This document shows, one piece after another, positions 1 to 64,000 of a DNA stretch of 64,000 nucleotides. Numbering within the stretch: position 1 is the stretch's first letter; every line of letters begins with the position of its first letter. A program made the translations under genes and the position numbers. Source of the DNA: an uncultured Opitutia bacterium (GTDB lineage Bacteria > Verrucomicrobiota > Verrucomicrobiia > Opitutales > Puniceicoccaceae); NCBI GenBank assembly GCA_913056175.1, contig CAJXLM010000007.1:1-64000 (forward strand), read 5' to 3'. Below the pieces are notes generated by a model. That model was not told the DNA's origin, did no database searches, and was given only the letters and a program-made list of their open reading frames with translations.

Positions 1-90
1 CTCCTCCGCCCCCAACCGAAACTCCCCCAACAACTCCCCCCGCAAATAGTAGTACCCCTCCCCCCGCAACTTGTACCTCCGCCGTCGCAT
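1..90 (-). CDS. Possible 5' end of a RAYT-like transposase (partial, runs off the window)
   Basis: Read on the minus strand from an ATG at 90-88, 30 codons stay open to the window edge. The peptide starts MRRRRYKLRGEG and continues YYYLRGELLGEF. A basic start followed by a Y-Y-x-L block and a G-E-F-x-L-G-x-E-E segment resembles the N-terminus of REP-associated tyrosine transposases found in Opitutae. The HUH motif and catalytic tyrosine would lie outside the window, so the family assignment is only a resemblance. It stands beside the first repeat island, as expected if such transposases and the repeats travel together. Confidence 0.35.
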   Translation of the reverse strand, partial: MRRRRYKLRGEGYYYLRGELLGEFRLGAEE

Positions 91-1022
91 ACACTCCAAT
101 CCAACACCGCCCTCCCTCTAAGTCAAGCGTGTATAAAGCCTGTCATTATATTCCAGCCAGCGGGCTTAGAGGAGGGGAGTGGGCGGGGGATTCGGGGGGA
201 ATTGTGGGGGAGTGTGGGGGCGGGGTTTTTCTGGGGGTTCGGTTGTGTGGAGGGTCGGGGATCAGCCGTGCTGGGAAGGTTGGGAGGTTTTTGTCCAGCG
301 GGTGGTCATGTTCCGGTGCCTTTTCCTCGCGTGCTGGCGTGCTGGCGGGACGCGGGGTGGTGGGTGGGCTGGGCTGCGGTGTTTCCTCGGCTTTTTCTTG
401 GACGGTCTTGGTCAGCGGTGGCGACCTTTTTGGGGAGGGCGAGCCGGGGGCCGTTGTTGGGGATTCTCGTTCCCGTGGAGAAAGAGGGGTGGGTCCGTGG
501 TTTTGAGGTCGGGAGGCGTGAGAGGGTGGGTGTCCACCGTTTGCTGGTGGACCGGGGAACGGAAACCGTGGGTGTCTGCGCTTGCCGTGCCTTTGGTGCG
601 GGCGGAGGAGGGGTGGGTTCGGGGGCTGCCGAGGTCGGGCGAACGCCGTGGGTGTCTGCGATGGTTTGTGGGTATCTGCGATGGTTCCGACCCCTTTCGG
701 GTGCGGAGCGGTGGGTGTCCGTGAGGGTCCGGGAAGTCTGTGAGGGTCGTGGGTGGAGGGTGTGGCGTTCGCTTGGCCGGTGTCTGGTGCGGAGGGACGG
801 GCAACGGCCCGCCCAAGCGGTCCTCCCCGGCCTCCCCTCGCCGTGCTCGAGAGGTCGGGGTCCGGAAAGGGTAGGACGACCATGCCGTGGCCGTCATGGT
901 CTCCCTGTCAGCATTGCTGGGTCCGGCCTTCAGGAACCCGTGTCCGTGAAAGTTTCTCCACGGGCGCCTAGGGAGAACGGGAGGCCTGGCCGCGGGTGAA
1001 AGTACGTCGCCCCCCCCCGGCC
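91..1022. repeat. Gene-free stretch with repeat island 1 (TGGGTGTC cores)
   Basis: No convincing gene is visible. The stretch is strongly G-rich on the plus strand, which keeps several frames open without a protein-like composition. Exact TGGGTGTC cores lie at 527-534, 569-576, 649-656 and 712-719, with a one-base variant (TGGGTATC) at 669-676. Three of these five continue as TGCG. All are in plus orientation. The remainder of the stretch holds nothing recognised. Confidence 0.75.
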
Positions 1023-1601
1023 TCAACCCGATGTTGGGGGACGGACGGGATGAATGTGGCCACCGAAGATGGCCTGGTAGGTCTTGTTGCGGGGCTGGGG
1101 GAGGCGGGTGAGGTCGTAGCCGGCCCTGCGGACGGCATTGGGTCCGTAGCGGTAGCAGGCGGCGAGGAGTGGATAGTTGAAGTGACCGGCGCGGGAGAGG
1201 CCATCCCGGCAGTAGGCGAGGTAGCGGAGGGCCATGGACAGGTTGGTTCTCCAGTTCCAGGCTCGCCGGTAGGAGAGGTCGCCCACGGTTTCCCAGGCGG
1301 CTTCCGTCATCTGGGCCATCCCTCGGCCCACCCCGTTGCTGGCGTTGGCGTTGAAGGAACTTTCGGCGAACGCGATGGCGTAAACGAAGCCGGGATCGAG
1401 GTGGTACCGTGGTGCTTTTTTCTCGAGGTAGGACCAGATCTTCTCTGGGGGGATTTTCCGGACCTCCGGTCGGCTGCACCCCGACAAGAGCAGAATCAGG
1501 GCGAGGGAGCCGAGGGCGAGGGAGAGAGTCCACCCGTGCGGATGGATCGCTGGCAGCGGGGTTGGCATGCCTGCCCTCAGCCTCTGCGGAACCTCAGCCA
1601 A
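1023..1601 (-). CDS. Lytic transglycosylase lipoprotein (SLT domain)
   Basis: 192 residues. A hydrophobic segment ends in the lipobox LSGC near residue 42, so the mature protein should be an outer- or inner-membrane lipoprotein. The SLT fold follows: FAESSFN near residues 77-83 carries the catalytic glutamate, GVGRGMAQMTEAAW near 90-103 matches the G-x-x-Q-M block, and AACYRYGPNAVRRAGY is the usual A-Y-N-x-G block. The family cleaves peptidoglycan to 1,6-anhydromuropeptides in the periplasm. An alternative ATG at 1568-1566 gives a more typical signal peptide. It lies 9 bases after the stop of the gene at 1611-2726, so the two are probably co-transcribed. Confidence 0.85.
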   Translation of the reverse strand: MAEVPQRLRAGMPTPLPAIHPHGWTLSLALGSLALILLLSGCSRPEVRKIPPEKIWSYLEKKAPRYHLDPGFVYAIAFAESSFNANASNGVGRGMAQMTEAAWETVGDLSYRRAWNWRTNLSMALRYLAYCRDGLSRAGHFNYPLLAACYRYGPNAVRRAGYDLTRLPQPRNKTYQAIFGGHIHPVRPPTSG

Positions 1602-1610
1602 GGCAATCCC

Positions 1611-2726
1611 TTAGGAAGTCCGCGGGCGGACCTCAAGAAAGGGCGGCCAGACCGGGACCGGTACCGTGAAGGGGGGAGGTCCCCAACCGAGAAAGAGCCA
1701 ACCCGCGCGATCCCCCTCGCGGAGAACGCCTTCCCAGAGAGCTTCGTCCCCACTCAGGCGTACCGGGGCACCCTCACGCCACCCGTGGGGAGCATCGAGG
1801 TGCCAGACAGGCTGATCGGGCCCGGCGTCAATCCGCAGGGAAACCGGGCCTCCCGAGGATCCCCGGAGGAAAGCCCTTCCCGCTCCTTCTCCACTCCGCT
1901 CGTAGGTCCACCCCATCCGGTAGGAAAGGCTCCCTCCGGCCCTTCCCTCGACCACCCCCGCGAGGGGTGGGAATCCCGGCGCGTTTCCGAGGAGGAGGAC
2001 TGCTTCGGCGAAGCGCCATTCCGGGTCGAGATAGAGGGTCGCCTCCACGGGAAGGGCCTCCTCCGGCCGGGCCTGCAGGGCGCTCTGCAGCGGCGGGCCG
2101 GGCCCGGTGAAAAGTGCGGGGAGCCGATCCCGGCGGACGTGTCCGCGGAAACTGACCACGTCCTCGAGCGCGTCCCATCCCAACCTGGCGAAAAAGGAGC
2201 CGCGCACTCCCCCACCCTCCAGTCGACCCGTTGCCTCCAGGTTTCCGGCCGGGTTCCGGCGTGCCTCCGCATCCACGCGGAGCCTCGTGGTGTTGTCGCC
2301 GCGCGGGACGGCCACCGCGACCTCGGTGAGCCGAATCTGCCGGACCGGGAACCGATCCGGGTGGAGACGTTCGCGGGCCAGTTCCCGTCCCGCGGTAGGG
2401 TTTTCGAGATCGACCGCGACATTCTGCACGGTCAGCTCCGGAAACGCGCCAAGCCCGAGGAGGGCGGGAGGAGTCACCACCAGGCCGAGGCTTTCGACCG
2501 TGACGGCGCCGAAGCGGCTCCTCCCGGCCAACGGCCCGGCTTCCCATGCGGGCACACCCGGTTGCCATCCCGCGCCCTCCAGCGGAAAGGTCTGGAGCAT
2601 GCGCCACGGTCGCAGGAGGGAGCCGACGAGGAGGAACCCACAGGCCAAGAGGGCGAAGAGCAGAATCCAGAAGCCCGGTCGGCGGAGGAGTGGCCGGGTC
2701 TTCTGGGGCGACGGGAAATGCGGCAT
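1611..2726 (-). CDS. Membrane-anchored protein of unknown function
   Basis: 371 residues from ATG 2726-2724, chosen because the open frame further upstream would overlap the divergent nth gene. After a short basic N-terminus, residues about 15-37 form one hydrophobic helix, then a long region rich in G, P, R and beta-type alternation, with repeated L-G/V-D-x-E-x patterns as in periplasmic beta-sheet proteins. I see no catalytic motif. The single N-terminal anchor followed by a large soluble part is reminiscent of AsmA-like proteins, but I cannot support that family. It precedes the lytic transglycosylase by 9 bases, which suggests an envelope role by context only. Confidence 0.7.
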   Translation of the reverse strand: MPHFPSPQKTRPLLRRPGFWILLFALLACGFLLVGSLLRPWRMLQTFPLEGAGWQPGVPAWEAGPLAGRSRFGAVTVESLGLVVTPPALLGLGAFPELTVQNVAVDLENPTAGRELARERLHPDRFPVRQIRLTEVAVAVPRGDNTTRLRVDAEARRNPAGNLEATGRLEGGGVRGSFFARLGWDALEDVVSFRGHVRRDRLPALFTGPGPPLQSALQARPEEALPVEATLYLDPEWRFAEAVLLLGNAPGFPPLAGVVEGRAGGSLSYRMGWTYERSGEGAGRAFLRGSSGGPVSLRIDAGPDQPVWHLDAPHGWREGAPVRLSGDEALWEGVLREGDRAGWLFLGWGPPPFTVPVPVWPPFLEVRPRTS

Positions 2727-2829
2727 GGGGACCGGGGAGGAATAGCGCCGCGACCAGGGCCTGTCGATGGAGAGCTTTGCGGGCGGATTGGGATTGTGGG
2801 CGAGCCCCGGCCTTCCTGCACTCTTTTGC

Positions 2830-3492
2830 ATGACTCGCCAGGAACGCGCCCACATCGTCGCCGGGGAGCTCGCCCACCGCTTCCCGGCGACGCCCATCCC
2901 GCTCGACCACTCCGACGCCTACACCCTGCTCGTCGCGGTGATGCTCTCGGCCCAATGCACGGACGAAAGGGTCAACCAGGTAACCCCGGGCCTTTTCAGC
3001 CGCGCCTCCACCCCTGCGGCCATGGCCGCGCTCCCCGTAGAAGAGGTGCAAGGCCTCATCCGTTCGTGTGGGCTGGCCCCAGCAAAGGCGAAGAATCTGG
3101 TGGCGCTCTCCCAGCAGCTTCTCTCCGAGCACGGCGGCGAGGTCCCGGCGGACTGGGAAGCCCTCGAGGCCTTGCCCGGGGTGGGCCACAAGACCGCCTC
3201 CGTGGTCATGGTCCAGGCCTTCGGCGTGCCCGCCTTCCCCGTTGACACCCACATCCACCGGCTCGCCCGCGTGTGGCGGCTTTCCCGAGCGGGCAACGTG
3301 GCCCAGACCGAGCGGGACCTGAAAAAACTCTACCCCGCGGAGGAGTGGGGCGCCCTCCACCTGCGGATGATTTTCTACGGCCGGGAAGTCTGCCCGGCCC
3401 GCGGCTGCGACGGGAAGTGGTGCCCGCTCTGCCAGCGGCTGTTCCCCCCCAAGAAGGGAGGTATGCTTACTCCTCCGGCTTCGTCTTCCTGA
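2830..3492 (+). CDS. nth: Endonuclease III
   Basis: 220 residues from ATG 2830. A DNA glycosylase/AP lyase of base excision repair that removes oxidised pyrimidines. The helix-hairpin-helix LPGVGHKTASVV (about 115-126) contains the catalytic lysine, and VDTHIHRLARVW (about 138-149) the catalytic aspartate. The C-terminal iron-sulfur region differs from the textbook C-x6-C-x2-C-x5-C: it reads CPARGCDGKWCPLC (C-x4-C-x4-C-x2-C) and no cysteine follows. The last 26 bases overlap the convergent small basic protein gene. Divergent from the membrane protein at 2726, with about 100 bases between the two starts for both promoters. Confidence 0.92.
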   Translation: MTRQERAHIVAGELAHRFPATPIPLDHSDAYTLLVAVMLSAQCTDERVNQVTPGLFSRASTPAAMAALPVEEVQGLIRSCGLAPAKAKNLVALSQQLLSEHGGEVPADWEALEALPGVGHKTASVVMVQAFGVPAFPVDTHIHRLARVWRLSRAGNVAQTERDLKKLYPAEEWGALHLRMIFYGREVCPARGCDGKWCPLCQRLFPPKKGGMLTPPASSS

Positions 3493-3625
3493 GCCCGACC
3501 ACCCGGTCGCCTTCCTGCCACTGGCCCCGACGGCGGAGGAGCTCCACCCGCTCGAAGCGAGTCAGCACATTTCTCTTCTTGCGGCTGTCGGCGCCGCCGG
3601 CACTGAAACTGCGGTGTTGGCTCAT
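3467..3625 (-). CDS. Small basic protein of the Chlamydiae/Verrucomicrobia/Planctomycetes family
   Basis: 52 residues starting MSQHRSFSAGG and ending GLRKTKPEE. The central KRNVLTRFERVELL and GQWQEGDRV blocks match the small, highly conserved basic protein described as a PVC-superphylum marker family (TIGR04137 as I recall it). Its function is not established; size, charge and conservation suggest an RNA or ribosome-associated role. This is the best taxonomic signature in the window. Its 3' end overlaps nth by 26 bases tail to tail. Confidence 0.9.
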   Translation of the reverse strand: MSQHRSFSAGGADSRKKRNVLTRFERVELLRRRGQWQEGDRVVGLRKTKPEE

Positions 3626-3708
3626 GGGAGACTCGAAGCAAAAACAAATCCCACGCCCCATGGCAAGGGGGAAGTGACCCCAACGGCGAGGCCGTTCTCG
3701 CCCTCGCC

Positions 3709-3987
3709 TCAGCGGGGCGGCCGCGGATCCGGATGCAGGCCTGCCTTTTTCCGGCGCATCTGGTCGGTCAGCGTCACCCGGAACATCTGGGTCGCCAGCC
3801 AGAAAACCCCGGCGAGGGGCAGCGCCGTAAACCCCGAGAACAGCCACGTGTAGAACTCCGTTTGCGCCGGCACGAAGGGCCGGAGCAGGTAGCTCATGAA
3901 CACGAAGAACAGTCCGGTAAGAAGCAGGTCGAAAACGATGCGGCCCGGGGTGGTCAGCTTGGCTTCCTCGTCGGTCTCGTCGGGCAT
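3709..3987 (-). CDS. Small two-helix membrane protein
   Basis: 92 residues from ATG 3987-3985, starting MPDETDEEAKLTTPGR. Two hydrophobic helices (about residues 17-37 and 49-68) are linked by a short polar loop, with a basic C-terminus ending in RRKKAGLHPDPRPPR. This suggests an N-in, C-in small inner-membrane protein under the positive-inside rule. No family recognised. It lies 83 bases upstream of the small basic protein on the same strand and may be co-transcribed with it. It is divergent from the metallophosphoesterase at 4093. Confidence 0.7.
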   Translation of the reverse strand: MPDETDEEAKLTTPGRIVFDLLLTGLFFVFMSYLLRPFVPAQTEFYTWLFSGFTALPLAGVFWLATQMFRVTLTDQMRRKKAGLHPDPRPPR

Positions 3988-4092
3988 GATGGCGGATTGA
4001 AAAGGCCACGGGGGCCCGGTGGCAAGCCTCGAGCGGTCCGCCCCGGAGTTTGACAGTCGCCCCGTCCTCCGCTTTGTCTTACTCGTGAACCC

Positions 4093-4962
4093 GTGGGGCG
4101 TTTGAAATCTTCCACTCTCCAGTTCAAGACGATTATCCTGTCGGACGTTCATCTGGGGACGCGCGACTGCCGGGTGGACGAGGTCAACCACTTCCTCAAG
4201 CACACCCACAGCGAGCGCCTCATCCTGAATGGGGACATCGTGGACGGGTGGAGCCTCTCGCGACGGGGAGGCTGGACCAAGAAGCACACCCGTTTCCTGC
4301 GCCTCGTCCTGAAGAAGCTGGAGAAGAAGAACACCGAGGTCATCTACACCCGCGGCAACCACGACGACATCCTCAACCGCTTCCTCCCGCTTTTCTTCGG
4401 GAAATTGCAGATCGTCAACGAGTACATCCACGAGACCCCCAGCGGCCGCTACCTTGTCGTGCACGGCGACGGCTTTGACTCGATCACCACGAACCACCGC
4501 TGGATCGCCCACCTCGGCGATATCGGATACCAGTCGCTCCTCCGGGTGAACCGTTTCTACAACCACTACCGGAACTGGCGGGGCAAGCCGTACTATTCCC
4601 TGAGCAAGGACATCAAGGCGCGGGTCAAGTCCGCCGTCAGCTTCGTCAGCAAATACGAGGAAAAGCTGCGGGAGCTGGCGACCGCCCGGGAGTGCCGCGG
4701 GATCATTTGTGGCCACATCCACACCCCGGCGGACAAGTACATCGAGGACATCCATTACCTCAACAGCGGGGACTGGGTGGAGTCGCTCACTGCGCTCGTC
4801 GAGCACTTCGACGGCCGCTTCGAGATCCTTTCCTACGAGGAGTTCCGCCGTCGCTTGCAGGAGAAGAAGGCCGCCCGGCACGGGTCGGCCCCCACCTCTC
4901 CGGCGGAGTTGCCTCCCGTGGAGGAGGATGAAGCCGCCGAGGCCCTTGCCGGTCGGGGCTGA
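4093..4962 (+). CDS. LpxH-like metallophosphoesterase (UDP-2,3-diacylglucosamine diphosphatase family)
   Basis: 289 residues from GTG 4093. All metal-binding motifs of calcineurin-like phosphoesterases are present: SDVHLG (17-22), NGDIVDGW (46-53), RGNHDD (87-92), VVHGDGFD (122-129) and ICGHIHTP (205-212). The long insert with YNHYRNWRGKPYYSLSKDI is typical of the UDP-2,3-diacylglucosamine diphosphatase group that acts in lipid A synthesis, although many members of this subgroup have no proven substrate. The Glu/Ala-rich C-terminal 35 residues look disordered. It stands alone in front of cysJ, separated by about 150 bases. Confidence 0.85.
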   Translation: MGRLKSSTLQFKTIILSDVHLGTRDCRVDEVNHFLKHTHSERLILNGDIVDGWSLSRRGGWTKKHTRFLRLVLKKLEKKNTEVIYTRGNHDDILNRFLPLFFGKLQIVNEYIHETPSGRYLVVHGDGFDSITTNHRWIAHLGDIGYQSLLRVNRFYNHYRNWRGKPYYSLSKDIKARVKSAVSFVSKYEEKLRELATARECRGIICGHIHTPADKYIEDIHYLNSGDWVESLTALVEHFDGRFEILSYEEFRRRLQEKKAARHGSAPTSPAELPPVEEDEAAEALAGRG

Positions 4963-5111
4963 CCGGGCTTCCCCGCGGTCGAAAAAAATACTTGCGCGCG
5001 GCTTGCGGGCCGTCGGAACCTTGCCACCGTCAGGAATCGGCTCTTTGGCTCTCAAGCCCGCGAAGAAGGGCCACGACGACCCACCCGGGACCCTTCACCC
5101 TCTCGCCTGCC

Positions 5112-6980
5112 ATGCCCGAAATGCGCCCACAACTTCCTGCCGACGCCCCGGTGAGCCCTGCCCTGCGCGAGGCTCTCGACCACTGGTTGGTCAGTGCCGG
5201 ACCGGCGGAGCACTCCTGGTTGGCCGGATTTCTTGCCGGGGTCGCCTCGGCCGGAAGCGCTTCGCCCGCCGGCGCGACCCATGGCGGAGCCCCGGCCGCC
5301 GGGGTTCCCCTGACCATCGCCTTCGCCACCGAGTCGGGCAATGCCGAGGGGCTGGCGGAGGAGGCCGGGAACCGGGCCCGCCAGCGAGGTTTCGAGACAA
5401 CGGTCACCGATCTCGGGGAGATCGACCCCACCGATCTCGAGGGGGTGGAAAACCTGCTCCTCATCGCCAGCACCTGGGGTGAGGGCGACCCGCCCGACCG
5501 GGCGACCGCTTTCTACGAGAAGCTTATCGCCGAGGATGCGCCCCGCTTTGAGGGCTGCCGGTATTCCCTTCTCGCCCTTGGCGACACCAGCTACGAGTAC
5601 TTCTGTGGTTTTGGTAAGGATCTCGACCGGCGCATGGAGGAGCTCGGAGGGCGCCGGATCGTCGAGCGCGTGGACAGCGATGTCGAGTTCGAGGAACCCT
5701 TCCACCGCTGGTTCGAGGGCACCATGGAGGAACTGCTTGCGGAGGTCGGGGCGTCCGTCCCCGCCGCAGCTTCCACCTCGGCCGCTTCCCCCGTAACCAC
5801 CCAGTGGGCCACCGTCGGAGGTGGATCGACCGGGACCGTGGCGGCTCCCCCCGCCGAGCCGTACACGAAGAAGAATCCCTTCCCCGCGCCCCTCGTCGAG
5901 AAAGTGAACCTCAATGGTCCCGGCTCGGCCAAGGAAACCCTCCACCTCGAATTCTCGCTGGAGGAGTCCGGGTTGACCTATGCGCCCGGGGACGCCGTGG
6001 GTGTCTACCCGGAGAATTGCCCCCTCTACGTCTCTGAACTCCTCCGGGTCACCGGGCTCGAGGGAGAGGAGCGCGTGCGGCTCGCCGAGGGCAAGATGCC
6101 CCTGCGCGAGGCCCTCCTGCGCCACCTCGATGTCACCAGCCTCTCCAAGCCCATCCTCGAGAAGTACCAGGAGAAGGCGGAGAGCGCGGAGCTCGCGCGC
6201 CTCCTCGACCCCGAGCACCGGGAGGAGCTGCAGGAATGGCTGTGGGGCCGGGAGCTCGTCGACCTCCTCGAGCAGTACCCGCTGCCCGGGCTGGCCGAGC
6301 AGGACCTCGCCGATCTTCTCCGCAAGTTGCCCCCGCGGCTCTACTCGATCGCCTCTTCCCCCCTCGCCCATCCCGAGCAGGTCCACCTCACCGTGGCCGC
6401 CGTGCGCTACCACAGCCATGGCCGCCCGCGGAAGGGGGTGTGCTCCACCTATCTCGGTGACCTCGTCGAGCTCGGCGAGACCGTCCCCGTCTACTTCCAG
6501 GAGAACAAGAAGTTCCGCCTCCCGGACGACCCCGACACGCCGATCATCATGGTGGGCCCCGGCACCGGGATCGCTCCCTTCCGCGCCTTTCTCGAGGAGC
6601 GCGACCTCACCGGCGCGAAGGGGCAGAACTGGCTCTTCTTTGGCGACCAGCACTTCCAGACGGACTTCCTCTACCAGGCCGAGTGGCAGGACTACCTCAA
6701 GCGTGGACCGCTCACCCGGATGGACGTGGCCTTCTCGCGCGACGGCGAGCAGAAGATCTACGTGCAGCACCGCATGAGGGAACGGGCCCGCGACCTCTAC
6801 GCCTGGCTTGAGGAAGGTGCCTACTTCTATGTGTGCGGCGACGCCTCCCGCATGGCGAAGGACGTGGCGACGGCCCTCCAGGAGATCGTGCGCGACCAGG
6901 GCGATCTCCCCGAGGAGGAGGCCGCCGCGTACGTGAAGCGGTTGAAGAAGGAAAAGCGCTACCAGCAGGACGTGTACTGA
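5112..6980 (+). CDS. cysJ: Assimilatory sulfite reductase flavoprotein subunit
   Basis: 622 residues from ATG 5112. Order of domains: a short N-terminal region, an FMN-binding flavodoxin domain (about 65-205, with FATESGNAEGLAEE and STWGEGDPPD), a linker, an FAD-binding domain with RLYSIASSP (about 415) and GVCSTYLGDL, and the NADPH-binding part with GPGTGIAPFRAFLEER. The C-terminus KRYQQDVY matches the CysJ family signature. The enzyme passes electrons from NADPH to the sulfite reductase hemoprotein. No CysI partner lies next to it. The frame is open 40 codons further upstream but lacks family similarity there. It is followed by a convergent xylulokinase gene. Confidence 0.88.
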   Translation: MPEMRPQLPADAPVSPALREALDHWLVSAGPAEHSWLAGFLAGVASAGSASPAGATHGGAPAAGVPLTIAFATESGNAEGLAEEAGNRARQRGFETTVTDLGEIDPTDLEGVENLLLIASTWGEGDPPDRATAFYEKLIAEDAPRFEGCRYSLLALGDTSYEYFCGFGKDLDRRMEELGGRRIVERVDSDVEFEEPFHRWFEGTMEELLAEVGASVPAAASTSAASPVTTQWATVGGGSTGTVAAPPAEPYTKKNPFPAPLVEKVNLNGPGSAKETLHLEFSLEESGLTYAPGDAVGVYPENCPLYVSELLRVTGLEGEERVRLAEGKMPLREALLRHLDVTSLSKPILEKYQEKAESAELARLLDPEHREELQEWLWGRELVDLLEQYPLPGLAEQDLADLLRKLPPRLYSIASSPLAHPEQVHLTVAAVRYHSHGRPRKGVCSTYLGDLVELGETVPVYFQENKKFRLPDDPDTPIIMVGPGTGIAPFRAFLEERDLTGAKGQNWLFFGDQHFQTDFLYQAEWQDYLKRGPLTRMDVAFSRDGEQKIYVQHRMRERARDLYAWLEEGAYFYVCGDASRMAKDVATALQEIVRDQGDLPEEEAAAYVKRLKKEKRYQQDVY

Positions 6981-6981
6981 C

Positions 6982-7004
6982 CGGGACGCCTCGGGCACGT
7001 CCCG
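6982..7004. terminator. GC-rich hairpin between convergent cysJ and xylulokinase genes
   Basis: CGGGACG at 6982-6988 and CGTCCCG at 6998-7004 form a perfect 7-bp stem with a 9-base loop, starting two bases after the cysJ stop. There is no T-tract on either strand, so this is at most a weak or Rho-assisted bidirectional terminator. Confidence 0.35.
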
Positions 7005-7011
7005 CCTGCGC

Positions 7012-8577
7012 TCAACCCAGCCCTTCTCGCGCGGTACGCTCCAGTTCGCGGTAGGCCCGCAGCGCCTCCTCGTAGACAGGCTGGCGGTCGGGGACGGGCT
7101 CGCTCTCCTCCCGGGTCGGGCAAAAGCGATCGGTGAGCGCGTCCCAGCTCCCGGCCCCGTCGGCCTCGGCGGCCCGGAGGGCGGCTCCGAGGGCGGAGGA
7201 GTTCCCGACCGCCAGTCGCCGCACCGGACGCTGGAAGACGTCCGCGAGGACTTGGCGGTAGCCCGCGGAGGCGGCTCCACCCCCCGTCACCCGGAGGTGG
7301 TCCGGCTCTCCCGGCATCCATGCCGAGTGCAGGCGGAGGGCCAGCACCTGGGCCTCCACCACCGCGCGGACCTCGGTGGCCGGGTCGGTGCGCCGCTCCA
7401 CGAAGGCCGCCTCGCCCCCACGCCGCACGCCCGCGATGGGCACGCGCGGCGTGATCTCCGGGACGAACCAGGGCAGCAGGCGGTTGCCCCGATTGCCCGG
7501 TGGGGTCCGCGCGAAGGCATCCCCGTCGAACCACCCCCATTCCAGCCCGTGCTCCCGCTTGACCGCCTCCCGGGCGAGGGAACCGTTCGCGAAGCAGATC
7601 AGGCTGAGGTAGCCCCCGGCGGGTCCCGCAAAAACATGGCCATAGCCCTCCGGGTCGCCCACCGGTTGCTCCAGCCGGCCGAAGAGGGTGTCGCTGGTCC
7701 CCAGGCTGACCACCCGGCAGTCCACCCCCATCGCTCCGGTGCCGGCCAGACTGCTCGGGTTGTCGCCGGTCCAGGCGTAGACCGGCAGGCCCGGCCGGAG
7801 GCCATACCGGCGGAAGTAGGGGGAGAGGTAGCCCGCTGGCCGCCGGGAAGGAACCAGCCCCGGCAGGCGCTCCCGCAAGTGGGGGGCGGTCGCCGCGAGC
7901 AGGTCCGGATGCCACTCGAGCCGCCGCAGGTCGAGGAGGTTCATGCCGGAGGCATCCGCATGGTCGAGCGGGGCCGGTCGGCCGCAGAGGACCGAGGCGA
8001 GAAAGGAGCTGACCAGATCGATCCGGGCCGTACGCGCGTAGGCCTCCGGCTCCTCCCGGGCGAACTTGCGAATCTGTGGGCCGGTGAACCTCTCCGTAGC
8101 CGGCGAACCGGTGATCGCGCGCACCCGGCCGCCCACCGCTTCCTCCAGGGCCCAGCAGTCCTCGCCGGTACTCGTGTCGAGCCAAATGGGTGCGGTGGGC
8201 CGGGCGAGCGCCGGGGCCACCGCCTCCGGAAGGGAGCCGGAGCCGTCGAGGTTGTCCAACCGGGAGGCAAGGCTCTCGTTCGTGTAGACGGAACCGTGTT
8301 GTTGGGCGGCTCCGCTCAGGGCGGCCACCTCCCCAAGGGGAACCCCGGCCTCCTTCCACCGGGCGAGGAGAAGGTCGAGGGCGGCCAGCCAGAGAAGCGG
8401 ATCCGCGTGCACGACCCCGTCCTCTCCCGAGGGCAGGAAGCCCTGCGGGGAAGCGTAGCCCGGCAGGTCCTCCCCGTAGGAGAGAACCTCCTCGGCCACG
8501 ACGGTACCGGTGTCCGTGTCGAGGAGCAGGCCGGTGAGGCTCTGCGTGCTGCTGTCGAGACCGAGGTAGAGGGGCAT
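7012..8577 (-). CDS. xylB: Xylulokinase (FGGY family carbohydrate kinase)
   Basis: 521 residues. The start YLGLDSSTQSLTGLLLD is the phosphate-1 motif of FGGY kinases; GAAQQHGSVY (about 90-99) and the ADASGMNLLDL block match xylulokinases, including the longer eukaryote-like type. The second ATP-binding part has SLGTSDTLFG (about 290) and RVTGGGAASAGYRQVLADVF near 430. It phosphorylates D-xylulose to feed the pentose phosphate pathway. Closely related FGGY kinases for other pentuloses cannot be excluded. No xylose isomerase or sugar regulator is adjacent. It is divergent from the VOC gene across an AT-richer gap (8578-8693). Confidence 0.83.
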   Translation of the reverse strand: MPLYLGLDSSTQSLTGLLLDTDTGTVVAEEVLSYGEDLPGYASPQGFLPSGEDGVVHADPLLWLAALDLLLARWKEAGVPLGEVAALSGAAQQHGSVYTNESLASRLDNLDGSGSLPEAVAPALARPTAPIWLDTSTGEDCWALEEAVGGRVRAITGSPATERFTGPQIRKFAREEPEAYARTARIDLVSSFLASVLCGRPAPLDHADASGMNLLDLRRLEWHPDLLAATAPHLRERLPGLVPSRRPAGYLSPYFRRYGLRPGLPVYAWTGDNPSSLAGTGAMGVDCRVVSLGTSDTLFGRLEQPVGDPEGYGHVFAGPAGGYLSLICFANGSLAREAVKREHGLEWGWFDGDAFARTPPGNRGNRLLPWFVPEITPRVPIAGVRRGGEAAFVERRTDPATEVRAVVEAQVLALRLHSAWMPGEPDHLRVTGGGAASAGYRQVLADVFQRPVRRLAVGNSSALGAALRAAEADGAGSWDALTDRFCPTREESEPVPDRQPVYEEALRAYRELERTAREGLG

Positions 8578-8693
8578 CGGGCGGGAGGGGCGGCGGAATT
8601 ACACTTGTATTTATCTCAGAACAATTCAAACTCTTCTCCACCGGAGAGCGCAACCTCCTTCGCCGTCCCCCCTTTGTTCCCCTGCCCCCACTC
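8578..8693. promoter_or_regulatory. AT-richer divergent promoter region
   Basis: 116 bases between two divergent starts. Positions 8596-8632 are clearly AT-rich against the surrounding high-GC DNA and contain GAATT and AATTC arms about 22 bases apart. I cannot assign unambiguous -35/-10 boxes, but this is the only place where both promoters can lie. Confidence 0.4.
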
Positions 8694-9164
8694 ATGCAAG
8701 ACGGAGACACGATCCAGATCGCCCATGTCGTTCGGGACATGGAGACCGCCATGCGCCGGTATCACGACCAGCTCGGGATGAGTCCCTGGGCTGTCTACGA
8801 GCTGAAGCCGCCCCTCCTCTACGACTCCCTCGTGCGGGGCGAGCCTTCCGACCACACCTATCTCATCGCCCTCGCCCAGCACGGGAACATGCAGTACGAG
8901 CTCATCCAGCCCCTCACCGGCCGGAGCCTGTACGACGATTTCCTCGAACAGCGCGGAGAGGGCCTGCACCATGTGAAGTTCTACTACCGCGATTGCGCGG
9001 CGGCCCTCCGCCGGTACGCCGAGCGCGGCTACACCGTCGTGCAGAGTGGCCGGATCGATGAGGACGAATTTCACTATCTCGACACGGAGCGGGACCTCGG
9101 GATCATCGTGGAGATTGGCAACGCCGGCCGCATCCGCCCCCCGGAGCGCTGGTTCCCGGGGTGA
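8694..9164 (+). CDS. VOC-family protein, glyoxalase/methylmalonyl-CoA epimerase-like
   Basis: 156 residues. IAHVVRDMETAMRRYHDQLGM at the start and GLHHVKFYYRDCAAALRRY (about 91-109) are the two beta-alpha-beta-beta-beta halves of a vicinal oxygen chelate fold. Putative metal ligands are H11, Q/E in the QYELIQ strand, H92 and E139 in the IIVEIGN strand. Such proteins include methylmalonyl-CoA epimerase, glyoxalase I and plant/fungal natural-product enzymes; the substrate cannot be told from sequence. It is a single gene, divergent from the xylulokinase. Confidence 0.75.
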   Translation: MQDGDTIQIAHVVRDMETAMRRYHDQLGMSPWAVYELKPPLLYDSLVRGEPSDHTYLIALAQHGNMQYELIQPLTGRSLYDDFLEQRGEGLHHVKFYYRDCAAALRRYAERGYTVVQSGRIDEDEFHYLDTERDLGIIVEIGNAGRIRPPERWFPG

Positions 9165-9243
9165 GCCGGTCCCGCCCGGAGACCCCCGGCCGCGGGCCGA
9201 CGGCCGCAGGCGGAACCAGCGCTCCCGGGCCGACGGGCGCCGT

Positions 9244-9672
9244 TTATCCTTTCCGGAAGAGGGTATCCACCCCGACCTTGCCGCCTCCCGCGAAGACGAA
9301 GGGGAGCATGGCAGCGGCGTAGAGGAGGGCCAGTTCCTTCTCCGGGAAACCATCCCCGGCGTGGTGTCCGAAGGCCGCGGTGAGCATCGTCACGAGGATG
9401 GCGAGGGCGGCCACCCGGGTGAGGAAACCCGCGGCGAGGAAGACGCCCCCGACCCCTTCGGCAACGGCGGCGGCCCAGGCGAGGAAAACCGGCGCGGGCA
9501 GCCCGAGGTTGTCGACCGTGTTGAGGAAGCCGCCGGAGGGGGGCAACTTGGCGAGGCCGTGGGCGAAGGCCATGCTGAGTCCGGCGAAGAGGCGGAGGAG
9601 GAGGAGGCCGAGCTCGGTCTGGCTGGGGATTCCGTCGGCGGCTCCGAAGACGAATTGTTTCCAACGGGACAC
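9244..9672 (-). CDS. DoxX-family membrane protein
   Basis: 142 residues from GTG 9672-9670, chosen because it begins just after the preceding gene and gives the family's usual length. Four hydrophobic helices follow an N-terminal amphipathic stretch. LLLLRLFAGLSMAFAHGLAK near residues 20-39 is the DoxX signature, and GLPAPVFLAWAAAVAEGVGG the second. Members are thought to serve as quinone or thiosulfate/redox-associated membrane proteins, but the role here is unknown. It follows the gene at 9710-10282 by 37 bases and may be the last gene of that operon. Confidence 0.8.
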   Translation of the reverse strand: MSRWKQFVFGAADGIPSQTELGLLLLRLFAGLSMAFAHGLAKLPPSGGFLNTVDNLGLPAPVFLAWAAAVAEGVGGVFLAAGFLTRVAALAILVTMLTAAFGHHAGDGFPEKELALLYAAAMLPFVFAGGGKVGVDTLFRKG

Positions 9673-9709
9673 GGGTGCGAGGGTGAAAGGGCCCGGGCCT
9701 GAGGCAAGG

Positions 9710-10282
9710 CTATTCCCCGGGGGAAGCGGCTCCCGCTCCCGCCCCCGCGCCCCGCCCCGAGCCGCCCTCGCCCCGCCGGAGCGGTTCGGCCCCGAGAATG
9801 TAGGGCGTGCGGGACTCCAGTTTCCGGATGGCCCGCTCGATGGCATCGGCCCGGAAGGGGCTCACCTCCACGATGTAGACCGCGTTGGCGGTGTCCTCCC
9901 GGAGGATGGGAAACTCGTTGTGGTCGAGCCCGGCCCGGAGGGTTGCCGGTTGCATGGCCCCGTTCCCCTGCACGCGGATCCGGTCGGCCCGTACCGGTCG
10001 GCCCGGTTCCCCCGCATCGAAGCGCCAGAGCCGGCCTTCGGCGTCCTCGACCAGCCAGCGGCGCCGGGTGGGATCGTCGGGAAGGCGCCACTCCTTGACG
10101 CGGCGCTCCCCGGGGCCGAGGGCGGACGGGCCGGAGCCGGGGGCGGCTACGCTCTCCCACACGGGCAGGGGAGCGGGTGGGGGCTCCTCGGATCCCGGGC
10201 GGAGGAAGGCGATCCCCACCGCGAGGAGGGCACCGGCAAGAAAGCCGAGGCCGAAGAGCTGGATGCGCTTGGACTGCTTCAT
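9710..10282 (-). CDS. Membrane-anchored protein of unknown function
   Basis: 190 residues from ATG 10282-10280. One N-terminal transmembrane helix (about residues 8-26), then a Pro-rich linker and a soluble domain containing RRRWLVEDAEGRLWRFDAG and EFPILREDTANAVYIVEV. The C-terminus is a low-complexity Gly/Ala tail. I recognise no family. Its ATG overlaps the stop of the 95-residue gene by four bases (ATGA), so the three genes 11660-9710 should be translationally coupled. Confidence 0.7.
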   Translation of the reverse strand: MKQSKRIQLFGLGFLAGALLAVGIAFLRPGSEEPPPAPLPVWESVAAPGSGPSALGPGERRVKEWRLPDDPTRRRWLVEDAEGRLWRFDAGEPGRPVRADRIRVQGNGAMQPATLRAGLDHNEFPILREDTANAVYIVEVSPFRADAIERAIRKLESRTPYILGAEPLRRGEGGSGRGAGAGAGAASPGE

Positions 10283-10566
10283 GAGGAAGCCCGGCGGCGC
10301 TCGCGGTCCCGCTCGCGCTTGCCGTGCATGAAGCAGAGGACGATGGCGAGCCCGGGGGCCCACACGCCCGCGTAGATCGAGCCCATCCGCAGCCCATTCC
10401 GGGCGAGCTCGGCAAAGGAGAGGTCGGGGGTGAAGAGCTTGCCGAGGAGGAGGAAGCCGAGGGTGCCCACGATCGCCCCGGCCGCCACGGTGAGCAGGCC
10501 ATAGGCGAGAAAGAGGAGGGGCCAGCGCCAGACGGCCCGGAAGAGGGTGCGGGCCCGCCCGCTCAC
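10279..10566 (-). CDS. Small membrane protein of unknown function
   Basis: 95 residues with two hydrophobic helices (about 14-43 and 62-80) and a strongly basic C-terminal tail (GKRERDRERRR). It overlaps both neighbours by four bases, starting on the ATGA that ends the CBS-domain protein and ending on the ATGA that starts the next gene. Its function is unknown, but the coupling ties it to the CNNM-like protein. Confidence 0.7.
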   Translation of the reverse strand: MSGRARTLFRAVWRWPLLFLAYGLLTVAAGAIVGTLGFLLLGKLFTPDLSFAELARNGLRMGSIYAGVWAPGLAIVLCFMHGKRERDRERRRASS

Positions 10567-11660
10567 GGGTGCAGCCGGGGAATGCCCTCGGCGGGCCGCG
10601 GCCGGTTGGTCGGTTCGCCCGGCCGCCGGCGGGATTCACTCTGGTGCCGGGCCAGCTCCCGCATGTCCACCGCGACGTCGTCGTGCTCGAAGATTTCCTG
10701 GCCGAGAATGGACTCCATGACGTCTTCCATGGTGAGCACCCCGGTGACGGAGCCATACTCGTCGACGACGATCCCCAGCTGCTGGTGGTTCTGCAGGAAG
10801 CTCTGGAGGGCGTCGGCGGCGTGCGCCGTCTCCGGGATGAAGACCGTATCCGTCATCAGCTCGCCGACCCGCGTCTCCCCCTGCTGTTCGGCGAGGCGGG
10901 CCAGGAGGTCCCGGCGCCGGACGACCCCGACGATCTCGTCGATGTTCTCCCGGTAGACGGGCAGGCGGGCGAAGGGGATGTTCGGGAACTTCCGCACGAC
11001 CTCCTCCACCGGGCTCTCCGCTTCCAGCGCCGTCATCACCGTGCGGGGCGTCATGATGCTGCGGACCGGGATGGAATCCAGGCGGAGGGCATTCGTGATC
11101 ATGCGGCGCTCACTCTCACTCAGGTCTCCTTCCTTCGCGCTCTTCTCGGTGAGGAGAAGGATTTCCTCGTCGGGATCCTCCTGGCTCTGCGGCCGCTTCC
11201 GCACGACGAGCCAGACGGAGGCCTTGCAGAGGTAGGACATCGGGGTCATCAGCGTGCGGATCCAGTGCAGCGGATGGACCAGCAGCGGCTGGATGGCCGG
11301 CCGGTAGAGGACGCCCACATTCTTGGGAATCACCTCCGAAAAGATGAGGATGGCGATGACCAGCCCGGCCGAGAAGAGGGCAAAGTTCTCCTCGCCGAGG
11401 GCGGTGGTGGCGAGAGCCCCGCTCACACTGGCCCCGGCGGTGTTGGCAATGGTGTTCAGGCCGAGGATGGCGGAGCTGGTCTCCTCGATGTCCGTACGGA
11501 AGTGCTCGAGGCGCTTCCCCGCCTTCGGCGACCGCTGCTTGAGCCCCTCGATTTCCGCGGTGGTCGTGCTCAGGATCATGGCCTCGAGCAGCGAGCAGAG
11601 GCCGGAAACGGTCAGGGTGAAGAGGACGGCGAGCCCGAGGTAGAGGAGGAGGGGGTCCAT
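10563..11660 (-). CDS. CNNM/CorC-type membrane protein with CBS domains
   Basis: 365 residues. The N-terminal DUF21/CNNM region (about 1-150) has three to four helices and the motif TTTAEIEGLKQRSPKAGKR; IFSEVIPKNVG is the conserved intramembrane Mg-binding block. Two CBS modules follow (about 195-310), with SIMTPRTVMTAL and DEYGSVTGVLTMEDVMESILG. The family exports or regulates Mg2+/Co2+ and used to be annotated hemolysin. A C-terminal CorC/HlyC domain is absent and the protein ends in an Arg/Pro-rich tail, so this is the short form. First gene of a three-gene operon. Confidence 0.88.
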   Translation of the reverse strand: MDPLLLYLGLAVLFTLTVSGLCSLLEAMILSTTTAEIEGLKQRSPKAGKRLEHFRTDIEETSSAILGLNTIANTAGASVSGALATTALGEENFALFSAGLVIAILIFSEVIPKNVGVLYRPAIQPLLVHPLHWIRTLMTPMSYLCKASVWLVVRKRPQSQEDPDEEILLLTEKSAKEGDLSESERRMITNALRLDSIPVRSIMTPRTVMTALEAESPVEEVVRKFPNIPFARLPVYRENIDEIVGVVRRRDLLARLAEQQGETRVGELMTDTVFIPETAHAADALQSFLQNHQQLGIVVDEYGSVTGVLTMEDVMESILGQEIFEHDDVAVDMRELARHQSESRRRPGEPTNRPRPAEGIPRLHP

Positions 11661-11771
11661 CAGCGGAGGGCTCCCTGGAGACGCACCGTGCGATCGGTGC
11701 GCCTGTTGGTCTCTCGGTCACCCTCGGCGGAGGGGGATTCGGAAGGATCGCTTTCCACAGAACTCCCGAAG

Positions 11772-11911
11772 ATGAACGACCGGATACGCCGTGGCAAGCG
11801 CGAGAAGGCAAAACCTGCCCGGTCGGCCCCCCGCGCACCCCGGGAGCGGCCGACCGGTCCCCGGCCCCCTCCCCGCGGGAGGAAGCGGCCGGGGGCCGGG
11901 GGCTCCTTCCG

Positions 11912-11915
<4 letters not shown>
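11772..11915 (+). CDS. Possible 47-residue Arg/Pro-rich basic peptide
   Basis: ATG 11772 to TAG 11913-11915. The sequence starts [20 protein letters not shown], with about one third Arg or Lys and many Pro and Gly. It ends four bases inside the 3' end of the convergent ppdK gene and lies divergent to the CBS protein gene. The composition could be that of a small nucleic-acid-binding protein, but GC-rich hairpin DNA read in frame gives similar composition, so I rate it as only possible. Confidence 0.25.
11859..11901. terminator. Long GC hairpin after ppdK
   Basis: CCCCGGCCCCC at 11859-11869 pairs with GGGGGCCGGGG at 11891-11901 (11 bp, loop 21 bases). It begins about 10 bases beyond the ppdK stop on the minus strand. 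No T-run follows, so Rho-independent termination is uncertain. Confidence 0.4.
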
Positions 11916-14713
<2,798 letters not shown>

Positions 14714-14819
14714 GGTCCAATCTGGATGTTGAGGAGGTTGTCGATTGTCGTCCTTGTCCCCCGCGGAGCGCGGGCGCGCCACGCCGCGGGACCCCTGAGG
14801 CTATAGCGGAGGGCCTTTC

Positions 14820-15650
14820 GTGGAGCAAGGGAAGGATCCGGCGCCCCCGCGGAAACGGGATCCGGGCGAGATGACATTCCTCGAGCATCTCGAGGAATTG
14901 CGCTGGACGCTGGTGCGCTGCCTGGCGGCCTTCCTCGTGGGCGTGCTCGTGCTGGCGGTCTTCCTGCCCTGGCTTACCGATTTCCTGCAATGGCCCTTCC
15001 TCTGGGCCCAGCAGGCGAGCGCGCGGCCCGACCAGGTGGAGGGGCTCTTCTCGCGGCGGCCCATGGGAGTGTTCTCGGTGATGCTGCAGGTGCTTTTCCT
15101 CGGCGGGCTGGCGACTTCCCTGCCCTTTATGCTCTTTGCCTTCGCGCAGTTCGTGGCCCCGGCGCTCACCGAGCGGGAAAAGAGGATGCTCGTGCCGGCC
15201 CTCGCCGCCGGATTCCTCCTCTTCCTCATCGGGCTCGCCTTCGCCTTCTTCGTGGTGCTGCCGGCGGCCTTCCGGGTCTCCATCATCTTCAACAAGATGC
15301 TCGGGCTCGAGCTGCTCTGGGGAGCGGCGGACTACTACAACCTCGTCGTCTGGCTTTCCGTGCTCATGGGCGGGCTCTTCGAGTTCCCGGTCGTCCTCGT
15401 CGTCCTGATCCAGATGGGCATCCTTTCCTCGGCGGCCCTGCGGGCGCAGCGGAAGATCGTCTTCGTGATCATCCTGGTGATCGCCGCGGTGATCACGCCC
15501 GGGGGAGACCCGATCACCCTCACCATCCTCTGCCTGCCCCTGTACGGCCTCTACGAGGCGGCCCTCTGGGTGGGCGCGCGCTACGAGCGCTCCCGCGCGG
15601 GCGCGGAGGGGGACGGCTCCGGGGAAATCCCCGGGGAGGAGGGCGGCTGA
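14820..15650 (+). CDS. tatC: Sec-independent protein translocase TatC
   Basis: 276 residues from GTG 14820. The signature MTFLEHLEELRWTLVR (about 18-33) is followed by six hydrophobic helices. The conserved FFVVLPAAFRV block and the PGGDPITLTILCLPLYGLYE C-terminal block match TatC. It recognises twin-arginine signal peptides and forms the membrane core of the Tat translocase. No tatA or tatB is adjacent. It is divergent from ppdK. Confidence 0.95.
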   Translation: MEQGKDPAPPRKRDPGEMTFLEHLEELRWTLVRCLAAFLVGVLVLAVFLPWLTDFLQWPFLWAQQASARPDQVEGLFSRRPMGVFSVMLQVLFLGGLATSLPFMLFAFAQFVAPALTEREKRMLVPALAAGFLLFLIGLAFAFFVVLPAAFRVSIIFNKMLGLELLWGAADYYNLVVWLSVLMGGLFEFPVVLVVLIQMGILSSAALRAQRKIVFVIILVIAAVITPGGDPITLTILCLPLYGLYEAALWVGARYERSRAGAEGDGSGEIPGEEGG

Positions 15651-15702
15651 GCCTCCCTTTCCGCTGGTCCCCCCTCCCGGCAATGGCGTAGCTTCCCCCA
15701 CC

Positions 15703-16353
15703 ATGGGTAACTTTTCCCTCGCGGACGCCGCCGTCACCTACCTGATCCTTCTCGCCAGCCTCTCCGTGCACGAGTGGGCGCACGCGTGGTCGGCCGGCAA
15801 GCTCGGGGACAACACCGCCCGCATGATGGGCCGGGCCACCCTGAACCCGATCCCCCACATGGACCCCGTCGGCACGGTCCTCCTGCCCGCCTTCTTCCTC
15901 CTCCTCTCCCCCGGGGGCGTGTTTTTCGCCTGGGCGAAGCCGGTGCCCGTCAACCCCAGCAACTTTGCCAAGCCCGTGCGGGACGATATCCTCGTCTCCA
16001 TGGCGGGCCCGTTCTCCAACCTGCTCCTCGCCCTCGGGGCGGCGGTGCTCTACGGACTGGCCGCCCGCTTCGGCGATCCCTCCGCCTTCCAGGATCTGTT
16101 CACAAAGTTCCTGCTCATCAACGCCCTCCTCATGGTCTTCAACCTCATCCCGGTGCCCCCGCTGGACGGCTCGCACGTGCTCCGGCACCTCGTCGGGATG
16201 AAGGAGGAGACCTACCTGAAGTTCTCCCAGTGGGGCTTCCTCGTCCTCCTCGGCCTGCTCTTCCTCACCCCCTTCCCCGCCTTCCTCTGGCAGGGCATCC
16301 GCTTCGTCGCGACCCTCTGCCTCAGCCTTACCCAACTGATCGCGGGCGGCTGA
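15703..16353 (+). CDS. Site-2 protease family membrane metalloprotease (M50)
   Basis: 216 residues. The zinc motif HEWAH (about 23-27) lies in the first helix, and NLIPVPPLDGSHVL (about 146-159) carries the third zinc ligand in the conserved NxxPxPPLDG motif. Five hydrophobic helices in total. It belongs to the small PDZ-less M50 group (YwhC-like) whose substrates are mostly unknown. It follows tatC by 52 bases on the same strand and is probably co-transcribed. Confidence 0.88.
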   Translation: MGNFSLADAAVTYLILLASLSVHEWAHAWSAGKLGDNTARMMGRATLNPIPHMDPVGTVLLPAFFLLLSPGGVFFAWAKPVPVNPSNFAKPVRDDILVSMAGPFSNLLLALGAAVLYGLAARFGDPSAFQDLFTKFLLINALLMVFNLIPVPPLDGSHVLRHLVGMKEETYLKFSQWGFLVLLGLLFLTPFPAFLWQGIRFVATLCLSLTQLIAGG

Positions 16354-16364
16354 GCGGGAAGCGA

Positions 16365-18185
16365 CTAGTCCGCGAGGACGCCCGGGCGGACCTCGGGCAG
16401 GCCGAGGGGGGAGTTCCGCGGGGGCCGGGCCGGGGAGCGGAAACTCTCGGGGGCGGGCTCCCCCACGGGTGCGGCCGCGAGGACCGGGCCCGGAAGCTCG
16501 GCCTCGGCGAGGAGCTCGTCGAGGCGGGCGAGGGTCGAGCTTCGCTCCGGTTCGAGAAGGAAACGGTCGCTGCCGAGGACCGTGCGCATGCGGCGGAGGA
16601 GTTCGGTGGGGGGAGCGCGGCCGTCGATGATTTTCTGCGCTTGCTGGAGGAAGGAGCGGTTGCGCTGGGCCTCCTCGTCGTGGCGGAGGAGGGCCGTGAG
16701 CAGGGCCGGTTGGCCGGGAAAGCGATCCGCCCCCTCCTCGAGGACCTCGTAGGCGAGCGCATCCGACCCGGCTTCGGCGAGGAGGGTGGCGAGGGTCAGG
16801 AAGAGCGCGGGCGGGGTGGACGGCTGTCCGTAGAAGCGGTTGAGGGCCGCCCGGGCCGCCTCCGTCTCCCCGCTTCCCGAAAGTGCCACCGCCTCGAGGG
16901 CGGAGAGCCGGGAGGGATCGGGGGTGCGGTACGGGACCTCCCCGGCCTCCTCGTCCCCGATCTCCTCGAGGAGGCGGAGGGCGGAGGCGTACTCCCCGGC
17001 CCGGATGCGGCTGAGGGCGCGCAGGAGGGTGTGGGCGGCCGGGACCTCCCCGAGGGCCTCCGCGCGGGCCACCACGCGATCGGCGAGTTCGGAGCGCCGG
17101 CTGTCGGCGGCGAAGCGGAGGAGGGCGATCTGGACGGCGGCTTCGTCCCCCCTCTCCGCGAGGAGGGTGGCGGCCCGTGCCATGGCTCTCTCACCTTCAC
17201 CGCGCCCCTCGAGGGCGTGGAGTTCCATCACTCGAGGGCCCACTTGTTCCGGGAAGAAGATCTGCTGGTAGCGGGCGTAGTCGTGGAGGTCGTCCCACCG
17301 CCCGGTCGCCCGGCTCGCCCGCAGCAGGGCCTGCCCGAGATCCTCCCGCCCCGGATACCGTTCCGCGGCCTGCAGGAGAATGGTCAGGGCCCGGTCGGGC
17401 TGTCCGCGCCTCTCATACATCTCCGCGAGGGCGAGCCGTCCCGAAAGGGTGTCGGCGAGCGCGTCCTGGCGGAGATGCCGGAGGGCTTCCCGGTAGCGGC
17501 CAAGGGCGATTTCGGCCCGCACCGCTTCCGTGGCGAGAAAGGTGGCCGTCGCCTCGTTCGCCACCTCCTCCCGGAGCTGTTCCGCCAGCGCGAGGCGCTC
17601 CTCGTCGGCGTGCTCGTTCGCGAGGAGCTGGAAGACGGGCCGCAGGTAGTCCGCCGCGAGGAAGGCCGGATTCTCGTCGCGGTACTCGAGGCCACCTTGC
17701 AACACCTCGAGGGCGAGGCGGTTGTCGCGCAGGCCGAGGGCGTAGATCTCGGCGAGCAGGCGCCGGGCCTCCGGCTGGGCGGGAGCCCGCGCCAGCCCGA
17801 TCCGCAGTTCGTGGAAGGCGGCCCGGAAGTCCCCCTCCTCGGCCGAATCGAGGCCCTGCCCCACGAAGAACGCCCCCATTTCCCGGCGGTGGTCCTCGAG
17901 GCGGAAGGGCAGGAGCATCATCTTCCCGAAGGAGGCCTCGCGGTAGTCGCGGACTTCGCGGAAGTAGAGGGTGAGGGCCCCGGCCACGGAGACCCAGCCC
18001 ACGACGGTGAGGACGGCGAGGGTCGCTACGATCCGGCCCCAGTGGAAACGGAGCCGGTAGGTCCGCTTCCGGTCCTGCCGCCCGACGACCCGCTCGACCC
18101 GTACCAGCCCGAGGAGGCTGCGCCCGCGCCGGGAAGTGCGGCGGGTGCGGGTCCGGGAGGCCTTTCGGGGGGGTTCCTCAGCCAT
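16365..18185 (-). CDS. Membrane-anchored tetratricopeptide-repeat protein
   Basis: 606 residues. A very basic N-terminus (residues 1-45) is followed by one transmembrane helix (about 50-74) and then by a long helical region of alternating A/L/E/R with degenerate TPR units, for example [20 protein letters not shown] and [19 protein letters not shown]. No enzyme motif is present. Such proteins usually act as scaffolds at the envelope. Its ATG lies inside the end of trpB (8-base overlap), so it is translationally linked to tryptophan synthase beta although no functional tie is obvious. Confidence 0.75.
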
Positions 18186-19431
18186 GGTCGGTCGGGACGG
18201 TGGCCCCGGGCACTTCCCCCTCGAGGACCCGGGCTGCCTCCTGTACGTCCTTGTCCCCGCGGCCGCTCAGGTTGACGCAGAGAATCTGGTCGGGGCTGAG
18301 CTCGGGCGCCCGCCGGAGGGCGTAGGCGAGCCCGTGGGCGGTCTCGAGGGCCGGAATGATGCCCTCGCTGCGGCTGAGCCGCTGGAACGCGTCGAGGCAC
18401 TCCTCGTCGCTGGCGGCGGCGTAGGAAATCCGGCCGGTGGACTGGTAGTAGGCGTGCTCCGGCCCGACGGCGGCGTAGTCGAGGCCGGCGGAGACGGAAT
18501 GGGTGGCCTCGATCTGGCCGTCGGGGTCCTGGAGGATCCAGGTCTTGCAGCCCTGGAGGACGCCCGGCCGCCCCCCCTCGAAACGGGCGGCGTGTTCCCC
18601 GGAGCCCCGTCCCCGCCCGCCGGCTTCCACGCCGACGAGCCGCACGCTTGCCTCGGCGAGAAAGTCGTAGAAAAAGCCGATGGCATTGCTGCCGCCGCCG
18701 ACACAGGCGGCCATTTCATCCGGGAGCCGGCCTTCCGCGGCGAGAATCTGCTCCCGGGTCTCCTCGCCGATGACCTTGTGGAAGTCGCGCACCATCATGG
18801 GAAAGGGGTGCGCCCCAAGGGCCGAGCCGAGGATGTAGTGGGTGTGGCGGGAGGTGGCCACCCAGTCCCGCATCGCCTCGTTGACGGCGTCCTTGAGGGT
18901 GCGCTGGCCGGCTTCGACCCCGCGCACCTCGGCGCCGCAAAGGCGCATCCGGTAGACGTTGAGGGCCTGGCGGCGCATGTCCTCCGCGCCCATGTAGACG
19001 ACGCATTCCATGCCGAAGCGGGCGCAGCCGGCCGCTGTAGCGATGCCGTGCTGGCCGGCCCCGGTCTCCGCGATGATCCGGGTCTTGCCCATGCGGCGGG
19101 CGAGGAGGAGCTGGCCGAGGACGTTGTTGATCTTGTGGGCGCCCGTATGGAGGAGATCCTCCCGCTTCAGGTAGATGCGGGCCCCGCCGAGCTCCCGGGA
19201 GAGGCGGTCGGCGGGGATGAGGGGGGTGGGCCGGCCGGCGAAGTCGCGCAGCTCCGACCGGAGGGCCTCGGCGAAGGCCGGATCCTCCCTCGCCTCGGCG
19301 TAGGCCCGGCGCAACTCCTCGAGGGGAGTGTACAAGGTCTCCGGCACGAAACAGCCCCCGAAATCGCCGAAGCGTCCACGCGCGTCGGGGAGGGCATCGG
19401 CGGTGGCGAGGATGGGGCGCTGCGCGATCAT
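18178..19431 (-). CDS. trpB: Tryptophan synthase beta chain
   Basis: 417 residues from ATG 19431-19429. It condenses indole with L-serine to tryptophan. The PLP lysine sits in [19 protein letters not shown] (about 90-108), GAGQHG (about 118-123) contacts the substrate, and [10 protein letters not shown] (about 232-241) binds the cofactor phosphate. The start [16 protein letters not shown] is typical of TrpB1. trpA and the other trp genes are not adjacent; trpE is 5 kb away on the same strand, so the pathway genes are dispersed. The last 8 bases overlap the next gene. Confidence 0.96.
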
Positions 19432-19465
19432 GAGGCTAGGGATGATGGCGCTTTCGGGCGGGGGG

Positions 19466-20935
19466 TCAATCCGCCGCGGCAGGGGGAGGGCGGTCGGCGA
19501 AGCGGACGACCAGCAGGGTTTCGTCATCGCTGGCCGGTTCTTCCCCGGCGAAGGTGCGGACGCTCCGCAGGATCGCCTCCTTGACGGCCTCGGCGGTCTC
19601 GTCGTGGCCGGGCCGGAGGGCCGCGATGAGCCGGGATCTCGAGAACTCGGTCCCGTCCCGGTTCGTGCGCTCGGTGATCCCGTCCGTGTAGAGGAGGAAG
19701 AGATCCCCGGGGTGAAAGGTGGTGCGGGTCTCCTCGAGGATCTCCTCGAACCACTCCGGCTCGACCATGCCGAGGGCCATGCCCTCCGAGGGTACGGGTC
19801 GGGAGGAGCGCGGCTCCCCCGGAGCTCCCCGGGAGGCGATGAGGGGCAGCTCGTGCCCGGCCCGGGCGAGCCGGATCTCCTCCCGGCCGAAGTCGAGGAT
19901 GGCATAGACCATCGTCACGAACATTTCCGCACGGATCTGCCGGAGGATCTCCCGGTTCATCCGGGAGAGGACGGTGTGCGGGGAGGCGTCCTCCCGGGCA
20001 AAGTGGCGCAGGCTGGTCTGGCAGATGGCCATGAGCAGGGAGGCAGCCACCCCCTTGCCGGAGACGTCGGCCACCGCCACGCCCACCCGCTGGCCACCAA
20101 GCCCGATGACCTGGTACATGTCCCCCCCGACCTGCTGCGCCGTCTCGTAGGCCATGGCCAGATCCATGGAGGAAACCTGCGGGAGCTCGCGGGGGAGGAG
20201 GAGGCCCTGGATGTTCCGGGCCAGGGAGAGGTCGAGCTCCAGCCGCTGCTGCTCCATCTGCTGGCGGACGACCTCCGCGTTGTGCAGGGCGAGGGCGGCT
20301 TGCTCGGCGAGCGATGCCATCAGGGACAGGTCGGTCTCGGAGAAGCCGGCCCCATCCGCCGCGTTGACCACGGTGAGCACGCCGAGCAACCGTTTCTGGA
20401 AAAACATGGGCACGGCCAGCAGGGAGCGGATTCGCAGCACGGGATCGCGGTGGCGGACGACCCGTTCGTCGTGCTCGGGGTGGTTGAGGAGGACGGCTTC
20501 CCCACGGGTGGCCACCTCCCCGATGACCCCCTCGCCGTAGGGAATGTCCGCGGTGCGGAGGACTTCCTCGAGGAGGCGGGCCCGTGTGGCGAGGCGTTCC
20601 TCCAGCTGGGGGGAAAGGGGGCGCTGCGGGGGGAAGAGTCCCTCGGTGGCCGCGCTGCGCAGGAGTCGGGCGGCCTCGTCGGCCCGGAAGAGGCAGCCGC
20701 TGACCGCGCCGGTCCCCAGCACGGCCGCGTGGACGATGCGCCCGGGGAGGTCCCGGCGGGCGCCCTCCTCGCCCACCCCCTCCACCATGTGGTGCATGAA
20801 CTCGAGGACGAGGGTCTTCTCCTGCTGCAGTCTCTGGCGGGCCTCCCGCTCGCGGAGCAGGTTCTGCCGGTAGTACTGCACGCCGATCCAGGCGGCAATC
20901 GCACCGAGTCCCAAACCGAGGAGGAGTCCCCACAC
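19466..20935 (-). CDS. GAF and SpoIIE-type PP2C serine phosphatase
   Basis: 489 residues from GTG 20935-20933. This start lies downstream of the terminator at 21010-21048; the open frame further upstream reads through that hairpin and is therefore unlikely. One N-terminal helix is followed by a coiled coil ([18 protein letters not shown]), a GAF domain (about 60-220, with [18 protein letters not shown]) and a PP2C/RsbU-like domain with [35 protein letters not shown] and SDDETLLVV metal sites. Such phosphatases act on anti-sigma-factor antagonists in partner-switching. No partner genes are nearby. Confidence 0.88.
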
Positions 20936-21009
20936 AACGGGGTGGTTGTAGGCGAGGGGGTGGCCGAGCCCAAGCTTATTGGCAGGAAAAGCGCCCGTCG
21001 GCGCCCACG

Positions 21010-21048
21010 AAAAAGGGGCCCGGTGAAAACCCCTAAACACCGGACCCC
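21010..21048 (-). terminator. Rho-independent terminator after yicC
   Basis: On the minus strand GGGGTCCGGTG (21048-21038) pairs with CACCGGGCCCC (21025-21015), 11 bp with one G-T pair, followed by TTTTT (21014-21010). It closes the sigma factor-M42 peptidase-yicC operon and shows that the phosphatase gene behind it has its own start. Confidence 0.75.
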
Positions 21049-21169
21049 CGGGGACGAAGCCCCTACACCTCAATCCTGCACGATGGATTGCGCGCATGAG
21101 GAGAGCACCGCCCGTGCCAAGTTCGGGGCCGAATCGGGAGGGAGCGCGGGCGGCTCCCGGGCGCCGGGC

Positions 21170-22039
21170 TCAGGCGAGATTGGCCGCCTGTTCCCGGAGT
21201 TGCTCGAGGAGTTGCTTGGCTTCGATGACGCGGGCGGAAAGGCCCGTGTCGTTGGCCTTCGAGCCGAGGGTCTGGACTTCGCGGTGCATTTCCTGGAGGA
21301 GGAACTCGAGCTTGCGGCCCGCGGGACCCTCCCCGGCGAGCAGCTCCCGGGCCGCCCCGAGGTGGCTGTCGAGGCGGACGAGTTCCTCGGTGAAGTCGCA
21401 GCGCTCGGCGAAGAGGGCGATCTCCCGGAGGACCCGCTCGTCGTCGAGTTCGAGCTGGAGCCCGGCCCGGCGGAGCCGCTCGTGGAGGTGGTCGCGGTAG
21501 CGGTCGAGGCGGTCGGGGGCCAGGGCGGCGGCTTCCCCGGTGAGGGTGGCGAGGCGCCCGAGACGCTCCTCGAGGTCGGCTCGCAGGCGCGCTCCCTCCG
21601 CCCGCCGACTGTCGGCGAGCTCTGCGAGGGCGTTCCCGAGGGCGGAGGCGAGCTCGGCGGGAAAGGCATCCCTGGGAGCGGCGGGGCTCTCGCGCTCGGC
21701 CTCGCTCACCATCTGGTAGAGGGTCCGCGGGTCCGGCTCCGCGGGCGCTCCCACCTGCCGGGCGGCCTCCCGGAAGAGGGCGAGCCGCCGGGCGAAGGCC
21801 TGCTGGGGGAACACCGTTGCCCCTTCGCTCCCGCCCTCGATCTCCACGCGCAGGGTGAAGGCTCCCCGGGCGAACTGGGCCCGCACGGTCTCCTCGAGGC
21901 GTGGGGTGGCGAGGTGCCAGGCGGGGGGCGCGTGCACCTGCACGGCGCAGCCGCGGTGGTTCACGGAGCGCGCCTCGACCGTGCAGCGCAGGTCCGGGCC
22001 GATGGCTTGCCCGGTCCCGTGCCCGGTCATGCTTTCCAT
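21170..22039 (-). CDS. yicC: YicC family endoribonuclease
   Basis: 289 residues. MTGHGTG near the start, the RSVNHRG block (about 28-34) and the C-terminal EMHREVQTLGSKAND and IEAKQLLEQLREQ blocks are diagnostic of YicC. Members are endoribonucleases implicated in small-RNA decay and stationary-phase survival. In many bacteria gmk follows yicC; here a terminator follows instead. It is preceded by the M42 peptidase gene 30 bases upstream. Confidence 0.9.
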   Translation of the reverse strand: MESMTGHGTGQAIGPDLRCTVEARSVNHRGCAVQVHAPPAWHLATPRLEETVRAQFARGAFTLRVEIEGGSEGATVFPQQAFARRLALFREAARQVGAPAEPDPRTLYQMVSEAERESPAAPRDAFPAELASALGNALAELADSRRAEGARLRADLEERLGRLATLTGEAAALAPDRLDRYRDHLHERLRRAGLQLELDDERVLREIALFAERCDFTEELVRLDSHLGAARELLAGEGPAGRKLEFLLQEMHREVQTLGSKANDTGLSARVIEAKQLLEQLREQAANLA

Positions 22040-22069
22040 GCGAGTGCGGGGGCGTGGGAACGCCCGAGC

Positions 22070-23149
22070 CTACCAGTCGCCGCGCTCGCCGGGCTCCAGC
22101 GAGAGCGCGAAGAGCCGGATGAGCTCCACGGTGGCTTCGACGTCACCGAGGTGGACGACCTCGCCGGGCGTGTGCATGTAGCGCAGGGGAATGCTGAGGA
22201 GGCCGGTGGCCACGCCCGCCCGGCTCATCTGGACGGCCCGCGCATCGGTCGGCGTGGGCGCGTTCTCGGCCTTGAGCTGGTAGGGGATTTGGTGGTCCTC
22301 GGCGAGTTGCTGGAGGCGCGCGAAGACCACCGGGTTGATGTTCGGTCCGCGGCTGAGGAGGGGACCGCCCCCGAGAACGTGCTTGCCCCCGTGCTTGCGG
22401 GGGTCGCAGTCGGGATGGTCGGTGGCGTGCCCCACATCCACGGCGATCCCGAACTGAGGGTCCACCGCGAAGGTGGAGGGGTAGGCCCCGCGGGTGCCGA
22501 TTTCCTCCTGGCTGGTGGAGACGGCCACGACCTTCGCCCGGAGGGCGTCGGCGTGGTCGCGGGCGAGTCGCCGGAGCACCTCGTTGACGACGTAGCAACC
22601 GCTCTTGTTGTCGAAACCACGGGCAATGAATCTCTCGCCGCGAAGGGGTTCGAGCCCGTGGGCGTAGACGACGGGATCGCCGACCGCGACGAGCTTGCTT
22701 GCCTCCTCGCCACTGGTGGCCCCGATGTCGATCCACATCTCGTGAACCTCGGGGATCTTCTTGCGCTCCTCCGCCGACATGAGGTGGACGGCACGCTTGC
22801 CGGTCACCCCGCTGACCGGGCCGCGGTCGGTGAGGATGCGGACCCGGCGGCCGGGAATCATGATCCGGTCGTGGCCGCCGATCGTCTCGAAGAAGAGGAA
22901 GCCCTTGTCGTCGATGTGGCTGAGGACGAAGCCGAGCTCGTCCATGTGGCCGGCGAGGAGAAGGGTCGGGTCCTTGCCCTCCCCGAGCACGGCCATGCGG
23001 TTGCCGAGGGCGTCGCGATCGACCCGCTCGGCCACCGGGCCGAGGTAGCGGTCCACGACGGCTTGGGCCTCCTGCTCGTAGCCGGAGGGGGAGCGGGCCT
23101 CGAGGAGGTCGCGGAGAAAGTCGGGAGCCTCGCCGGCGGGGGCGCTCAT
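22070..23149 (-). CDS. M42 family metallopeptidase (tetrahedral aminopeptidase type)
   Basis: 359 residues. AGHMDELGFVLSHID (about 67-81) gives the first zinc histidine and the conserved DE; RGFDNKSGCYVVNEVL (about 177-192) gives the bridging aspartate, STSQEEIGTRGAYPSTF (about 211-227) the catalytic and zinc glutamates, and DVGHATDHPDC a further ligand. C-terminal MHTPGEVVHLGDVE closes the site. The family trims N-terminal residues from cytosolic peptides. Its ATG overlaps the stop of the sigma factor gene by four bases. Confidence 0.9.
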   Translation of the reverse strand: MSAPAGEAPDFLRDLLEARSPSGYEQEAQAVVDRYLGPVAERVDRDALGNRMAVLGEGKDPTLLLAGHMDELGFVLSHIDDKGFLFFETIGGHDRIMIPGRRVRILTDRGPVSGVTGKRAVHLMSAEERKKIPEVHEMWIDIGATSGEEASKLVAVGDPVVYAHGLEPLRGERFIARGFDNKSGCYVVNEVLRRLARDHADALRAKVVAVSTSQEEIGTRGAYPSTFAVDPQFGIAVDVGHATDHPDCDPRKHGGKHVLGGGPLLSRGPNINPVVFARLQQLAEDHQIPYQLKAENAPTPTDARAVQMSRAGVATGLLSIPLRYMHTPGEVVHLGDVEATVELIRLFALSLEPGERGDW

Positions 23150-24225
23150 GCGGACCCGTCCTTCCCGGAACCGGACGATTCCTTCCCGAGGGTCTTCTCG
23201 TAGAACTCGTGGAGCACTTGCATGCGCTTGCGCTCGAGGGTCTCCTCCTGGATCTCCTCGGCGGTGCGCTGGCGCTCGCGGTTCATCATGCCCCGCCGCA
23301 TCTTGCTGATGGCGATGTTCTGCAACTGGCGGACGCGCTCGCGGGTGATCCCGAATTTCTCTCCGACATCTTCGAGGGTGAGCGGACCCTCCGGCCCGAT
23401 GCCGAAGCGGAGCCGGATGATGTCGGCCTCGCGCTCCTCGAGCTCGTCGAGGAGGTCCTCGAGGTCGAGCATCTGCGACTTGGTCCGCAGGGTGTCGAAG
23501 GGATTGATGGCGGTCTCGTCCCCGACGAGCTGGCCGAAGCTGGTGCTCTCATCCTCGCCGACGGGTGCGTCGAGGGAGGTGGGACGCACGCTCACGCTCT
23601 TCAGGTGGGCGACCTTGTTTACGGGGATGCCCATCTCGGCGGCGATCTCATCGTCGGTGGGCTCGCGCCCGAACTCGTCGGCAAGGGCGGAGGTCACCTT
23701 CCGCATCCGGGCGATGCGGTCGACGAGGTGCACGGGCAGGCGGATCGTCTTCGACTGGTTGGCGAGCGCCCGCTTGATGGACTGCTTGATCCACCACGCC
23801 GCATAGGTGCTGAGCTTGCCCCCCTTGTCGGGATCGAAGCGCTCCACGGCCTTGACGAGGCCGATGTTGCCTTCGCTGATGAGGTCGAGCAGGGGGAGGC
23901 CGAAGTTGTTGTAGTCGTGGGCGATTTTCACGACGAGGCGGAGGTTCGCCTGCACCATGCGGTTGCGAGCTTCCTCGTCCCCCTTCTGGATCCGGCGGGC
24001 GAGGGCCACTTCCTCCTCGGGGGTCAGCAGGGGCGTACGCCCGATTTCCTGCAGGTAGAGCTTGAGGGCCGAGCGCTCGGAGGAGGGAAGATCCCGGACA
24101 TCCTCGGTTTCGTCCGCGTAGGTGTCCACGGTCCGCTCCACCTCGACTTCCTCGGGGAGGGAGGGCGTGGGAGTGGCGTCCTTGCGGGCGCCACGGGCTT
24201 TTTTCTGGTTGGCGGCTGTTGGCAT
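23146..24225 (-). CDS. RNA polymerase sigma-70 family factor (group 1/2)
   Basis: 359 residues. Region 1.2 starts near residue 50 (SALKLYLQEIGRTPLLTPEEE), region 2 holds NLRLVVKIAHDY and DLISEGNIGLVKAVERFDP plus the -10 binding KLSTYAAWWIKQSIKRAL, and region 4 ends with the helix-turn-helix LTLEDVGEKFGITRERVRQLQ. Region 1.1 is missing, so it is a short RpoD-type or an RpoS-like group 2 factor rather than a full-length primary sigma. The -10 and -35 reading residues look intact. It leads a three-gene operon with the M42 peptidase and yicC, closed by the terminator at 21010. Confidence 0.93.
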   Translation of the reverse strand: MPTAANQKKARGARKDATPTPSLPEEVEVERTVDTYADETEDVRDLPSSERSALKLYLQEIGRTPLLTPEEEVALARRIQKGDEEARNRMVQANLRLVVKIAHDYNNFGLPLLDLISEGNIGLVKAVERFDPDKGGKLSTYAAWWIKQSIKRALANQSKTIRLPVHLVDRIARMRKVTSALADEFGREPTDDEIAAEMGIPVNKVAHLKSVSVRPTSLDAPVGEDESTSFGQLVGDETAINPFDTLRTKSQMLDLEDLLDELEEREADIIRLRFGIGPEGPLTLEDVGEKFGITRERVRQLQNIAISKMRRGMMNRERQRTAEEIQEETLERKRMQVLHEFYEKTLGKESSGSGKDGSA

Positions 24226-24280
24226 AAAAAGAGGCGGGGTGGGCTCCGGTCGGGGACCGGGGTGGTGGGGAGAGAGTGCT

Positions 24281-25777
<1,497 letters not shown>

Positions 25778-25810
25778 ACTACGGCAGGGGAGGGCCCGCG
25801 GGAGTGGTCT

Positions 25811-27259
25811 TCAAGGGTTTTCCTCCCCCGCGGCCTCCTCGGCCGCCTCCACTCGCCGCAGCTGGACGCCCTCGATGAGGCGCTGGCGGCGGAGGACGGT
25901 GGTGATGACGACGGCCCAGCTCCCCTCGCGGACGCGGTTCTTCTCGAGGAGGCGGGCAAACGCGGTCCGGATGGTCGCCTCCCGCTTGCGGGCAAAGGGA
26001 ATCTCGAAGGGCTCCACGCCCCAGAGGAGCTGCATCTGCCGGGCGACCTCGGGCCGGTCGGTGAAGGCGAAGACGGGGGTGCGGTGCGGGCGCAGGGAGG
26101 AGAGGAGCTGGGGGAGGTTGCCGGCCTTGGTGAAGACGATCACGCAGGCATCCCCGATATCCTCGGCGAGGCCCGAGGCCGAGCGGACGAGCTTGCTCTT
26201 GGGGTTGCGCAGGACGAGGCCGTGTCGGGTGTCCGGGTCGTGGAGCGCTTCGGTCGCCTCGGAAATCCGCTTGAAGACCTGGACGCACTCCCCGGGGTAC
26301 TTGCCCACCGCGGTCTCTCCGGAGAGCATGATCCCGTCGGTGCGCTGGCCGACGGCGAGGGCTACATCGGACACCTCCGCCCGGGTGGGCACGGGGTTGT
26401 CGATCATGCTCTCGAGCATGTGGGTGGCGACGATCACGGGCTTCTGCAGCCGGATGCAGGTCTGCACGGCGCGGTGCTGGAGGAGGGGGAGGTCCTCGTA
26501 GGGGATCTCGATGCCGAGGTCGCCGCGGGCGACCATGAGCGCGTCGGAGGCCCGGATGATGTCGTCGAGATTGTGGATGGCCTGCTGGTCCTCGATCTTT
26601 GCGATGATCCGGGCGGGCGACTGCGACCGGGCGAGGAGTCGGCGGAGGGCATCCACGTCCTCGGGCTGGCGGACGAAGGATTGGGCAAAGTAGTCGACGC
26701 CGACAGCGACTCCTGCCTGCACATCGGTCTCGTCCTTCTCGGTGAGCGCGGGCAGGCGCACGCGGGTGCCGGGGAGGTTGATGTGGCGGCGGCTCTCGAG
26801 GAGGCCGCCGATCTCCACGCGGCAGCGCAGGCGCCCGGCTTCCTTGCCCTCCACCCGAAAGCGGAGGAGGCCGTTGTCGACGAGAACGGTGCTGCCTTCC
26901 CCGAGGTCATGAATGAGGCCCGGGTAGTTGACGGGTACGAGGGGGACGGAGGGGCGGCCTCCGGCCTCCTCGTCCACGGCGAGGTCGAGGGGGTCGCCAG
27001 GCTGGAGGGGAAGGGGCTCGGCCAGTTCCCCGGTCCGGATCTCGGGCCCCTTGATATCCATGAGGGTGGCCAGCAGCCGGTCCTCGGCGGCAGCGGCCGC
27101 CCGGACGCGTTTGACGATCCCGGCGACATCCTCGGCCTTCACGTGCGCCATGTTGATCCGGCAGAGATCGACGCCGGCCCGGAGGAGGCCCCGGAGGATC
27201 TCGGGGTCGAGGGTGGCCGGGCCGATGGTGAAGATGATCTTCGTCTTAGTGGAGGGCAT
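25811..27259 (-). CDS. pyk: Pyruvate kinase (divergent)
   Basis: 482 residues. The barrel motifs are present: TKIIFTIGPA (start), MDIKGPEIRTG (about 67-77), IAKIEDQQAIHNLDDII with the catalytic lysine (about 224-240), MVARGDLGIEIP (about 247-258), THMLESMIDNPVPTRAEVSDVA, and SGETAVGKYP. The N-terminal block usually written R-x-N-F-S-H reads RINMAH, replacing the serine by alanine. A full C-terminal allosteric domain follows. It converts PEP and ADP to pyruvate and ATP. Its ATG overlaps the stop of the MBL hydrolase by 14 bases. Confidence 0.9.
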   Translation of the reverse strand: MPSTKTKIIFTIGPATLDPEILRGLLRAGVDLCRINMAHVKAEDVAGIVKRVRAAAAAEDRLLATLMDIKGPEIRTGELAEPLPLQPGDPLDLAVDEEAGGRPSVPLVPVNYPGLIHDLGEGSTVLVDNGLLRFRVEGKEAGRLRCRVEIGGLLESRRHINLPGTRVRLPALTEKDETDVQAGVAVGVDYFAQSFVRQPEDVDALRRLLARSQSPARIIAKIEDQQAIHNLDDIIRASDALMVARGDLGIEIPYEDLPLLQHRAVQTCIRLQKPVIVATHMLESMIDNPVPTRAEVSDVALAVGQRTDGIMLSGETAVGKYPGECVQVFKRISEATEALHDPDTRHGLVLRNPKSKLVRSASGLAEDIGDACVIVFTKAGNLPQLLSSLRPHRTPVFAFTDRPEVARQMQLLWGVEPFEIPFARKREATIRTAFARLLEKNRVREGSWAVVITTVLRRQRLIEGVQLRRVEAAEEAAGEENP

Positions 27260-28064
27260 GACTGTGCTCGAGGAGGACGGCGGGTTGCTCGGTGGGGGAA
27301 AGGACCGAGAGGGCGGGTGCGGGGCTCAACGAGGCACAGAAAGGGGCGAAGAGGTCCTCGACGCGGGAGGGGTCGTTGCAGTCGCGGCTGAGGTGGCCGA
27401 GGCAGAGCCGACGCCAGCGGGGGCGCTGGACCGACCGGAGCGCCTCGAGGGCGGCATCGTTCGAGAGGTGACCGTGCCGACTGCGGATGCGCTGCTTGAG
27501 CGACCAGGGCCGCCGGGGATCGTTCTCGAGGAGGTCCTCGTCGTGGTTGGCCTCGACGACGAGGGTGTCCACGGCCCCGAGGCGCTCGGCGAGGCGCTGG
27601 GGCACGTGCCCGAGGTCGTTGACCCAGGCGAGGCTGCGGCGGGGGGAGAAGAGGTCGTCCTGCCCCCAGGCGAAGAAGAAGGCGACGGGGTCGTGGGCGT
27701 CGTGCGGCACGCTGCAGGGGCGGATCTCGAGGTCCTTGTAGAGGAAGGCGGTCTCCGTATCGAAAATCTGCCAGGGAACGCGGCGGGGGAGCTTGGCCTG
27801 GAGGGCCCGGGCGGTGTCGCGGTTCGCGAAGAAGCGGAGGTGGGGGTAACGGGACAGGCCGCGCAGGCCGGCGGCGTGGTCCTGGTGCTCGTGGGTCAGG
27901 AAGACGGCGTCGAGGTCCTCCGGGCGGAGACCGAGTTCGCCGAGAAGGCCCACGGTCTTGCGGCCGGAGAGGCCGGCGTCGACGAGGATGCGAGCTTCGT
28001 CCGTCTCGAGGAGAGCACAGTTACCCGCACTGCTCGAGGAGAGGATGACGAAGCGGCTGCCCAC
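27246..28064 (-). CDS. YycJ-like MBL-fold metallohydrolase
   Basis: 272 residues from GTG 28064-28062, chosen because homologues start directly with the RFxILSSxSxGNC strand seen here; the ATG at 28181 would add an atypical tail and come within 40 bases of the divergent folE2 start. LTHEHQDHAAGL (about 75-86) is the HxHxDH metal motif, and LGHLSRDCN near 230 provides the last histidine, with the SRDCN form typical of the YycJ/WalJ group. These proteins are 5'-3' exonuclease-type hydrolases. It leads an MBL-pyk-trpE run on the minus strand. Confidence 0.85.
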   Translation of the reverse strand: MGSRFVILSSSSAGNCALLETDEARILVDAGLSGRKTVGLLGELGLRPEDLDAVFLTHEHQDHAAGLRGLSRYPHLRFFANRDTARALQAKLPRRVPWQIFDTETAFLYKDLEIRPCSVPHDAHDPVAFFFAWGQDDLFSPRRSLAWVNDLGHVPQRLAERLGAVDTLVVEANHDEDLLENDPRRPWSLKQRIRSRHGHLSNDAALEALRSVQRPRWRRLCLGHLSRDCNDPSRVEDLFAPFCASLSPAPALSVLSPTEQPAVLLEHSHALH

Positions 28065-28216
28065 CGCCGAAGGAAAAGAATCGCGCCGCCCTGACGGCAA
28101 CCGTTTTCGCCGCCGGCCCTCCTCGGCGACCGGCGGCAGTGCTTGGATTTTCCCGTTTGTCAGCGGTACGGAGTTGCCCATATTCGCGGGTTCACTTTCG
28201 TCTTCCGCAGGCTCTC

Positions 28217-29158
28217 ATGGAAAACCCCTCCTCGCACAACCACAACGGGTCCGCCCGGGCCGCCGCCCCCGCGGTGCCCCGGGACGACCTGCCCGACACC
28301 CAGAACCGGCACGCTTCCGGAATCCAGGGGGCCCGCGTGCCCCTGCAGGAGGTGGGCTCCTCCAATTTTCGTTTGCCGCTGCGCTATGCCTTGCGGGACG
28401 GGAGCGTGCACACCCTGGAAACCTCGGTGCTGGGCGCGGTGTCCTTGGAGGCGGACCGCAAGGGGATCAACATGTCCCGCATCATCCGCTCCTTCTACGA
28501 GTATCGCCACGAGGTGATCACCCTGGAAGTGGTCCACCGGATCCTCAGCCACTACCTGGCGGAGTTGGAGGCGGCCAGCGCCCGCCTGCGCCTGGCCTTT
28601 GCGCTCCCGGTGATGATGCCTTCCCTGCGCAGCGGGCTGGAGGGTTACCAGTACTACGACTGCGTCATCGACGCCCGGTTGAATGCGGAGGGGATTTTCG
28701 CGCCCCTGCTGCAGCTGGGCTTTGTCTACAGCTCGGTCTGCCCGTGTTCCACCGACCTCAGCGAACACGCCCTCGCCACTCGGGGGGTCGCGGCCATTCC
28801 CCACTCCCAGCGGAGCCGGGCGCGGTTGCGCGTGGTCCCCGCACCGGGCACCACTCTCGAGTGGGAGGAGCTTATCGAGGCCTGCCGGCACGCCCTGCAG
28901 ACGGAGACACAGGCAATGGTGCGGCGGACGGACGAGCAGGCCTTTGCTGAGCGCAATGCGGCCTCGCAGAAGTTCGTCGAGGATGCTGCACGCCTCCTCT
29001 ACCAGGCTCTCGACGGATTGGCCGGGGTGGAGGCCTTCGCCGTCTCCTGTTCCCACCTCGAGTCCCTTCACTCCCACGATGCGGTGGCCACGGTCACCCG
29101 TGGTCTGCCCACGGGTCTGTGGGGTGGGATCGACGACTACGGCGAGCTGATCTGCTGA
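28217..29158 (+). CDS. folE2: GTP cyclohydrolase FolE2 (type IB)
   Basis: 313 residues from ATG 28217. DTQNRHASGI near the N-terminus, VYSSVCPCSTDLSEHAL (about 176-192) with the catalytic cysteine, PHSQRSRA, and VSCSHLESLHSHDAVA (about 276-291) match FolE2. It makes dihydroneopterin triphosphate from GTP for folate or queuosine-type pathways. FolE2 can use metals other than zinc, unlike FolE1, and in many bacteria is Zur-controlled; no Zur box is obvious in the 150-base divergent gap. Confidence 0.93.
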   Translation: MENPSSHNHNGSARAAAPAVPRDDLPDTQNRHASGIQGARVPLQEVGSSNFRLPLRYALRDGSVHTLETSVLGAVSLEADRKGINMSRIIRSFYEYRHEVITLEVVHRILSHYLAELEAASARLRLAFALPVMMPSLRSGLEGYQYYDCVIDARLNAEGIFAPLLQLGFVYSSVCPCSTDLSEHALATRGVAAIPHSQRSRARLRVVPAPGTTLEWEELIEACRHALQTETQAMVRRTDEQAFAERNAASQKFVEDAARLLYQALDGLAGVEAFAVSCSHLESLHSHDAVATVTRGLPTGLWGGIDDYGELIC

Positions 29159-29235
29159 GAGGGTGGTGGCCGCGGCCTCCATGCCTGCGCCGCTTCCTCC
29201 CTACCTTCCCCCTTTGGACCCCACCCGCGAATCCT

Positions 29236-29748
29236 ATGAGCGACGAGGAATGGTTCGACGTGGTGGATGAGCAGGACCGGGTGGTGGGAAGGGCCAGTCG
29301 TGCGGAAGTGCACGCCCAGAATCTCCGCCACCGGGCGGTCCACCTCTGGCTGTTTCGGCCAAACGGCCGCCTTCTCCTCCAGAAGCGGTCCCTTCACAAG
29401 GACTCCGCCCCGGGTTGCTGGGTGAGTTCGTGCTCGGGCCATCTGGACAGCGGGGAAGACTACGAGCGCGCGGCCCACCGCGAGCTGGAGGAAGAGCTGG
29501 GAATCCCGCCCGGGGAGGTCAACTGGATGCCCTGGCGGAAGTTCCCGGCCTCTCCGGAAACGGGCCATGAGTTTGTCCAGATCTACCTGCTCCGCGGCTA
29601 CCGCGGTCCCGTCCACCCCAACCCGGAGGAGGTCACCGCGATCCGCTGGATGGCACCCTCCGCGGTCGATCGGGCCCTGCGTGCGGAGCCGGGTGCCTTC
29701 GCCCGCTCCTTTTGCTGGCTCTGGGACGCCTATCGGCGGGATTGGTGA
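29236..29748 (+). CDS. NUDIX hydrolase
   Basis: 170 residues from ATG 29236, starting MSDEEWFDVVDEQDRVVG. The Nudix box G-x5-E-x7-R-E-x-x-E-E-x-G is complete: GHLDSGEDYERAAHRELEEELGI (read here in two parts, GHLDSGEDYE and RAAHRELEEELGI) near residues 74-96. The fold and the N-terminal strand resemble YfcD and the isopentenyl-diphosphate isomerase-like Nudix group, but the IPP isomerase active-site cysteine context is not clear. The substrate is unknown. It lies 77 bases behind folE2 on the same strand; Nudix enzymes that dephosphorylate dihydroneopterin triphosphate exist, so a folate role is possible. Confidence 0.85.
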   Translation: MSDEEWFDVVDEQDRVVGRASRAEVHAQNLRHRAVHLWLFRPNGRLLLQKRSLHKDSAPGCWVSSCSGHLDSGEDYERAAHRELEEELGIPPGEVNWMPWRKFPASPETGHEFVQIYLLRGYRGPVHPNPEEVTAIRWMAPSAVDRALRAEPGAFARSFCWLWDAYRRDW

Positions 29749-30178
29749 GGGAGCGCGGACCGGGCGAAGGGAGTCCGGAGGGGCGGTGGCCGGGCCCGAA
29801 GCGCCGAAGAGGAACGGTGCCGGTCGGTGCAGCGGGCGAAGGGGGATGCCCGCGGGGCGCGGTGCCGACGTGGATACGGAGTGGGAGTGGGTCGGTCCGG
29901 CTCCGGAATCCTTGGGGACGCCGGAAACGAAAGAGGGGCCCGCAACGGGGGAAGGTGCCGGAAGGCGAGGGGTGACGGGGGGAGAGGTTCGTCCGCACCC
30001 TGCCGCGGAAGGGGGTGGGCTCTCGAGCCTCTGGCTCTTCCCAGGGCCGGCGGTGGACGGAGCGCGGGGAAAGGAGGGTGGCGTGCGACTGGACGGAGCG
30101 CGGGGTCCGCGGCGCTGGAGGGTAGGGGGCCGGAAGGGGGCGAGGTTGGCCGGAAGGGGTCAGCCATCCGGAGCCCGG
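29749..30178. other. Gene-free 430-base stretch, convergent
   Basis: Between the 3' ends of the NUDIX and PEP-CTERM genes. Very G-rich on the plus strand. A 16-base direct repeat (GGACGGAGCGCGGGG core) occurs near 30055 and 30093. No gene, RNA or terminator with a T-run is visible. Confidence 0.6.
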
Positions 30179-30931
30179 TCACCGTCGCCGCCTCCGGGCA
30201 AAGAGGGCCGCGGCAAGGGCGAGAATTGCGGCCACGAGTCCGAAGCGGGAGGGCTCGGGGACCGTCTGGATCGCCAGGGACTCGACCCAAAATTTGCCGC
30301 TGGACCACGCGACTACAAACGAATCACCTGCGGATACCGGAATCTCGGTGGTGGCCGGGTTGGTTTCACGGAAGTCAGCCACAAAGGGTGTCGATACGGA
30401 TTGACCGTTCGCGATCGGGCCGACGGATTGATCGCCGCTCTCGAGCACTACCTCGTCTCCACCGCCGGAGGTGAAGGAAGTGAAGTCGATCGCGGTCACC
30501 GTGAGGTCCCGGTCGAAGGTGAAGGCGGTGCCGTCGCCGTCAGCATTGTATCCGCTGACACCATCGGACAGGCCGTCATCGGTGACATTGAGGTCGTCGC
30601 TGAGGGCTTCCGCCGTAACGTTGAGCGTCCCGATGAGGTCGATGTTCTCGATGGTGAAAGAGGCGGCCGTGTCGGCTGGGACCTCGTCGAACCACGGGTC
30701 CCTGAATTGGTCGGTGATCGCCTCTGGGCTATGGTTGGGCTCGGCCCGGATACTGCCCCCCGAGATGGTGCTGTCCTCGAAGTCGATCGTCACGGTCACC
30801 TGCGCGGGAAGCCCGAGGACGCATGAGCCGATCCCCAAGGTGACCAGGAGGGCCTTGCGCGGGGTCGGAGGGGAGCCCCCAAGGGGCCCGGGGCGGGCAG
30901 GAGGGAGAAGATCGCCAAAGGTAGCGATCAT
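30179..30931 (-). CDS. Secreted PEP-CTERM protein
   Basis: 250 residues from ATG 30931-30929, chosen because it places a signal peptide (KALLVTLGIGSCVLGLPAQ, about residues 25-43) at the N-terminus. The middle is Asp/Thr/Ser-rich with many short beta strands (about 45-220). The C-terminus has VPEPSRFG, a hydrophobic helix and a five-Arg tail, the tripartite PEP-CTERM sorting signal cut by an exosortase. Such proteins go to the cell surface or extracellular matrix in polysaccharide-producing Gram-negative bacteria. No exosortase lies in the window. Confidence 0.85.
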   Translation of the reverse strand: MIATFGDLLPPARPGPLGGSPPTPRKALLVTLGIGSCVLGLPAQVTVTIDFEDSTISGGSIRAEPNHSPEAITDQFRDPWFDEVPADTAASFTIENIDLIGTLNVTAEALSDDLNVTDDGLSDGVSGYNADGDGTAFTFDRDLTVTAIDFTSFTSGGGDEVVLESGDQSVGPIANGQSVSTPFVADFRETNPATTEIPVSAGDSFVVAWSSGKFWVESLAIQTVPEPSRFGLVAAILALAAALFARRRRR

Positions 30932-31236
30932 GGAGCGTGTCCCCCGGGCACGGGGAGAAAGGCGCACCGGGAGAGAACTCTCGGCGAGTGCCCGGTAGCG
31001 AGGACGGGGAAGGCATCGGCGGTCGCAGGCGCCCCGTGAGGGCGCCCGGGAAAAAGAGCCCCTCCCGCGCCTCCAGGGGAACGAAGAAGGGCCAAAGGTG
31101 TGCGACAGAATCGGAAGTAATTTTTTCATGGAGCAACGGAGAACAGCGGAATTCTCCTGCAAACCCTCTCCGGATCAAGGGCAAAAGTTGAAAAATGGAC
31201 ACCCAACTTCCCCTTCCCGGCCATCCCTCCATCGCA
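30932..31236. other. Gene-free upstream region of the PEP-CTERM gene
   Basis: The promoter of the PEP-CTERM gene must lie here. An AT-richer patch with a T-run is at 31118-31128. No operator or RNA structure recognised. An open minus-strand frame extends to 31162 but lacks a signal peptide at that start. Confidence 0.4.
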
Positions 31237-32087
31237 GACACCCAGTCCTCCACGAGGGCAACCCCACCACCACTACTACTACTACTATCGCAGACACCCA
31301 TATTTCCCCAGGGCACCGCGAAAGACCGGCCCCAATGACCCCCACCCATCGAGCGCAGAGAGAGCAACACAACCTAGTTCGCCGGGAGAAACCTCTCCGC
31401 TCCGCATTCGGCGCTGGACTGTATGCGGACACCGATTCTCCGGGAAAGCCGGCCAAGCCCCTTCCCTCGACCCGGTTGGTCCTCCACGGCCATCCAAGCA
31501 GGCCCCTCCCTGAGGATCGCACCCGTCCGCGGGACCTCCAATCGCAGACACCCAAATTTCGAGCTGCGCGAGCTGCGGACCCCTCCCATTGCAGGGCCGA
31601 CGGTGTTGCCTCCCCGGAAGGTGCGCCGCTGTTAGGGTTCAAGGCAGACAACAAATGGGTGTCTACTTTAGTCGGTCGCTTTCCCCTTCCCCTCTACCCC
31701 ACCATCGCAGACACCCATTTATTCCCAGGGCACCGCGAAAGACCGGCCCCAATGACCCCCACCCATCGAGCGCAGAGAGAGCAACACAACTTGGTTCGCC
31801 GGGAGAAACCTCTCCGCTCCGCCCCCGGCGCTCTCGGCGCTGTATGCGGACACCCATTCTCCGAGAAAACCGGCCAAGCCCCTCCCTCGTCTCGGTCGGT
31901 CCTCCACGGCCATCCCAACAGGCCCCTCCTCCCCCGGGATCGCGCCCGTCCGCGGGACCCCCAATCGCAGACACCCAAATTTCGAGCTGCGCGAGCTGCG
32001 GACCCCTCCCATTGCAGGGCCGACGGTGTTGCCTCCCCGGAAGGTGCGCCGCTGTTAGGGTTCAAGGCAGACAACAAATGGGTGTCT
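31237..32087. repeat. Repeat island 2: two tandem units of about 380 bp bounded by inverted cores
   Basis: Unit A spans 31287-31664 and unit B 31704-32087. Each begins ATCGCAGACACCCAT and ends AAATGGGTGTCT, so the unit ends are inverted copies of the core. Inside, both carry a further ATCGCAGACACCCAAA (31541 and 31964) and the same flanks, including a palindrome-like GAGCTGCGCGAGCTGCGG. A single extra core lies at 31237-31244. The copies differ mainly by scattered substitutions and a short insertion in B near 31822-31838. Cores: 31237, 31293, 31547, 31656, 31710, 31849, 31970 and 32079. No coding potential recognised. Confidence 0.9.
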
Positions 32088-32510
32088 CCTTTGGTCCCTT
32101 TGGTCCGGCGGTCTTACCGCTCCGACTCCGGTTCTTCTTTGGGTTCCGACCAGCTAAGGGCTACGACTGTGGGATTGAAAGCTCAGCTCCCGCTTCAGGA
32201 GTGGCCGTGGATGGATCCGTAGGGGAAGGGATGCGATTTGGACGGGTGGAAGTGGCTGGACGGGAGAGGTGGTAAGGTCATCCACTGGATGTCCGCGTTG
32301 GATGTCCGCGAGAGTGGGGGATGACGCGGGACTGCCGGTCAGGGGGAGGCAGGAGAGCGGGAGTTGATGGCCCGGGATGAGGGAAATCGCAGGCATGGGG
32401 TTGCGGTTTCGGCCAGAGGCTGCGATGTTACGACAGTTCTTTGGACAGTCGTACGCAGAAGGGTGTGCAAACCTTGCAACCCTTCCTCGTATGCTGCAGT
32501 CCCATTGTTC
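32088..32510. other. Gene-free region upstream of ssrA
   Basis: Holds the ssrA promoter, which I cannot place exactly; a TTGCAA at 32474-32479 is a possible -35 element. Two near-core variants TGGATGTCCGCG follow one another near 32286 and 32301. Otherwise nothing recognised. Confidence 0.4.
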
Positions 32511-32892
<382 letters not shown>

Positions 32893-32953
32893 AGCATGGG
32901 CACCAGTCCTTAGTTTGCTTCTTTCCGCCCGCCCGCGGAACTGGCCGATGTGC

Positions 32954-32981
32954 ATCAATCGTCCTTGATTTTCTCTTTTTT
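32954..32981 (+). terminator. Weak terminator after ssrA
   Basis: ATCAA (32954-32958) and TTGAT (32965-32969) form a 5-bp stem, followed by a T-rich tract to 32981 (TTTCTCTTTTTT). The stem is short, so the call is tentative. It is about 60 bases past the tmRNA 3' end. Confidence 0.4.
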
Positions 32982-33219
32982 GGCGTCCGCGTGTGCGGCA
33001 AGAGACCCATCCACCTCTTCCCGTGGAGCGACGAGGTGGAAGCGAAGGCTCGTCCGTGCCCGATATCCTTCCGCTGGCTGGAGGATGGGGAGCTCACTAC
33101 GGGAGGAATTCCCGAACCGGGGGACCTCCCGTGCACAGGTCCCACCCGCCCTCGTTTCGGGCCGGAGATGTCGGTCGTGATTTTGGATCCCTCTCAGCTT
33201 GGGATGGCTCTTGGCGGTC
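32982..33219. other. Gene-free stretch downstream of ssrA and of the RAYT gene
   Basis: With 32892-32953 this makes a 328-base gap. Open frames here give no family resemblance. No core octamer and no copy of the tmRNA 3' end, which would mark an integration site, is visible. Confidence 0.5.
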
Positions 33220-34275
33220 TCAGGCAGCCCACCGTGCTTCGCGATACAAACGCCGACTCCCTTCCTTCCCGCGGAACCAGCGCTGCCCTCTTTCCCTCGC
33301 TTCCTCGGTAAGGCGGTCGCATTGTCCTACCATGCCGTGGAAGAGCCTCCCGTAGGCTGCCACATTTTCAGCCCACCGCTGGGGATCGAGAGACAGCCGC
33401 TCGAGTGTCCGTTCCAAAGCCGCGGGCACAGGATCGGTCCGGTGGCCGGGAAGTGCCCGCAGCGTCCACTGAATCAGGTCGAGGTAGTGGTCGAGGTCGA
33501 TGCCGACTCCGATTTCCTCCGTCCGGTCCAGGGGAGCGAGCCACGCCGCCTCGGACAACTTCTGGGTCTCACGGTCTGTTTCCCGGCGCGGGGTGCGGGT
33601 GGGGCCATCTGTGGATCCACGAGCCTGTATTCTTTCGGCGGCTTGGCGGGCATTGAGTCGGTCGTAGGCGCTGGTGAAGAAACTGTCCTCCAAGCCACTC
33701 GCAAGCGCCGCGCGCACCGGGTTCAGGTCGACATACACCATACACGCGAGGACCGCACCTTCGTCGACCAAGGCCTGGCATCGGAAGCGACCCTCCCAAA
33801 AACGGCCAGTGCACTCGTCTTCGCGGTTGGCGCGGCGGGCGATCCACTCGTTGAGACAACGCATGAACCAGCTGAGGTCCGCCAGCCGGGACCGTACCTC
33901 TGCAAGTCGCACGGGATCACGAACGAGACTCTCCACCCGCAGATTCCACGCATCCTCTCCCACCCGGTGGTTCCCGGGAAAGACCCGGCACCAGCGCTCC
34001 GCCACTTCGCGTGCGCTCCACTGCGCGGCGCGGTCCGGACGATTGCGGAGGACGAGATGCGAGTGATTGCTCATGACCGCGTAGGCAAACACTTCCACTG
34101 CAAACTGGCTGCTGAGTTCGCGGATGCGTTCCCTTACCCATGCACGGCGGTGCTCATAGCTTTGGCCCGTGGAGGCATCATACCCGCAGAGAAAGGCCCG
34201 CCGCACGCAGCGGGAGATGCAGTGGTACACACCGATCGTACCGGGCCGGACAATTCTGGATCGTGGTGCTGCCAT
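33220..34275 (-). CDS. REP-associated tyrosine transposase (RAYT, IS200-like Y1 family)
   Basis: 351 residues. The start RPGTIGVYHCISRCVRRAFLCG (read as RPGTIGVYHC then ISRCVRRAFLCG) is the first beta strand of Y1 transposases. MSNHSHLVLR (about 67-76) is the HUH metal motif in its H-S-H form, typical of RAYTs in Planctomycetes and Verrucomicrobia. WEGRFRCQALVDE and MVYVDLNPVRAAL (about 185-197) contain the catalytic tyrosine. The C-terminal 130 residues are charged and family-specific. RAYTs are single-copy domesticated transposases that act on REP or REPIN hairpins; this one lies between repeat islands 2 and 3. It is intact, so the protein is probably active. Confidence 0.88.
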   Translation of the reverse strand: MAAPRSRIVRPGTIGVYHCISRCVRRAFLCGYDASTGQSYEHRRAWVRERIRELSSQFAVEVFAYAVMSNHSHLVLRNRPDRAAQWSAREVAERWCRVFPGNHRVGEDAWNLRVESLVRDPVRLAEVRSRLADLSWFMRCLNEWIARRANREDECTGRFWEGRFRCQALVDEGAVLACMVYVDLNPVRAALASGLEDSFFTSAYDRLNARQAAERIQARGSTDGPTRTPRRETDRETQKLSEAAWLAPLDRTEEIGVGIDLDHYLDLIQWTLRALPGHRTDPVPAALERTLERLSLDPQRWAENVAAYGRLFHGMVGQCDRLTEEARERGQRWFRGKEGSRRLYREARWAA

Positions 34276-34278
34276 AGG

Positions 34279-34312
34279 GGGGAATTTTTGTTCCCCTTTA
34301 CCGAAAGGTCAA
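34279..34312 (-). promoter_or_regulatory. Putative RAYT promoter and start-proximal hairpin
   Basis: On the minus strand TTGACC (34312-34307), a 17-base spacer and AAAAAT (34289-34284) resemble a sigma-70 promoter. GGGGAA (34301-34296 side, plus-strand copy TTCCCC 34291-34296) and its partner at 34279-34284 form a 6-bp inverted repeat just before the ATG, overlapping the -10 box, so it could be an operator or a leader hairpin. Confidence 0.4.
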
Positions 34313-34833
34313 CAGTTTTTTCTTTTTCGCAAAGCGCCCGCGGCTGAGAACCCGGAATTGAGAGGTCCGCTCATTTTTTGTCTCCGCAGCGTGCCGACCG
34401 CACCAGCCTTTGCAGTCGAGACGGCCAGCGTTGTCATGGTCGGTAAGGCTCACGAACTGGCCCGGGTTCTTGAGCGGAGCGGCCCCTCGTGCCGGTTGCG
34501 GGAAATCCCGGAGGAGTCTCCCGACTCGCAGGCCCCCAACCTCTGTGCCGCCAGCACTTTGAGTGGGGAAACACCGCAGCACGGCGTTCGGCCATCCCAC
34601 CTGCCGTTTACGAGGCGAAAGGATCCGGGCGGTGGGGCGAGGGAAAAGGCGAGTCTTGGTTCCGGAGCGTCCGGTCCCGGAGACGATCGGGACCCCGCAA
34701 TGGTGGATCTCCGCCAGAGAGGACCGAGGCCCTATGCGGTTCCACCGAATTCCTGCGCCGAGGGGGGTGGCTTGTGCGATGGTCCTGAGCGGGCGTAATC
34801 CCCTCTCCGTCGCTCCTTTGAAAAGTGGGTGTC
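34313..34833. other. Gene-free stretch between RAYT and the dipeptidase pseudogene
   Basis: No gene recognised; open frames have low-complexity, Arg-rich translations. One core octamer TGGGTGTC sits at 34826-34833, exactly beside the stop codon of the dipeptidase gene. Confidence 0.5.
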
Positions 34834-35631
34834 TTATTCTGGGACGGACGGGATGGGGAAGTTGAAATAGGTGTCGGGGAACGGCTCGTCGGCGAGAGTG
34901 TAGTGCCACCATTCCTCCGGGTAGGGTTCGAAGCCGTGGCGTTCCATCGCCGAGCGCAGTATTTCCCGGTTCGCGCGCGCCTGCTCCGAGATTGCGTCAC
35001 TGCCGTGATGCGACGTTTCGCTGAAGCAGTCGAAACCAGCTCCCATATCAATCGAGTTGTCGGGCCACCGCTCCCCATGAGGCGCCGTGCAGGGCCGCAG
35101 TGGGTCGCCCGGCATCCACGGAGCGGTTGGGGTGGCCGGCCGCTCGACAAGGGTGAGGTCCACCGTGCTCCCCCGCGAGTGTCCGGAGCGTTCGGCGATG
35201 TATCTTTCCGGGAAAAGCCGGTCTTTTGGCACGTCCGGATAGAACTCAGCGCGCATGGCGTCGTCGTCCGGGTCGGCCGCCCAGCGCACGAATGCGTCGA
35301 CCGCGCGCTGGGGGCGGTAGCCGTCGTAAACCTTGAGGGTGTAGCCCATGGGGCGAACGTCCGCCTGCACCTTCGCGAGGGCTTCGGCTGCTTCCCGCGT
35401 CAATACGACCTCCGGCGCCTCGTAACCGGGAACAGGTCAACCGATGAAGTTGTGCGCGCCGGCGTAACGAACCTCCGTGAGGATGGTGGGGTCTAGGGTC
35501 TGCAAATGCACGAATCCGGGCGGCAGCGCCTCGGTTGGGTGGTCGGTGGTCTCGGCTGCCAGGCTCGAAGGTGGCGTCGCCACGCAGAGGGCGACGAGGC
35601 TCACGGGAACGGAGAGGGCGAGGGTTTTCAC
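34834..35631 (-). pseudogene. D-alanyl-D-alanine dipeptidase (VanX/DdpX-type, M15D), interrupted by a stop codon
   Basis: From GTG 35631-35629 a signal peptide (KTLALSVPVSLVALCVA) precedes GFVHLQTLDPTILTEVRYAGAHNFIG, which is the start of the VanX fold (shown here as GFVHLQTLDPT and EVRYAGAHNFIG). Then TGA at 35439-35437 replaces the Arg or Lys codon of the family motif G-[RK]-P-V-x-G-Y. Translation would continue in the same frame with PVPGYEAPEVVLTREAA, so one base change explains the break. The downstream 189 codons keep all zinc ligands: SGHSRGSTVDLTL and EWWHY. The enzyme would hydrolyse periplasmic D-Ala-D-Ala. A shorter protein starting after the stop would lack the signal peptide and first strand. 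Confidence 0.85.
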
Positions 35632-36202
35632 CGCCTGGGATGGGATGGCTTGCCTCTCCCGGTTCCGTACCCATGCCGTGGAGGGATCGGAGGGATCGGC
35701 CGGGGGCGAAGGGTGATCGCAAAAGAAAATCCGTCGCGCGCACCGGGAAATCCGGGAGCACATACCCCCGAGGGTAAGATCGACGATTCCCCAAGGTGGC
35801 TGACTCATGCCGATGATTCCGAACATCCCGGCGAGCACAGGGCAACCGTCCGTTTGTTGTTCGCCGCCCGTAGTCCCGGCCGACCCCAACTTTTGGGTGT
35901 CCGTCAAATTCGTCACGGCCGACCCCAACTTTTGGGTGTCCGTCAAATTTGCCGGGTCGCTGCAGAATCTCTGGGTGTCTGCGCAATTCCAGGGAGGCCC
36001 TCGTGCAACCGTGACCACTACGAGCGGTTCCCAGAGAAGTTGGTCTATGGGTGTCTATGTTTGCAGTGGGTGTCTACGGTTAGTCCGCATGGTTAGTCCG
36101 CTGGGTGTCTATGTTTTCATTCACGTTTACGGTGGGTGTCTGCGTTACGGCGGAAATGCCCGCCGGGTTTGACGGTAGATTAGCCCCCATGGTTGGTGGA
36201 GT
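35632..36202. repeat. Repeat island 3 in the divergent gap upstream of the BCCT gene
   Basis: Seven TGGGTGTC cores, all plus orientation, at 35894, 35933, 35972, 36048, 36067, 36102 and 36133. The first two lie in a 39-base tandem repeat (35877-35915 and 35916 onward) reading CGGCCGACCCCAACTTTTGG at its start. The third core follows after another 39 bases but with different flanks. The last four are spaced 19, 35 and 31 bases apart. The promoter of the BCCT gene must lie at or within this array. 35632-35870 shows nothing recognised. Confidence 0.85.
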
Positions 36203-37813
36203 ATGGACCCTCCCCCTTCCGAACCCGCCGGCGACGGTGAAGCGGTGGCTGATTTGCGCCGTGGAAAAACGTGCAACCGCCTAACGCCCCCCCTTTTCCA
36301 GCGTGCGGTGGCGATTCCGGCAGCTCTGGTGGCCCTTTTCTTCATTCTGGCCACCCTCTTTTTCACGGGGCCGGTGGAGGGCTTCCTTCGGGGAATCCAG
36401 GGTGGGATCTCCAGCTCTTTCGGCTGGTTCTACCTTATTTGCATCAACGTGGCGCTGCTCACGGCGGTGATCCTCCTTTTCAGCCCTGCCCGTCGTTGGA
36501 GGCTGGGAGGGGACGAGGCGGAGCCGGAGTTCTCCACCTTTTCCTGGCTGTCCATGCTGTTCTCCGCGGGGATGGGGATCGGCCTTCTCTACTTCTCCGT
36601 GGCCGAGCCGATGATGCACTACCTGAACCCGGCCTTCACCGAGCCCGGTACAGCTGCCTCCTTCCACCGAGCGATGGAGGCGACCTACTTCCTGTGGGGT
36701 ATCCACGTCTGGGCGATCTACGCGGTCATTGCTCTCGCCCTCGCCTATTTTGCCTTCAATCGGGGCCTTCCCCTCAGCGTCCGTTCCGGCCTCTACCCGT
36801 TTTTAGGGGAGCGCGTGCACGGGGGTTGGGGTCACCTCGTCGATGTGATCGCGATCGTGGCCACCCTTTTCGGGCTGGCCACCACCCTTGGATTCGGCGC
36901 CCAGCAGGTCGGGGCGGGTCTTGAGCATATCTTCGGGCTGCCCTCGACCCTCGGGGTGCAGATCGCAGCCATCGTGGTGATCACGGCCCTCGCCACCCTT
37001 TCCGTCGTACTCGGCCTGCACCGGGGAATCCGCAACCTGAGTGTCCTCACGATGCGGCTCAGTGCGTTCCTTCTCGTCGTGGTCTTTCTGGTCGGACCGA
37101 CCGTGCTGATCCTGGACACCTTCGTGCAGTCGGCAGGCGGCTACTTGCAGCATTTCCTGCAGTGGGCCACCCATCGTGGGGCGAGTTCCGAGCAGGGAGC
37201 CTTCTTCAGCGGTTGGAGCGTCTTTTACTGGGGCTGGTGGATGTCGTGGGGTCCGTTTGTGGGCTTGTTCATTGCCCGTATCTCCCGCGGCCGCACCATT
37301 GGCGAATTCCTGCTCGGCGTCATTCTCGCTCCGACCGTGGTCACGATTTTCTGGATGGCCACCTTCGGGACGAGTACCTACGAGCTCGAGGCAACAGCTC
37401 CCGGTTTTGCACAAGCCGTCGGTGATTCCGTACCCACGGCTCTTTTTCGCATGCTCGCGGAGTATCCACTGGCGTGGTTGACCTCCGGGCTCGGGCTGCT
37501 GCTGGTGATCGCCTTCTTCGTGACTTCCTCGGACAGCGGATCGCTGGTGGTCGACTCGATGGCTTCCGGCGGGCGGCTACGCACGGGGGTCAGCTCGCGG
37601 GTCTTCTGGGCCTCGCTGGAGGGGGCCATCGCTGCTACCTTGCTTCTGGGGGGAGGTCTCAGCGCGATGCAGGCGGTCTCCCTCTCAGCGGGCCTCCCCT
37701 TTGCCGCGGTCGTCCTTTTTCTCTGTGCCGGCTTGCTCCGCACCTTTGTCTTCCATCGCCCGGCCACCCCGCCGCCGCCGTTGCCTCAGCGCAGCCGCGT
37801 CAACCGCTCGTAA
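36203..37813 (+). CDS. BCCT-family transporter (betaine/choline/carnitine type)
   Basis: 536 residues with twelve hydrophobic helices. SAGMGIGLLYFSVAEPMMHY (about 132-151) is the glycine-rich helix 3 motif, and GWWMSWGPFVGLFIARISRG (about 349-368) is the family signature containing the aromatic substrate box. These carriers take up trimethylammonium compounds such as glycine betaine, often against osmotic stress; the exact substrate is not readable. The N-terminus is short, without a long osmosensory extension. It overlaps the convergent nucleoside hydrolase by 28 bases. Codon use is less GC3-extreme than in the housekeeping block before 29 kb. Confidence 0.92.
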   Translation: MDPPPSEPAGDGEAVADLRRGKTCNRLTPPLFQRAVAIPAALVALFFILATLFFTGPVEGFLRGIQGGISSSFGWFYLICINVALLTAVILLFSPARRWRLGGDEAEPEFSTFSWLSMLFSAGMGIGLLYFSVAEPMMHYLNPAFTEPGTAASFHRAMEATYFLWGIHVWAIYAVIALALAYFAFNRGLPLSVRSGLYPFLGERVHGGWGHLVDVIAIVATLFGLATTLGFGAQQVGAGLEHIFGLPSTLGVQIAAIVVITALATLSVVLGLHRGIRNLSVLTMRLSAFLLVVVFLVGPTVLILDTFVQSAGGYLQHFLQWATHRGASSEQGAFFSGWSVFYWGWWMSWGPFVGLFIARISRGRTIGEFLLGVILAPTVVTIFWMATFGTSTYELEATAPGFAQAVGDSVPTALFRMLAEYPLAWLTSGLGLLLVIAFFVTSSDSGSLVVDSMASGGRLRTGVSSRVFWASLEGAIAATLLLGGGLSAMQAVSLSAGLPFAAVVLFLCAGLLRTFVFHRPATPPPPLPQRSRVNRS

Positions 37814-38736
37814 AGCAGGCGAAAGAAGCCCTCCCGGTCGACCTCGGTGAGGAACAGGGCGTTGTCCCGTTCTCCGCTCATCCGCCACCAGTCCGCGACC
37901 GTCATCCCCCTTGTGAATTCGCCCTCGGTTTCCACGCGCACCGGGACAGAACGTCCGGAGAAAAGCTGCGGCTGGAGCAGGTAGGCAATGGTGCAGGGGT
38001 CGTGCATGGGACCACCGTCCCATCCGTATTTCGCCCGGTCGTACCGCTCGTAGAATTCCACCCACCCGCGCAGGGTCGGGCCGAGCGGTGCCGGGAGCGT
38101 TGCCAAGGCTTCCTTCCAGAAGGGTGGAGTCAGGGCCCGGTGGGTGACATCGAGAGGTGCCATCACCAGCGGAATCCCCGATTCGCAGACGATCCGGGCC
38201 GCCTCCGGGTCCACCCAGATATTGAACTCGGCGACGGGGCTGCTGTTGCCCGCTTCAAAGAACGCGCCTCCCATCATCACCACACGCTGGAGGCGAGGGC
38301 CGATATCCGGAGCCCGCTGCAGGGCGGTCGCTACGTTGGTGAGCGGCCCGAGCGTGACGAGAGTGATCGAGCCTGCGGGCTCCGCTCGCAGCGTAGCGAT
38401 GAGGAAGTCGACGGCGTGGCCCTCTTGGAGGCAGAGGGTCGGCCCGGGAAGCGTGGCCCCGTCGAGGCCGCTCGACCCGTGCACCTCCTCCGCGGTGGCC
38501 AGTTCCTGAGCGAGGGGGCGGTCGCAGCCTGCGAAAACCGGGATCTCCCGCTTCCCCGCCAGTTCACAAATCTGCAAGGCGTTGCGACTGGTCTTTTCCA
38601 CCGGGACGTTTCCGGCGACACAGGTGATCCCGAGCACGTCCAGCTCCTCCGGGCTGGCCAGCGCCAAGAGCAGGGCGAAGGCGTCGTCCTGGCCGGGGTC
38701 GGTGTCGATGAGCAACCGTTGGGGTGGGGCCACCAT
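37786..38736 (-). CDS. Inosine/uridine-preferring nucleoside hydrolase
   Basis: 316 residues. The calcium-binding DTDPGQDDAFALLLAL near the N-terminus is the family signature; VTLGPLTNVATAL (about 122-134), VMMGGAFFEAGN and EFNIWVDPEAA (about 168-178) contribute the ribose site, and MHDPCTIAYLL (about 238-248) supplies the last aspartate. It splits purine or pyrimidine ribonucleosides into base and ribose. It overlaps the BCCT gene tail to tail; no nucleoside transporter is adjacent. Confidence 0.92.
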   Translation of the reverse strand: MVAPPQRLLIDTDPGQDDAFALLLALASPEELDVLGITCVAGNVPVEKTSRNALQICELAGKREIPVFAGCDRPLAQELATAEEVHGSSGLDGATLPGPTLCLQEGHAVDFLIATLRAEPAGSITLVTLGPLTNVATALQRAPDIGPRLQRVVMMGGAFFEAGNSSPVAEFNIWVDPEAARIVCESGIPLVMAPLDVTHRALTPPFWKEALATLPAPLGPTLRGWVEFYERYDRAKYGWDGGPMHDPCTIAYLLQPQLFSGRSVPVRVETEGEFTRGMTVADWWRMSGERDNALFLTEVDREGFFRLLYERLTRLR

Positions 38737-40122
38737 GGCTGGAGATCCTTTCGTTTTGATCCGCGGGCCGGCGAACCTAAAGCGACAAGGGCTAGGGTGA
38801 GGCTGCGGGGATGGTTTCCTCTGGGCCTCCCGGGATCTCGCCCGCCTTTGCGCGATCCCTGGAGTGGGAGGGCAGAATTCATCCCGTCACGGTCCCTCCG
38901 AAGAGCGAGGGGTCACGGAAGTGTTGCGCAGAGACCGGAAGCCTGGGCGCTTTCTCGGGGAAACCCTGCGGCGACTCGCTCATCCCATGTGTAGGGACGC
39001 ATCCGAAATCTCGAGCAATTTTGAAGACACCCATTGGACCGTGCAGAAGATTTTGCGAGATTTTGCAGACACCCATTGGATTGAGGACCGCTGGCAGACA
39101 CCCACTCCACCACTCCACGGTGAGGATCTTTGGCGGACACCCATGCAACTGAGAAGGTTGCCGACGGCAGACCCGGCCACGGGACCATGCCTGCTGTGGG
39201 GTGGGCTCGGTTTTTCGGCGGACAGCGGATCGGGGGGGTCAGCGGCCTAGAATGGAAAGGATCTCGGCTCCCGGAACCTCCGGCAGGAGGCTCGCGCGAG
39301 AAAGAGCTCATGGAGATCCATAAGGAAACGGCAGGGAACCTTGGGTCCGTAGGACCTTGGGTTCCGAAGGCTGCTTCGATGGGTGTCTGCTATTGGAGCC
39401 GAAGTGGCGAGCCCGTGCTTTTGGTGGTCGGTGAGAGACACGACGGATCCTGGCGAGGGCATGCCGGGACCGGATGCTGGTGGCACCCGATCGATCGGTC
39501 GGGAAGATCCACGGCTTTGGTCCTTTCCATTAATGGGTGTCTGCGATCTGGGTCGCAGCGGATCCTGGAGATTTTGCAGACACCCATTGGATCGAGGGCT
39601 ATTGGCCGACACCCATTCCACCGTCGAGATCTTTGGCGGACACCCATGCAACCGAGAAGGTTGCCGACGGCGGACCCGGCGACGGGACCATGCAAGGTAT
39701 GGGGCGGGCTCGGGTTTTCGGCGGGCGGCGGATCGGGGGGTCAGCGGTCTAGAATGGAAAGGATCTCGGCTCCCGGAATCTCCGGCAGGAGGCTCGCGCC
39801 AGAAAGAGCTCATGGAGATCCATAAGGAACCGACAGGGAACCTTGGGTCCGCAGGACGATGGATTCCGACGGCTCTTTCTATGGGTGTCTGCCATTGGAG
39901 CCGAAGTGACGAACCCGTGCCTGCGGTGGTCGGTGAGAGGCACGACGGATCCTGGCGAGGGCATGCCCGGACCGGATGCTGGTGGCACCCGATCGATCGG
40001 TCGGGAACATCCACGGCTTTAGTCCTTTCCATCTATGGGTGTCTGTGATCGGGGTCGTAGCGGATCCCGCGCGGCTGAATTCAAGCTTCGGGCCCTGGAT
40101 GCTCTCTGGTAAGGATAGGGGC
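38737..40122. repeat. Repeat island 4: two near-tandem units of about 490 bp
   Basis: Unit 1 is 39057-39548 and unit 2 is 39568-40050. Each starts GAGATTTTGCAGACACCCATT, continues with two more GACACCCA cores within about 75 bases, then about 240 bases of unique unit sequence, and ends with two TGGGTGTC cores. Core positions: 39026, 39068, 39097, 39136 (reverse), 39380, 39534 (forward), 39579, 39608, 39639 (reverse), 39882, 40036 (forward). So each unit is flanked by core clusters pointing inwards. The copies differ by scattered substitutions while the cores are kept. 38737-39020 and 40051-40122 carry the divergent promoters of the nucleoside hydrolase and the pyrophosphatase; no boxes are clear. 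Confidence 0.9.
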
Positions 40123-42303
40123 ATGGGGATGGTCTGGTTCGTCCTTCCACCGTTCGCCGCTCTCCTCGCGCTCGGATCGGCCTTCGGATTTTACCGTTGG
40201 GTTTTGGGGCACGGTGAGGGCACGGCGGAGATGCGCCGGATTGCCGCGGCCGTGCGGAAGGGCGCCCTCGCCTATCTCCGCTCCCAATACCGTCTCGTCG
40301 CTCTGGTGGTGGGCGGTTTTTTCGGGTTATTGATCGTCCTGTCTCTCTTGGACCTGCAACGGCCCCTCGTGCCTTTCGCCTTCGTGACCGGCGCGTTCTT
40401 CTCGGGCTTTGCCGGCTTTCTCGGTATGCGCACGGCGACGATGGCCTCGGCCCGCACCACCGAGGCTTGCCGTGGCAGTCTGAACCGTGGCTTGAAGATT
40501 GCCTTTCGTTCCGGGGCGGTCATGGGGCTGGTGGTGGTCGGATTCGGACTGCTCTTCCTCTGGGCATGGCTGGTCCTGCTGCTGCGAGTCGCTCCGGAGG
40601 GACCGGACCAACTCGCGGAGGTGACCACCACGCTCCTCGGCTTTGGGATGGGAGCTTCGCTGCAGGCCCTTTTCGCCCGGGTGGGCGGGGGAATTTACAC
40701 CAAGGCTGCGGATGTCGGAGCGGACCTGGTCGGGAAGGTTGAGGAAGGTATCCCGGAGGATGATCCCCGCAATCCCGCGACCATCGCCGATAATGTGGGC
40801 GACACGGTGGGCGATGTAGCCGGAATGGGGGCGGACCTGTACGAGTCCTACTGCGGGTCGATTCTCGCTACGGCCGCTCTTGGAGCTGTGCTCGGCCCCG
40901 CCGCACAGATCTCCGGCCTCGAGGCTGTCCTTGCTCCGCTCCTCCTTGCCGCTCTGGGCATCGTGGTCTCCCTGGTGGGCATTCTGCTCGTCCGCTGCCG
41001 GGAGGAGTCCTCAATGGGAGCACTGCTCGGCGCTCTCGATCGGGGAGTGCGGGCCAGCGCGGTCCTGCTCGTGCTCGGAGCGCTCGGACTCGTCTTTCTC
41101 GGACTCCTAACTTGGGGTCTCTTCGTATCGGTCGTTGCGGGCCTTCTCGGCGGAATGGTGATCGGATGGTCCACCGGCTACTACACTTCCGACGAACATC
41201 GCCCGACCCGGGGCATCGCGGACCGCGCGCGCACGGGGGCCGCCACGCTCATCATTGAGGGCCTGGCGGTCGGCATGCTCTCCTCCGCAATCCCGGTGAC
41301 AGCAATCGTGACAGCGATCCTCGTAGCCTTCGGGGCACCGGGTGGGTTCGACGACCCGTCCATTGGCCTCTACGGGGTCGGTCTGGCCGCCGTGGGAATG
41401 CTCTCCACCCTCGGGATCACCCTCGCTACGGATGCCTACGGCCCCATCGCGGACAATGCCGGAGGGAATGCCGAGATGGCCGGCTTGCCGGCGGAGGTGC
41501 GCGAGAGGACGGATGCCCTCGATAGGCTCGGCAACACGACTGCGGCGATGGGTAAGGGGTTTGCCATCGGCTCGGCGGCGCTGACCGCCCTCGCCCTCAT
41601 TGCCACCTATCTCATGAGTGCGGAGTTCTGGGCGCAGCAGATGGGGCAGGAGCTGGACACCGGAGCGGCGCTCCGGCTGGATCAGCCTCTCGTCCTGGCC
41701 GGGCTTTTCCTCGGGGCAATGCTCGCCTTTGTTTTCTGTGCCCTCACCATGAAGGCGGTCGGGCGGGCGGCATTCGCCATGGTTGAGGAGGTCCGCCGTC
41801 AATTCCGGGAAGACCCCGGGATTCTTGAGGGTACCGCGGAGCCAGACTATGACCGATGCGTGGGCATCTCCACGCGGGCCGCCCAACGCCAGATGGTCGG
41901 GCCGGCTCTTCTGGCGGTGGGCGTGCCCCCCGCGGTGGGCCTCATTCTTGGGGTGCCGGGCGTACTCGGTCTTCTCGTCGGCGGACTGACCTGCGGTTTT
42001 GCTCTCGCCTGTCTGCTCAACAATGCCGGAGGTGCTTGGGATAATGCCAAGAAAGCGATCGAAAAAGAGAGAGTGACCTACGAGGAGGAAACGGATCCGG
42101 CCCACGAGCACCCGCTGACCGGAAAGTCTTCGCCCTCCCACCGGGCAGGGGTCGTCGGTGATACGGTGGGCGATCCTTTCAAGGATACCAGTGGCCCTTC
42201 CCTCAATATTCTCCTGAAGCTGATGAGCATGGTCAGCATCGTCTTCACCCCCCTCGTGGTGAAGGTCAGTCCGCTGATCCAGGGATGGCTGGGGATCCAC
42301 TGA
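40123..42303 (+). CDS. hppA: Membrane-bound ion-translocating pyrophosphatase
   Basis: 726 residues from ATG 40123 with about 16 helices. The catalytic stretch has ADVGADLVGKVEEGIPEDDP (about 191-210, containing D-x7-K-x-E) and DNVGDTVGDVAGMGADLYE (about 217-235); a second acidic block is DNAGGNAEMAGLP, and DNAKKAIEK plus GDTVGDPFKDTSGPS close the site. GNTTAAMGKGFAIGSAALTA has alanine where K+-independent enzymes have lysine, pointing to the K+-dependent class, whose members pump H+ or Na+. It couples PPi hydrolysis to ion export. It is a single gene with repeat islands on both sides. Confidence 0.95.
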   Translation: MGMVWFVLPPFAALLALGSAFGFYRWVLGHGEGTAEMRRIAAAVRKGALAYLRSQYRLVALVVGGFFGLLIVLSLLDLQRPLVPFAFVTGAFFSGFAGFLGMRTATMASARTTEACRGSLNRGLKIAFRSGAVMGLVVVGFGLLFLWAWLVLLLRVAPEGPDQLAEVTTTLLGFGMGASLQALFARVGGGIYTKAADVGADLVGKVEEGIPEDDPRNPATIADNVGDTVGDVAGMGADLYESYCGSILATAALGAVLGPAAQISGLEAVLAPLLLAALGIVVSLVGILLVRCREESSMGALLGALDRGVRASAVLLVLGALGLVFLGLLTWGLFVSVVAGLLGGMVIGWSTGYYTSDEHRPTRGIADRARTGAATLIIEGLAVGMLSSAIPVTAIVTAILVAFGAPGGFDDPSIGLYGVGLAAVGMLSTLGITLATDAYGPIADNAGGNAEMAGLPAEVRERTDALDRLGNTTAAMGKGFAIGSAALTALALIATYLMSAEFWAQQMGQELDTGAALRLDQPLVLAGLFLGAMLAFVFCALTMKAVGRAAFAMVEEVRRQFREDPGILEGTAEPDYDRCVGISTRAAQRQMVGPALLAVGVPPAVGLILGVPGVLGLLVGGLTCGFALACLLNNAGGAWDNAKKAIEKERVTYEEETDPAHEHPLTGKSSPSHRAGVVGDTVGDPFKDTSGPSLNILLKLMSMVSIVFTPLVVKVSPLIQGWLGIH

Positions 42304-43481
42304 GAAGGCGGGAAGGATCGTGGAGGGATCGCCGGAACCAAAGATGGAATCGAATCCGATTCGCTCATCGTAGCCGGAGCCCTCTGCGGTCTAGGGCTAA
42401 ATATTACCCGTCCTTATCCCGGTTCTTGGTATTTCGCAGGAGGGGGGAGAACGGCCGGAGGGATTCGGATCCTTTTTCGGGATTCGGAGGGGGGCCACGA
42501 TAACGTAGATTCTCCCGCGGGAGAGGCTCCCTCTCCCGTAAGCAATGTCCGGTGGGCGAGCCGGGCCGGACTTCGGGAATGGTGTATTGTCCAGGCGATC
42601 AAAAGGGACGGGGAAGCCTTGCTGGGATCCGGGAAAAGACGGGGTGTCCACACAAAGCAAAGAGGGGTCTCCGGGCATCACCCTTCCGTTGAGGAGGAGA
42701 GCGCTGGAGGGCGGTAGTCGCAACGCGGAGGAAAGAGAGGGGACAAACCTTGGAGTCCGGATTGGTTCCAATGCCTCCGGAACAAATGGGTGTCCGTGAT
42801 TCCCCGTGGTTTTCTCGGTTTCCCCCTCTTCTCCGCATGCTCTTCGGAGAAGAGGGGTGTCTGCATGACTCCGCTTCCTTCGCCGTGCCCTGCCGGGTTG
42901 TGGGGCGGTTTGGTGGAGGGTCCCTTGGGATGGGTGTCCGTAAGTGGGTACTGGAGGGCGGTGGTCGCAACGCGGAGGAAAAAGAGGGGACAAACCTCGG
43001 AGTCCGGATTGGTTCCAATGCCTCCGGAACAAATGGGTGTCCGTGATTCCCCGCGGTTTTCTCGGCTTCCCCCTCTTCTCCGCATGCTCTTCGGAGAAGA
43101 GGGGTGTCTGCATGACTCCGCACCCTTCGCCGTGCCCTGCCGGGTTGTGGGGCGGTGTGGTGGAGGGGCCGCCTGGGATGGGTGTCCGTAAGTGGGTACA
43201 ATTTTGTGGGCATCCTCTGCACGCACCCCGGGCCGATTCGGCGGATGGGGCGCATGGGTTGGCTGTCCGTCATTGGGCAGGTTGTGTGGGTGTCCGCCTG
43301 AGTGGAAAGCCAGTCCCCCGAAGGTGGTTCGTCCGCGTGGCCGGAGGGGGCGGGGGAGGCCTTGCCGGGTGTCGGGGTTGGGGATGGGAGAAGATAATGG
43401 GTGTCTGCAATCGGGGCTTCTCACCGATGGGGTGGCGGAGAATCGGATTGCGGGCCGGGCGGAGCCGGGTAACAGGAAGGT
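42304..43481. repeat. Repeat island 5: head-to-tail duplication of a 247-bp unit
   Basis: Copy 1 is 42704-42950 and copy 2 is 42951-43198, directly abutting, both starting CTGGAGGGCGGT and ending GTCCGTAAGTGGGTA. Each contains ATGGGTGTCCGTGATTCCCC, a GGGGTGTCTGCATGACTCCG variant and a final ATGGGTGTCCGTAAGTGG. Within each copy TCTTCTCCGCATGC and its partner GCTCTTCGGAGAAGA form an imperfect palindrome. The copies are about 95 percent identical by eye. Exact cores: 42787, 42931, 43034, 43179, 43287 and 43398, all plus orientation. 42304-42640 shows no gene; the OsmC promoter must lie near 43410-43481. Confidence 0.92.
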
Positions 43482-43940
43482 ATGGGTGCATTGACGTTTC
43501 AGGTGCGAGCGGAGGCGGAGAGCGCGACGCGGACGCGGGCGGAGGCGCGCCAGTTCGCGTTGGTGATCGACGAGCCTCCGGCCCTCGGGGGCACGGACGC
43601 GGGGGCAAATCCGGTGGAGTACGTGCTCGCGGCGTTCGGGGGTTGCCTGAACGTGATGGGTCACCTCATTGCGAAGGAGAAGGGGATGGAGCTCCGCGGC
43701 CTGCGGATCCACTTGGAGGGGGATCTCGACCCGGACCGTCTGTTCGGTCGTCCCACCGAAGAGCGGGCTGGTTATTCGGCGATCCGGGTACGGCTGGAAG
43801 CGGACACGGAGGCAGAGGCGTCGCTGCTGGAGGAGTGGCGAAGGGAGGTCTGCGAGCGGTGCCCGGTCTGCGACAATCTCAAGCACCCGACCCCGGTGGA
43901 GGTGGTCGTGGAACGCTCGGCCTCCGGTACGGTTGCCTGA
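43482..43940 (+). CDS. OsmC/YhfA-family protein
   Basis: 152 residues. GGTDAGANPVEYVLAAFGGC (about 37-56) is the OsmC family block with the first reactive cysteine, followed by a long helix (LNVMGHLIAKEKGMEL). A second cysteine pair lies in CERCPVCDNLKHPTPVEV near the C-terminus, as in peroxide-reducing OsmC/Ohr proteins. Thiol peroxidase activity is plausible, but the substrate class is not clear. It converges on the phnE gene with 30 bases between. Confidence 0.85.
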   Translation: MGALTFQVRAEAESATRTRAEARQFALVIDEPPALGGTDAGANPVEYVLAAFGGCLNVMGHLIAKEKGMELRGLRIHLEGDLDPDRLFGRPTEERAGYSAIRVRLEADTEAEASLLEEWRREVCERCPVCDNLKHPTPVEVVVERSASGTVA

Positions 43941-43970
43941 GGCTGGCCGCGCGGGGTTGCCGCCCCCGGC

Positions 43971-44795
43971 TCAGATCAGGGCGCGCCGGACCCGGGCGGA
44001 GACCCATTCGCTGAGGAGGACGGTGGCGAGGATGAGCAGGAGGATCAGGGTGACCTGGGGCCAGGCGAGCACGTTGAGGGAGGCCTGCAGTTTCAGTCCG
44101 ATCCCCCCGGCCCCGACCAACCCGAGCACGGTGCTTTCGCGGATGTTGATGTCCCACCGGAAGACGGAGATGCTCCAGAAGGCGGGAAGGACCTGGGGCA
44201 CGATCCCGTAGGTGAGGACTTGGGCGCCGCTGGCCCCCGTCGCGCGGACCGCTTCGACTTGGCTTTGCTCGACCTCCTCAATGGCCTCGTAGAGAAGCTT
44301 GCCGACGAAGCCGATGGAGCGCAGGGCAATGGCGACGATCCCGGCGAGGAGGCCGGGCCCGATCATGGCGACAAGGAGGAGCGCCCAGATGAGGGAGTTG
44401 ATGGAGCGGGAGGCGACGATGAGGAAGAGGGCGACCGGCCGGAGGAAGTGGCGGGAAGGGGTGGTGTTGCGTGCGGCGAGGAGGGCGACGGGGATGGCGA
44501 GGAGGACCCCGCCGATCGTGCCGAGGGTGGCGATGTTGATGGTGTCCCAGAGCGGACCGAGGAGCTCCGGCAGGTAGGACCAGCGGGGCGGCAGCATGCG
44601 GCTGCCGATGTCCGCGGCCTGGCGGGGGGCATCGGCCACGAAGATCCACATCGTGTCCGCGGTCATCACCCGCCAGCAGAAGACGCAGAGGGCGACCAGC
44701 GCGAGCCAGCCCAACCAGAGGAGGAGGCGCAGTCGGGCGCTGCGGTGGGTCCAGGTGCGGGGGCCAGCGTGGGCCGGTGCGGTCTCCGGATTCAC
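43971..44795 (-). CDS. phnE: Phosphonate/phosphite-type ABC transporter permease (distal)
   Basis: 274 residues from GTG 44795-44793, overlapping the stop of the preceding permease by four bases. About six helices. The coupling loop EAVRATGASGAQVLTYGIVPQVLP (read as EAVRATGASGAQ and YGIVPQVLP, about 190-215) is the EAA motif that contacts the ATPase. The FRWDINIRESTVLGLVGAGGIG block is specific for PhnE. It pairs with the second PhnE to form the channel. Confidence 0.9.
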   Translation of the reverse strand: MNPETAPAHAGPRTWTHRSARLRLLLWLGWLALVALCVFCWRVMTADTMWIFVADAPRQAADIGSRMLPPRWSYLPELLGPLWDTINIATLGTIGGVLLAIPVALLAARNTTPSRHFLRPVALFLIVASRSINSLIWALLLVAMIGPGLLAGIVAIALRSIGFVGKLLYEAIEEVEQSQVEAVRATGASGAQVLTYGIVPQVLPAFWSISVFRWDINIRESTVLGLVGAGGIGLKLQASLNVLAWPQVTLILLLILATVLLSEWVSARVRRALI

Positions 44796-45592
44796 TGCAG
44801 GAACTTCCTGAGGTAGCTCGAGCTGTACTCGACCACCAGGACGATCCCGATGATCAGCAGGAGGATGGCGCCCGCGCTGTCGTATTCGTAGCGATCGATG
44901 GCCGTGTTGAGCGTCGCCCCGATCCCCCCGGCCCCGACGATTCCGATCACCGCGCTTTCGCGGAAGTTGATGTCCAGCCGGTAGAGGCTCAGTCCGATCA
45001 ACCTCGGCAGGACTTGGGGCTGGACGGCGTAGTGGACCACTTGCCACCAAGAAGCGCCCGTGGCACGGATGGCTTCCGTCTGGGCCTCGTCGATTTCCTC
45101 GATATCGTCCGCGAGGAGCTTGGAGAGGAAGCCAACGCTCCCGAAGACGAGGGTGAGGAAACCGGCAAAGGGGCCGAAGCCGAACATCGCGACCATGAAG
45201 ATGGCCACGATGATTTCCTGGAGGGCCCGGCTGACCGCGATCACGAAGCGGCAGGCGAGATAGACCGGGCGGCTGACGAGGTTCCGGGCGGCCCCGATGC
45301 CGATCGGCACGGAGAGGGCGATCCCGGCCACCGTGGCTGTCACTGTCATGGTGAGGCTCTCCACCAGGCCTTTCTGGATGTCGTTCCACCGGCTGGTGAA
45401 GTCCGGCTGGAGGAAGCCGAGAACGAAGCGCTGGCCCCGCTCCAGTCCTTCCCAGACCCGGAGCCAGTCGACGTGGACCGAGCCCAGCGCGAGCAGGAGG
45501 TAGAGAACGATGCCGACTTGGAGTACCCGCCGCCAGCGGGGGTCCCGCACCAGGGTCGGCGGGCGCTTCCAAGGACGGACCGGCGAGGTCAT
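44792..45592 (-). CDS. phnE: Phosphonate/phosphite-type ABC transporter permease (proximal)
   Basis: 266 residues, starting [15 protein letters not shown]. Five to six helices with the EAA coupling motif in [20 protein letters not shown] (about 173-192) and [21 protein letters not shown] (as [13 protein letters not shown], about 210). It shares the overall plan of the neighbouring permease, so the two arose by duplication and likely form a heterodimer. It overlaps phnC by four bases and the next phnE by four. Confidence 0.9.
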
Positions 45593-46413
45593 CGGCCGGC
45601 GATTTCCTTGAGGCGCCGCTGCGCGTCCGCCTCGGAGTCCGCTGCCTCCTCGTCCTCCTGCCGCATCGATTTCCAGTCCTCCTCCCCGTAGATGCCGGTG
45701 AGGGCCTTCTCCGTCAGCGCGGTGGGTGCATCGTCGAAAACGATCTCCCCCGCGCGCAGGCCGACGATGCGGTGCATGAACTGCTGGGCGAGGGGGACAT
45801 CATGGAGGTTGACGATCGCGGGCAAGTGGCGTTCCGCGCAGATTTCGGTGAGCAAGCGCATGATTTGGCGGGAAGTGCGCGGGTCGAGGCTGGCCGTCGG
45901 CTCGTCCACGAGGAGAAGTTCCGGCTCCTGGGAGAGAGCCCGGGCGATTCCCACCCGCTGGCGCTGCCCCCCGGAGAGAGCGTCCGCCCGCTGGTTCGCC
46001 CGGTCCCCGAGACCGACCCGGTCGAGGAGGTGGTAGGCCCGGTCGATATCGGTCTGGGGGAAGCGGCGGAGATAGGTGCGCCAGAAGGGGAGGTAGCCAA
46101 GGCGCCCGGAGAGAACGTTCTCCATCACCGTGAGCCTCTCCACGAGGGAGTACTCCTGGAAGATCATCCCGATACGCCGACGGTGGCGCCGCAGTTCGCC
46201 GGTGGACAGGCCGGTCAGGTCGCGACCCTCGAGGAGAACCGAGCCGTCCGTTGGTTCCACGAGGCGGTTGATACACCGCAGGAGGGTGGACTTCCCCGCG
46301 CCGGACGGGCCGATCAGGCCCAGCAGCTGGCCTTCGGGCACCGACAGGGAGACCGACCGGAGGGCCTCGTGGCCCGTCGGGTAAGTCTTGGAGAGGGAAC
46401 GGATCTCGAGCAC
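45589..46413 (-). CDS. phnC: Phosphonate/phosphite-type ABC transporter ATP-binding protein
   Basis: 274 residues from GTG 46413-46411, which begins directly with [13 protein letters not shown]; the ATG at 46464 would have to read through the terminator hairpin. Walker [18 protein letters not shown] (about 35-51), Q-loop [13 protein letters not shown], signature [15 protein letters not shown] (about 147-161) and Walker [13 protein letters not shown] (about 167-178) are intact. [13 protein letters not shown] is typical of PhnC. It energises uptake through the two PhnE permeases. Confidence 0.92.
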
Positions 46414-46433
46414 GGCAACGGTGCGGCAAGGGG

Positions 46434-46462
46434 AAAAAAAGCGGGCGGCCGAAGCCGCCCGC
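46434..46462 (-). terminator. Intra-operon Rho-independent terminator between phnD and phnC
   Basis: On the minus strand GCGGGCGGC (46462-46454), a TTCG tetraloop and GCCGCCCGC (46449-46441) form a perfect 9-bp hairpin followed by seven T (46440-46434). It begins 32 bases after the phnD stop. It should end most transcripts after phnD, leaving the binding protein in excess over the membrane complex. Confidence 0.88.
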
Positions 46463-46493
46463 AACTGGCAATCATCGGTGGCCGAACAACCGC

Positions 46494-47444
46494 TCAGCGG
46501 CAGTTGTACTCGACGCCGTTGGCCTGATCAATCGTGCGGATTACTGCCCAGTCCTCCTGGAAGGTGATCGGGATGAACTGGTCCTCACCGTTCCGGCCGA
46601 ATTCCTCGGCGAGCTTCGTACCCGTCCAGTCGTAGGAGAAGAAGGCCTCCCGGATCTTGTCCTGCAGCTCGGGGTGCAGGTTGTGGACCAACCCGTACCC
46701 GGTGGTGGGGAAGGTGTCGGAGGTGTAGAGGACCTCGAGCTGGTCGGCGGTGACGACCCCGCGCTCGATCATGCGGCCCTTGACGGAGTTGGCGATCGTG
46801 GCCACCTCGTAGTCCTGGTTGGCGACGCCGAGGATGGAGTTGTCGTGCTTGCCGGAGAACTGGGTCTCGTAGTCCTCCCCGGATACCATGCCGAACTCGG
46901 CGGCCATGAGGGCGGTGGGGGCCTTGAACCCGCTGTTGGAGGTTTCCGAGGTGTGGGTGAGGGTCCGCCCGCGGATATCCTCGACCGAGCGCACCGGGGA
47001 GCCCGGATAGGTGATCACCTCCATCTCGTAGCCGAAGGAGCCGTCGTTCCCCGCCATCATGGCAAACGGCCGGAAGCCGGCGCAGGCAACCGCGAGGGGA
47101 TTGGAGCCGGTGTTGAATCCCGCCACATGCAACCGACCGGCCCGCATAGCCTCGATCTGGGCGGCGTTGGACTGCACGGGGAAGAACTGAACCCTCTTGC
47201 CGGTGACTTTCTCCATGTGGTCGAGGAACCCGGCCCAGACCTCCGCGTAGACGGCCGGGTCCTCGACGGGGGTGTAGGCGAAGACGAGGGTGGAGGGGTC
47301 GAGCCACTCAGACTCGTCCGTTGGGATGTCGGCAACGAGGTCGCCATCGTTGTCGACGTAGCGATCGCCGAGCCGGAACTCGGCCTGGGCCGGAAGGAGA
47401 GCGGCACCGAGGGCCGCCAGGGAGAAGGCGAGGAGAGGCTTCAT
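46494..47444 (-). CDS. phnD: Phosphate/phosphite/phosphonate-binding periplasmic protein
   Basis: 316 residues. A signal peptide ([18 protein letters not shown], cleavage after residue 21) leads to a type II periplasmic binding fold. [29 protein letters not shown] (about 109-128) and [15 protein letters not shown] (about 160-174) form the ligand pocket characteristic of PhnD. It delivers phosphonate, phosphite or a related oxyanion to PhnCE. No C-P lyase, phosphonatase or phosphite dehydrogenase gene is in the window, so the ligand is open. Confidence 0.9.
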
Positions 47445-47515
47445 AAGGAGAGGAGTTGAGGGTTGACTCGGATCCCGAGGATCCGGCGAGGACTGGAGGG
47501 GTCAACGCCCCCAAT

Positions 47516-47531
47516 GTGACATTTTTGTCAC
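47516..47531. promoter_or_regulatory. Palindromic operator candidate upstream of phnD
   Basis: GTGAC (47516-47520) and GTCAC (47527-47531) are perfect inverted arms around ATTTTT, 72 bases before the phnD ATG. The TGTCAC half-site resembles Pho-box half-sites, although Pho boxes are direct repeats, so another regulator is equally possible. Confidence 0.4.
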
Positions 47532-49511
47532 GGAGCGTCGGAATGGTGGAGAAGATAGGGGGAGAGCAAAGCGGTCGGGAGCAACACGAGGCAAAGGAAG
47601 GACTCCGAATTTTCCTTGGAGGCGACGGACCCGGAAAGACCGCTGTTGATCGTGGATGTCGGGCTGGGTGGGAACTCCCGCCTTCGCTCGGTACTCAAGC
47701 CGGCGGAGAGAACAAACGCGCGGGGAGGATCGGGGCTCTTGGCCCTCGGGCCCAATGGCAGACACCCATTCCTTCCGCGATCCATCCCCTTCGGAGAATT
47801 ACAGACACCCAATCACTCCCCGGCCCATCCCCTTCGCGGAAGCCGCAGAGGCCAGGTTCAACAAGCCGAGAGGCACGACCCCTGGGCCCTCCCTCCGGGA
47901 CCCCAGCGGATTCATCCCCGAGCCTGCCCGCTTCGGCTCCCAGCCGAGGATCCTTTGCTGGGCGGGGGGGGGCGAAAGGTGTGCGAATCAATGGGTGTCC
48001 GCGATTTCACGACTCAATGGGTGTCGGCAATTTCCTCCCCAATTTCCAAGAACTTAGGAGTGCCCGCGATTCCGGTTCTCGTGCGCAACAAGTGGGTGTC
48101 TGCGACTCCCAATCCTCGAACCAATGGGTGTCTGCGGTTTCCTCCCGGGAGGTAGAGTCCTTGGGTTCCTTCTCCTCCGGTTGTCCAAAAGGTTCCCACC
48201 TGGGCTGTTGCTTCCACTTCTACGTCGAGCCTTTTTCGCCGCGCGGGGAGGGAAAGGGGCGAGAACAGATGGGTGTCCTCGATTTTTCTCGCAGGGAGGA
48301 TCGGGGCTCTTGGCCCTCGGGCCCAATGGTGGACACCCATTCCTCCCGCGATCCATCCCCTTCGGAAAATCACAGACACCCAATTACTCCCCGGCCCATC
48401 CCCATCGCGGAAGTTGCAGGGGACAGGTTCAACAAGCCGAGAGGCACGATCCCTGAGCCCTCCCTTCGGGACCCTAGCGGATTCATCCCCGGACCTGCCC
48501 GCTTCGGCTCCCAGCCGAGGATCCTTTGCTGGGCGGGGGGGGCGAAAGGTGTTCGGATAAATGGGTGTCTGCGATTTCCGCTAGGCGAACCAATGGGTGT
48601 CTATAATTTCCTCCGCAATTTCCAAGAACTTAGGGGTGCCCGCGATCCCGGTTCTCGTGCGCAACAAGTGGGTGTCTGCGATTTTTCTGACTCTCGTCCA
48701 AGAAAAAATGGGTGTCTGCGATTTTTACTGCTCGGGCCCAATGGCAGACACCCAATTACTCCCCGACCCATCCCCATCGTAGAAGTTGCAGGGGACAGGT
48801 TTAACAAGCCGAGAGGCACGATCCCTGGGCCCTCCCTCCGGGACCCCAGCGGATTCATCCCCGGACCTGCCCGCTTCGGCTCCCAGCCGAGGATCCTTTG
48901 CTGGGCGGGGGGCGAAAGGTGTTCGCTGAATGGGTGTCTGCGATACCCTCTGCAGGTCTGGAAAAATGGCAGACACCCATGCATTTCGGCCCCATCCTTG
49001 GTGGGGAAGGATCCTCGGAAAGGATCAACCGCCCGGGAGGTAGGGTCCTTGGGTTTCTTTTCCTCCGGTTGTCCAAAAGGTCTCCTCCTGGCCCATTCCT
49101 TCCACTTCTACGCGGAGAATTCTTCGCTGTGCGGTGATTGAAAGAAGCGGAAACAGATGGGTGTCCTCGATTTTCTCCTCCTCCGGTTGTCCAGAGGGTA
49201 CCCTCCTGGCCCGTCCCTTCCACTCCCACGCCGGGGATTCTTCGCCGCGCGGGGAGGGAAAGGGTCGGGAACAGGTGGGTGTCCCCGATTTTTCTGCGCG
49301 CTTGGATCCGTGATTCCTGTGGTGGGTGTCTGGGATCTTCTCCCAATCTTTCGGGAAGCGTGGCGCTTTCTCCGTTCTTGGAGGAGGCCCCCGTTCGCGG
49401 GGGAGGAGGCGAGTGCCCGGGGGGTGGGGCGCGGGTTGGCGGTGAGGGGTCGGTCCTCTCCGCGGGGTCGGGATGGGCGTGGGCGGAGGTCTGGGGGGCG
49501 AGGGTTGGCGG
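47532..49511. repeat. Repeat island 6: multi-copy unit array, the longest in the window
   Basis: Units start GAGGATCGGGGCTCTTGGCC at 47725 and 48296, and a truncated third unit starts at CTCGGGCCCAATGGC near 48731; from about 48961 a shuffled fourth block repeats parts of the first. Shared parts include a 110-base block with ACAAGCCGAGAGGCACGA and the block TTCCAAGAACTTAGG. About 19 exact cores lie between 47758 and 49330, in both orientations. Two pairs are perfect inverted repeats: 48709-48719 with 48744-48754 (11 bp) and 48930-48941 with 48969-48980 (12 bp). 47532-47724 and 49336-49511 show nothing else. No protein-like frame was found. Confidence 0.9.
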
Positions 49512-50906
49512 CTAAAGCTCGCAGGCCGTCGGTTGGACCGTGTCGGAGAAGGTGAAGAGGTCGACTTGCTCGGGCTGTTCGAGGAGCTGGCGGGCGGCGA
49601 GGTAGCCGGCGATGCTCCACGTCTGGTAGAGCCTTGCCTCTTTCCCGATGAGGCGTCCGCTGCGCCCGTCGTAGTACTCTGGCCATCCGTCGGCGGCGAG
49701 TCGCTCGCCCGCCCGCTCGACGGTTTCATGGAGGCCGGCGTCCTGACCGGTACGCAGGCAGGCAGCCGTGAAAATCCAGAGCAGGAAGGGCCAGTTCCCC
49801 CCATTGTGGTAGGACCACGGGCTGTTCTTCGGGTCGCTCCCGGTAAGGAGGAACCAGTCGTGCTTCTCCAGGGCGGGGTAGACGAGCTTGAGCGGCATTT
49901 CCCCGACGAGGAAGTCGCGCCGGTCGTGGAAGAGGCGGGTGATCTGGCCGGCCTCGGGCGCGGCGGCGAGCCCGCTGATCACCGCGAGGAAGTTGCCCTG
50001 GGCGAAGACGCGGAAGTCAATCCGGGACGGGCCGAGGTTGCCGAGAAAGTAGCCGGCCTCCCGCGGGAGCCATTCGAAGAGCCACTGCGGAATGGTGCTC
50101 GGGTAGATGTTGAAGCGGTTCGCCGCGTTTTCCCCGAACTCCTCGACATCGAAGCGGTAGATCCGGTTCAGGTCGGGGAGGTCCAACCAATAGAAGGTGC
50201 GCAGGTGGTAGACGAGCTGGCTCTGGCGGAGCCGGACGGAACGGATCAGCTCGTCGTTTCCGTCGATCCCGGGCGTGAGCAGGTTCTCGGCCGAGCGCAG
50301 GGCGAGGAAGAAGAGGGTCTGGATTTCCAGCGGGTGTCCGTAGACGCCCATGCGCCGGTCGATCATGAAGGCACCGTCGGGGACGAGGAGGGTGGGTGTC
50401 AGCTCGTGGCCCGGGGTGAGGACGAATTGGAGGATCAGCCGAATGGTCTCCTGGATCGGGGCCGTCTGGGCGAAATGCTCGTCCCCGCTGGCCTTGGTGT
50501 AGGCGTGGAGGACGTAGAGCCACCAGAAGGCGGAGTCCATCGGGGTGACCCTGCCAATGGCGCGGTTGCCGTAGTCGGGGACGATCTGCTCGCGCCCATT
50601 CTGTCCCTCGAGCAGCTTGAAACTGGCCGGGAGCATGCCGCGGGCGGCGTGGAAGCAGTCGAAGTGCTGCTCCTTGCTCTGGAGGGTCGCACTCGTGCGG
50701 AGGAAGGAGCGGACGATGCTGTGCTCTCCGCGGAGGAGGAGGGCCACCGCGGAGACCGCGAAGTCCCGCATGAAGACTTCGTCGTAGTTGAGGGCCGGGC
50801 CGTCGCCGTCCGGAGGATTGGCCGCGACGGTCCCGATGGGTTCCTCGTTCCGGCGAACGAGGGCCTCCTCCATGCGCTCCCAGGCCTCCGACTCGACCGA
50901 AGCCAT
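49512..50906 (-). CDS. Alkaline/neutral invertase (GH100)
   Basis: 464 residues from ATG 50906-50904. Characteristic GH100 blocks occur in order: NYDEVFMRDF (about 39-48), FLRTSATLQSKEQHFDCFH, RGMLPASFKLLEG, IGRVTPMDSAFWWL (about 115-128), DGAFMIDRRMGVYGHPLEIQ (about 173-192) and WSYHNGGNWPFLLWIF (about 372-387), the last with catalytic carboxylate surroundings. It hydrolyses sucrose to glucose and fructose in the cytoplasm. The family is mainly known from plants and cyanobacteria. Last gene of the gnd-zwf operon; the ATG overlaps the stop of the glucokinase by one base. Confidence 0.9.
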   Translation of the reverse strand: MASVESEAWERMEEALVRRNEEPIGTVAANPPDGDGPALNYDEVFMRDFAVSAVALLLRGEHSIVRSFLRTSATLQSKEQHFDCFHAARGMLPASFKLLEGQNGREQIVPDYGNRAIGRVTPMDSAFWWLYVLHAYTKASGDEHFAQTAPIQETIRLILQFVLTPGHELTPTLLVPDGAFMIDRRMGVYGHPLEIQTLFFLALRSAENLLTPGIDGNDELIRSVRLRQSQLVYHLRTFYWLDLPDLNRIYRFDVEEFGENAANRFNIYPSTIPQWLFEWLPREAGYFLGNLGPSRIDFRVFAQGNFLAVISGLAAAPEAGQITRLFHDRRDFLVGEMPLKLVYPALEKHDWFLLTGSDPKNSPWSYHNGGNWPFLLWIFTAACLRTGQDAGLHETVERAGERLAADGWPEYYDGRSGRLIGKEARLYQTWSIAGYLAARQLLEQPEQVDLFTFSDTVQPTACEL

Positions 50907-51634
50907 CAAATGGAGAAATCCGGCCCGCTGTTCTTGGCGCCGGTCGTGCTGCCCGGCTCTTCCCCGCGGACCTCCCGGGCTTCCTGCCAGAGCCGGAAGC
51001 CCCCGACAAAGGCGTTCTGGTTGCCGCCCATGATCCACTGCTCCGGCAGTTCGCCGAGGTGCTTGGCGTTGCCGCCGCCCAGCACGATGTAGTCGGCCTG
51101 CAGGCCGGTTTGCAGGATCTCGATGATGGCGCGGGCGTGCTTGCGCCACTTTTTCTTGCCCATGCGGTCGTAGCCGGCCTGGCCGGCGTAGTCCTCGTAG
51201 GTGCGTTCCTTCCGGTAGGGCAGGTGGCCCAACTCGAGCGGCTGCAGGTGGCCCTCTACGATGAGGGCGGAGCCGAGGCCGGTGCCGAAGCCGAGGAAGA
51301 GCATCCGCCCTCCCTGGTAGGACCCGAGCGCCTGCATGGCAGCGTCGTTGACGACGCGCGTGGGCACACCGAAGGCCTTGGTGAAGTCGTAGTCCTTCCA
51401 GCCGGGCCCGAGATTCCATGGGTCCACGGCGGGCTTGTTGTCGCGGACGGGTCCCGGGTAGCCGATGGAGACGGCGTCGAAGGACCAGCCTTCGAGGATT
51501 CCGCGGATGCCTTCCATCATGGCGTCCGGGGTCATCTCATGACCGGAGGCAAAGCGGCGGCGTTCAGAGGGCTCGTGCCCGGAGAGGAGGATCTTTACAT
51601 GGGTGCCTCCGATGTCGACGGCAAGGATGTTCAT
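50906..51634 (-). CDS. ppgK: Polyphosphate-type glucokinase (ROK superfamily)
   Basis: 242 residues. AVDIGGTHVKILL (about 5-17) is the phosphate-binding DxGGT motif, VVNDAAMQALG (about 93-103) contains the catalytic aspartate, and FLGFGTGLGSALIV (about 112-125) binds the phosphoryl donor. ELGHLPYRKERTYEDYAG replaces the CxCGxxGC zinc motif of typical ROK kinases, as in polyphosphate glucokinases. It would phosphorylate the glucose released by the invertase. Donor choice between polyphosphate and ATP is not certain. Confidence 0.8.
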   Translation of the reverse strand: MNILAVDIGGTHVKILLSGHEPSERRRFASGHEMTPDAMMEGIRGILEGWSFDAVSIGYPGPVRDNKPAVDPWNLGPGWKDYDFTKAFGVPTRVVNDAAMQALGSYQGGRMLFLGFGTGLGSALIVEGHLQPLELGHLPYRKERTYEDYAGQAGYDRMGKKKWRKHARAIIEILQTGLQADYIVLGGGNAKHLGELPEQWIMGGNQNAFVGGFRLWQEAREVRGEEPGSTTGAKNSGPDFSI

Positions 51635-52278
51635 GGGGTAGCGATTGGGTGGGGCTCAGGGGGGCTCCCCGGGTCCTCGACGAGGAACCAAGGCTGGTTC
51701 CAGCTCTGCAGGACCTGCCGGCCGCGTTCGTGGCCCAGCACGGAGAGGGAGGTGGTGGAGAGGAGGAGGGACTGGGCGGTTTCCGGTGGGAGGCCGAGCC
51801 AGACGGTGGCAAGGATGCGCAGATAGTGCCCGTGGGCGAAAACGGCGACCCTTCCGCCGGCCGGGGTGATCCGCTCAAGGGCGCGGGCGGCCCGGCCGGC
51901 GACATCGGCGGGGGTTTCCCGGAGGAGGGGGCTGCCTTTCCAGATCGTCCACTCCGGATCGCCCAGCTCCTCGCGGATTTGCGCGGTGGTCCGCCCCTCG
52001 ATGCCGCCGTAGTCCCACTCCTGCAAGTCCTCGTCGAGAATCGGCTGGGCATGAATCCCGGAGAGTTCGCAGGTCTCGCGGGCCCTCTCGAGGGGGCTGG
52101 AGAAGACCGCGTCGAAGGACTCGCTGCGCAGGCGCCGCCCGAGGAGGCGGGCGTGCTCGCGGCCCTGTTCGGTGAGGGGGAGGTCGGTGCGGCCGGTGTG
52201 CTGGCCGCTCAGGCTCCAGGCGGTCTCGCCGTGCCGGATCAGCCAGATCTCGCGGTTGGTGGTAGGCGCGGTGCTCAT
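51631..52278 (-). CDS. Histidine phosphatase family protein
   Basis: 215 residues. [20 protein letters not shown] (about 13-32) holds the phospho-accepting histidine and the first arginine; [10 protein letters not shown] (about 60-69) gives the second arginine and EWDYGGIEG (about 87-95) the acid; [11 protein letters not shown] (about 147-157) has the second catalytic histidine. The family includes phosphoglycerate mutases and many small-metabolite phosphatases. Its place between zwf and the glucokinase suggests a sugar phosphate. It overlaps both neighbours by four bases. Confidence 0.87.
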
Positions 52279-53666
52279 GCGTCCTCGGCGCCCGGCTCGT
52301 GCCAGCGCATGCCCTTGCGAAGGAGGTGGTCGGCCTCCGCGGGTCCCCAGGTGCCCTGCTCGTAGTAGTGCACGGGGGTCGGCTTGTTGAGGATGGGGTC
52401 AACGGCGATCCACGCGGCCTCGACCCCGTCCTGCCGGGCGAAGAGGGTGGAGTCGCCGCACATGGCGTCCCCGAGAAGCCGGTCGTAGGGCTCGAGGCGA
52501 TCGGAGGCGTTCTCGGAGACCCGCAGTTCCTGCTGTTCGCCCTCCATCCCGCTGCCGGGGCTCTTGGCCCGGGCGCCGGTGGCGATGATGATCTCGGGGC
52601 TGAGGCGGAAGCGGAAGTAGTTGCCCTCGCCCTGCGGGATCTCGTGGAAGATCTGCCGGGGCGGACGCTTCAGGTGTACGAGGATCTCAGTGACGGTCTT
52701 CGGCATGCACTTGCCCGCGCGGATGTAGAAGGGCACGCCGGCCCAGCGCCAGTTGTCCACGTGCATTTTCACCGCGGCGAAGGTTTCCGTCTGCGATTCC
52801 GGATCCACGCCTTCCTCGCCCCGGTAGCCGACAAACTGGCCGCGGACGACCTCGTCGGTGCGGAGGGGCCGCATGGAGCGGAAGACCTTGATGCGCTCGT
52901 CGCGCACGGAGCGGCTGGAGGCGTCCACGGGAGGCTCCATGGCGAGGAGGCCGACGAGTTGGGTCATGTGGTTCTGGATGACGTCGCGGATCGCCCCGGT
53001 ATTCTCGTAGAAGGCCCCGCGCCCGCTCACTCCGAACTCCTCGGCCATGGTGATCTGCACCCAGTCGATATGGTCGCGGTTCCAGATGGGCTCGAGGAAG
53101 GAGTTCGCGAAGCGGAAGTAGAGCAGGTTCTGGACGGGCTCCTTCCCGAGGTAGTGGTCGATCCGGAAGATGTTCTCCTCGGGAAAGACCGATTGGAGGG
53201 TGCGGTTGAGCTCCCGGGCGCTTGCCAGGTCATGGCCGAAGGGCTTCTCCACGACGACGCGGGCGTTGTCCGCACAGCCGGAAGCCCCGAGCTGCTCGAC
53301 GACGGTCTCGAAGAGTACGGGCGGGATGGCGAGGTAGTGGGTCGGCCGCTTGGCCCCGTCCAGTTGCTTGCGAAGCTCCTGGAAGGTGGCCGCGTCGGCG
53401 TAGTCGCCATCCACGTAGCGGAGGAGCGACTTCAGCTTGGCGAAGGCTTGGTCGTCCACCCCGCCCCCGTGCTTCTCGAGGCTTTCCCGGGCGCGCTCGA
53501 CGAGGTCGTCGAGGCCCCACCCGGCCTTGGCCACGCCGATGACCGGTACCTCAAGGGCACCGCGCTGGATCATCGCTTGGAGGGAGGGGAAGATCTTCTT
53601 GTAGGCGAGGTCACCGGTGGCCCCGAAGAAGACGAGGGCATCCGAGTGCGGTTGATTCTGGAGCAT
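52275..53666 (-). CDS. zwf: Glucose-6-phosphate 1-dehydrogenase
   Basis: 463 residues from ATG 53666-53664. [17 protein letters not shown] (about 13-29) is the coenzyme-binding GxxGDLA motif, [13 protein letters not shown] (about 145-157) contacts NADP, and [15 protein letters not shown] (about 175-189) contains the catalytic histidine. It oxidises glucose 6-phosphate to 6-phosphogluconolactone. The gene lies 61 bases after gnd and overlaps the next gene by four bases. No 6-phosphogluconolactonase (pgl) is in the cluster. Confidence 0.96.
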
Positions 53667-53727
53667 GGTGGATCTCCTGGGTTGGGCCGGTGGGCGAGAG
53701 TGGTGGAGCGGTGGGGAGGAAGGGCGC

Positions 53728-54738
<1,011 letters not shown>

Positions 54739-54816
54739 TACGAATCCTTTCGATGAGGGTTGAAGGGTTGGAAGAGGAGGGTGAGTTTTGACGCTGGTGG
54801 GGACGAAATGTCCACG

Positions 54817-55620
54817 TTATTCCTCCCCACGGGCGGCGAAGGTGTAAAAAGGGGCCGCCGCAAAAAAGGCGTTTTCCTCGTGGGCCCGGAGTTGGGCCTG
54901 CACCCATTCCTCCCCGTCGGAGGGCTGGAGGAGGCCGAGGGAGGGGATCAGCCGGGCGAAGCTGCGCACGCTGGAGAGCCAGAAGTCGGCGCGGCCGGCC
55001 TCCGACAGGACGTAGCCGCGGTGATGCTCCGGGAAAAAGCCGGCCGCACGGAGGAGGAGGGGAATGCGCTGGCAGACATCGGGCTGGTGGACGATGCCCG
55101 CGTAGAGCTGCCGCACAAGGTCCCGTCCGCGTACAGGATCGGGGAATCCGAACACGGTGGAGCCGTGGTCCGCCTCGAACACGATGACTTGCCCGCCCGG
55201 CCGCAGCACGCGGCGGGCCTCGCGGAGGAGGGTCGCGGGATCCTCCACATGGCTGAGGAGGGTGTGCAGGATGACGAGGTCCTGGGAGCCCTCCGCGAGG
55301 GGCAGATGCTCGCCCGGCGCGCCTACCCACTGGACACGCGCCTCCGGATCGAGCGCCCGCGCCCGCTCGAGGAAGCGCTCGCTACGGTCCACGCCCACCA
55401 CCGTCGAGCCGGGGGCGAGATGGCCAGCGAGGCGGCGGGCGACGACGCCGGTCCCGCAGCCGAGGTCGACCGCCGCGAGGGGGCGCTCCGCTGGGACCCA
55501 CTCGAGGTAGTCGGCGATCATCCCGGCAAAGGCGGAGTGCCCGCCGCGCTCCTCGAGCCGCGTACAGAGGGCGTCGACGATTTCCTCGGCCTGGGAGTCG
55601 GGGGAGAGGTAGGGATCCAT
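54817..55620 (-). CDS. Class I SAM-dependent methyltransferase
   Basis: 267 residues from ATG 55620-55618. AAVDLGCGTGVVARRLAGHL (about 49-68) is motif I, VVGVDRSERFLERA motif II, DLVILHTLLSHVEDPATLLRE (about 113-133) motif IV/V and RRVLRPGGQVIVFEADHG the post-motif strand. The C-terminal third with LRAAGFFPEHHRGYVLSEAG is typical of UbiE/Methyltransf_11-like enzymes. Its substrate is unknown. It is divergent from the glycosyltransferase gene and stands between the pentose phosphate operon and the polysaccharide genes. Confidence 0.85.
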   Translation of the reverse strand: MDPYLSPDSQAEEIVDALCTRLEERGGHSAFAGMIADYLEWVPAERPLAAVDLGCGTGVVARRLAGHLAPGSTVVGVDRSERFLERARALDPEARVQWVGAPGEHLPLAEGSQDLVILHTLLSHVEDPATLLREARRVLRPGGQVIVFEADHGSTVFGFPDPVRGRDLVRQLYAGIVHQPDVCQRIPLLLRAAGFFPEHHRGYVLSEAGRADFWLSSVRSFARLIPSLGLLQPSDGEEWVQAQLRAHEENAFFAAAPFYTFAARGEE

Positions 55621-55725
55621 CCCGGGGAAGCTGCCTCCGACCCGGCCGGGAAGGCAATGCGCACCTCGCCGGCCGGGCCCGAATTTCCTCGCCCGCCCTG
55701 TCCACGAGGCTTGTCTGGGGGAGTC

Positions 55726-56619
55726 GTGTCCGGGTTTGCCGTCATTGTCCTCAACTGGAATGAGCCTGCGGCCACCGTTCGCTGCGTGGAGAGTCTCCTC
55801 GGTCAACTCGGTCCCACCGATGAGTGCACGGTGATCGACAACGGCTCCGAGGACGATTCGCGGGCCCAGCTCGCGGCGCGTTGTCCGCAGGCTCGCCGGT
55901 TCGCCACCGGGTCCAACCTCGGGTATGCGGGAGGGAATAACGTGGGGTTGCGGGACGCCCTCGCGCGCGGGAGGGAGGAGATCCTCCTGCTCAACAACGA
56001 CACGGTCCTGCGGGCGGGCTGCTTGGCTGCCCTTCGCGGGGAACTGGCGAATGCCCCCCGGGCCGCGGCAGTCAGTCCAGTGGTCGACTTCGCCGGGCGC
56101 CCCGGGGAAGTGTACGCGGCGGGCGGCCGCTACCACTGGTCGGGCTACCCGGTCCTTCTCCGGAAGCGGCCGGAGCGGGCGGCTTCCGTGCCCTGGTTGA
56201 ACGGTTGCGCGATTCTCTTTCGGGCGGAAGCCCTCGCGGAGGTGGGTGTTTTCGATGAGCGCTTTTTTCTTCTCTTCGAGGATACAGAGTGGGGCGAGCG
56301 GGCGGCTCGGGCGGGTTGGGATCTCCGGGTGGTGCCGGCGGCCCGCCTTTTGCACGAGGGTTCCCGGTCCTTCGGTTCGACGCGCACTCCCCTGTACCAG
56401 TACTACTACACGCGCAACCATTGGCTGTGGGCCCGCGAGTCCCTCCCGGTCGCTCGCCGTTGGCGACGACGGTACGGTTTCCACTACCGGACCCGCAAGG
56501 CGCTGCACCGGGCGAGGCAGTCTCAGGGGAGCGAGACCCTGCTCCGGGCGATCCGGCAGGGGTGGGAGGATGCCCGGGAGGGGCGCTGGGGCCGGCGCGA
56601 GGAGGGTCGCTCGTGGTAA
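55726..56619 (+). CDS. Family 2 glycosyltransferase
   Basis: 297 residues from GTG 55726. IVLNWNEPAATVRCVESL at the start, DNGSEDDSRAQL (about 39-50), GSNLGYAGGNNVGLRDAL (about 63-80), and LLNNDTVL (about 88-95) with the DxD-like motif identify a GT-A fold; FFLLFEDTEWGERAARAGWD (about 184-203) is the acceptor/catalytic base block ED. It resembles rhamnosyl- and related transferases of surface polysaccharides. The stop TAA overlaps the next gene's GTG start. Confidence 0.9.
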   Translation: MSGFAVIVLNWNEPAATVRCVESLLGQLGPTDECTVIDNGSEDDSRAQLAARCPQARRFATGSNLGYAGGNNVGLRDALARGREEILLLNNDTVLRAGCLAALRGELANAPRAAAVSPVVDFAGRPGEVYAAGGRYHWSGYPVLLRKRPERAASVPWLNGCAILFRAEALAEVGVFDERFFLLFEDTEWGERAARAGWDLRVVPAARLLHEGSRSFGSTRTPLYQYYYTRNHWLWARESLPVARRWRRRYGFHYRTRKALHRARQSQGSETLLRAIRQGWEDAREGRWGRREEGRSW

Positions 56620-57374
56620 GGGAGCCGGAGAACGAGAGAGGGCCGGACGAAACGGCCGGTGGATTCGTGGAGCATCGGCCCCGCCCGGAGCGCTACGGCT
56701 TGCCCCGGGTCCGTCCGGGCGAGGCTCCCGCCCTGATCCTTGAGGGGGTTCCGCACAGCGCACGCGTGCTGGATGTCGGATGCGGGAGCGGAGAGATCGG
56801 GGTCCTGCTGCGGGAAATCAAGCAGTGCTCGGTGGTCGGGGTGGAACCGCAGCCGGAGCGGGTCGCCGCCGCCCGGCAACGGGGCCTCGAGGTCCACGAG
56901 GGGGTGCTCGATGAACGCCGGGCCGACGAGTTGGGAGCGTCCTTCGATGCAGTCTTGCTGGTGGATGTCCTCGAACACCTGGCCGATCCGGCCGCCCTGC
57001 TGGAGAGGGTCTCCCGAGTCCTCGCACCGGATGCCGCCCTGCACCTCTCTGTCCCCAATGTCGCCCACTGGACCGTCCGGGCGAATCTGCTGCGCGGCCG
57101 TTTTCGCTACGCCGAAAAGGGCCTCATGGATGCCACCCACCTTCGCTGGTTCACCCGCGAGACCCTTCGCGAGCTGCTCGCCCGCACCGGGTACCAACCG
57201 GTCGCCGAATGCGCTTCGGCCGGTGGCTGGCTGCCCGCGTACCGCCACCTGCCCTGGCGAGTCCTCCCTTCCGGAATGCGGCGCCGGACCGTTCGCTGCC
57301 TCAGCCAGTTCTGGCCCACCCTCTTTGGGGCCCAGTTTGTGGTCCGGGCGGTCCGCCTGCGGGGCGAACCCTGA
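56613..57374 (+). CDS. SAM-dependent methyltransferase in the polysaccharide cluster
   Basis: 253 residues from GTG 56613, 7 bases inside the preceding gene. VLDVGCGSGEIGVLLRE (about 52-68) is motif I, VVGVEPQPERVAAARQRG motif II, and FDAVLLVDVLEHLADPAALLE (about 110-130) the DVLEH motif. SVPNVAHWTVRANLLRGRFRY (about 149-169) with DATHLRWFTRETLRELL is typical of methyltransferases found beside glycosyltransferases. It probably methylates a sugar or lipid intermediate. Confidence 0.88.
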   Translation: MVREPENERGPDETAGGFVEHRPRPERYGLPRVRPGEAPALILEGVPHSARVLDVGCGSGEIGVLLREIKQCSVVGVEPQPERVAAARQRGLEVHEGVLDERRADELGASFDAVLLVDVLEHLADPAALLERVSRVLAPDAALHLSVPNVAHWTVRANLLRGRFRYAEKGLMDATHLRWFTRETLRELLARTGYQPVAECASAGGWLPAYRHLPWRVLPSGMRRRTVRCLSQFWPTLFGAQFVVRAVRLRGEP

Positions 57375-57378
57375 ACCA

Positions 57379-58599
57379 ATGGCCCCTCCGGTGCAGCCTC
57401 GAGAGCGGACGGCCCGGATCGCCGTGGTCACGGATCACGGGTTCTGGAAGCCCGCGAAGGGATCCGAACAGCGGATCGCCGCCCTTCTCGACTATCTCCT
57501 GCAGCAGGGGTTCCCGCTCTCCGTCCTGCGCAGCCGACCTCTCCCCCGCTCGGCCGACGCCGTCGCTTTGCAAGAGTGGAGGGAGCGGCTCGTCCTTCGC
57601 GTGCCGTCTCCAAGCCTGCGCTGGTGGTGGACCCTCCGCGGACCCCGTCGACGCCACCTCTCGGCCGTCCCCGCCCTGCGAAGGGAGGCCGCGGCGGCCG
57701 GCGCCGCCTGGGTGAGGCACTGCCTCCAGCGGGAGCCGCCGACCGCGGTGATCGTGGAATTCCTTCGCCTGGCCTACACCCTCACCGGGACGCCCACCGC
57801 CGCGGAGGGCGGCCCCCGGCGAATTCTGGACACCCACGATCCGGTCCACCTGCGCGCGCAGCGTTACGAGGCCGCCGGCCAGCGCGTTCCCCTTTCCCTT
57901 TCTCGCGAGGAAGAGGCGAGCGTGCTCGCGGGCTTTGATGCGCTCCTCGCCATCCAGGAGGAGGATGCCCGCCTCTTCCAATCGCTCGTTCCCGCCACCA
58001 CCGTGCTCACCGTACCCCACGGCCTGAACGTCCCGGAACCCGATCCGCGGCCACGACCACAGGAGGACGGATCTCTCCGCGCCGGCTTTCTCGGAGCGGG
58101 CGATGTCGCCAACGAAAGGGCCGTGCGCTGGTGGGCCGAGAAGGTCGAACCGTTTCTCGGGGGAAGGGTCACCCTGGTGGTCGCCGGTTCGGTCTGCGAC
58201 CGCCTCGCGGATCTCAAAGATCGGCCGGGGATCGAACTCCGCGGCCGGGTGTCGACTCCCGCTGCCCTTTGGCAGGAGGTCGACCTGGCCGTGAATCCGG
58301 TGTTCTTCGGCACGGGTCTGAAGATCAAGAATGTCGAGGCGCTCGCCGCCGGGCTTCCCCTCGTGACCACGGAGGTGGGACTGGAGGGAATGCGCGAGGC
58401 GGAGGGTGCGGGAGTCGTACGGGCGGACACCGCCGAGGAATGGAGCGCCGCCCTCCTCACCCTCGCCGCACGGCCCGCTGAACGGCTCGCCCGCGGGTGT
58501 CAGGGCCGGGATTGGGCACGAAGCCGCTTCTCCCCCGAGGTCGCTTTTGCTCCTCTCCTCCAGTTCCTCCGGTCCCGTCCTCCGCATCCCGCCCCCTGA
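57379..58599 (+). CDS. GT4-like glycosyltransferase
   Basis: 406 residues from ATG 57379, 4 bases after the methyltransferase stop. The N-terminal half has IAVVTDHGFWKPAKGSEQRI with the donor-free Rossmann fold, the middle LDTHDPVHLRAQRY. The C-terminal half holds GFLGAGDVANERAVRWW (about 235-251), ELRGRVSTPAALWQEVDLAV (about 285-304), NPVFFGTGLKIKNVEALAAG (about 305-324) and the final helix, matching the GT-B fold of GT4 enzymes. The donor sugar is unknown. Last gene of the plus-strand trio before repeat island 7. Confidence 0.87.
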   Translation: MAPPVQPRERTARIAVVTDHGFWKPAKGSEQRIAALLDYLLQQGFPLSVLRSRPLPRSADAVALQEWRERLVLRVPSPSLRWWWTLRGPRRRHLSAVPALRREAAAAGAAWVRHCLQREPPTAVIVEFLRLAYTLTGTPTAAEGGPRRILDTHDPVHLRAQRYEAAGQRVPLSLSREEEASVLAGFDALLAIQEEDARLFQSLVPATTVLTVPHGLNVPEPDPRPRPQEDGSLRAGFLGAGDVANERAVRWWAEKVEPFLGGRVTLVVAGSVCDRLADLKDRPGIELRGRVSTPAALWQEVDLAVNPVFFGTGLKIKNVEALAAGLPLVTTEVGLEGMREAEGAGVVRADTAEEWSAALLTLAARPAERLARGCQGRDWARSRFSPEVAFAPLLQFLRSRPPHPAP

Positions 58600-60133
58600 G
58601 CCCGGCGGGGCGCATCCGGAGCCACCGCCACCGCCGCGCCTTCCCCGGGCGGTGGCCCGCGTTTCCCGACCTCCAATGCGCCCCGCGCGGCTGCAGAAAT
58701 CTCCGCGCCATTCGCGGACACCCAAGTTCGCCGAACACAAAACGCCCAGCCGGAGCCCGCCAACCGGACGGGATCCGCGGACACCCATCCGCCAGAAATC
58801 CGGAGTTCGCAGACACCCATAATCTTGGCCGTCCCCGAAAAGCCTCGGAATTTGCGTGGAAAAATTGCGGACAGCCATATTTCTCGGAGAAGGAAGCCCG
58901 CGGGAGATTTTTCCGACACCCCGACGTCGAGAAAACAAAAGCGATCCTTTAGAAGCCCTCCTCATCTCTCCCCGCCGGGCAGCGCTCCCCGTTCCCCGGG
59001 GTACGATCCCTCCGGAGAGAGGGCTGCGGAGGAGGGGGAGTCTTTGGATGCACTGGGCCAGAGGAGTCGATTCCCGGGGTAAAGGCGGAAGGGGAGGAAA
59101 AGAAAATGGGTGTCCGCAAATGCCCGTCATTTCCTCTGGCTTTGTCTTTCGATGGGTGTCCGCAAAGGCCGATCGGACCGGATTGGGGAGGAGGAGGTCC
59201 GCGCCATCCGTGGACACCCATTTGCCAGAAATCCGCGGGCACCCAAGAGTTCGCAGACACCCACAATCTTGGCCGTCCCCGAAAAGCCTCGGAATCCGCG
59301 TGGAAAATTGCGGACAGCCATATTTCTCGGAGAAGGAAGCCCGCGGGAGATTTTTCCGGCACCTCAACGTCGAGAAAACAAAAGCGATCCCTTAGTAGCC
59401 CTGCCCATATCTCCTCGCCGGGCAGCGCTCCCCTCTCCCCGGCCTGGAATCCCTCCCGGGAGGAGGGGGAGTCTTTGGATGCACTGGGCCAGAGGAGTCG
59501 ATTCCCCCGGCGAACGCGGAAGGGGAGGAGGAGGAAATGGGTGTCTGCAAATGCCCCGCAATTTCCCCTGGCTTTGTCTTTCGATGGGTGTCTGCAAAGG
59601 TCGATCGGGCCGGATTGGGGAGGAGGAGGTCCGCGCCATCCGCGGACACCCAAGTTCGCTGAAGGCAAAACACCCGACCGGCGCCCGGCAACCGGAGGGA
59701 ATCCGCGGGAGTCCGCAGACACCCATAAATCCGTGCGCCATCCGCGGGCACCCAAGAGTTCGCAGACACCCACAATCCCGGCCGTCCCCCGAAAGCCTCG
59801 GAATCCGCGTGGAAAAACTGCGGACCCCCCTATTTTTCGCAGAAGGAATCCGCGGAAGTGGCAAATCCGCAACCCCCCGACCCGGGAACGGGGAAGCCTC
59901 TTGCGCAACGACGTACCGCACCCTGGGGTTGCAGCGTCCTGAAAATACAGAAGGACCGCGTCCGAGGTACCCAGGTATCTTTCCATTTCCTCCCCCCGGC
60001 TCGCCGAATCATGGAGGGAGATCACCTGTGGAGGTGCCCCACCGCGAACGGGTCCCCGAGCGAGGGGTGGCAGAAGCGAGGAGAAGGAGGGGTGTCCGCC
60101 CTTTTTCCGCGAGGTCTCCCGGCCTCATGCTTT
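58600..60133. repeat. Repeat island 7: 430-500-bp unit in two full and one partial tandem copies
   Basis: Copies: 58705-59200, 59201-59632 and a truncated one from 59633 to about 59855. Each begins GCGCCAT followed by a (G/T)CGGACACCCA core, then two further cores, a conserved block ATCTTGGCCGTCCCCGAAAAG and TGCGTGGAAAAATTGCGGACAGCC, and ends with two ATGGGTGTC(C/T)GCAAA cores before the next unit. About 12 exact cores occur; reverse cores open the unit and forward cores close it. Two degenerate cores (GACAGCCA, GGCACCCA) also recur in each copy. No gene is visible; the tail 59856-60133 contains only one variant core near 60089. It separates convergent genes. Confidence 0.9.
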
Positions 60134-61792
60134 TCATGGGCGTCCGCAGGAGTCACCGTTGGCGGCTTCCCGGGAGGAGGGGAAGGAGCGGAGGAAGCGG
60201 GTCCAATAATCGCGGAAACAGGGGGAGGAGAGAGCAAAGCGTTGCTCGAAGGACGAGTACCAGTTGAGGGCCAAGGGGGAAGGTGGCGGGCATCCCTGGC
60301 GGCACCATTCCTCGGCTTGGGCGGACTGGCTCCACCAGATCCCGAGGTGGCGTGCCTCTGCGAAGAGGGTGGCCGCTTCCGGGCGGACCGCGAAGGTGCG
60401 GGGATCGGCGACGATGCGGAAGGGGTGTTTACCGGCCCGGCACTCGGCGAGGCCGGTGGCGTGGGGCGTGGCGAAGAAGACGGCCGCGTAGCGCGCGGCA
60501 TCGACGGCGAGGACGTCCCGCTGGCCGCGTTCGAGGTGGACCTCGTTGGGCAAGGGGGGGAGGAGCGGATCCTCGGTGCGGTTCTTCGGGTGAAGCCGAA
60601 CCGTCAGGGACCATCCGTGGGAAAGAAGGGGGGCGAGAAGATCGAGGCTGTGGGCGGCGGCTTGGCGTTGCCGGTCGAAGGGTGGGCTGGCGAGGGCCGC
60701 CTCCCCCTCGTGGTAGAGGAAGGGCAACAGGAGCAGGGCCTTCCCGGCTGTCCCGGGAGGAAGGCCGCCTGACCTCAGGCGGCGCGCGCGCCGAGCCTCG
60801 CGGGAGAGTTTGGGGGAGGGGAGGGGCTGGTCCGTCGGCAGGGAACCTTCGCCCCAGGTCCAGAACCGGGCGGCCACCCGTCGTTCCGCGCGTTCCCACC
60901 AGTTCGGGTCGGCGGTGCCGTACCCGCCACCGTGTTGGACGATGTGAATGGGTTTTTTCTGCTCGTGGAGCACGGCCCAGAGGACCGCGATGGCCGGCTT
61001 GCGCTGGAATTCGGTGCCCGCGACCAGGCCGCACAGTCCCGCGGCGAGGGTCCGTGCCCGCGCTGCTTCGCGGGGCAGGGCCTCGACGAGGTAGCTGGGG
61101 AGAACGAGGGCGAGATAGGCGAGCAGGGCAGGGCCGTCCGGGGGCAACGGTCGGCGGCAGGCCTCCTCCCGCAGCTTGGCGAGCAGGGTTCGCCGTGCCT
61201 GTCGTTGCCAACTGCGAACCGCGGGCTCGCGGGCCCGGATCCACCGGATGCGCCCGACGAGCCGGGCACTCAGGCGCATTCGGTCGGTGCCGTGCAGGCC
61301 GAAGGAGACCCCGAGCCGCGGTCGGCCCCGTGGCGGCTGGAGCCGCGCCGTCTCCGGAACGGAGCCGAGCCCGACCGGTCCCCTCTCGAGCATTCCGCGG
61401 GCCGCATCCCATGGTGCCGGCGACCCGAGCAGTGTGAGCAGAAGGGTATGGGCGGGATCCCCCGGAGCGGTGGCGGCCCACTCCTTGAGGGTAGCGAACG
61501 CTTGCGGTGCAGCTGCTGATCCCCGGGGCTGGAGGCTCCCTCCGGCGAAGTTGACCCACTGGTGGAGAAGCAGGTCGAGGCAGGGCCGCACGAGGATCCC
61601 GGTGTCCAACCACCTCCCGTGCAGGCATTCGAGGGCCGCCACGAGGGGCGCGGACAGTTGCTCGCCCCACTGCTCGGCCGCCGCGAAGACGGCCGGCTCC
61701 GTCGCGCGGGCGGGGGAGCGGAGGAGTTCCCGCAGCTGTGGGCCAGCGTCCGGCGGGGGGGAGTGCCCCGGCGGCTCCCCCTCAGAACTCAT
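60134..61792 (-). CDS. Putative surface-polysaccharide transferase (LIC12162-like)
   Basis: 552 residues from ATG 61792-61790, 11 bases inside the sulfotransferase gene. QHGGGYGTADPNWWER (about 287-302), the basic loop with LPFLYHEGEAAL (about 360), LTVRLHPKNRTEDPLL (about 400-415) and FFATPHATGLAECRAGKHPF (about 449-468) resemble the C-terminal halves of capsule and LIC12162-family transferases. The first 150 residues are helical and unassigned. Acceptor and donor are unknown. Last gene of the minus-strand polysaccharide run. Confidence 0.6.
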   Translation of the reverse strand: MSSEGEPPGHSPPPDAGPQLRELLRSPARATEPAVFAAAEQWGEQLSAPLVAALECLHGRWLDTGILVRPCLDLLLHQWVNFAGGSLQPRGSAAAPQAFATLKEWAATAPGDPAHTLLLTLLGSPAPWDAARGMLERGPVGLGSVPETARLQPPRGRPRLGVSFGLHGTDRMRLSARLVGRIRWIRAREPAVRSWQRQARRTLLAKLREEACRRPLPPDGPALLAYLALVLPSYLVEALPREAARARTLAAGLCGLVAGTEFQRKPAIAVLWAVLHEQKKPIHIVQHGGGYGTADPNWWERAERRVAARFWTWGEGSLPTDQPLPSPKLSREARRARRLRSGGLPPGTAGKALLLLPFLYHEGEAALASPPFDRQRQAAAHSLDLLAPLLSHGWSLTVRLHPKNRTEDPLLPPLPNEVHLERGQRDVLAVDAARYAAVFFATPHATGLAECRAGKHPFRIVADPRTFAVRPEAATLFAEARHLGIWWSQSAQAEEWCRQGCPPPSPLALNWYSSFEQRFALSSPCFRDYWTRFLRSFPSSREAANGDSCGRP

Positions 61793-62438
61793 AACCGAAG
61801 CGCTCAAGGTCCTCCGCGTAGTGCCGGGCCACGAGCTCGCGGGTTGCCGCGTTGTAGTAATCGCAGTAGGGCCGGCGGTCACCCGCCCGGCGGTGGTGGG
61901 GCAAGGCGGGCGGCTCGATCCCGATCGTGCCGCAAATCGTGCGGAAGTCCTCGCCGAGGGTTTCATAGCGCGCGACGAAGTCGACGATGGTTCGCCCCTG
62001 CAGGTCCGCCACGTACTCGCTCTGTCGCTCCCGCGAGACGTCGAGGAGATCCCTGCGGGGGCGGTCGGGATCGAGTTTCCAGCGCAGGAAGGCCGAAAAA
62101 TCCGGCAGCCCCGCCATCACCTCCGGATGCTCCCGCTGCAGGTGGTGGTAGGAGCTGACCTGGAGGTCCCACGGGTTGCGGACCACCGTGAACTTAAAGA
62201 GGGACTCGTAGAACTCCGGGGGCAGCATCTCCTTGGCGGCGATTGCCTTGGCATGGCGGGGGAACTTGAGCCCGAGGATGTGGCGAGGCCGGGTCAGCTG
62301 GGAAACGAAACTCGCGGCAGCGAGGGGCACAGAGTAGGGCCAGCCCCAACGGTAGGGCCGGAGGGCTGCCCGCACGCTGGTGCCCCCGGTCTTGGCGATG
62401 TGCACGAAGAGGAAGCGGTGGCGGTAGGAGAGCAGCAT
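61782..62438 (-). CDS. Sulfotransferase (family 2-like)
   Basis: 218 residues. FVHIAKTGGTSVRAAL (about 11-26) is the 5'-phosphosulfate loop and FTVVRNPWDLQVSSYHHLQ (about 83-101) the 3'-phosphate site for PAPS. The rest is helical, with YVADLQGRTIVDFVARYETL typical of the Sulfotransfer_2 group. It would transfer sulfate from PAPS to a carbohydrate. Between two capsule-type genes this suggests a sulfated surface polymer, in line with the cysJ gene for sulfur assimilation, although no PAPS synthesis genes are here. Confidence 0.85.
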   Translation of the reverse strand: MLLSYRHRFLFVHIAKTGGTSVRAALRPYRWGWPYSVPLAAASFVSQLTRPRHILGLKFPRHAKAIAAKEMLPPEFYESLFKFTVVRNPWDLQVSSYHHLQREHPEVMAGLPDFSAFLRWKLDPDRPRRDLLDVSRERQSEYVADLQGRTIVDFVARYETLGEDFRTICGTIGIEPPALPHHRRAGDRRPYCDYYNAATRELVARHYAEDLERFGYEF

Positions 62439-62446
62439 GGCAGCCT

Positions 62447-63784
62447 TCAGGAAGGGCCGGGGTCGACTTTGGTGTCCCGCAGGTACCCGAGCAAGGCATC
62501 CCTCACGGACTGCACGCTCTCCGCACCGCCGTCCCGGTAGTGGCCGTGCACGAGAAAGCGGTGATAGGTCCAGAGCAGCAGCTTCCTGCGGCGCTCCCGG
62601 TCGGGGTGGCCGGTGAGCGTGCGCTCCAGCGCCGGGCCGAGGTCCGCACGGGAGACGGCCTTCTCGACCACGCCCGGAAGCCCGTAGAAGTTCTCCCCGA
62701 GCATGAGCACCGGCAGATCGTGGCAGAGAGCTTCAAACCCGGCCGTCGAGTTCACCGTGACGACCGCCCGGGCTTTCCGCAGGCATTCCGGCATGGGGAT
62801 CCTGTCGACAAAAACGACTTCCGGATGGGCCGCGGCCAGCCTGTCGTAGTCACTGCTCTCGTCCTTCGGATGCAGCTTCACGACGAGAGGGAGGGAGGGA
62901 TCCACCTCGGCGAGGGCCCGGCCGAGAGCCGGCACCAACTCCTCGAGACGATTTCCCCACACCGGGGAGTGGAGATGGAGCTGGGTGTCCTCCCGGACTT
63001 GCAGGGGGAGGAGGACGAAGGAGTCCGGCAGGGGGTGCCGGGCTCGCCGGATGTGCCGGTTGGGGAAGCGGAGGACGGTGCGCAGTCGGTGGATTTGCAC
63101 GGGAAGATGAGTGCGCAGGTGGGCTGCCCGGGCCCCGAGGCTCGGAGGCGGGAGGGCCGGGGGCGGCTTGGGGCGCGGGCGCGGCCCGGCCTCGCGGAAG
63201 GCCGCCAGGACCCGGGCGAGCTCGGCTTCCTTGGCTGGGTTGGCTCGCCATGACGCGAGCACTTCCGGCAGGGCCCGGACCGCCCGGGCGCTTGCGTTGC
63301 AGCCCTCGGGGTCCACCTGCACCGTTCCGGGGAAGTAGCCGTTTTGCAGCACGAGGGCCGTGCCTCCCCGTTGCCGGATGCGCGCTGCGGTCACGCTCGG
63401 CAGCAGGCTGCTTCCTCCCCAGACGATTCCGGCAACCACCCGCTGGCGCTCCAGCCACGGATCGATCCGCCGGATCCAGGTGGAGGCGCGCCGGCGAACG
63501 GCCGAGGGATCGCTGGCGGTCGCGCGCAGCAGCGGGCCGAGCGCCTCGTCCACCTCCTGCGGGGAAGGTGCCCGTCCCTCAGGGGGCAAGTCCGCCAGCC
63601 GATGGACCGCGAGCCCCGCCCGGCGCAGCCGACTCTCCAGCTTGGCGTGCTCGGTGAGAAAGAGGCTCCTCCACTCCGCGGGAAACCCGGCAGCTACCTC
63701 GCGGAAGAAGGCGGCCTTCGCGCTCGCCGGTTCGATCCAGGCGACCGTCGGACCGGAGGATGGGATGGACGCTCCCGTGTTCAT
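62447..63784 (-). CDS. Capsule polysaccharide biosynthesis protein (KpsC/KpsS-like)
   Basis: 445 residues from ATG 63784-63782. The first third has WIEPASAKAAFFREVAAGFP and GIVWGGSSLLPSV; the diagnostic C-terminal half has FVLLPLQVREDTQLHLHSP (about 256-274), LPLVVKLHPKDESSDYDRLA (about 302-321), and AVVTVNSTAGFEALCHDLP with VLMLGENFYGLPGVV (about 345-378). This is the Capsule_synth fold, whose best-known members are Kdo transferases that build the lipid-linked start of group 2 capsules. It overlaps the partial glycosyltransferase gene by four bases. Confidence 0.85.
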   Translation of the reverse strand: MNTGASIPSSGPTVAWIEPASAKAAFFREVAAGFPAEWRSLFLTEHAKLESRLRRAGLAVHRLADLPPEGRAPSPQEVDEALGPLLRATASDPSAVRRRASTWIRRIDPWLERQRVVAGIVWGGSSLLPSVTAARIRQRGGTALVLQNGYFPGTVQVDPEGCNASARAVRALPEVLASWRANPAKEAELARVLAAFREAGPRPRPKPPPALPPPSLGARAAHLRTHLPVQIHRLRTVLRFPNRHIRRARHPLPDSFVLLPLQVREDTQLHLHSPVWGNRLEELVPALGRALAEVDPSLPLVVKLHPKDESSDYDRLAAAHPEVVFVDRIPMPECLRKARAVVTVNSTAGFEALCHDLPVLMLGENFYGLPGVVEKAVSRADLGPALERTLTGHPDRERRRKLLLWTYHRFLVHGHYRDGGAESVQSVRDALLGYLRDTKVDPGPS

Positions 63785-64000
63785 GAGGGATGGGCCGGGA
63801 TCCCGAGCACGCCAAGGTAGGCCCGGGCGCTCGCCGCCAGCCCGTACGGCTTCGTGCAGGCGCGCAAGCGGTCCGGATCGGTGGGATGGTCCAGCTGCCA
63901 GTGGATCGCCTCCGCCAGGGCCCGCTCGTCGCCGACCGGCACCAGCGTTTCCGGGGCTCTTTCCCTGAGGAGTTCCCCCGGCCCGCTCGGACAATCGGTG
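63781..64000 (-). CDS. GT4-family glycosyltransferase, C-terminal fragment (runs off the window)
   Basis: 72 codons before the stop at 63783-63781. It starts within TDCPSGPGELL, the GT4 donor-phosphate motif, and continues with LVPVGDERALAEAIHWQLDH and a C-terminal helix ending LGVLGIPAHPS. The N-terminal domain lies beyond the window. The ATGA overlap makes it the first visible gene of the minus-strand polysaccharide operon. Confidence 0.85.
   Translation of the reverse strand, partial: TDCPSGPGELLRERAPETLVPVGDERALAEAIHWQLDHPTDPDRLRACTKPYGLAASARAYLGVLGIPAHPS

Follow-up and report, generated by a model that had tools for sequence, protein, structure and literature searches.

A subclass-2.3 RAYT and an outward-facing 8-nt core as probable partners in a family of insertion-sequence-like elements

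The RAYT encoded in this window (the whole 64,000-nucleotide stretch of DNA analysed here, on contig C7 of a 2.61-Mb assembly of 84 contigs) appears to be the transposase of an insertion-sequence-like (IS-like) family, the ends of which are formed by an outward-facing core, TGG[G/A/C]TGTC, and a 10-nt tail. We suggest that the enzyme nicks about 10 nt beyond the core and that slipped re-extension from the nick builds the arrays of end copies seen outside the elements. We place the probability of this reading at about 0.7. Comparison of loci, orientation and phylogeny supports the view that the subclass-2.3 RAYT clade and the TGG[G/A/C]TGTC repeat belong together.

The gene and a second, partial copy are placed as follows.

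33220–34275, minus strand: intact gene for a RAYT (HUH/Y1 tyrosine transposase) of 351 amino acids, from the list of open reading frames and the catalytic residues.
About 35608–35808, minus strand: degenerate N-terminal RAYT remnant beside the array at 35.9–36.1 kb (tblastn, 27–32% identity, best E value 2e-5).

The description of the gene as intact in the earlier note is borne out, with the HUH and tyrosine-block residues in place. Both N70-H71-S72-H73 and Y181-V-D-L-N-P186 are present and, in an alignment of 75 homologues, are invariant except at Ser72, as are W160 and E161; the variable position of the NH-x-H motif is serine in the window protein and tyrosine in the consensus. The match to NCBIfam REP_Tyr_transpos scores 42 bits, under the cut-off of 80, and the Pfam Y1_Tnp score is just short of its cut-off. 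An AlphaFold model of the protein has a pLDDT of 90, and its best match in the PDB is 4er8, the E. coli RAYT–REP complex. The C-terminal half is helical and modelled with high confidence, and the protein is long, with extra insertions in the core and a C-terminal domain, as described for subclass 2.3. On its motifs (NH-x-H, WE and YVDLNP) and its length we assign it to TnpA_Y1 subclass 2.3. The same genome carries three distant Y1 proteins and a paralogue of 65% identity (C8:37801–38844), from which the window gene differs at 28% of first, 22% of second and 63% of third codon positions (dN 0.30, dS saturated), a pattern which indicates that both paralogues have been under selection at the protein level.

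The second RAYT-like N-terminus reported in the earlier note is real, but it is a mere remnant and adjoins the right-hand island of cores. It lies just upstream of the apparent signal peptide of what we take to be a D-Ala-D-Ala dipeptidase-like gene, represented by two same-frame open reading frames (34834–36018, minus strand) that look like a single gene split by an in-frame stop near 35437; this gene looks broken. On the other side of the RAYT, between it and its downstream core island, is a tmRNA gene (32511–32891, plus strand) with the tag AKDNVISFPGTAQEAMAA.

Seventy-nine loci of relatives were fetched, mostly on draft or metagenome-assembled contigs, by a retrieval ranked on E value and so weighted to close homologues. 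When the flanks of 80 RAYT loci were read away from the gene, the commonest 8-mer was TGGGTGTC, present outward in 44 loci and inward in four; apart from variants of this core and A/T-rich words, no other outward 8-mer was enriched. Base-by-base substitution showed tolerance at base 4 alone (G, A or C); the remaining variants were at or near noise. In this form the core occurs within 1 kb at 72 of 81 subclass-2.3 loci, which span the Verrucomicrobiota, Acidobacteriota and Gammaproteobacteria, and 258 of its occurrences point outward against 16 inward. The link between RAYT and repeat is much stronger and wider than had been suspected. The remaining nine loci, some of them cut by contig ends, have none within 1 kb. 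A core stands on both sides of the gene in 45 of the 69 loci at which both flanks are long enough, and a separate, later set of ten loci from plasmid records gave 22 outward cores and one inward, with eight loci positive.

Since these loci share ancestry, the counts are not independent, and the safeguards are the orientation control and a control with another subclass. For the latter, 18 RAYTs of another subclass from one genome of the same family (G003) had four outward and six inward cores nearby, that is, no link; nor was there any common outward word in more than seven of the 18 loci. That genome holds 38 copies of this other RAYT subclass (L110 among them) without a TGGVTGTC link nearby. 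A search of full-text literature, in which subscription journals are poorly covered, found the core word in unrelated papers only, and the RAYT papers searched do not contain it.

Median distances of the innermost core from the gene are 72.5 bp upstream of the start codon (interquartile range 67–91 bp) and 210 bp downstream of the stop codon (81 loci). So nearly fixed a distance from the start codon could indicate that the core is an operator or serves the RAYT gene in some other regulatory role, and is conserved for control and not for mobility. We regard this as improbable, because a mirror-image core stands 3' of the gene and because gene-less units bounded by two outward cores have end-to-end duplicates of their own. 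The statement in the earlier note that no core directly flanks the gene holds for the old window copy, which lacks an intact core in the customary position, 60–110 bp upstream, but not for its relatives. With that position empty the window copy may act only in trans, and it may be stranded.

The core also varies with the enzyme. In a phylogeny of 64 proteins, the state of base 4 requires 12 changes, against 25.4 for shuffled labels, and none of 200 shuffles was as low, so the repeat subtype follows the RAYT phylogeny, a correspondence that the earlier note had proposed as a check. The base is C in all eight Shewanella/Photobacterium rows (core form TGGCTGTC) and G in the five verrucomicrobial members of the window gene's clade (TGGGTGTC). 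Counting TGGGTGTCTGC across relatives gave no information, as the tails are species-specific.

Presence and absence across genomes, another check named in the earlier note, agree with this association. A subclass-2.3 RAYT was found in three of 177 relatives, which hold 39, six and one core doublets, whereas nine of the 174 RAYT-negative relatives hold one or two, a rate equal to that of the reversed control. Among 338 genomes sampled across the phylum the same three carry the RAYT and all three have doublets. One apparently RAYT-negative genome with doublets (G156) contains an N-terminal RAYT remnant elsewhere, and in G003 a divergent RAYT adjoins the one doublet examined; most doublets in the other RAYT-negative genomes look like chance. 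A possible exception is genus g181 (G352 and G432), which has a few real-looking TGG[GC]TGTC arrays, no recognizable subclass-2.3 RAYT and just a distant RAYT-like protein; its arrays possibly reflect a distant transposase or a missing contig.

L144, 1352–1762: array in genus g181.
L150, 302–332: array in genus g181.

Within the window TGGGTGTC occurs 75 times, against 2.0 expected by chance. The cores nearest the RAYT gene, at the distances given in the earlier note, which are correct, and three arrays on the plus strand are as follows.

34826–34833, plus strand: lone outward-pointing core, 0.55 kb upstream of the RAYT start (core scan).
31198–32086: core island 3' of the RAYT, 1.1 kb away, with seven cores on the minus strand and two on the plus strand, mostly outward.
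35894–36140, plus strand: array of seven outward cores, 1.6 kb from the gene, including a tandem copy of 39 nt that ends on the right at core +9.
42787–43405, plus strand: array of six plus-strand cores, with tandem 249-nt segments whose right ends lie 3 nt beyond core+10.
527–719, plus strand: array of four plus-strand cores near the contig end; the core at 649 has a tail copy that ends on the right at +10.

A stricter word, TGGGTGTCYGYRA, has 57 matches in the genome, while its reversed control has none. All 57 lie on five of the 84 contigs (C7, C8, the last 1.3 kb of C4, C27 and C73), and most are on C7 and C8, the two that bear a RAYT; core copies are regional and not dispersed genome-wide. 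Contig C27 carries a one-strand array of 12 cores, and no subclass-2.3 RAYT was found on it. In this genome the unit approximates to AATGGGTGTC[TC]GCGA[AT]TT, with the information at background by about +12.

The earlier note took the RAYT to be the candidate driver of a REPIN-like system. In a classical REP/REPIN system the core would be a degenerate REP and the RAYT would spread inverted core pairs as hairpins. Kinship of the protein with RAYTs (REP_Tyr_transpos, 4er8), its dependence on a cognate repeat and seven convergent, hairpin-capable core pairs speak for such a system. The conserved unit, TGGVTGTC, is however non-palindromic and lacks the GT[AG]G foot of a hairpin; when nine lead–core–tail units were folded and compared with shuffles, none was better than shuffled sequence (z from −0.5 to 1.2). 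The observation that the core itself is not a hairpin therefore stands, but neighbouring cores are mostly not the hairpin-forming pairs that had been supposed: of 68 pairs within 80 nt, 60 (88%) are direct. With copies also regional, the REPIN-like reading is already largely refuted, and we give it little credence.

We consider instead that the core marks the outward ends of IS-like and MITE-like elements, a reading which rests on where homology between copies stops. Among array members of one flank, identity is 0.59–0.81 at +1 to +9, 0.50 at +10/+11 and about 0.3 beyond, and it declines slowly over 30 nt on the 5' side of the core. When RAYT elements of the same genome are compared, upstream homology mostly stops within 0–7 nt of core+10 (for example at 0/0 in L061/L073 and 0/−1 in L018/L019), and in several cases downstream homology too ends near core+10. 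Subclass-2.3 elements thereby show what is expected of an insertion sequence, discrete ends common to copies at different sites. Pseudoalteromonas offers an orthologous intergenic region that lacks the gene; comparison with it places the insertion within about 12–20 nt of core+10, a resolution limited by divergence of the flanks, and no target duplication is evident at this site.

The same boundaries are seen in units without a gene.

31284–31673: MITE-like unit, copy 1, of 390 nt; it ends on the right exactly at core(31656,+)+10 and on the left at most 1 nt from core(31293,−)+10.
31701–32096: MITE-like unit, copy 2, 91% identical to copy 1; its right end coincides with core(32079,+)+10.
39026–40043: island of two copies of about 510 nt, in which the outward-bounded units 39126–39397 and 39629–39899 align end to end (90%).
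47761–49330: largest island, with outward-bounded units of 212–216 nt as homologous copies.
58717–59772: island with outward-bounded units 58802–59124 and 59246–59555 (87% identical end to end).

The left ends of the first two units both fall within 1 nt of core+10, and units 47794–48009, 48365–48579 and 48737–48948 of the largest island are 89–93% identical, nearly end to end. On C8, a unit of 500 nt and its copy 1.5 kb away (L105 7075–7573 and 9068–9575) have both ends at most 1 nt from core+10. Gene-less units between two outward cores thus exist as end-to-end homologous copies and look like non-autonomous, MITE-like elements of the same transposase; units of this kind account for much of the islands in the window. 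A series of gene-less, outward-bounded units surrounds the RAYT of C8 (C8/C27 loci L105, L106 and L108).

Past the element tip, the end is repeated head to tail in copies truncated on the 5' side; their 3' edge, at +10/+11, is sharp and their 5' edge gradual. The array at L067 is an example, reading TGGGTGTCCAGAGATTCC-GTGTCCAGAGATTCC-GTCCAGAGATTC, with a common right edge and differing left edges. A tail copy is present within 70 nt downstream of 98 of 213 cores, tail-only copies shorter than 7 nt being below detection. Right edges of the tail copies are mostly at +8 to +13, with a mode of 10; left edges range from −24 to +4, and source and copy most often adjoin, with a gap of 0. Arrays in the window show the same pattern in fewer cases. 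Left edges have peaks at +1 and −1, at the border of core and tail, so that to call them wholly random would be too strong. In two strains of Pseudoalteromonas shioyasakiensis (L159 and L164) the same insertion has different end arrays, with six and two upstream cores, which we read as a natural example of an array changing once the element has inserted.

Ordinary replication slippage or recombination in low-complexity intergenic DNA, the RAYT merely residing in unstable sequence, would account for tandem duplications of many sizes, and the islands do hold these. It fails to predict an 8-nt core that is invariant across phyla, its outward orientation on both sides of a single gene, a common 3' edge at +10 or co-variation with the transposase tree, and we think it the least probable of the explanations considered.

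The preferred mechanism, nicking followed by slippage, would run as follows. The transposase would recognize the hairpin-free core, perhaps by means of its subclass-specific extra domains, and is predicted to bind there and to nick the core strand about 10 nt 3' of the core, leaving a 3'-OH and a 5'-phosphotyrosine. The free 3' end would slip back on the template by a variable length, re-extend to the nick and be rejoined, so that every cycle would append a suffix copy whose right edge is fixed and whose left edge is ragged. A long slip would duplicate the core, creating more nick sites from which arrays could grow. Occasionally both ends may be joined, and the whole element would then move, mostly to nearby sites; the family may still be mobile at present. 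Plain slippage does not predict the peak of left edges at the border of core and tail (+1 and −1). To our knowledge HUH/Y1 enzymes work on one strand and the known ones require hairpins; inverted ends that have no hairpin would therefore imply separate processing of each strand, or a step in which duplex DNA is bound.

The main rival explanation attributes the arrays to insertion: the transposase would place 5'-truncated, linear or circular single-stranded end fragments into an element end that has already been nicked, and so target itself. The end-to-end anatomy is equally expected on this model, and it is favoured by a 640-nt 5'-truncated element copy that adjoins the tip of a full copy (L018) and by the non-adjacent unit copies edged at core+10 at L105. 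Most short copies nevertheless repeat the end of the sequence that directly precedes them on the 5' side, most often with a gap of 0, and slippage produces this with no intermediate. We judge array growth by insertion unlikely, though a serious competitor.

A stronger form of the slippage reading, which we advance tentatively and hold to be somewhat short of an even chance, is that subclass-2.3 enzymes are array builders, with a fixed nick at +10 and cyclic 3' extension on their own upstream sequence, in the manner of a telomerase-like ratchet whose 3' boundary is fixed. If so, end arrays and new recognition sites would arise without full transposition, a form of self-amplification which, as far as we could find, is so far undescribed for HUH enzymes. 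The nested, 5'-truncated arrays preserve a fossil record of a way in which an HUH enzyme may multiply its target.

It is useful to set these elements beside known systems. IS200/IS605 elements have subterminal hairpins, act on one strand and use a tetranucleotide guide. The present elements resemble this family (IS608 and ISDra2) in the HUH/Y1 fold and, if our nick position is correct, in cleavage at a set distance from the recognition element; they differ in having inverted ends and no hairpin at the core unit.

With the REPtrons and REPINs (RAYT groups 2.2 and 2.5, GTAG REPs) they share an HUH/Y1 protein placed between inverted sets of cognate repeats, co-variation of repeat and enzyme subtypes and, as the 258 outward and 16 inward cores at 81 loci attest, a cognate repeat flanking the RAYT gene; local build-up of repeats near the gene has been described for the Marinomonas REPtron Mb (PMC8266576). 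The differences are the lack of a hairpin and of a GT[AG]G foot, the head-to-tail 5'-truncated arrays and the edge 10 nt past the core.

The TIRYTs or TIRtrons of Di Nocera et al. (2013; PMC3733652), mostly of subclass 2.1, are RAYT relatives bounded by inverted repeats that are not REPs, some of these repeats forming families. Their common motif is GGGGWSAS, and the proteins fall in subclasses 2.1, 2.2 and 2.5 (PMC3733652; PMC6006769). Here the end word is TGGVTGTC, and the parts of that account consulted do not describe nested arrays or a fixed 3' edge. A RAYT relative with discrete ends that seemingly drives gene-less units is relevant to whether RAYTs should be seen as domesticated or as mobile.

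For the subclass-2.3 proteins themselves, the automatic and manual searches of Quentin et al. (2018; PMC6006769) gave no REP-like sequences. The window protein is alike in YVDLNP, WE and NH-x-H, in a length of about 325–350 amino acids with inserted and C-terminal domains, and in the presence of several diverged copies per genome. To that description our analysis adds an end motif that faces outward and is not a palindrome, together with the element edges and the arrays, and it widens the range of the subclass to the Verrucomicrobiota and Acidobacteriota. Subclass 2.3 is now provided with a partner word, an orientation, a spacing and a likely cleavage point, which opens both binding and nicking to direct assay with oligonucleotides of defined sequence.
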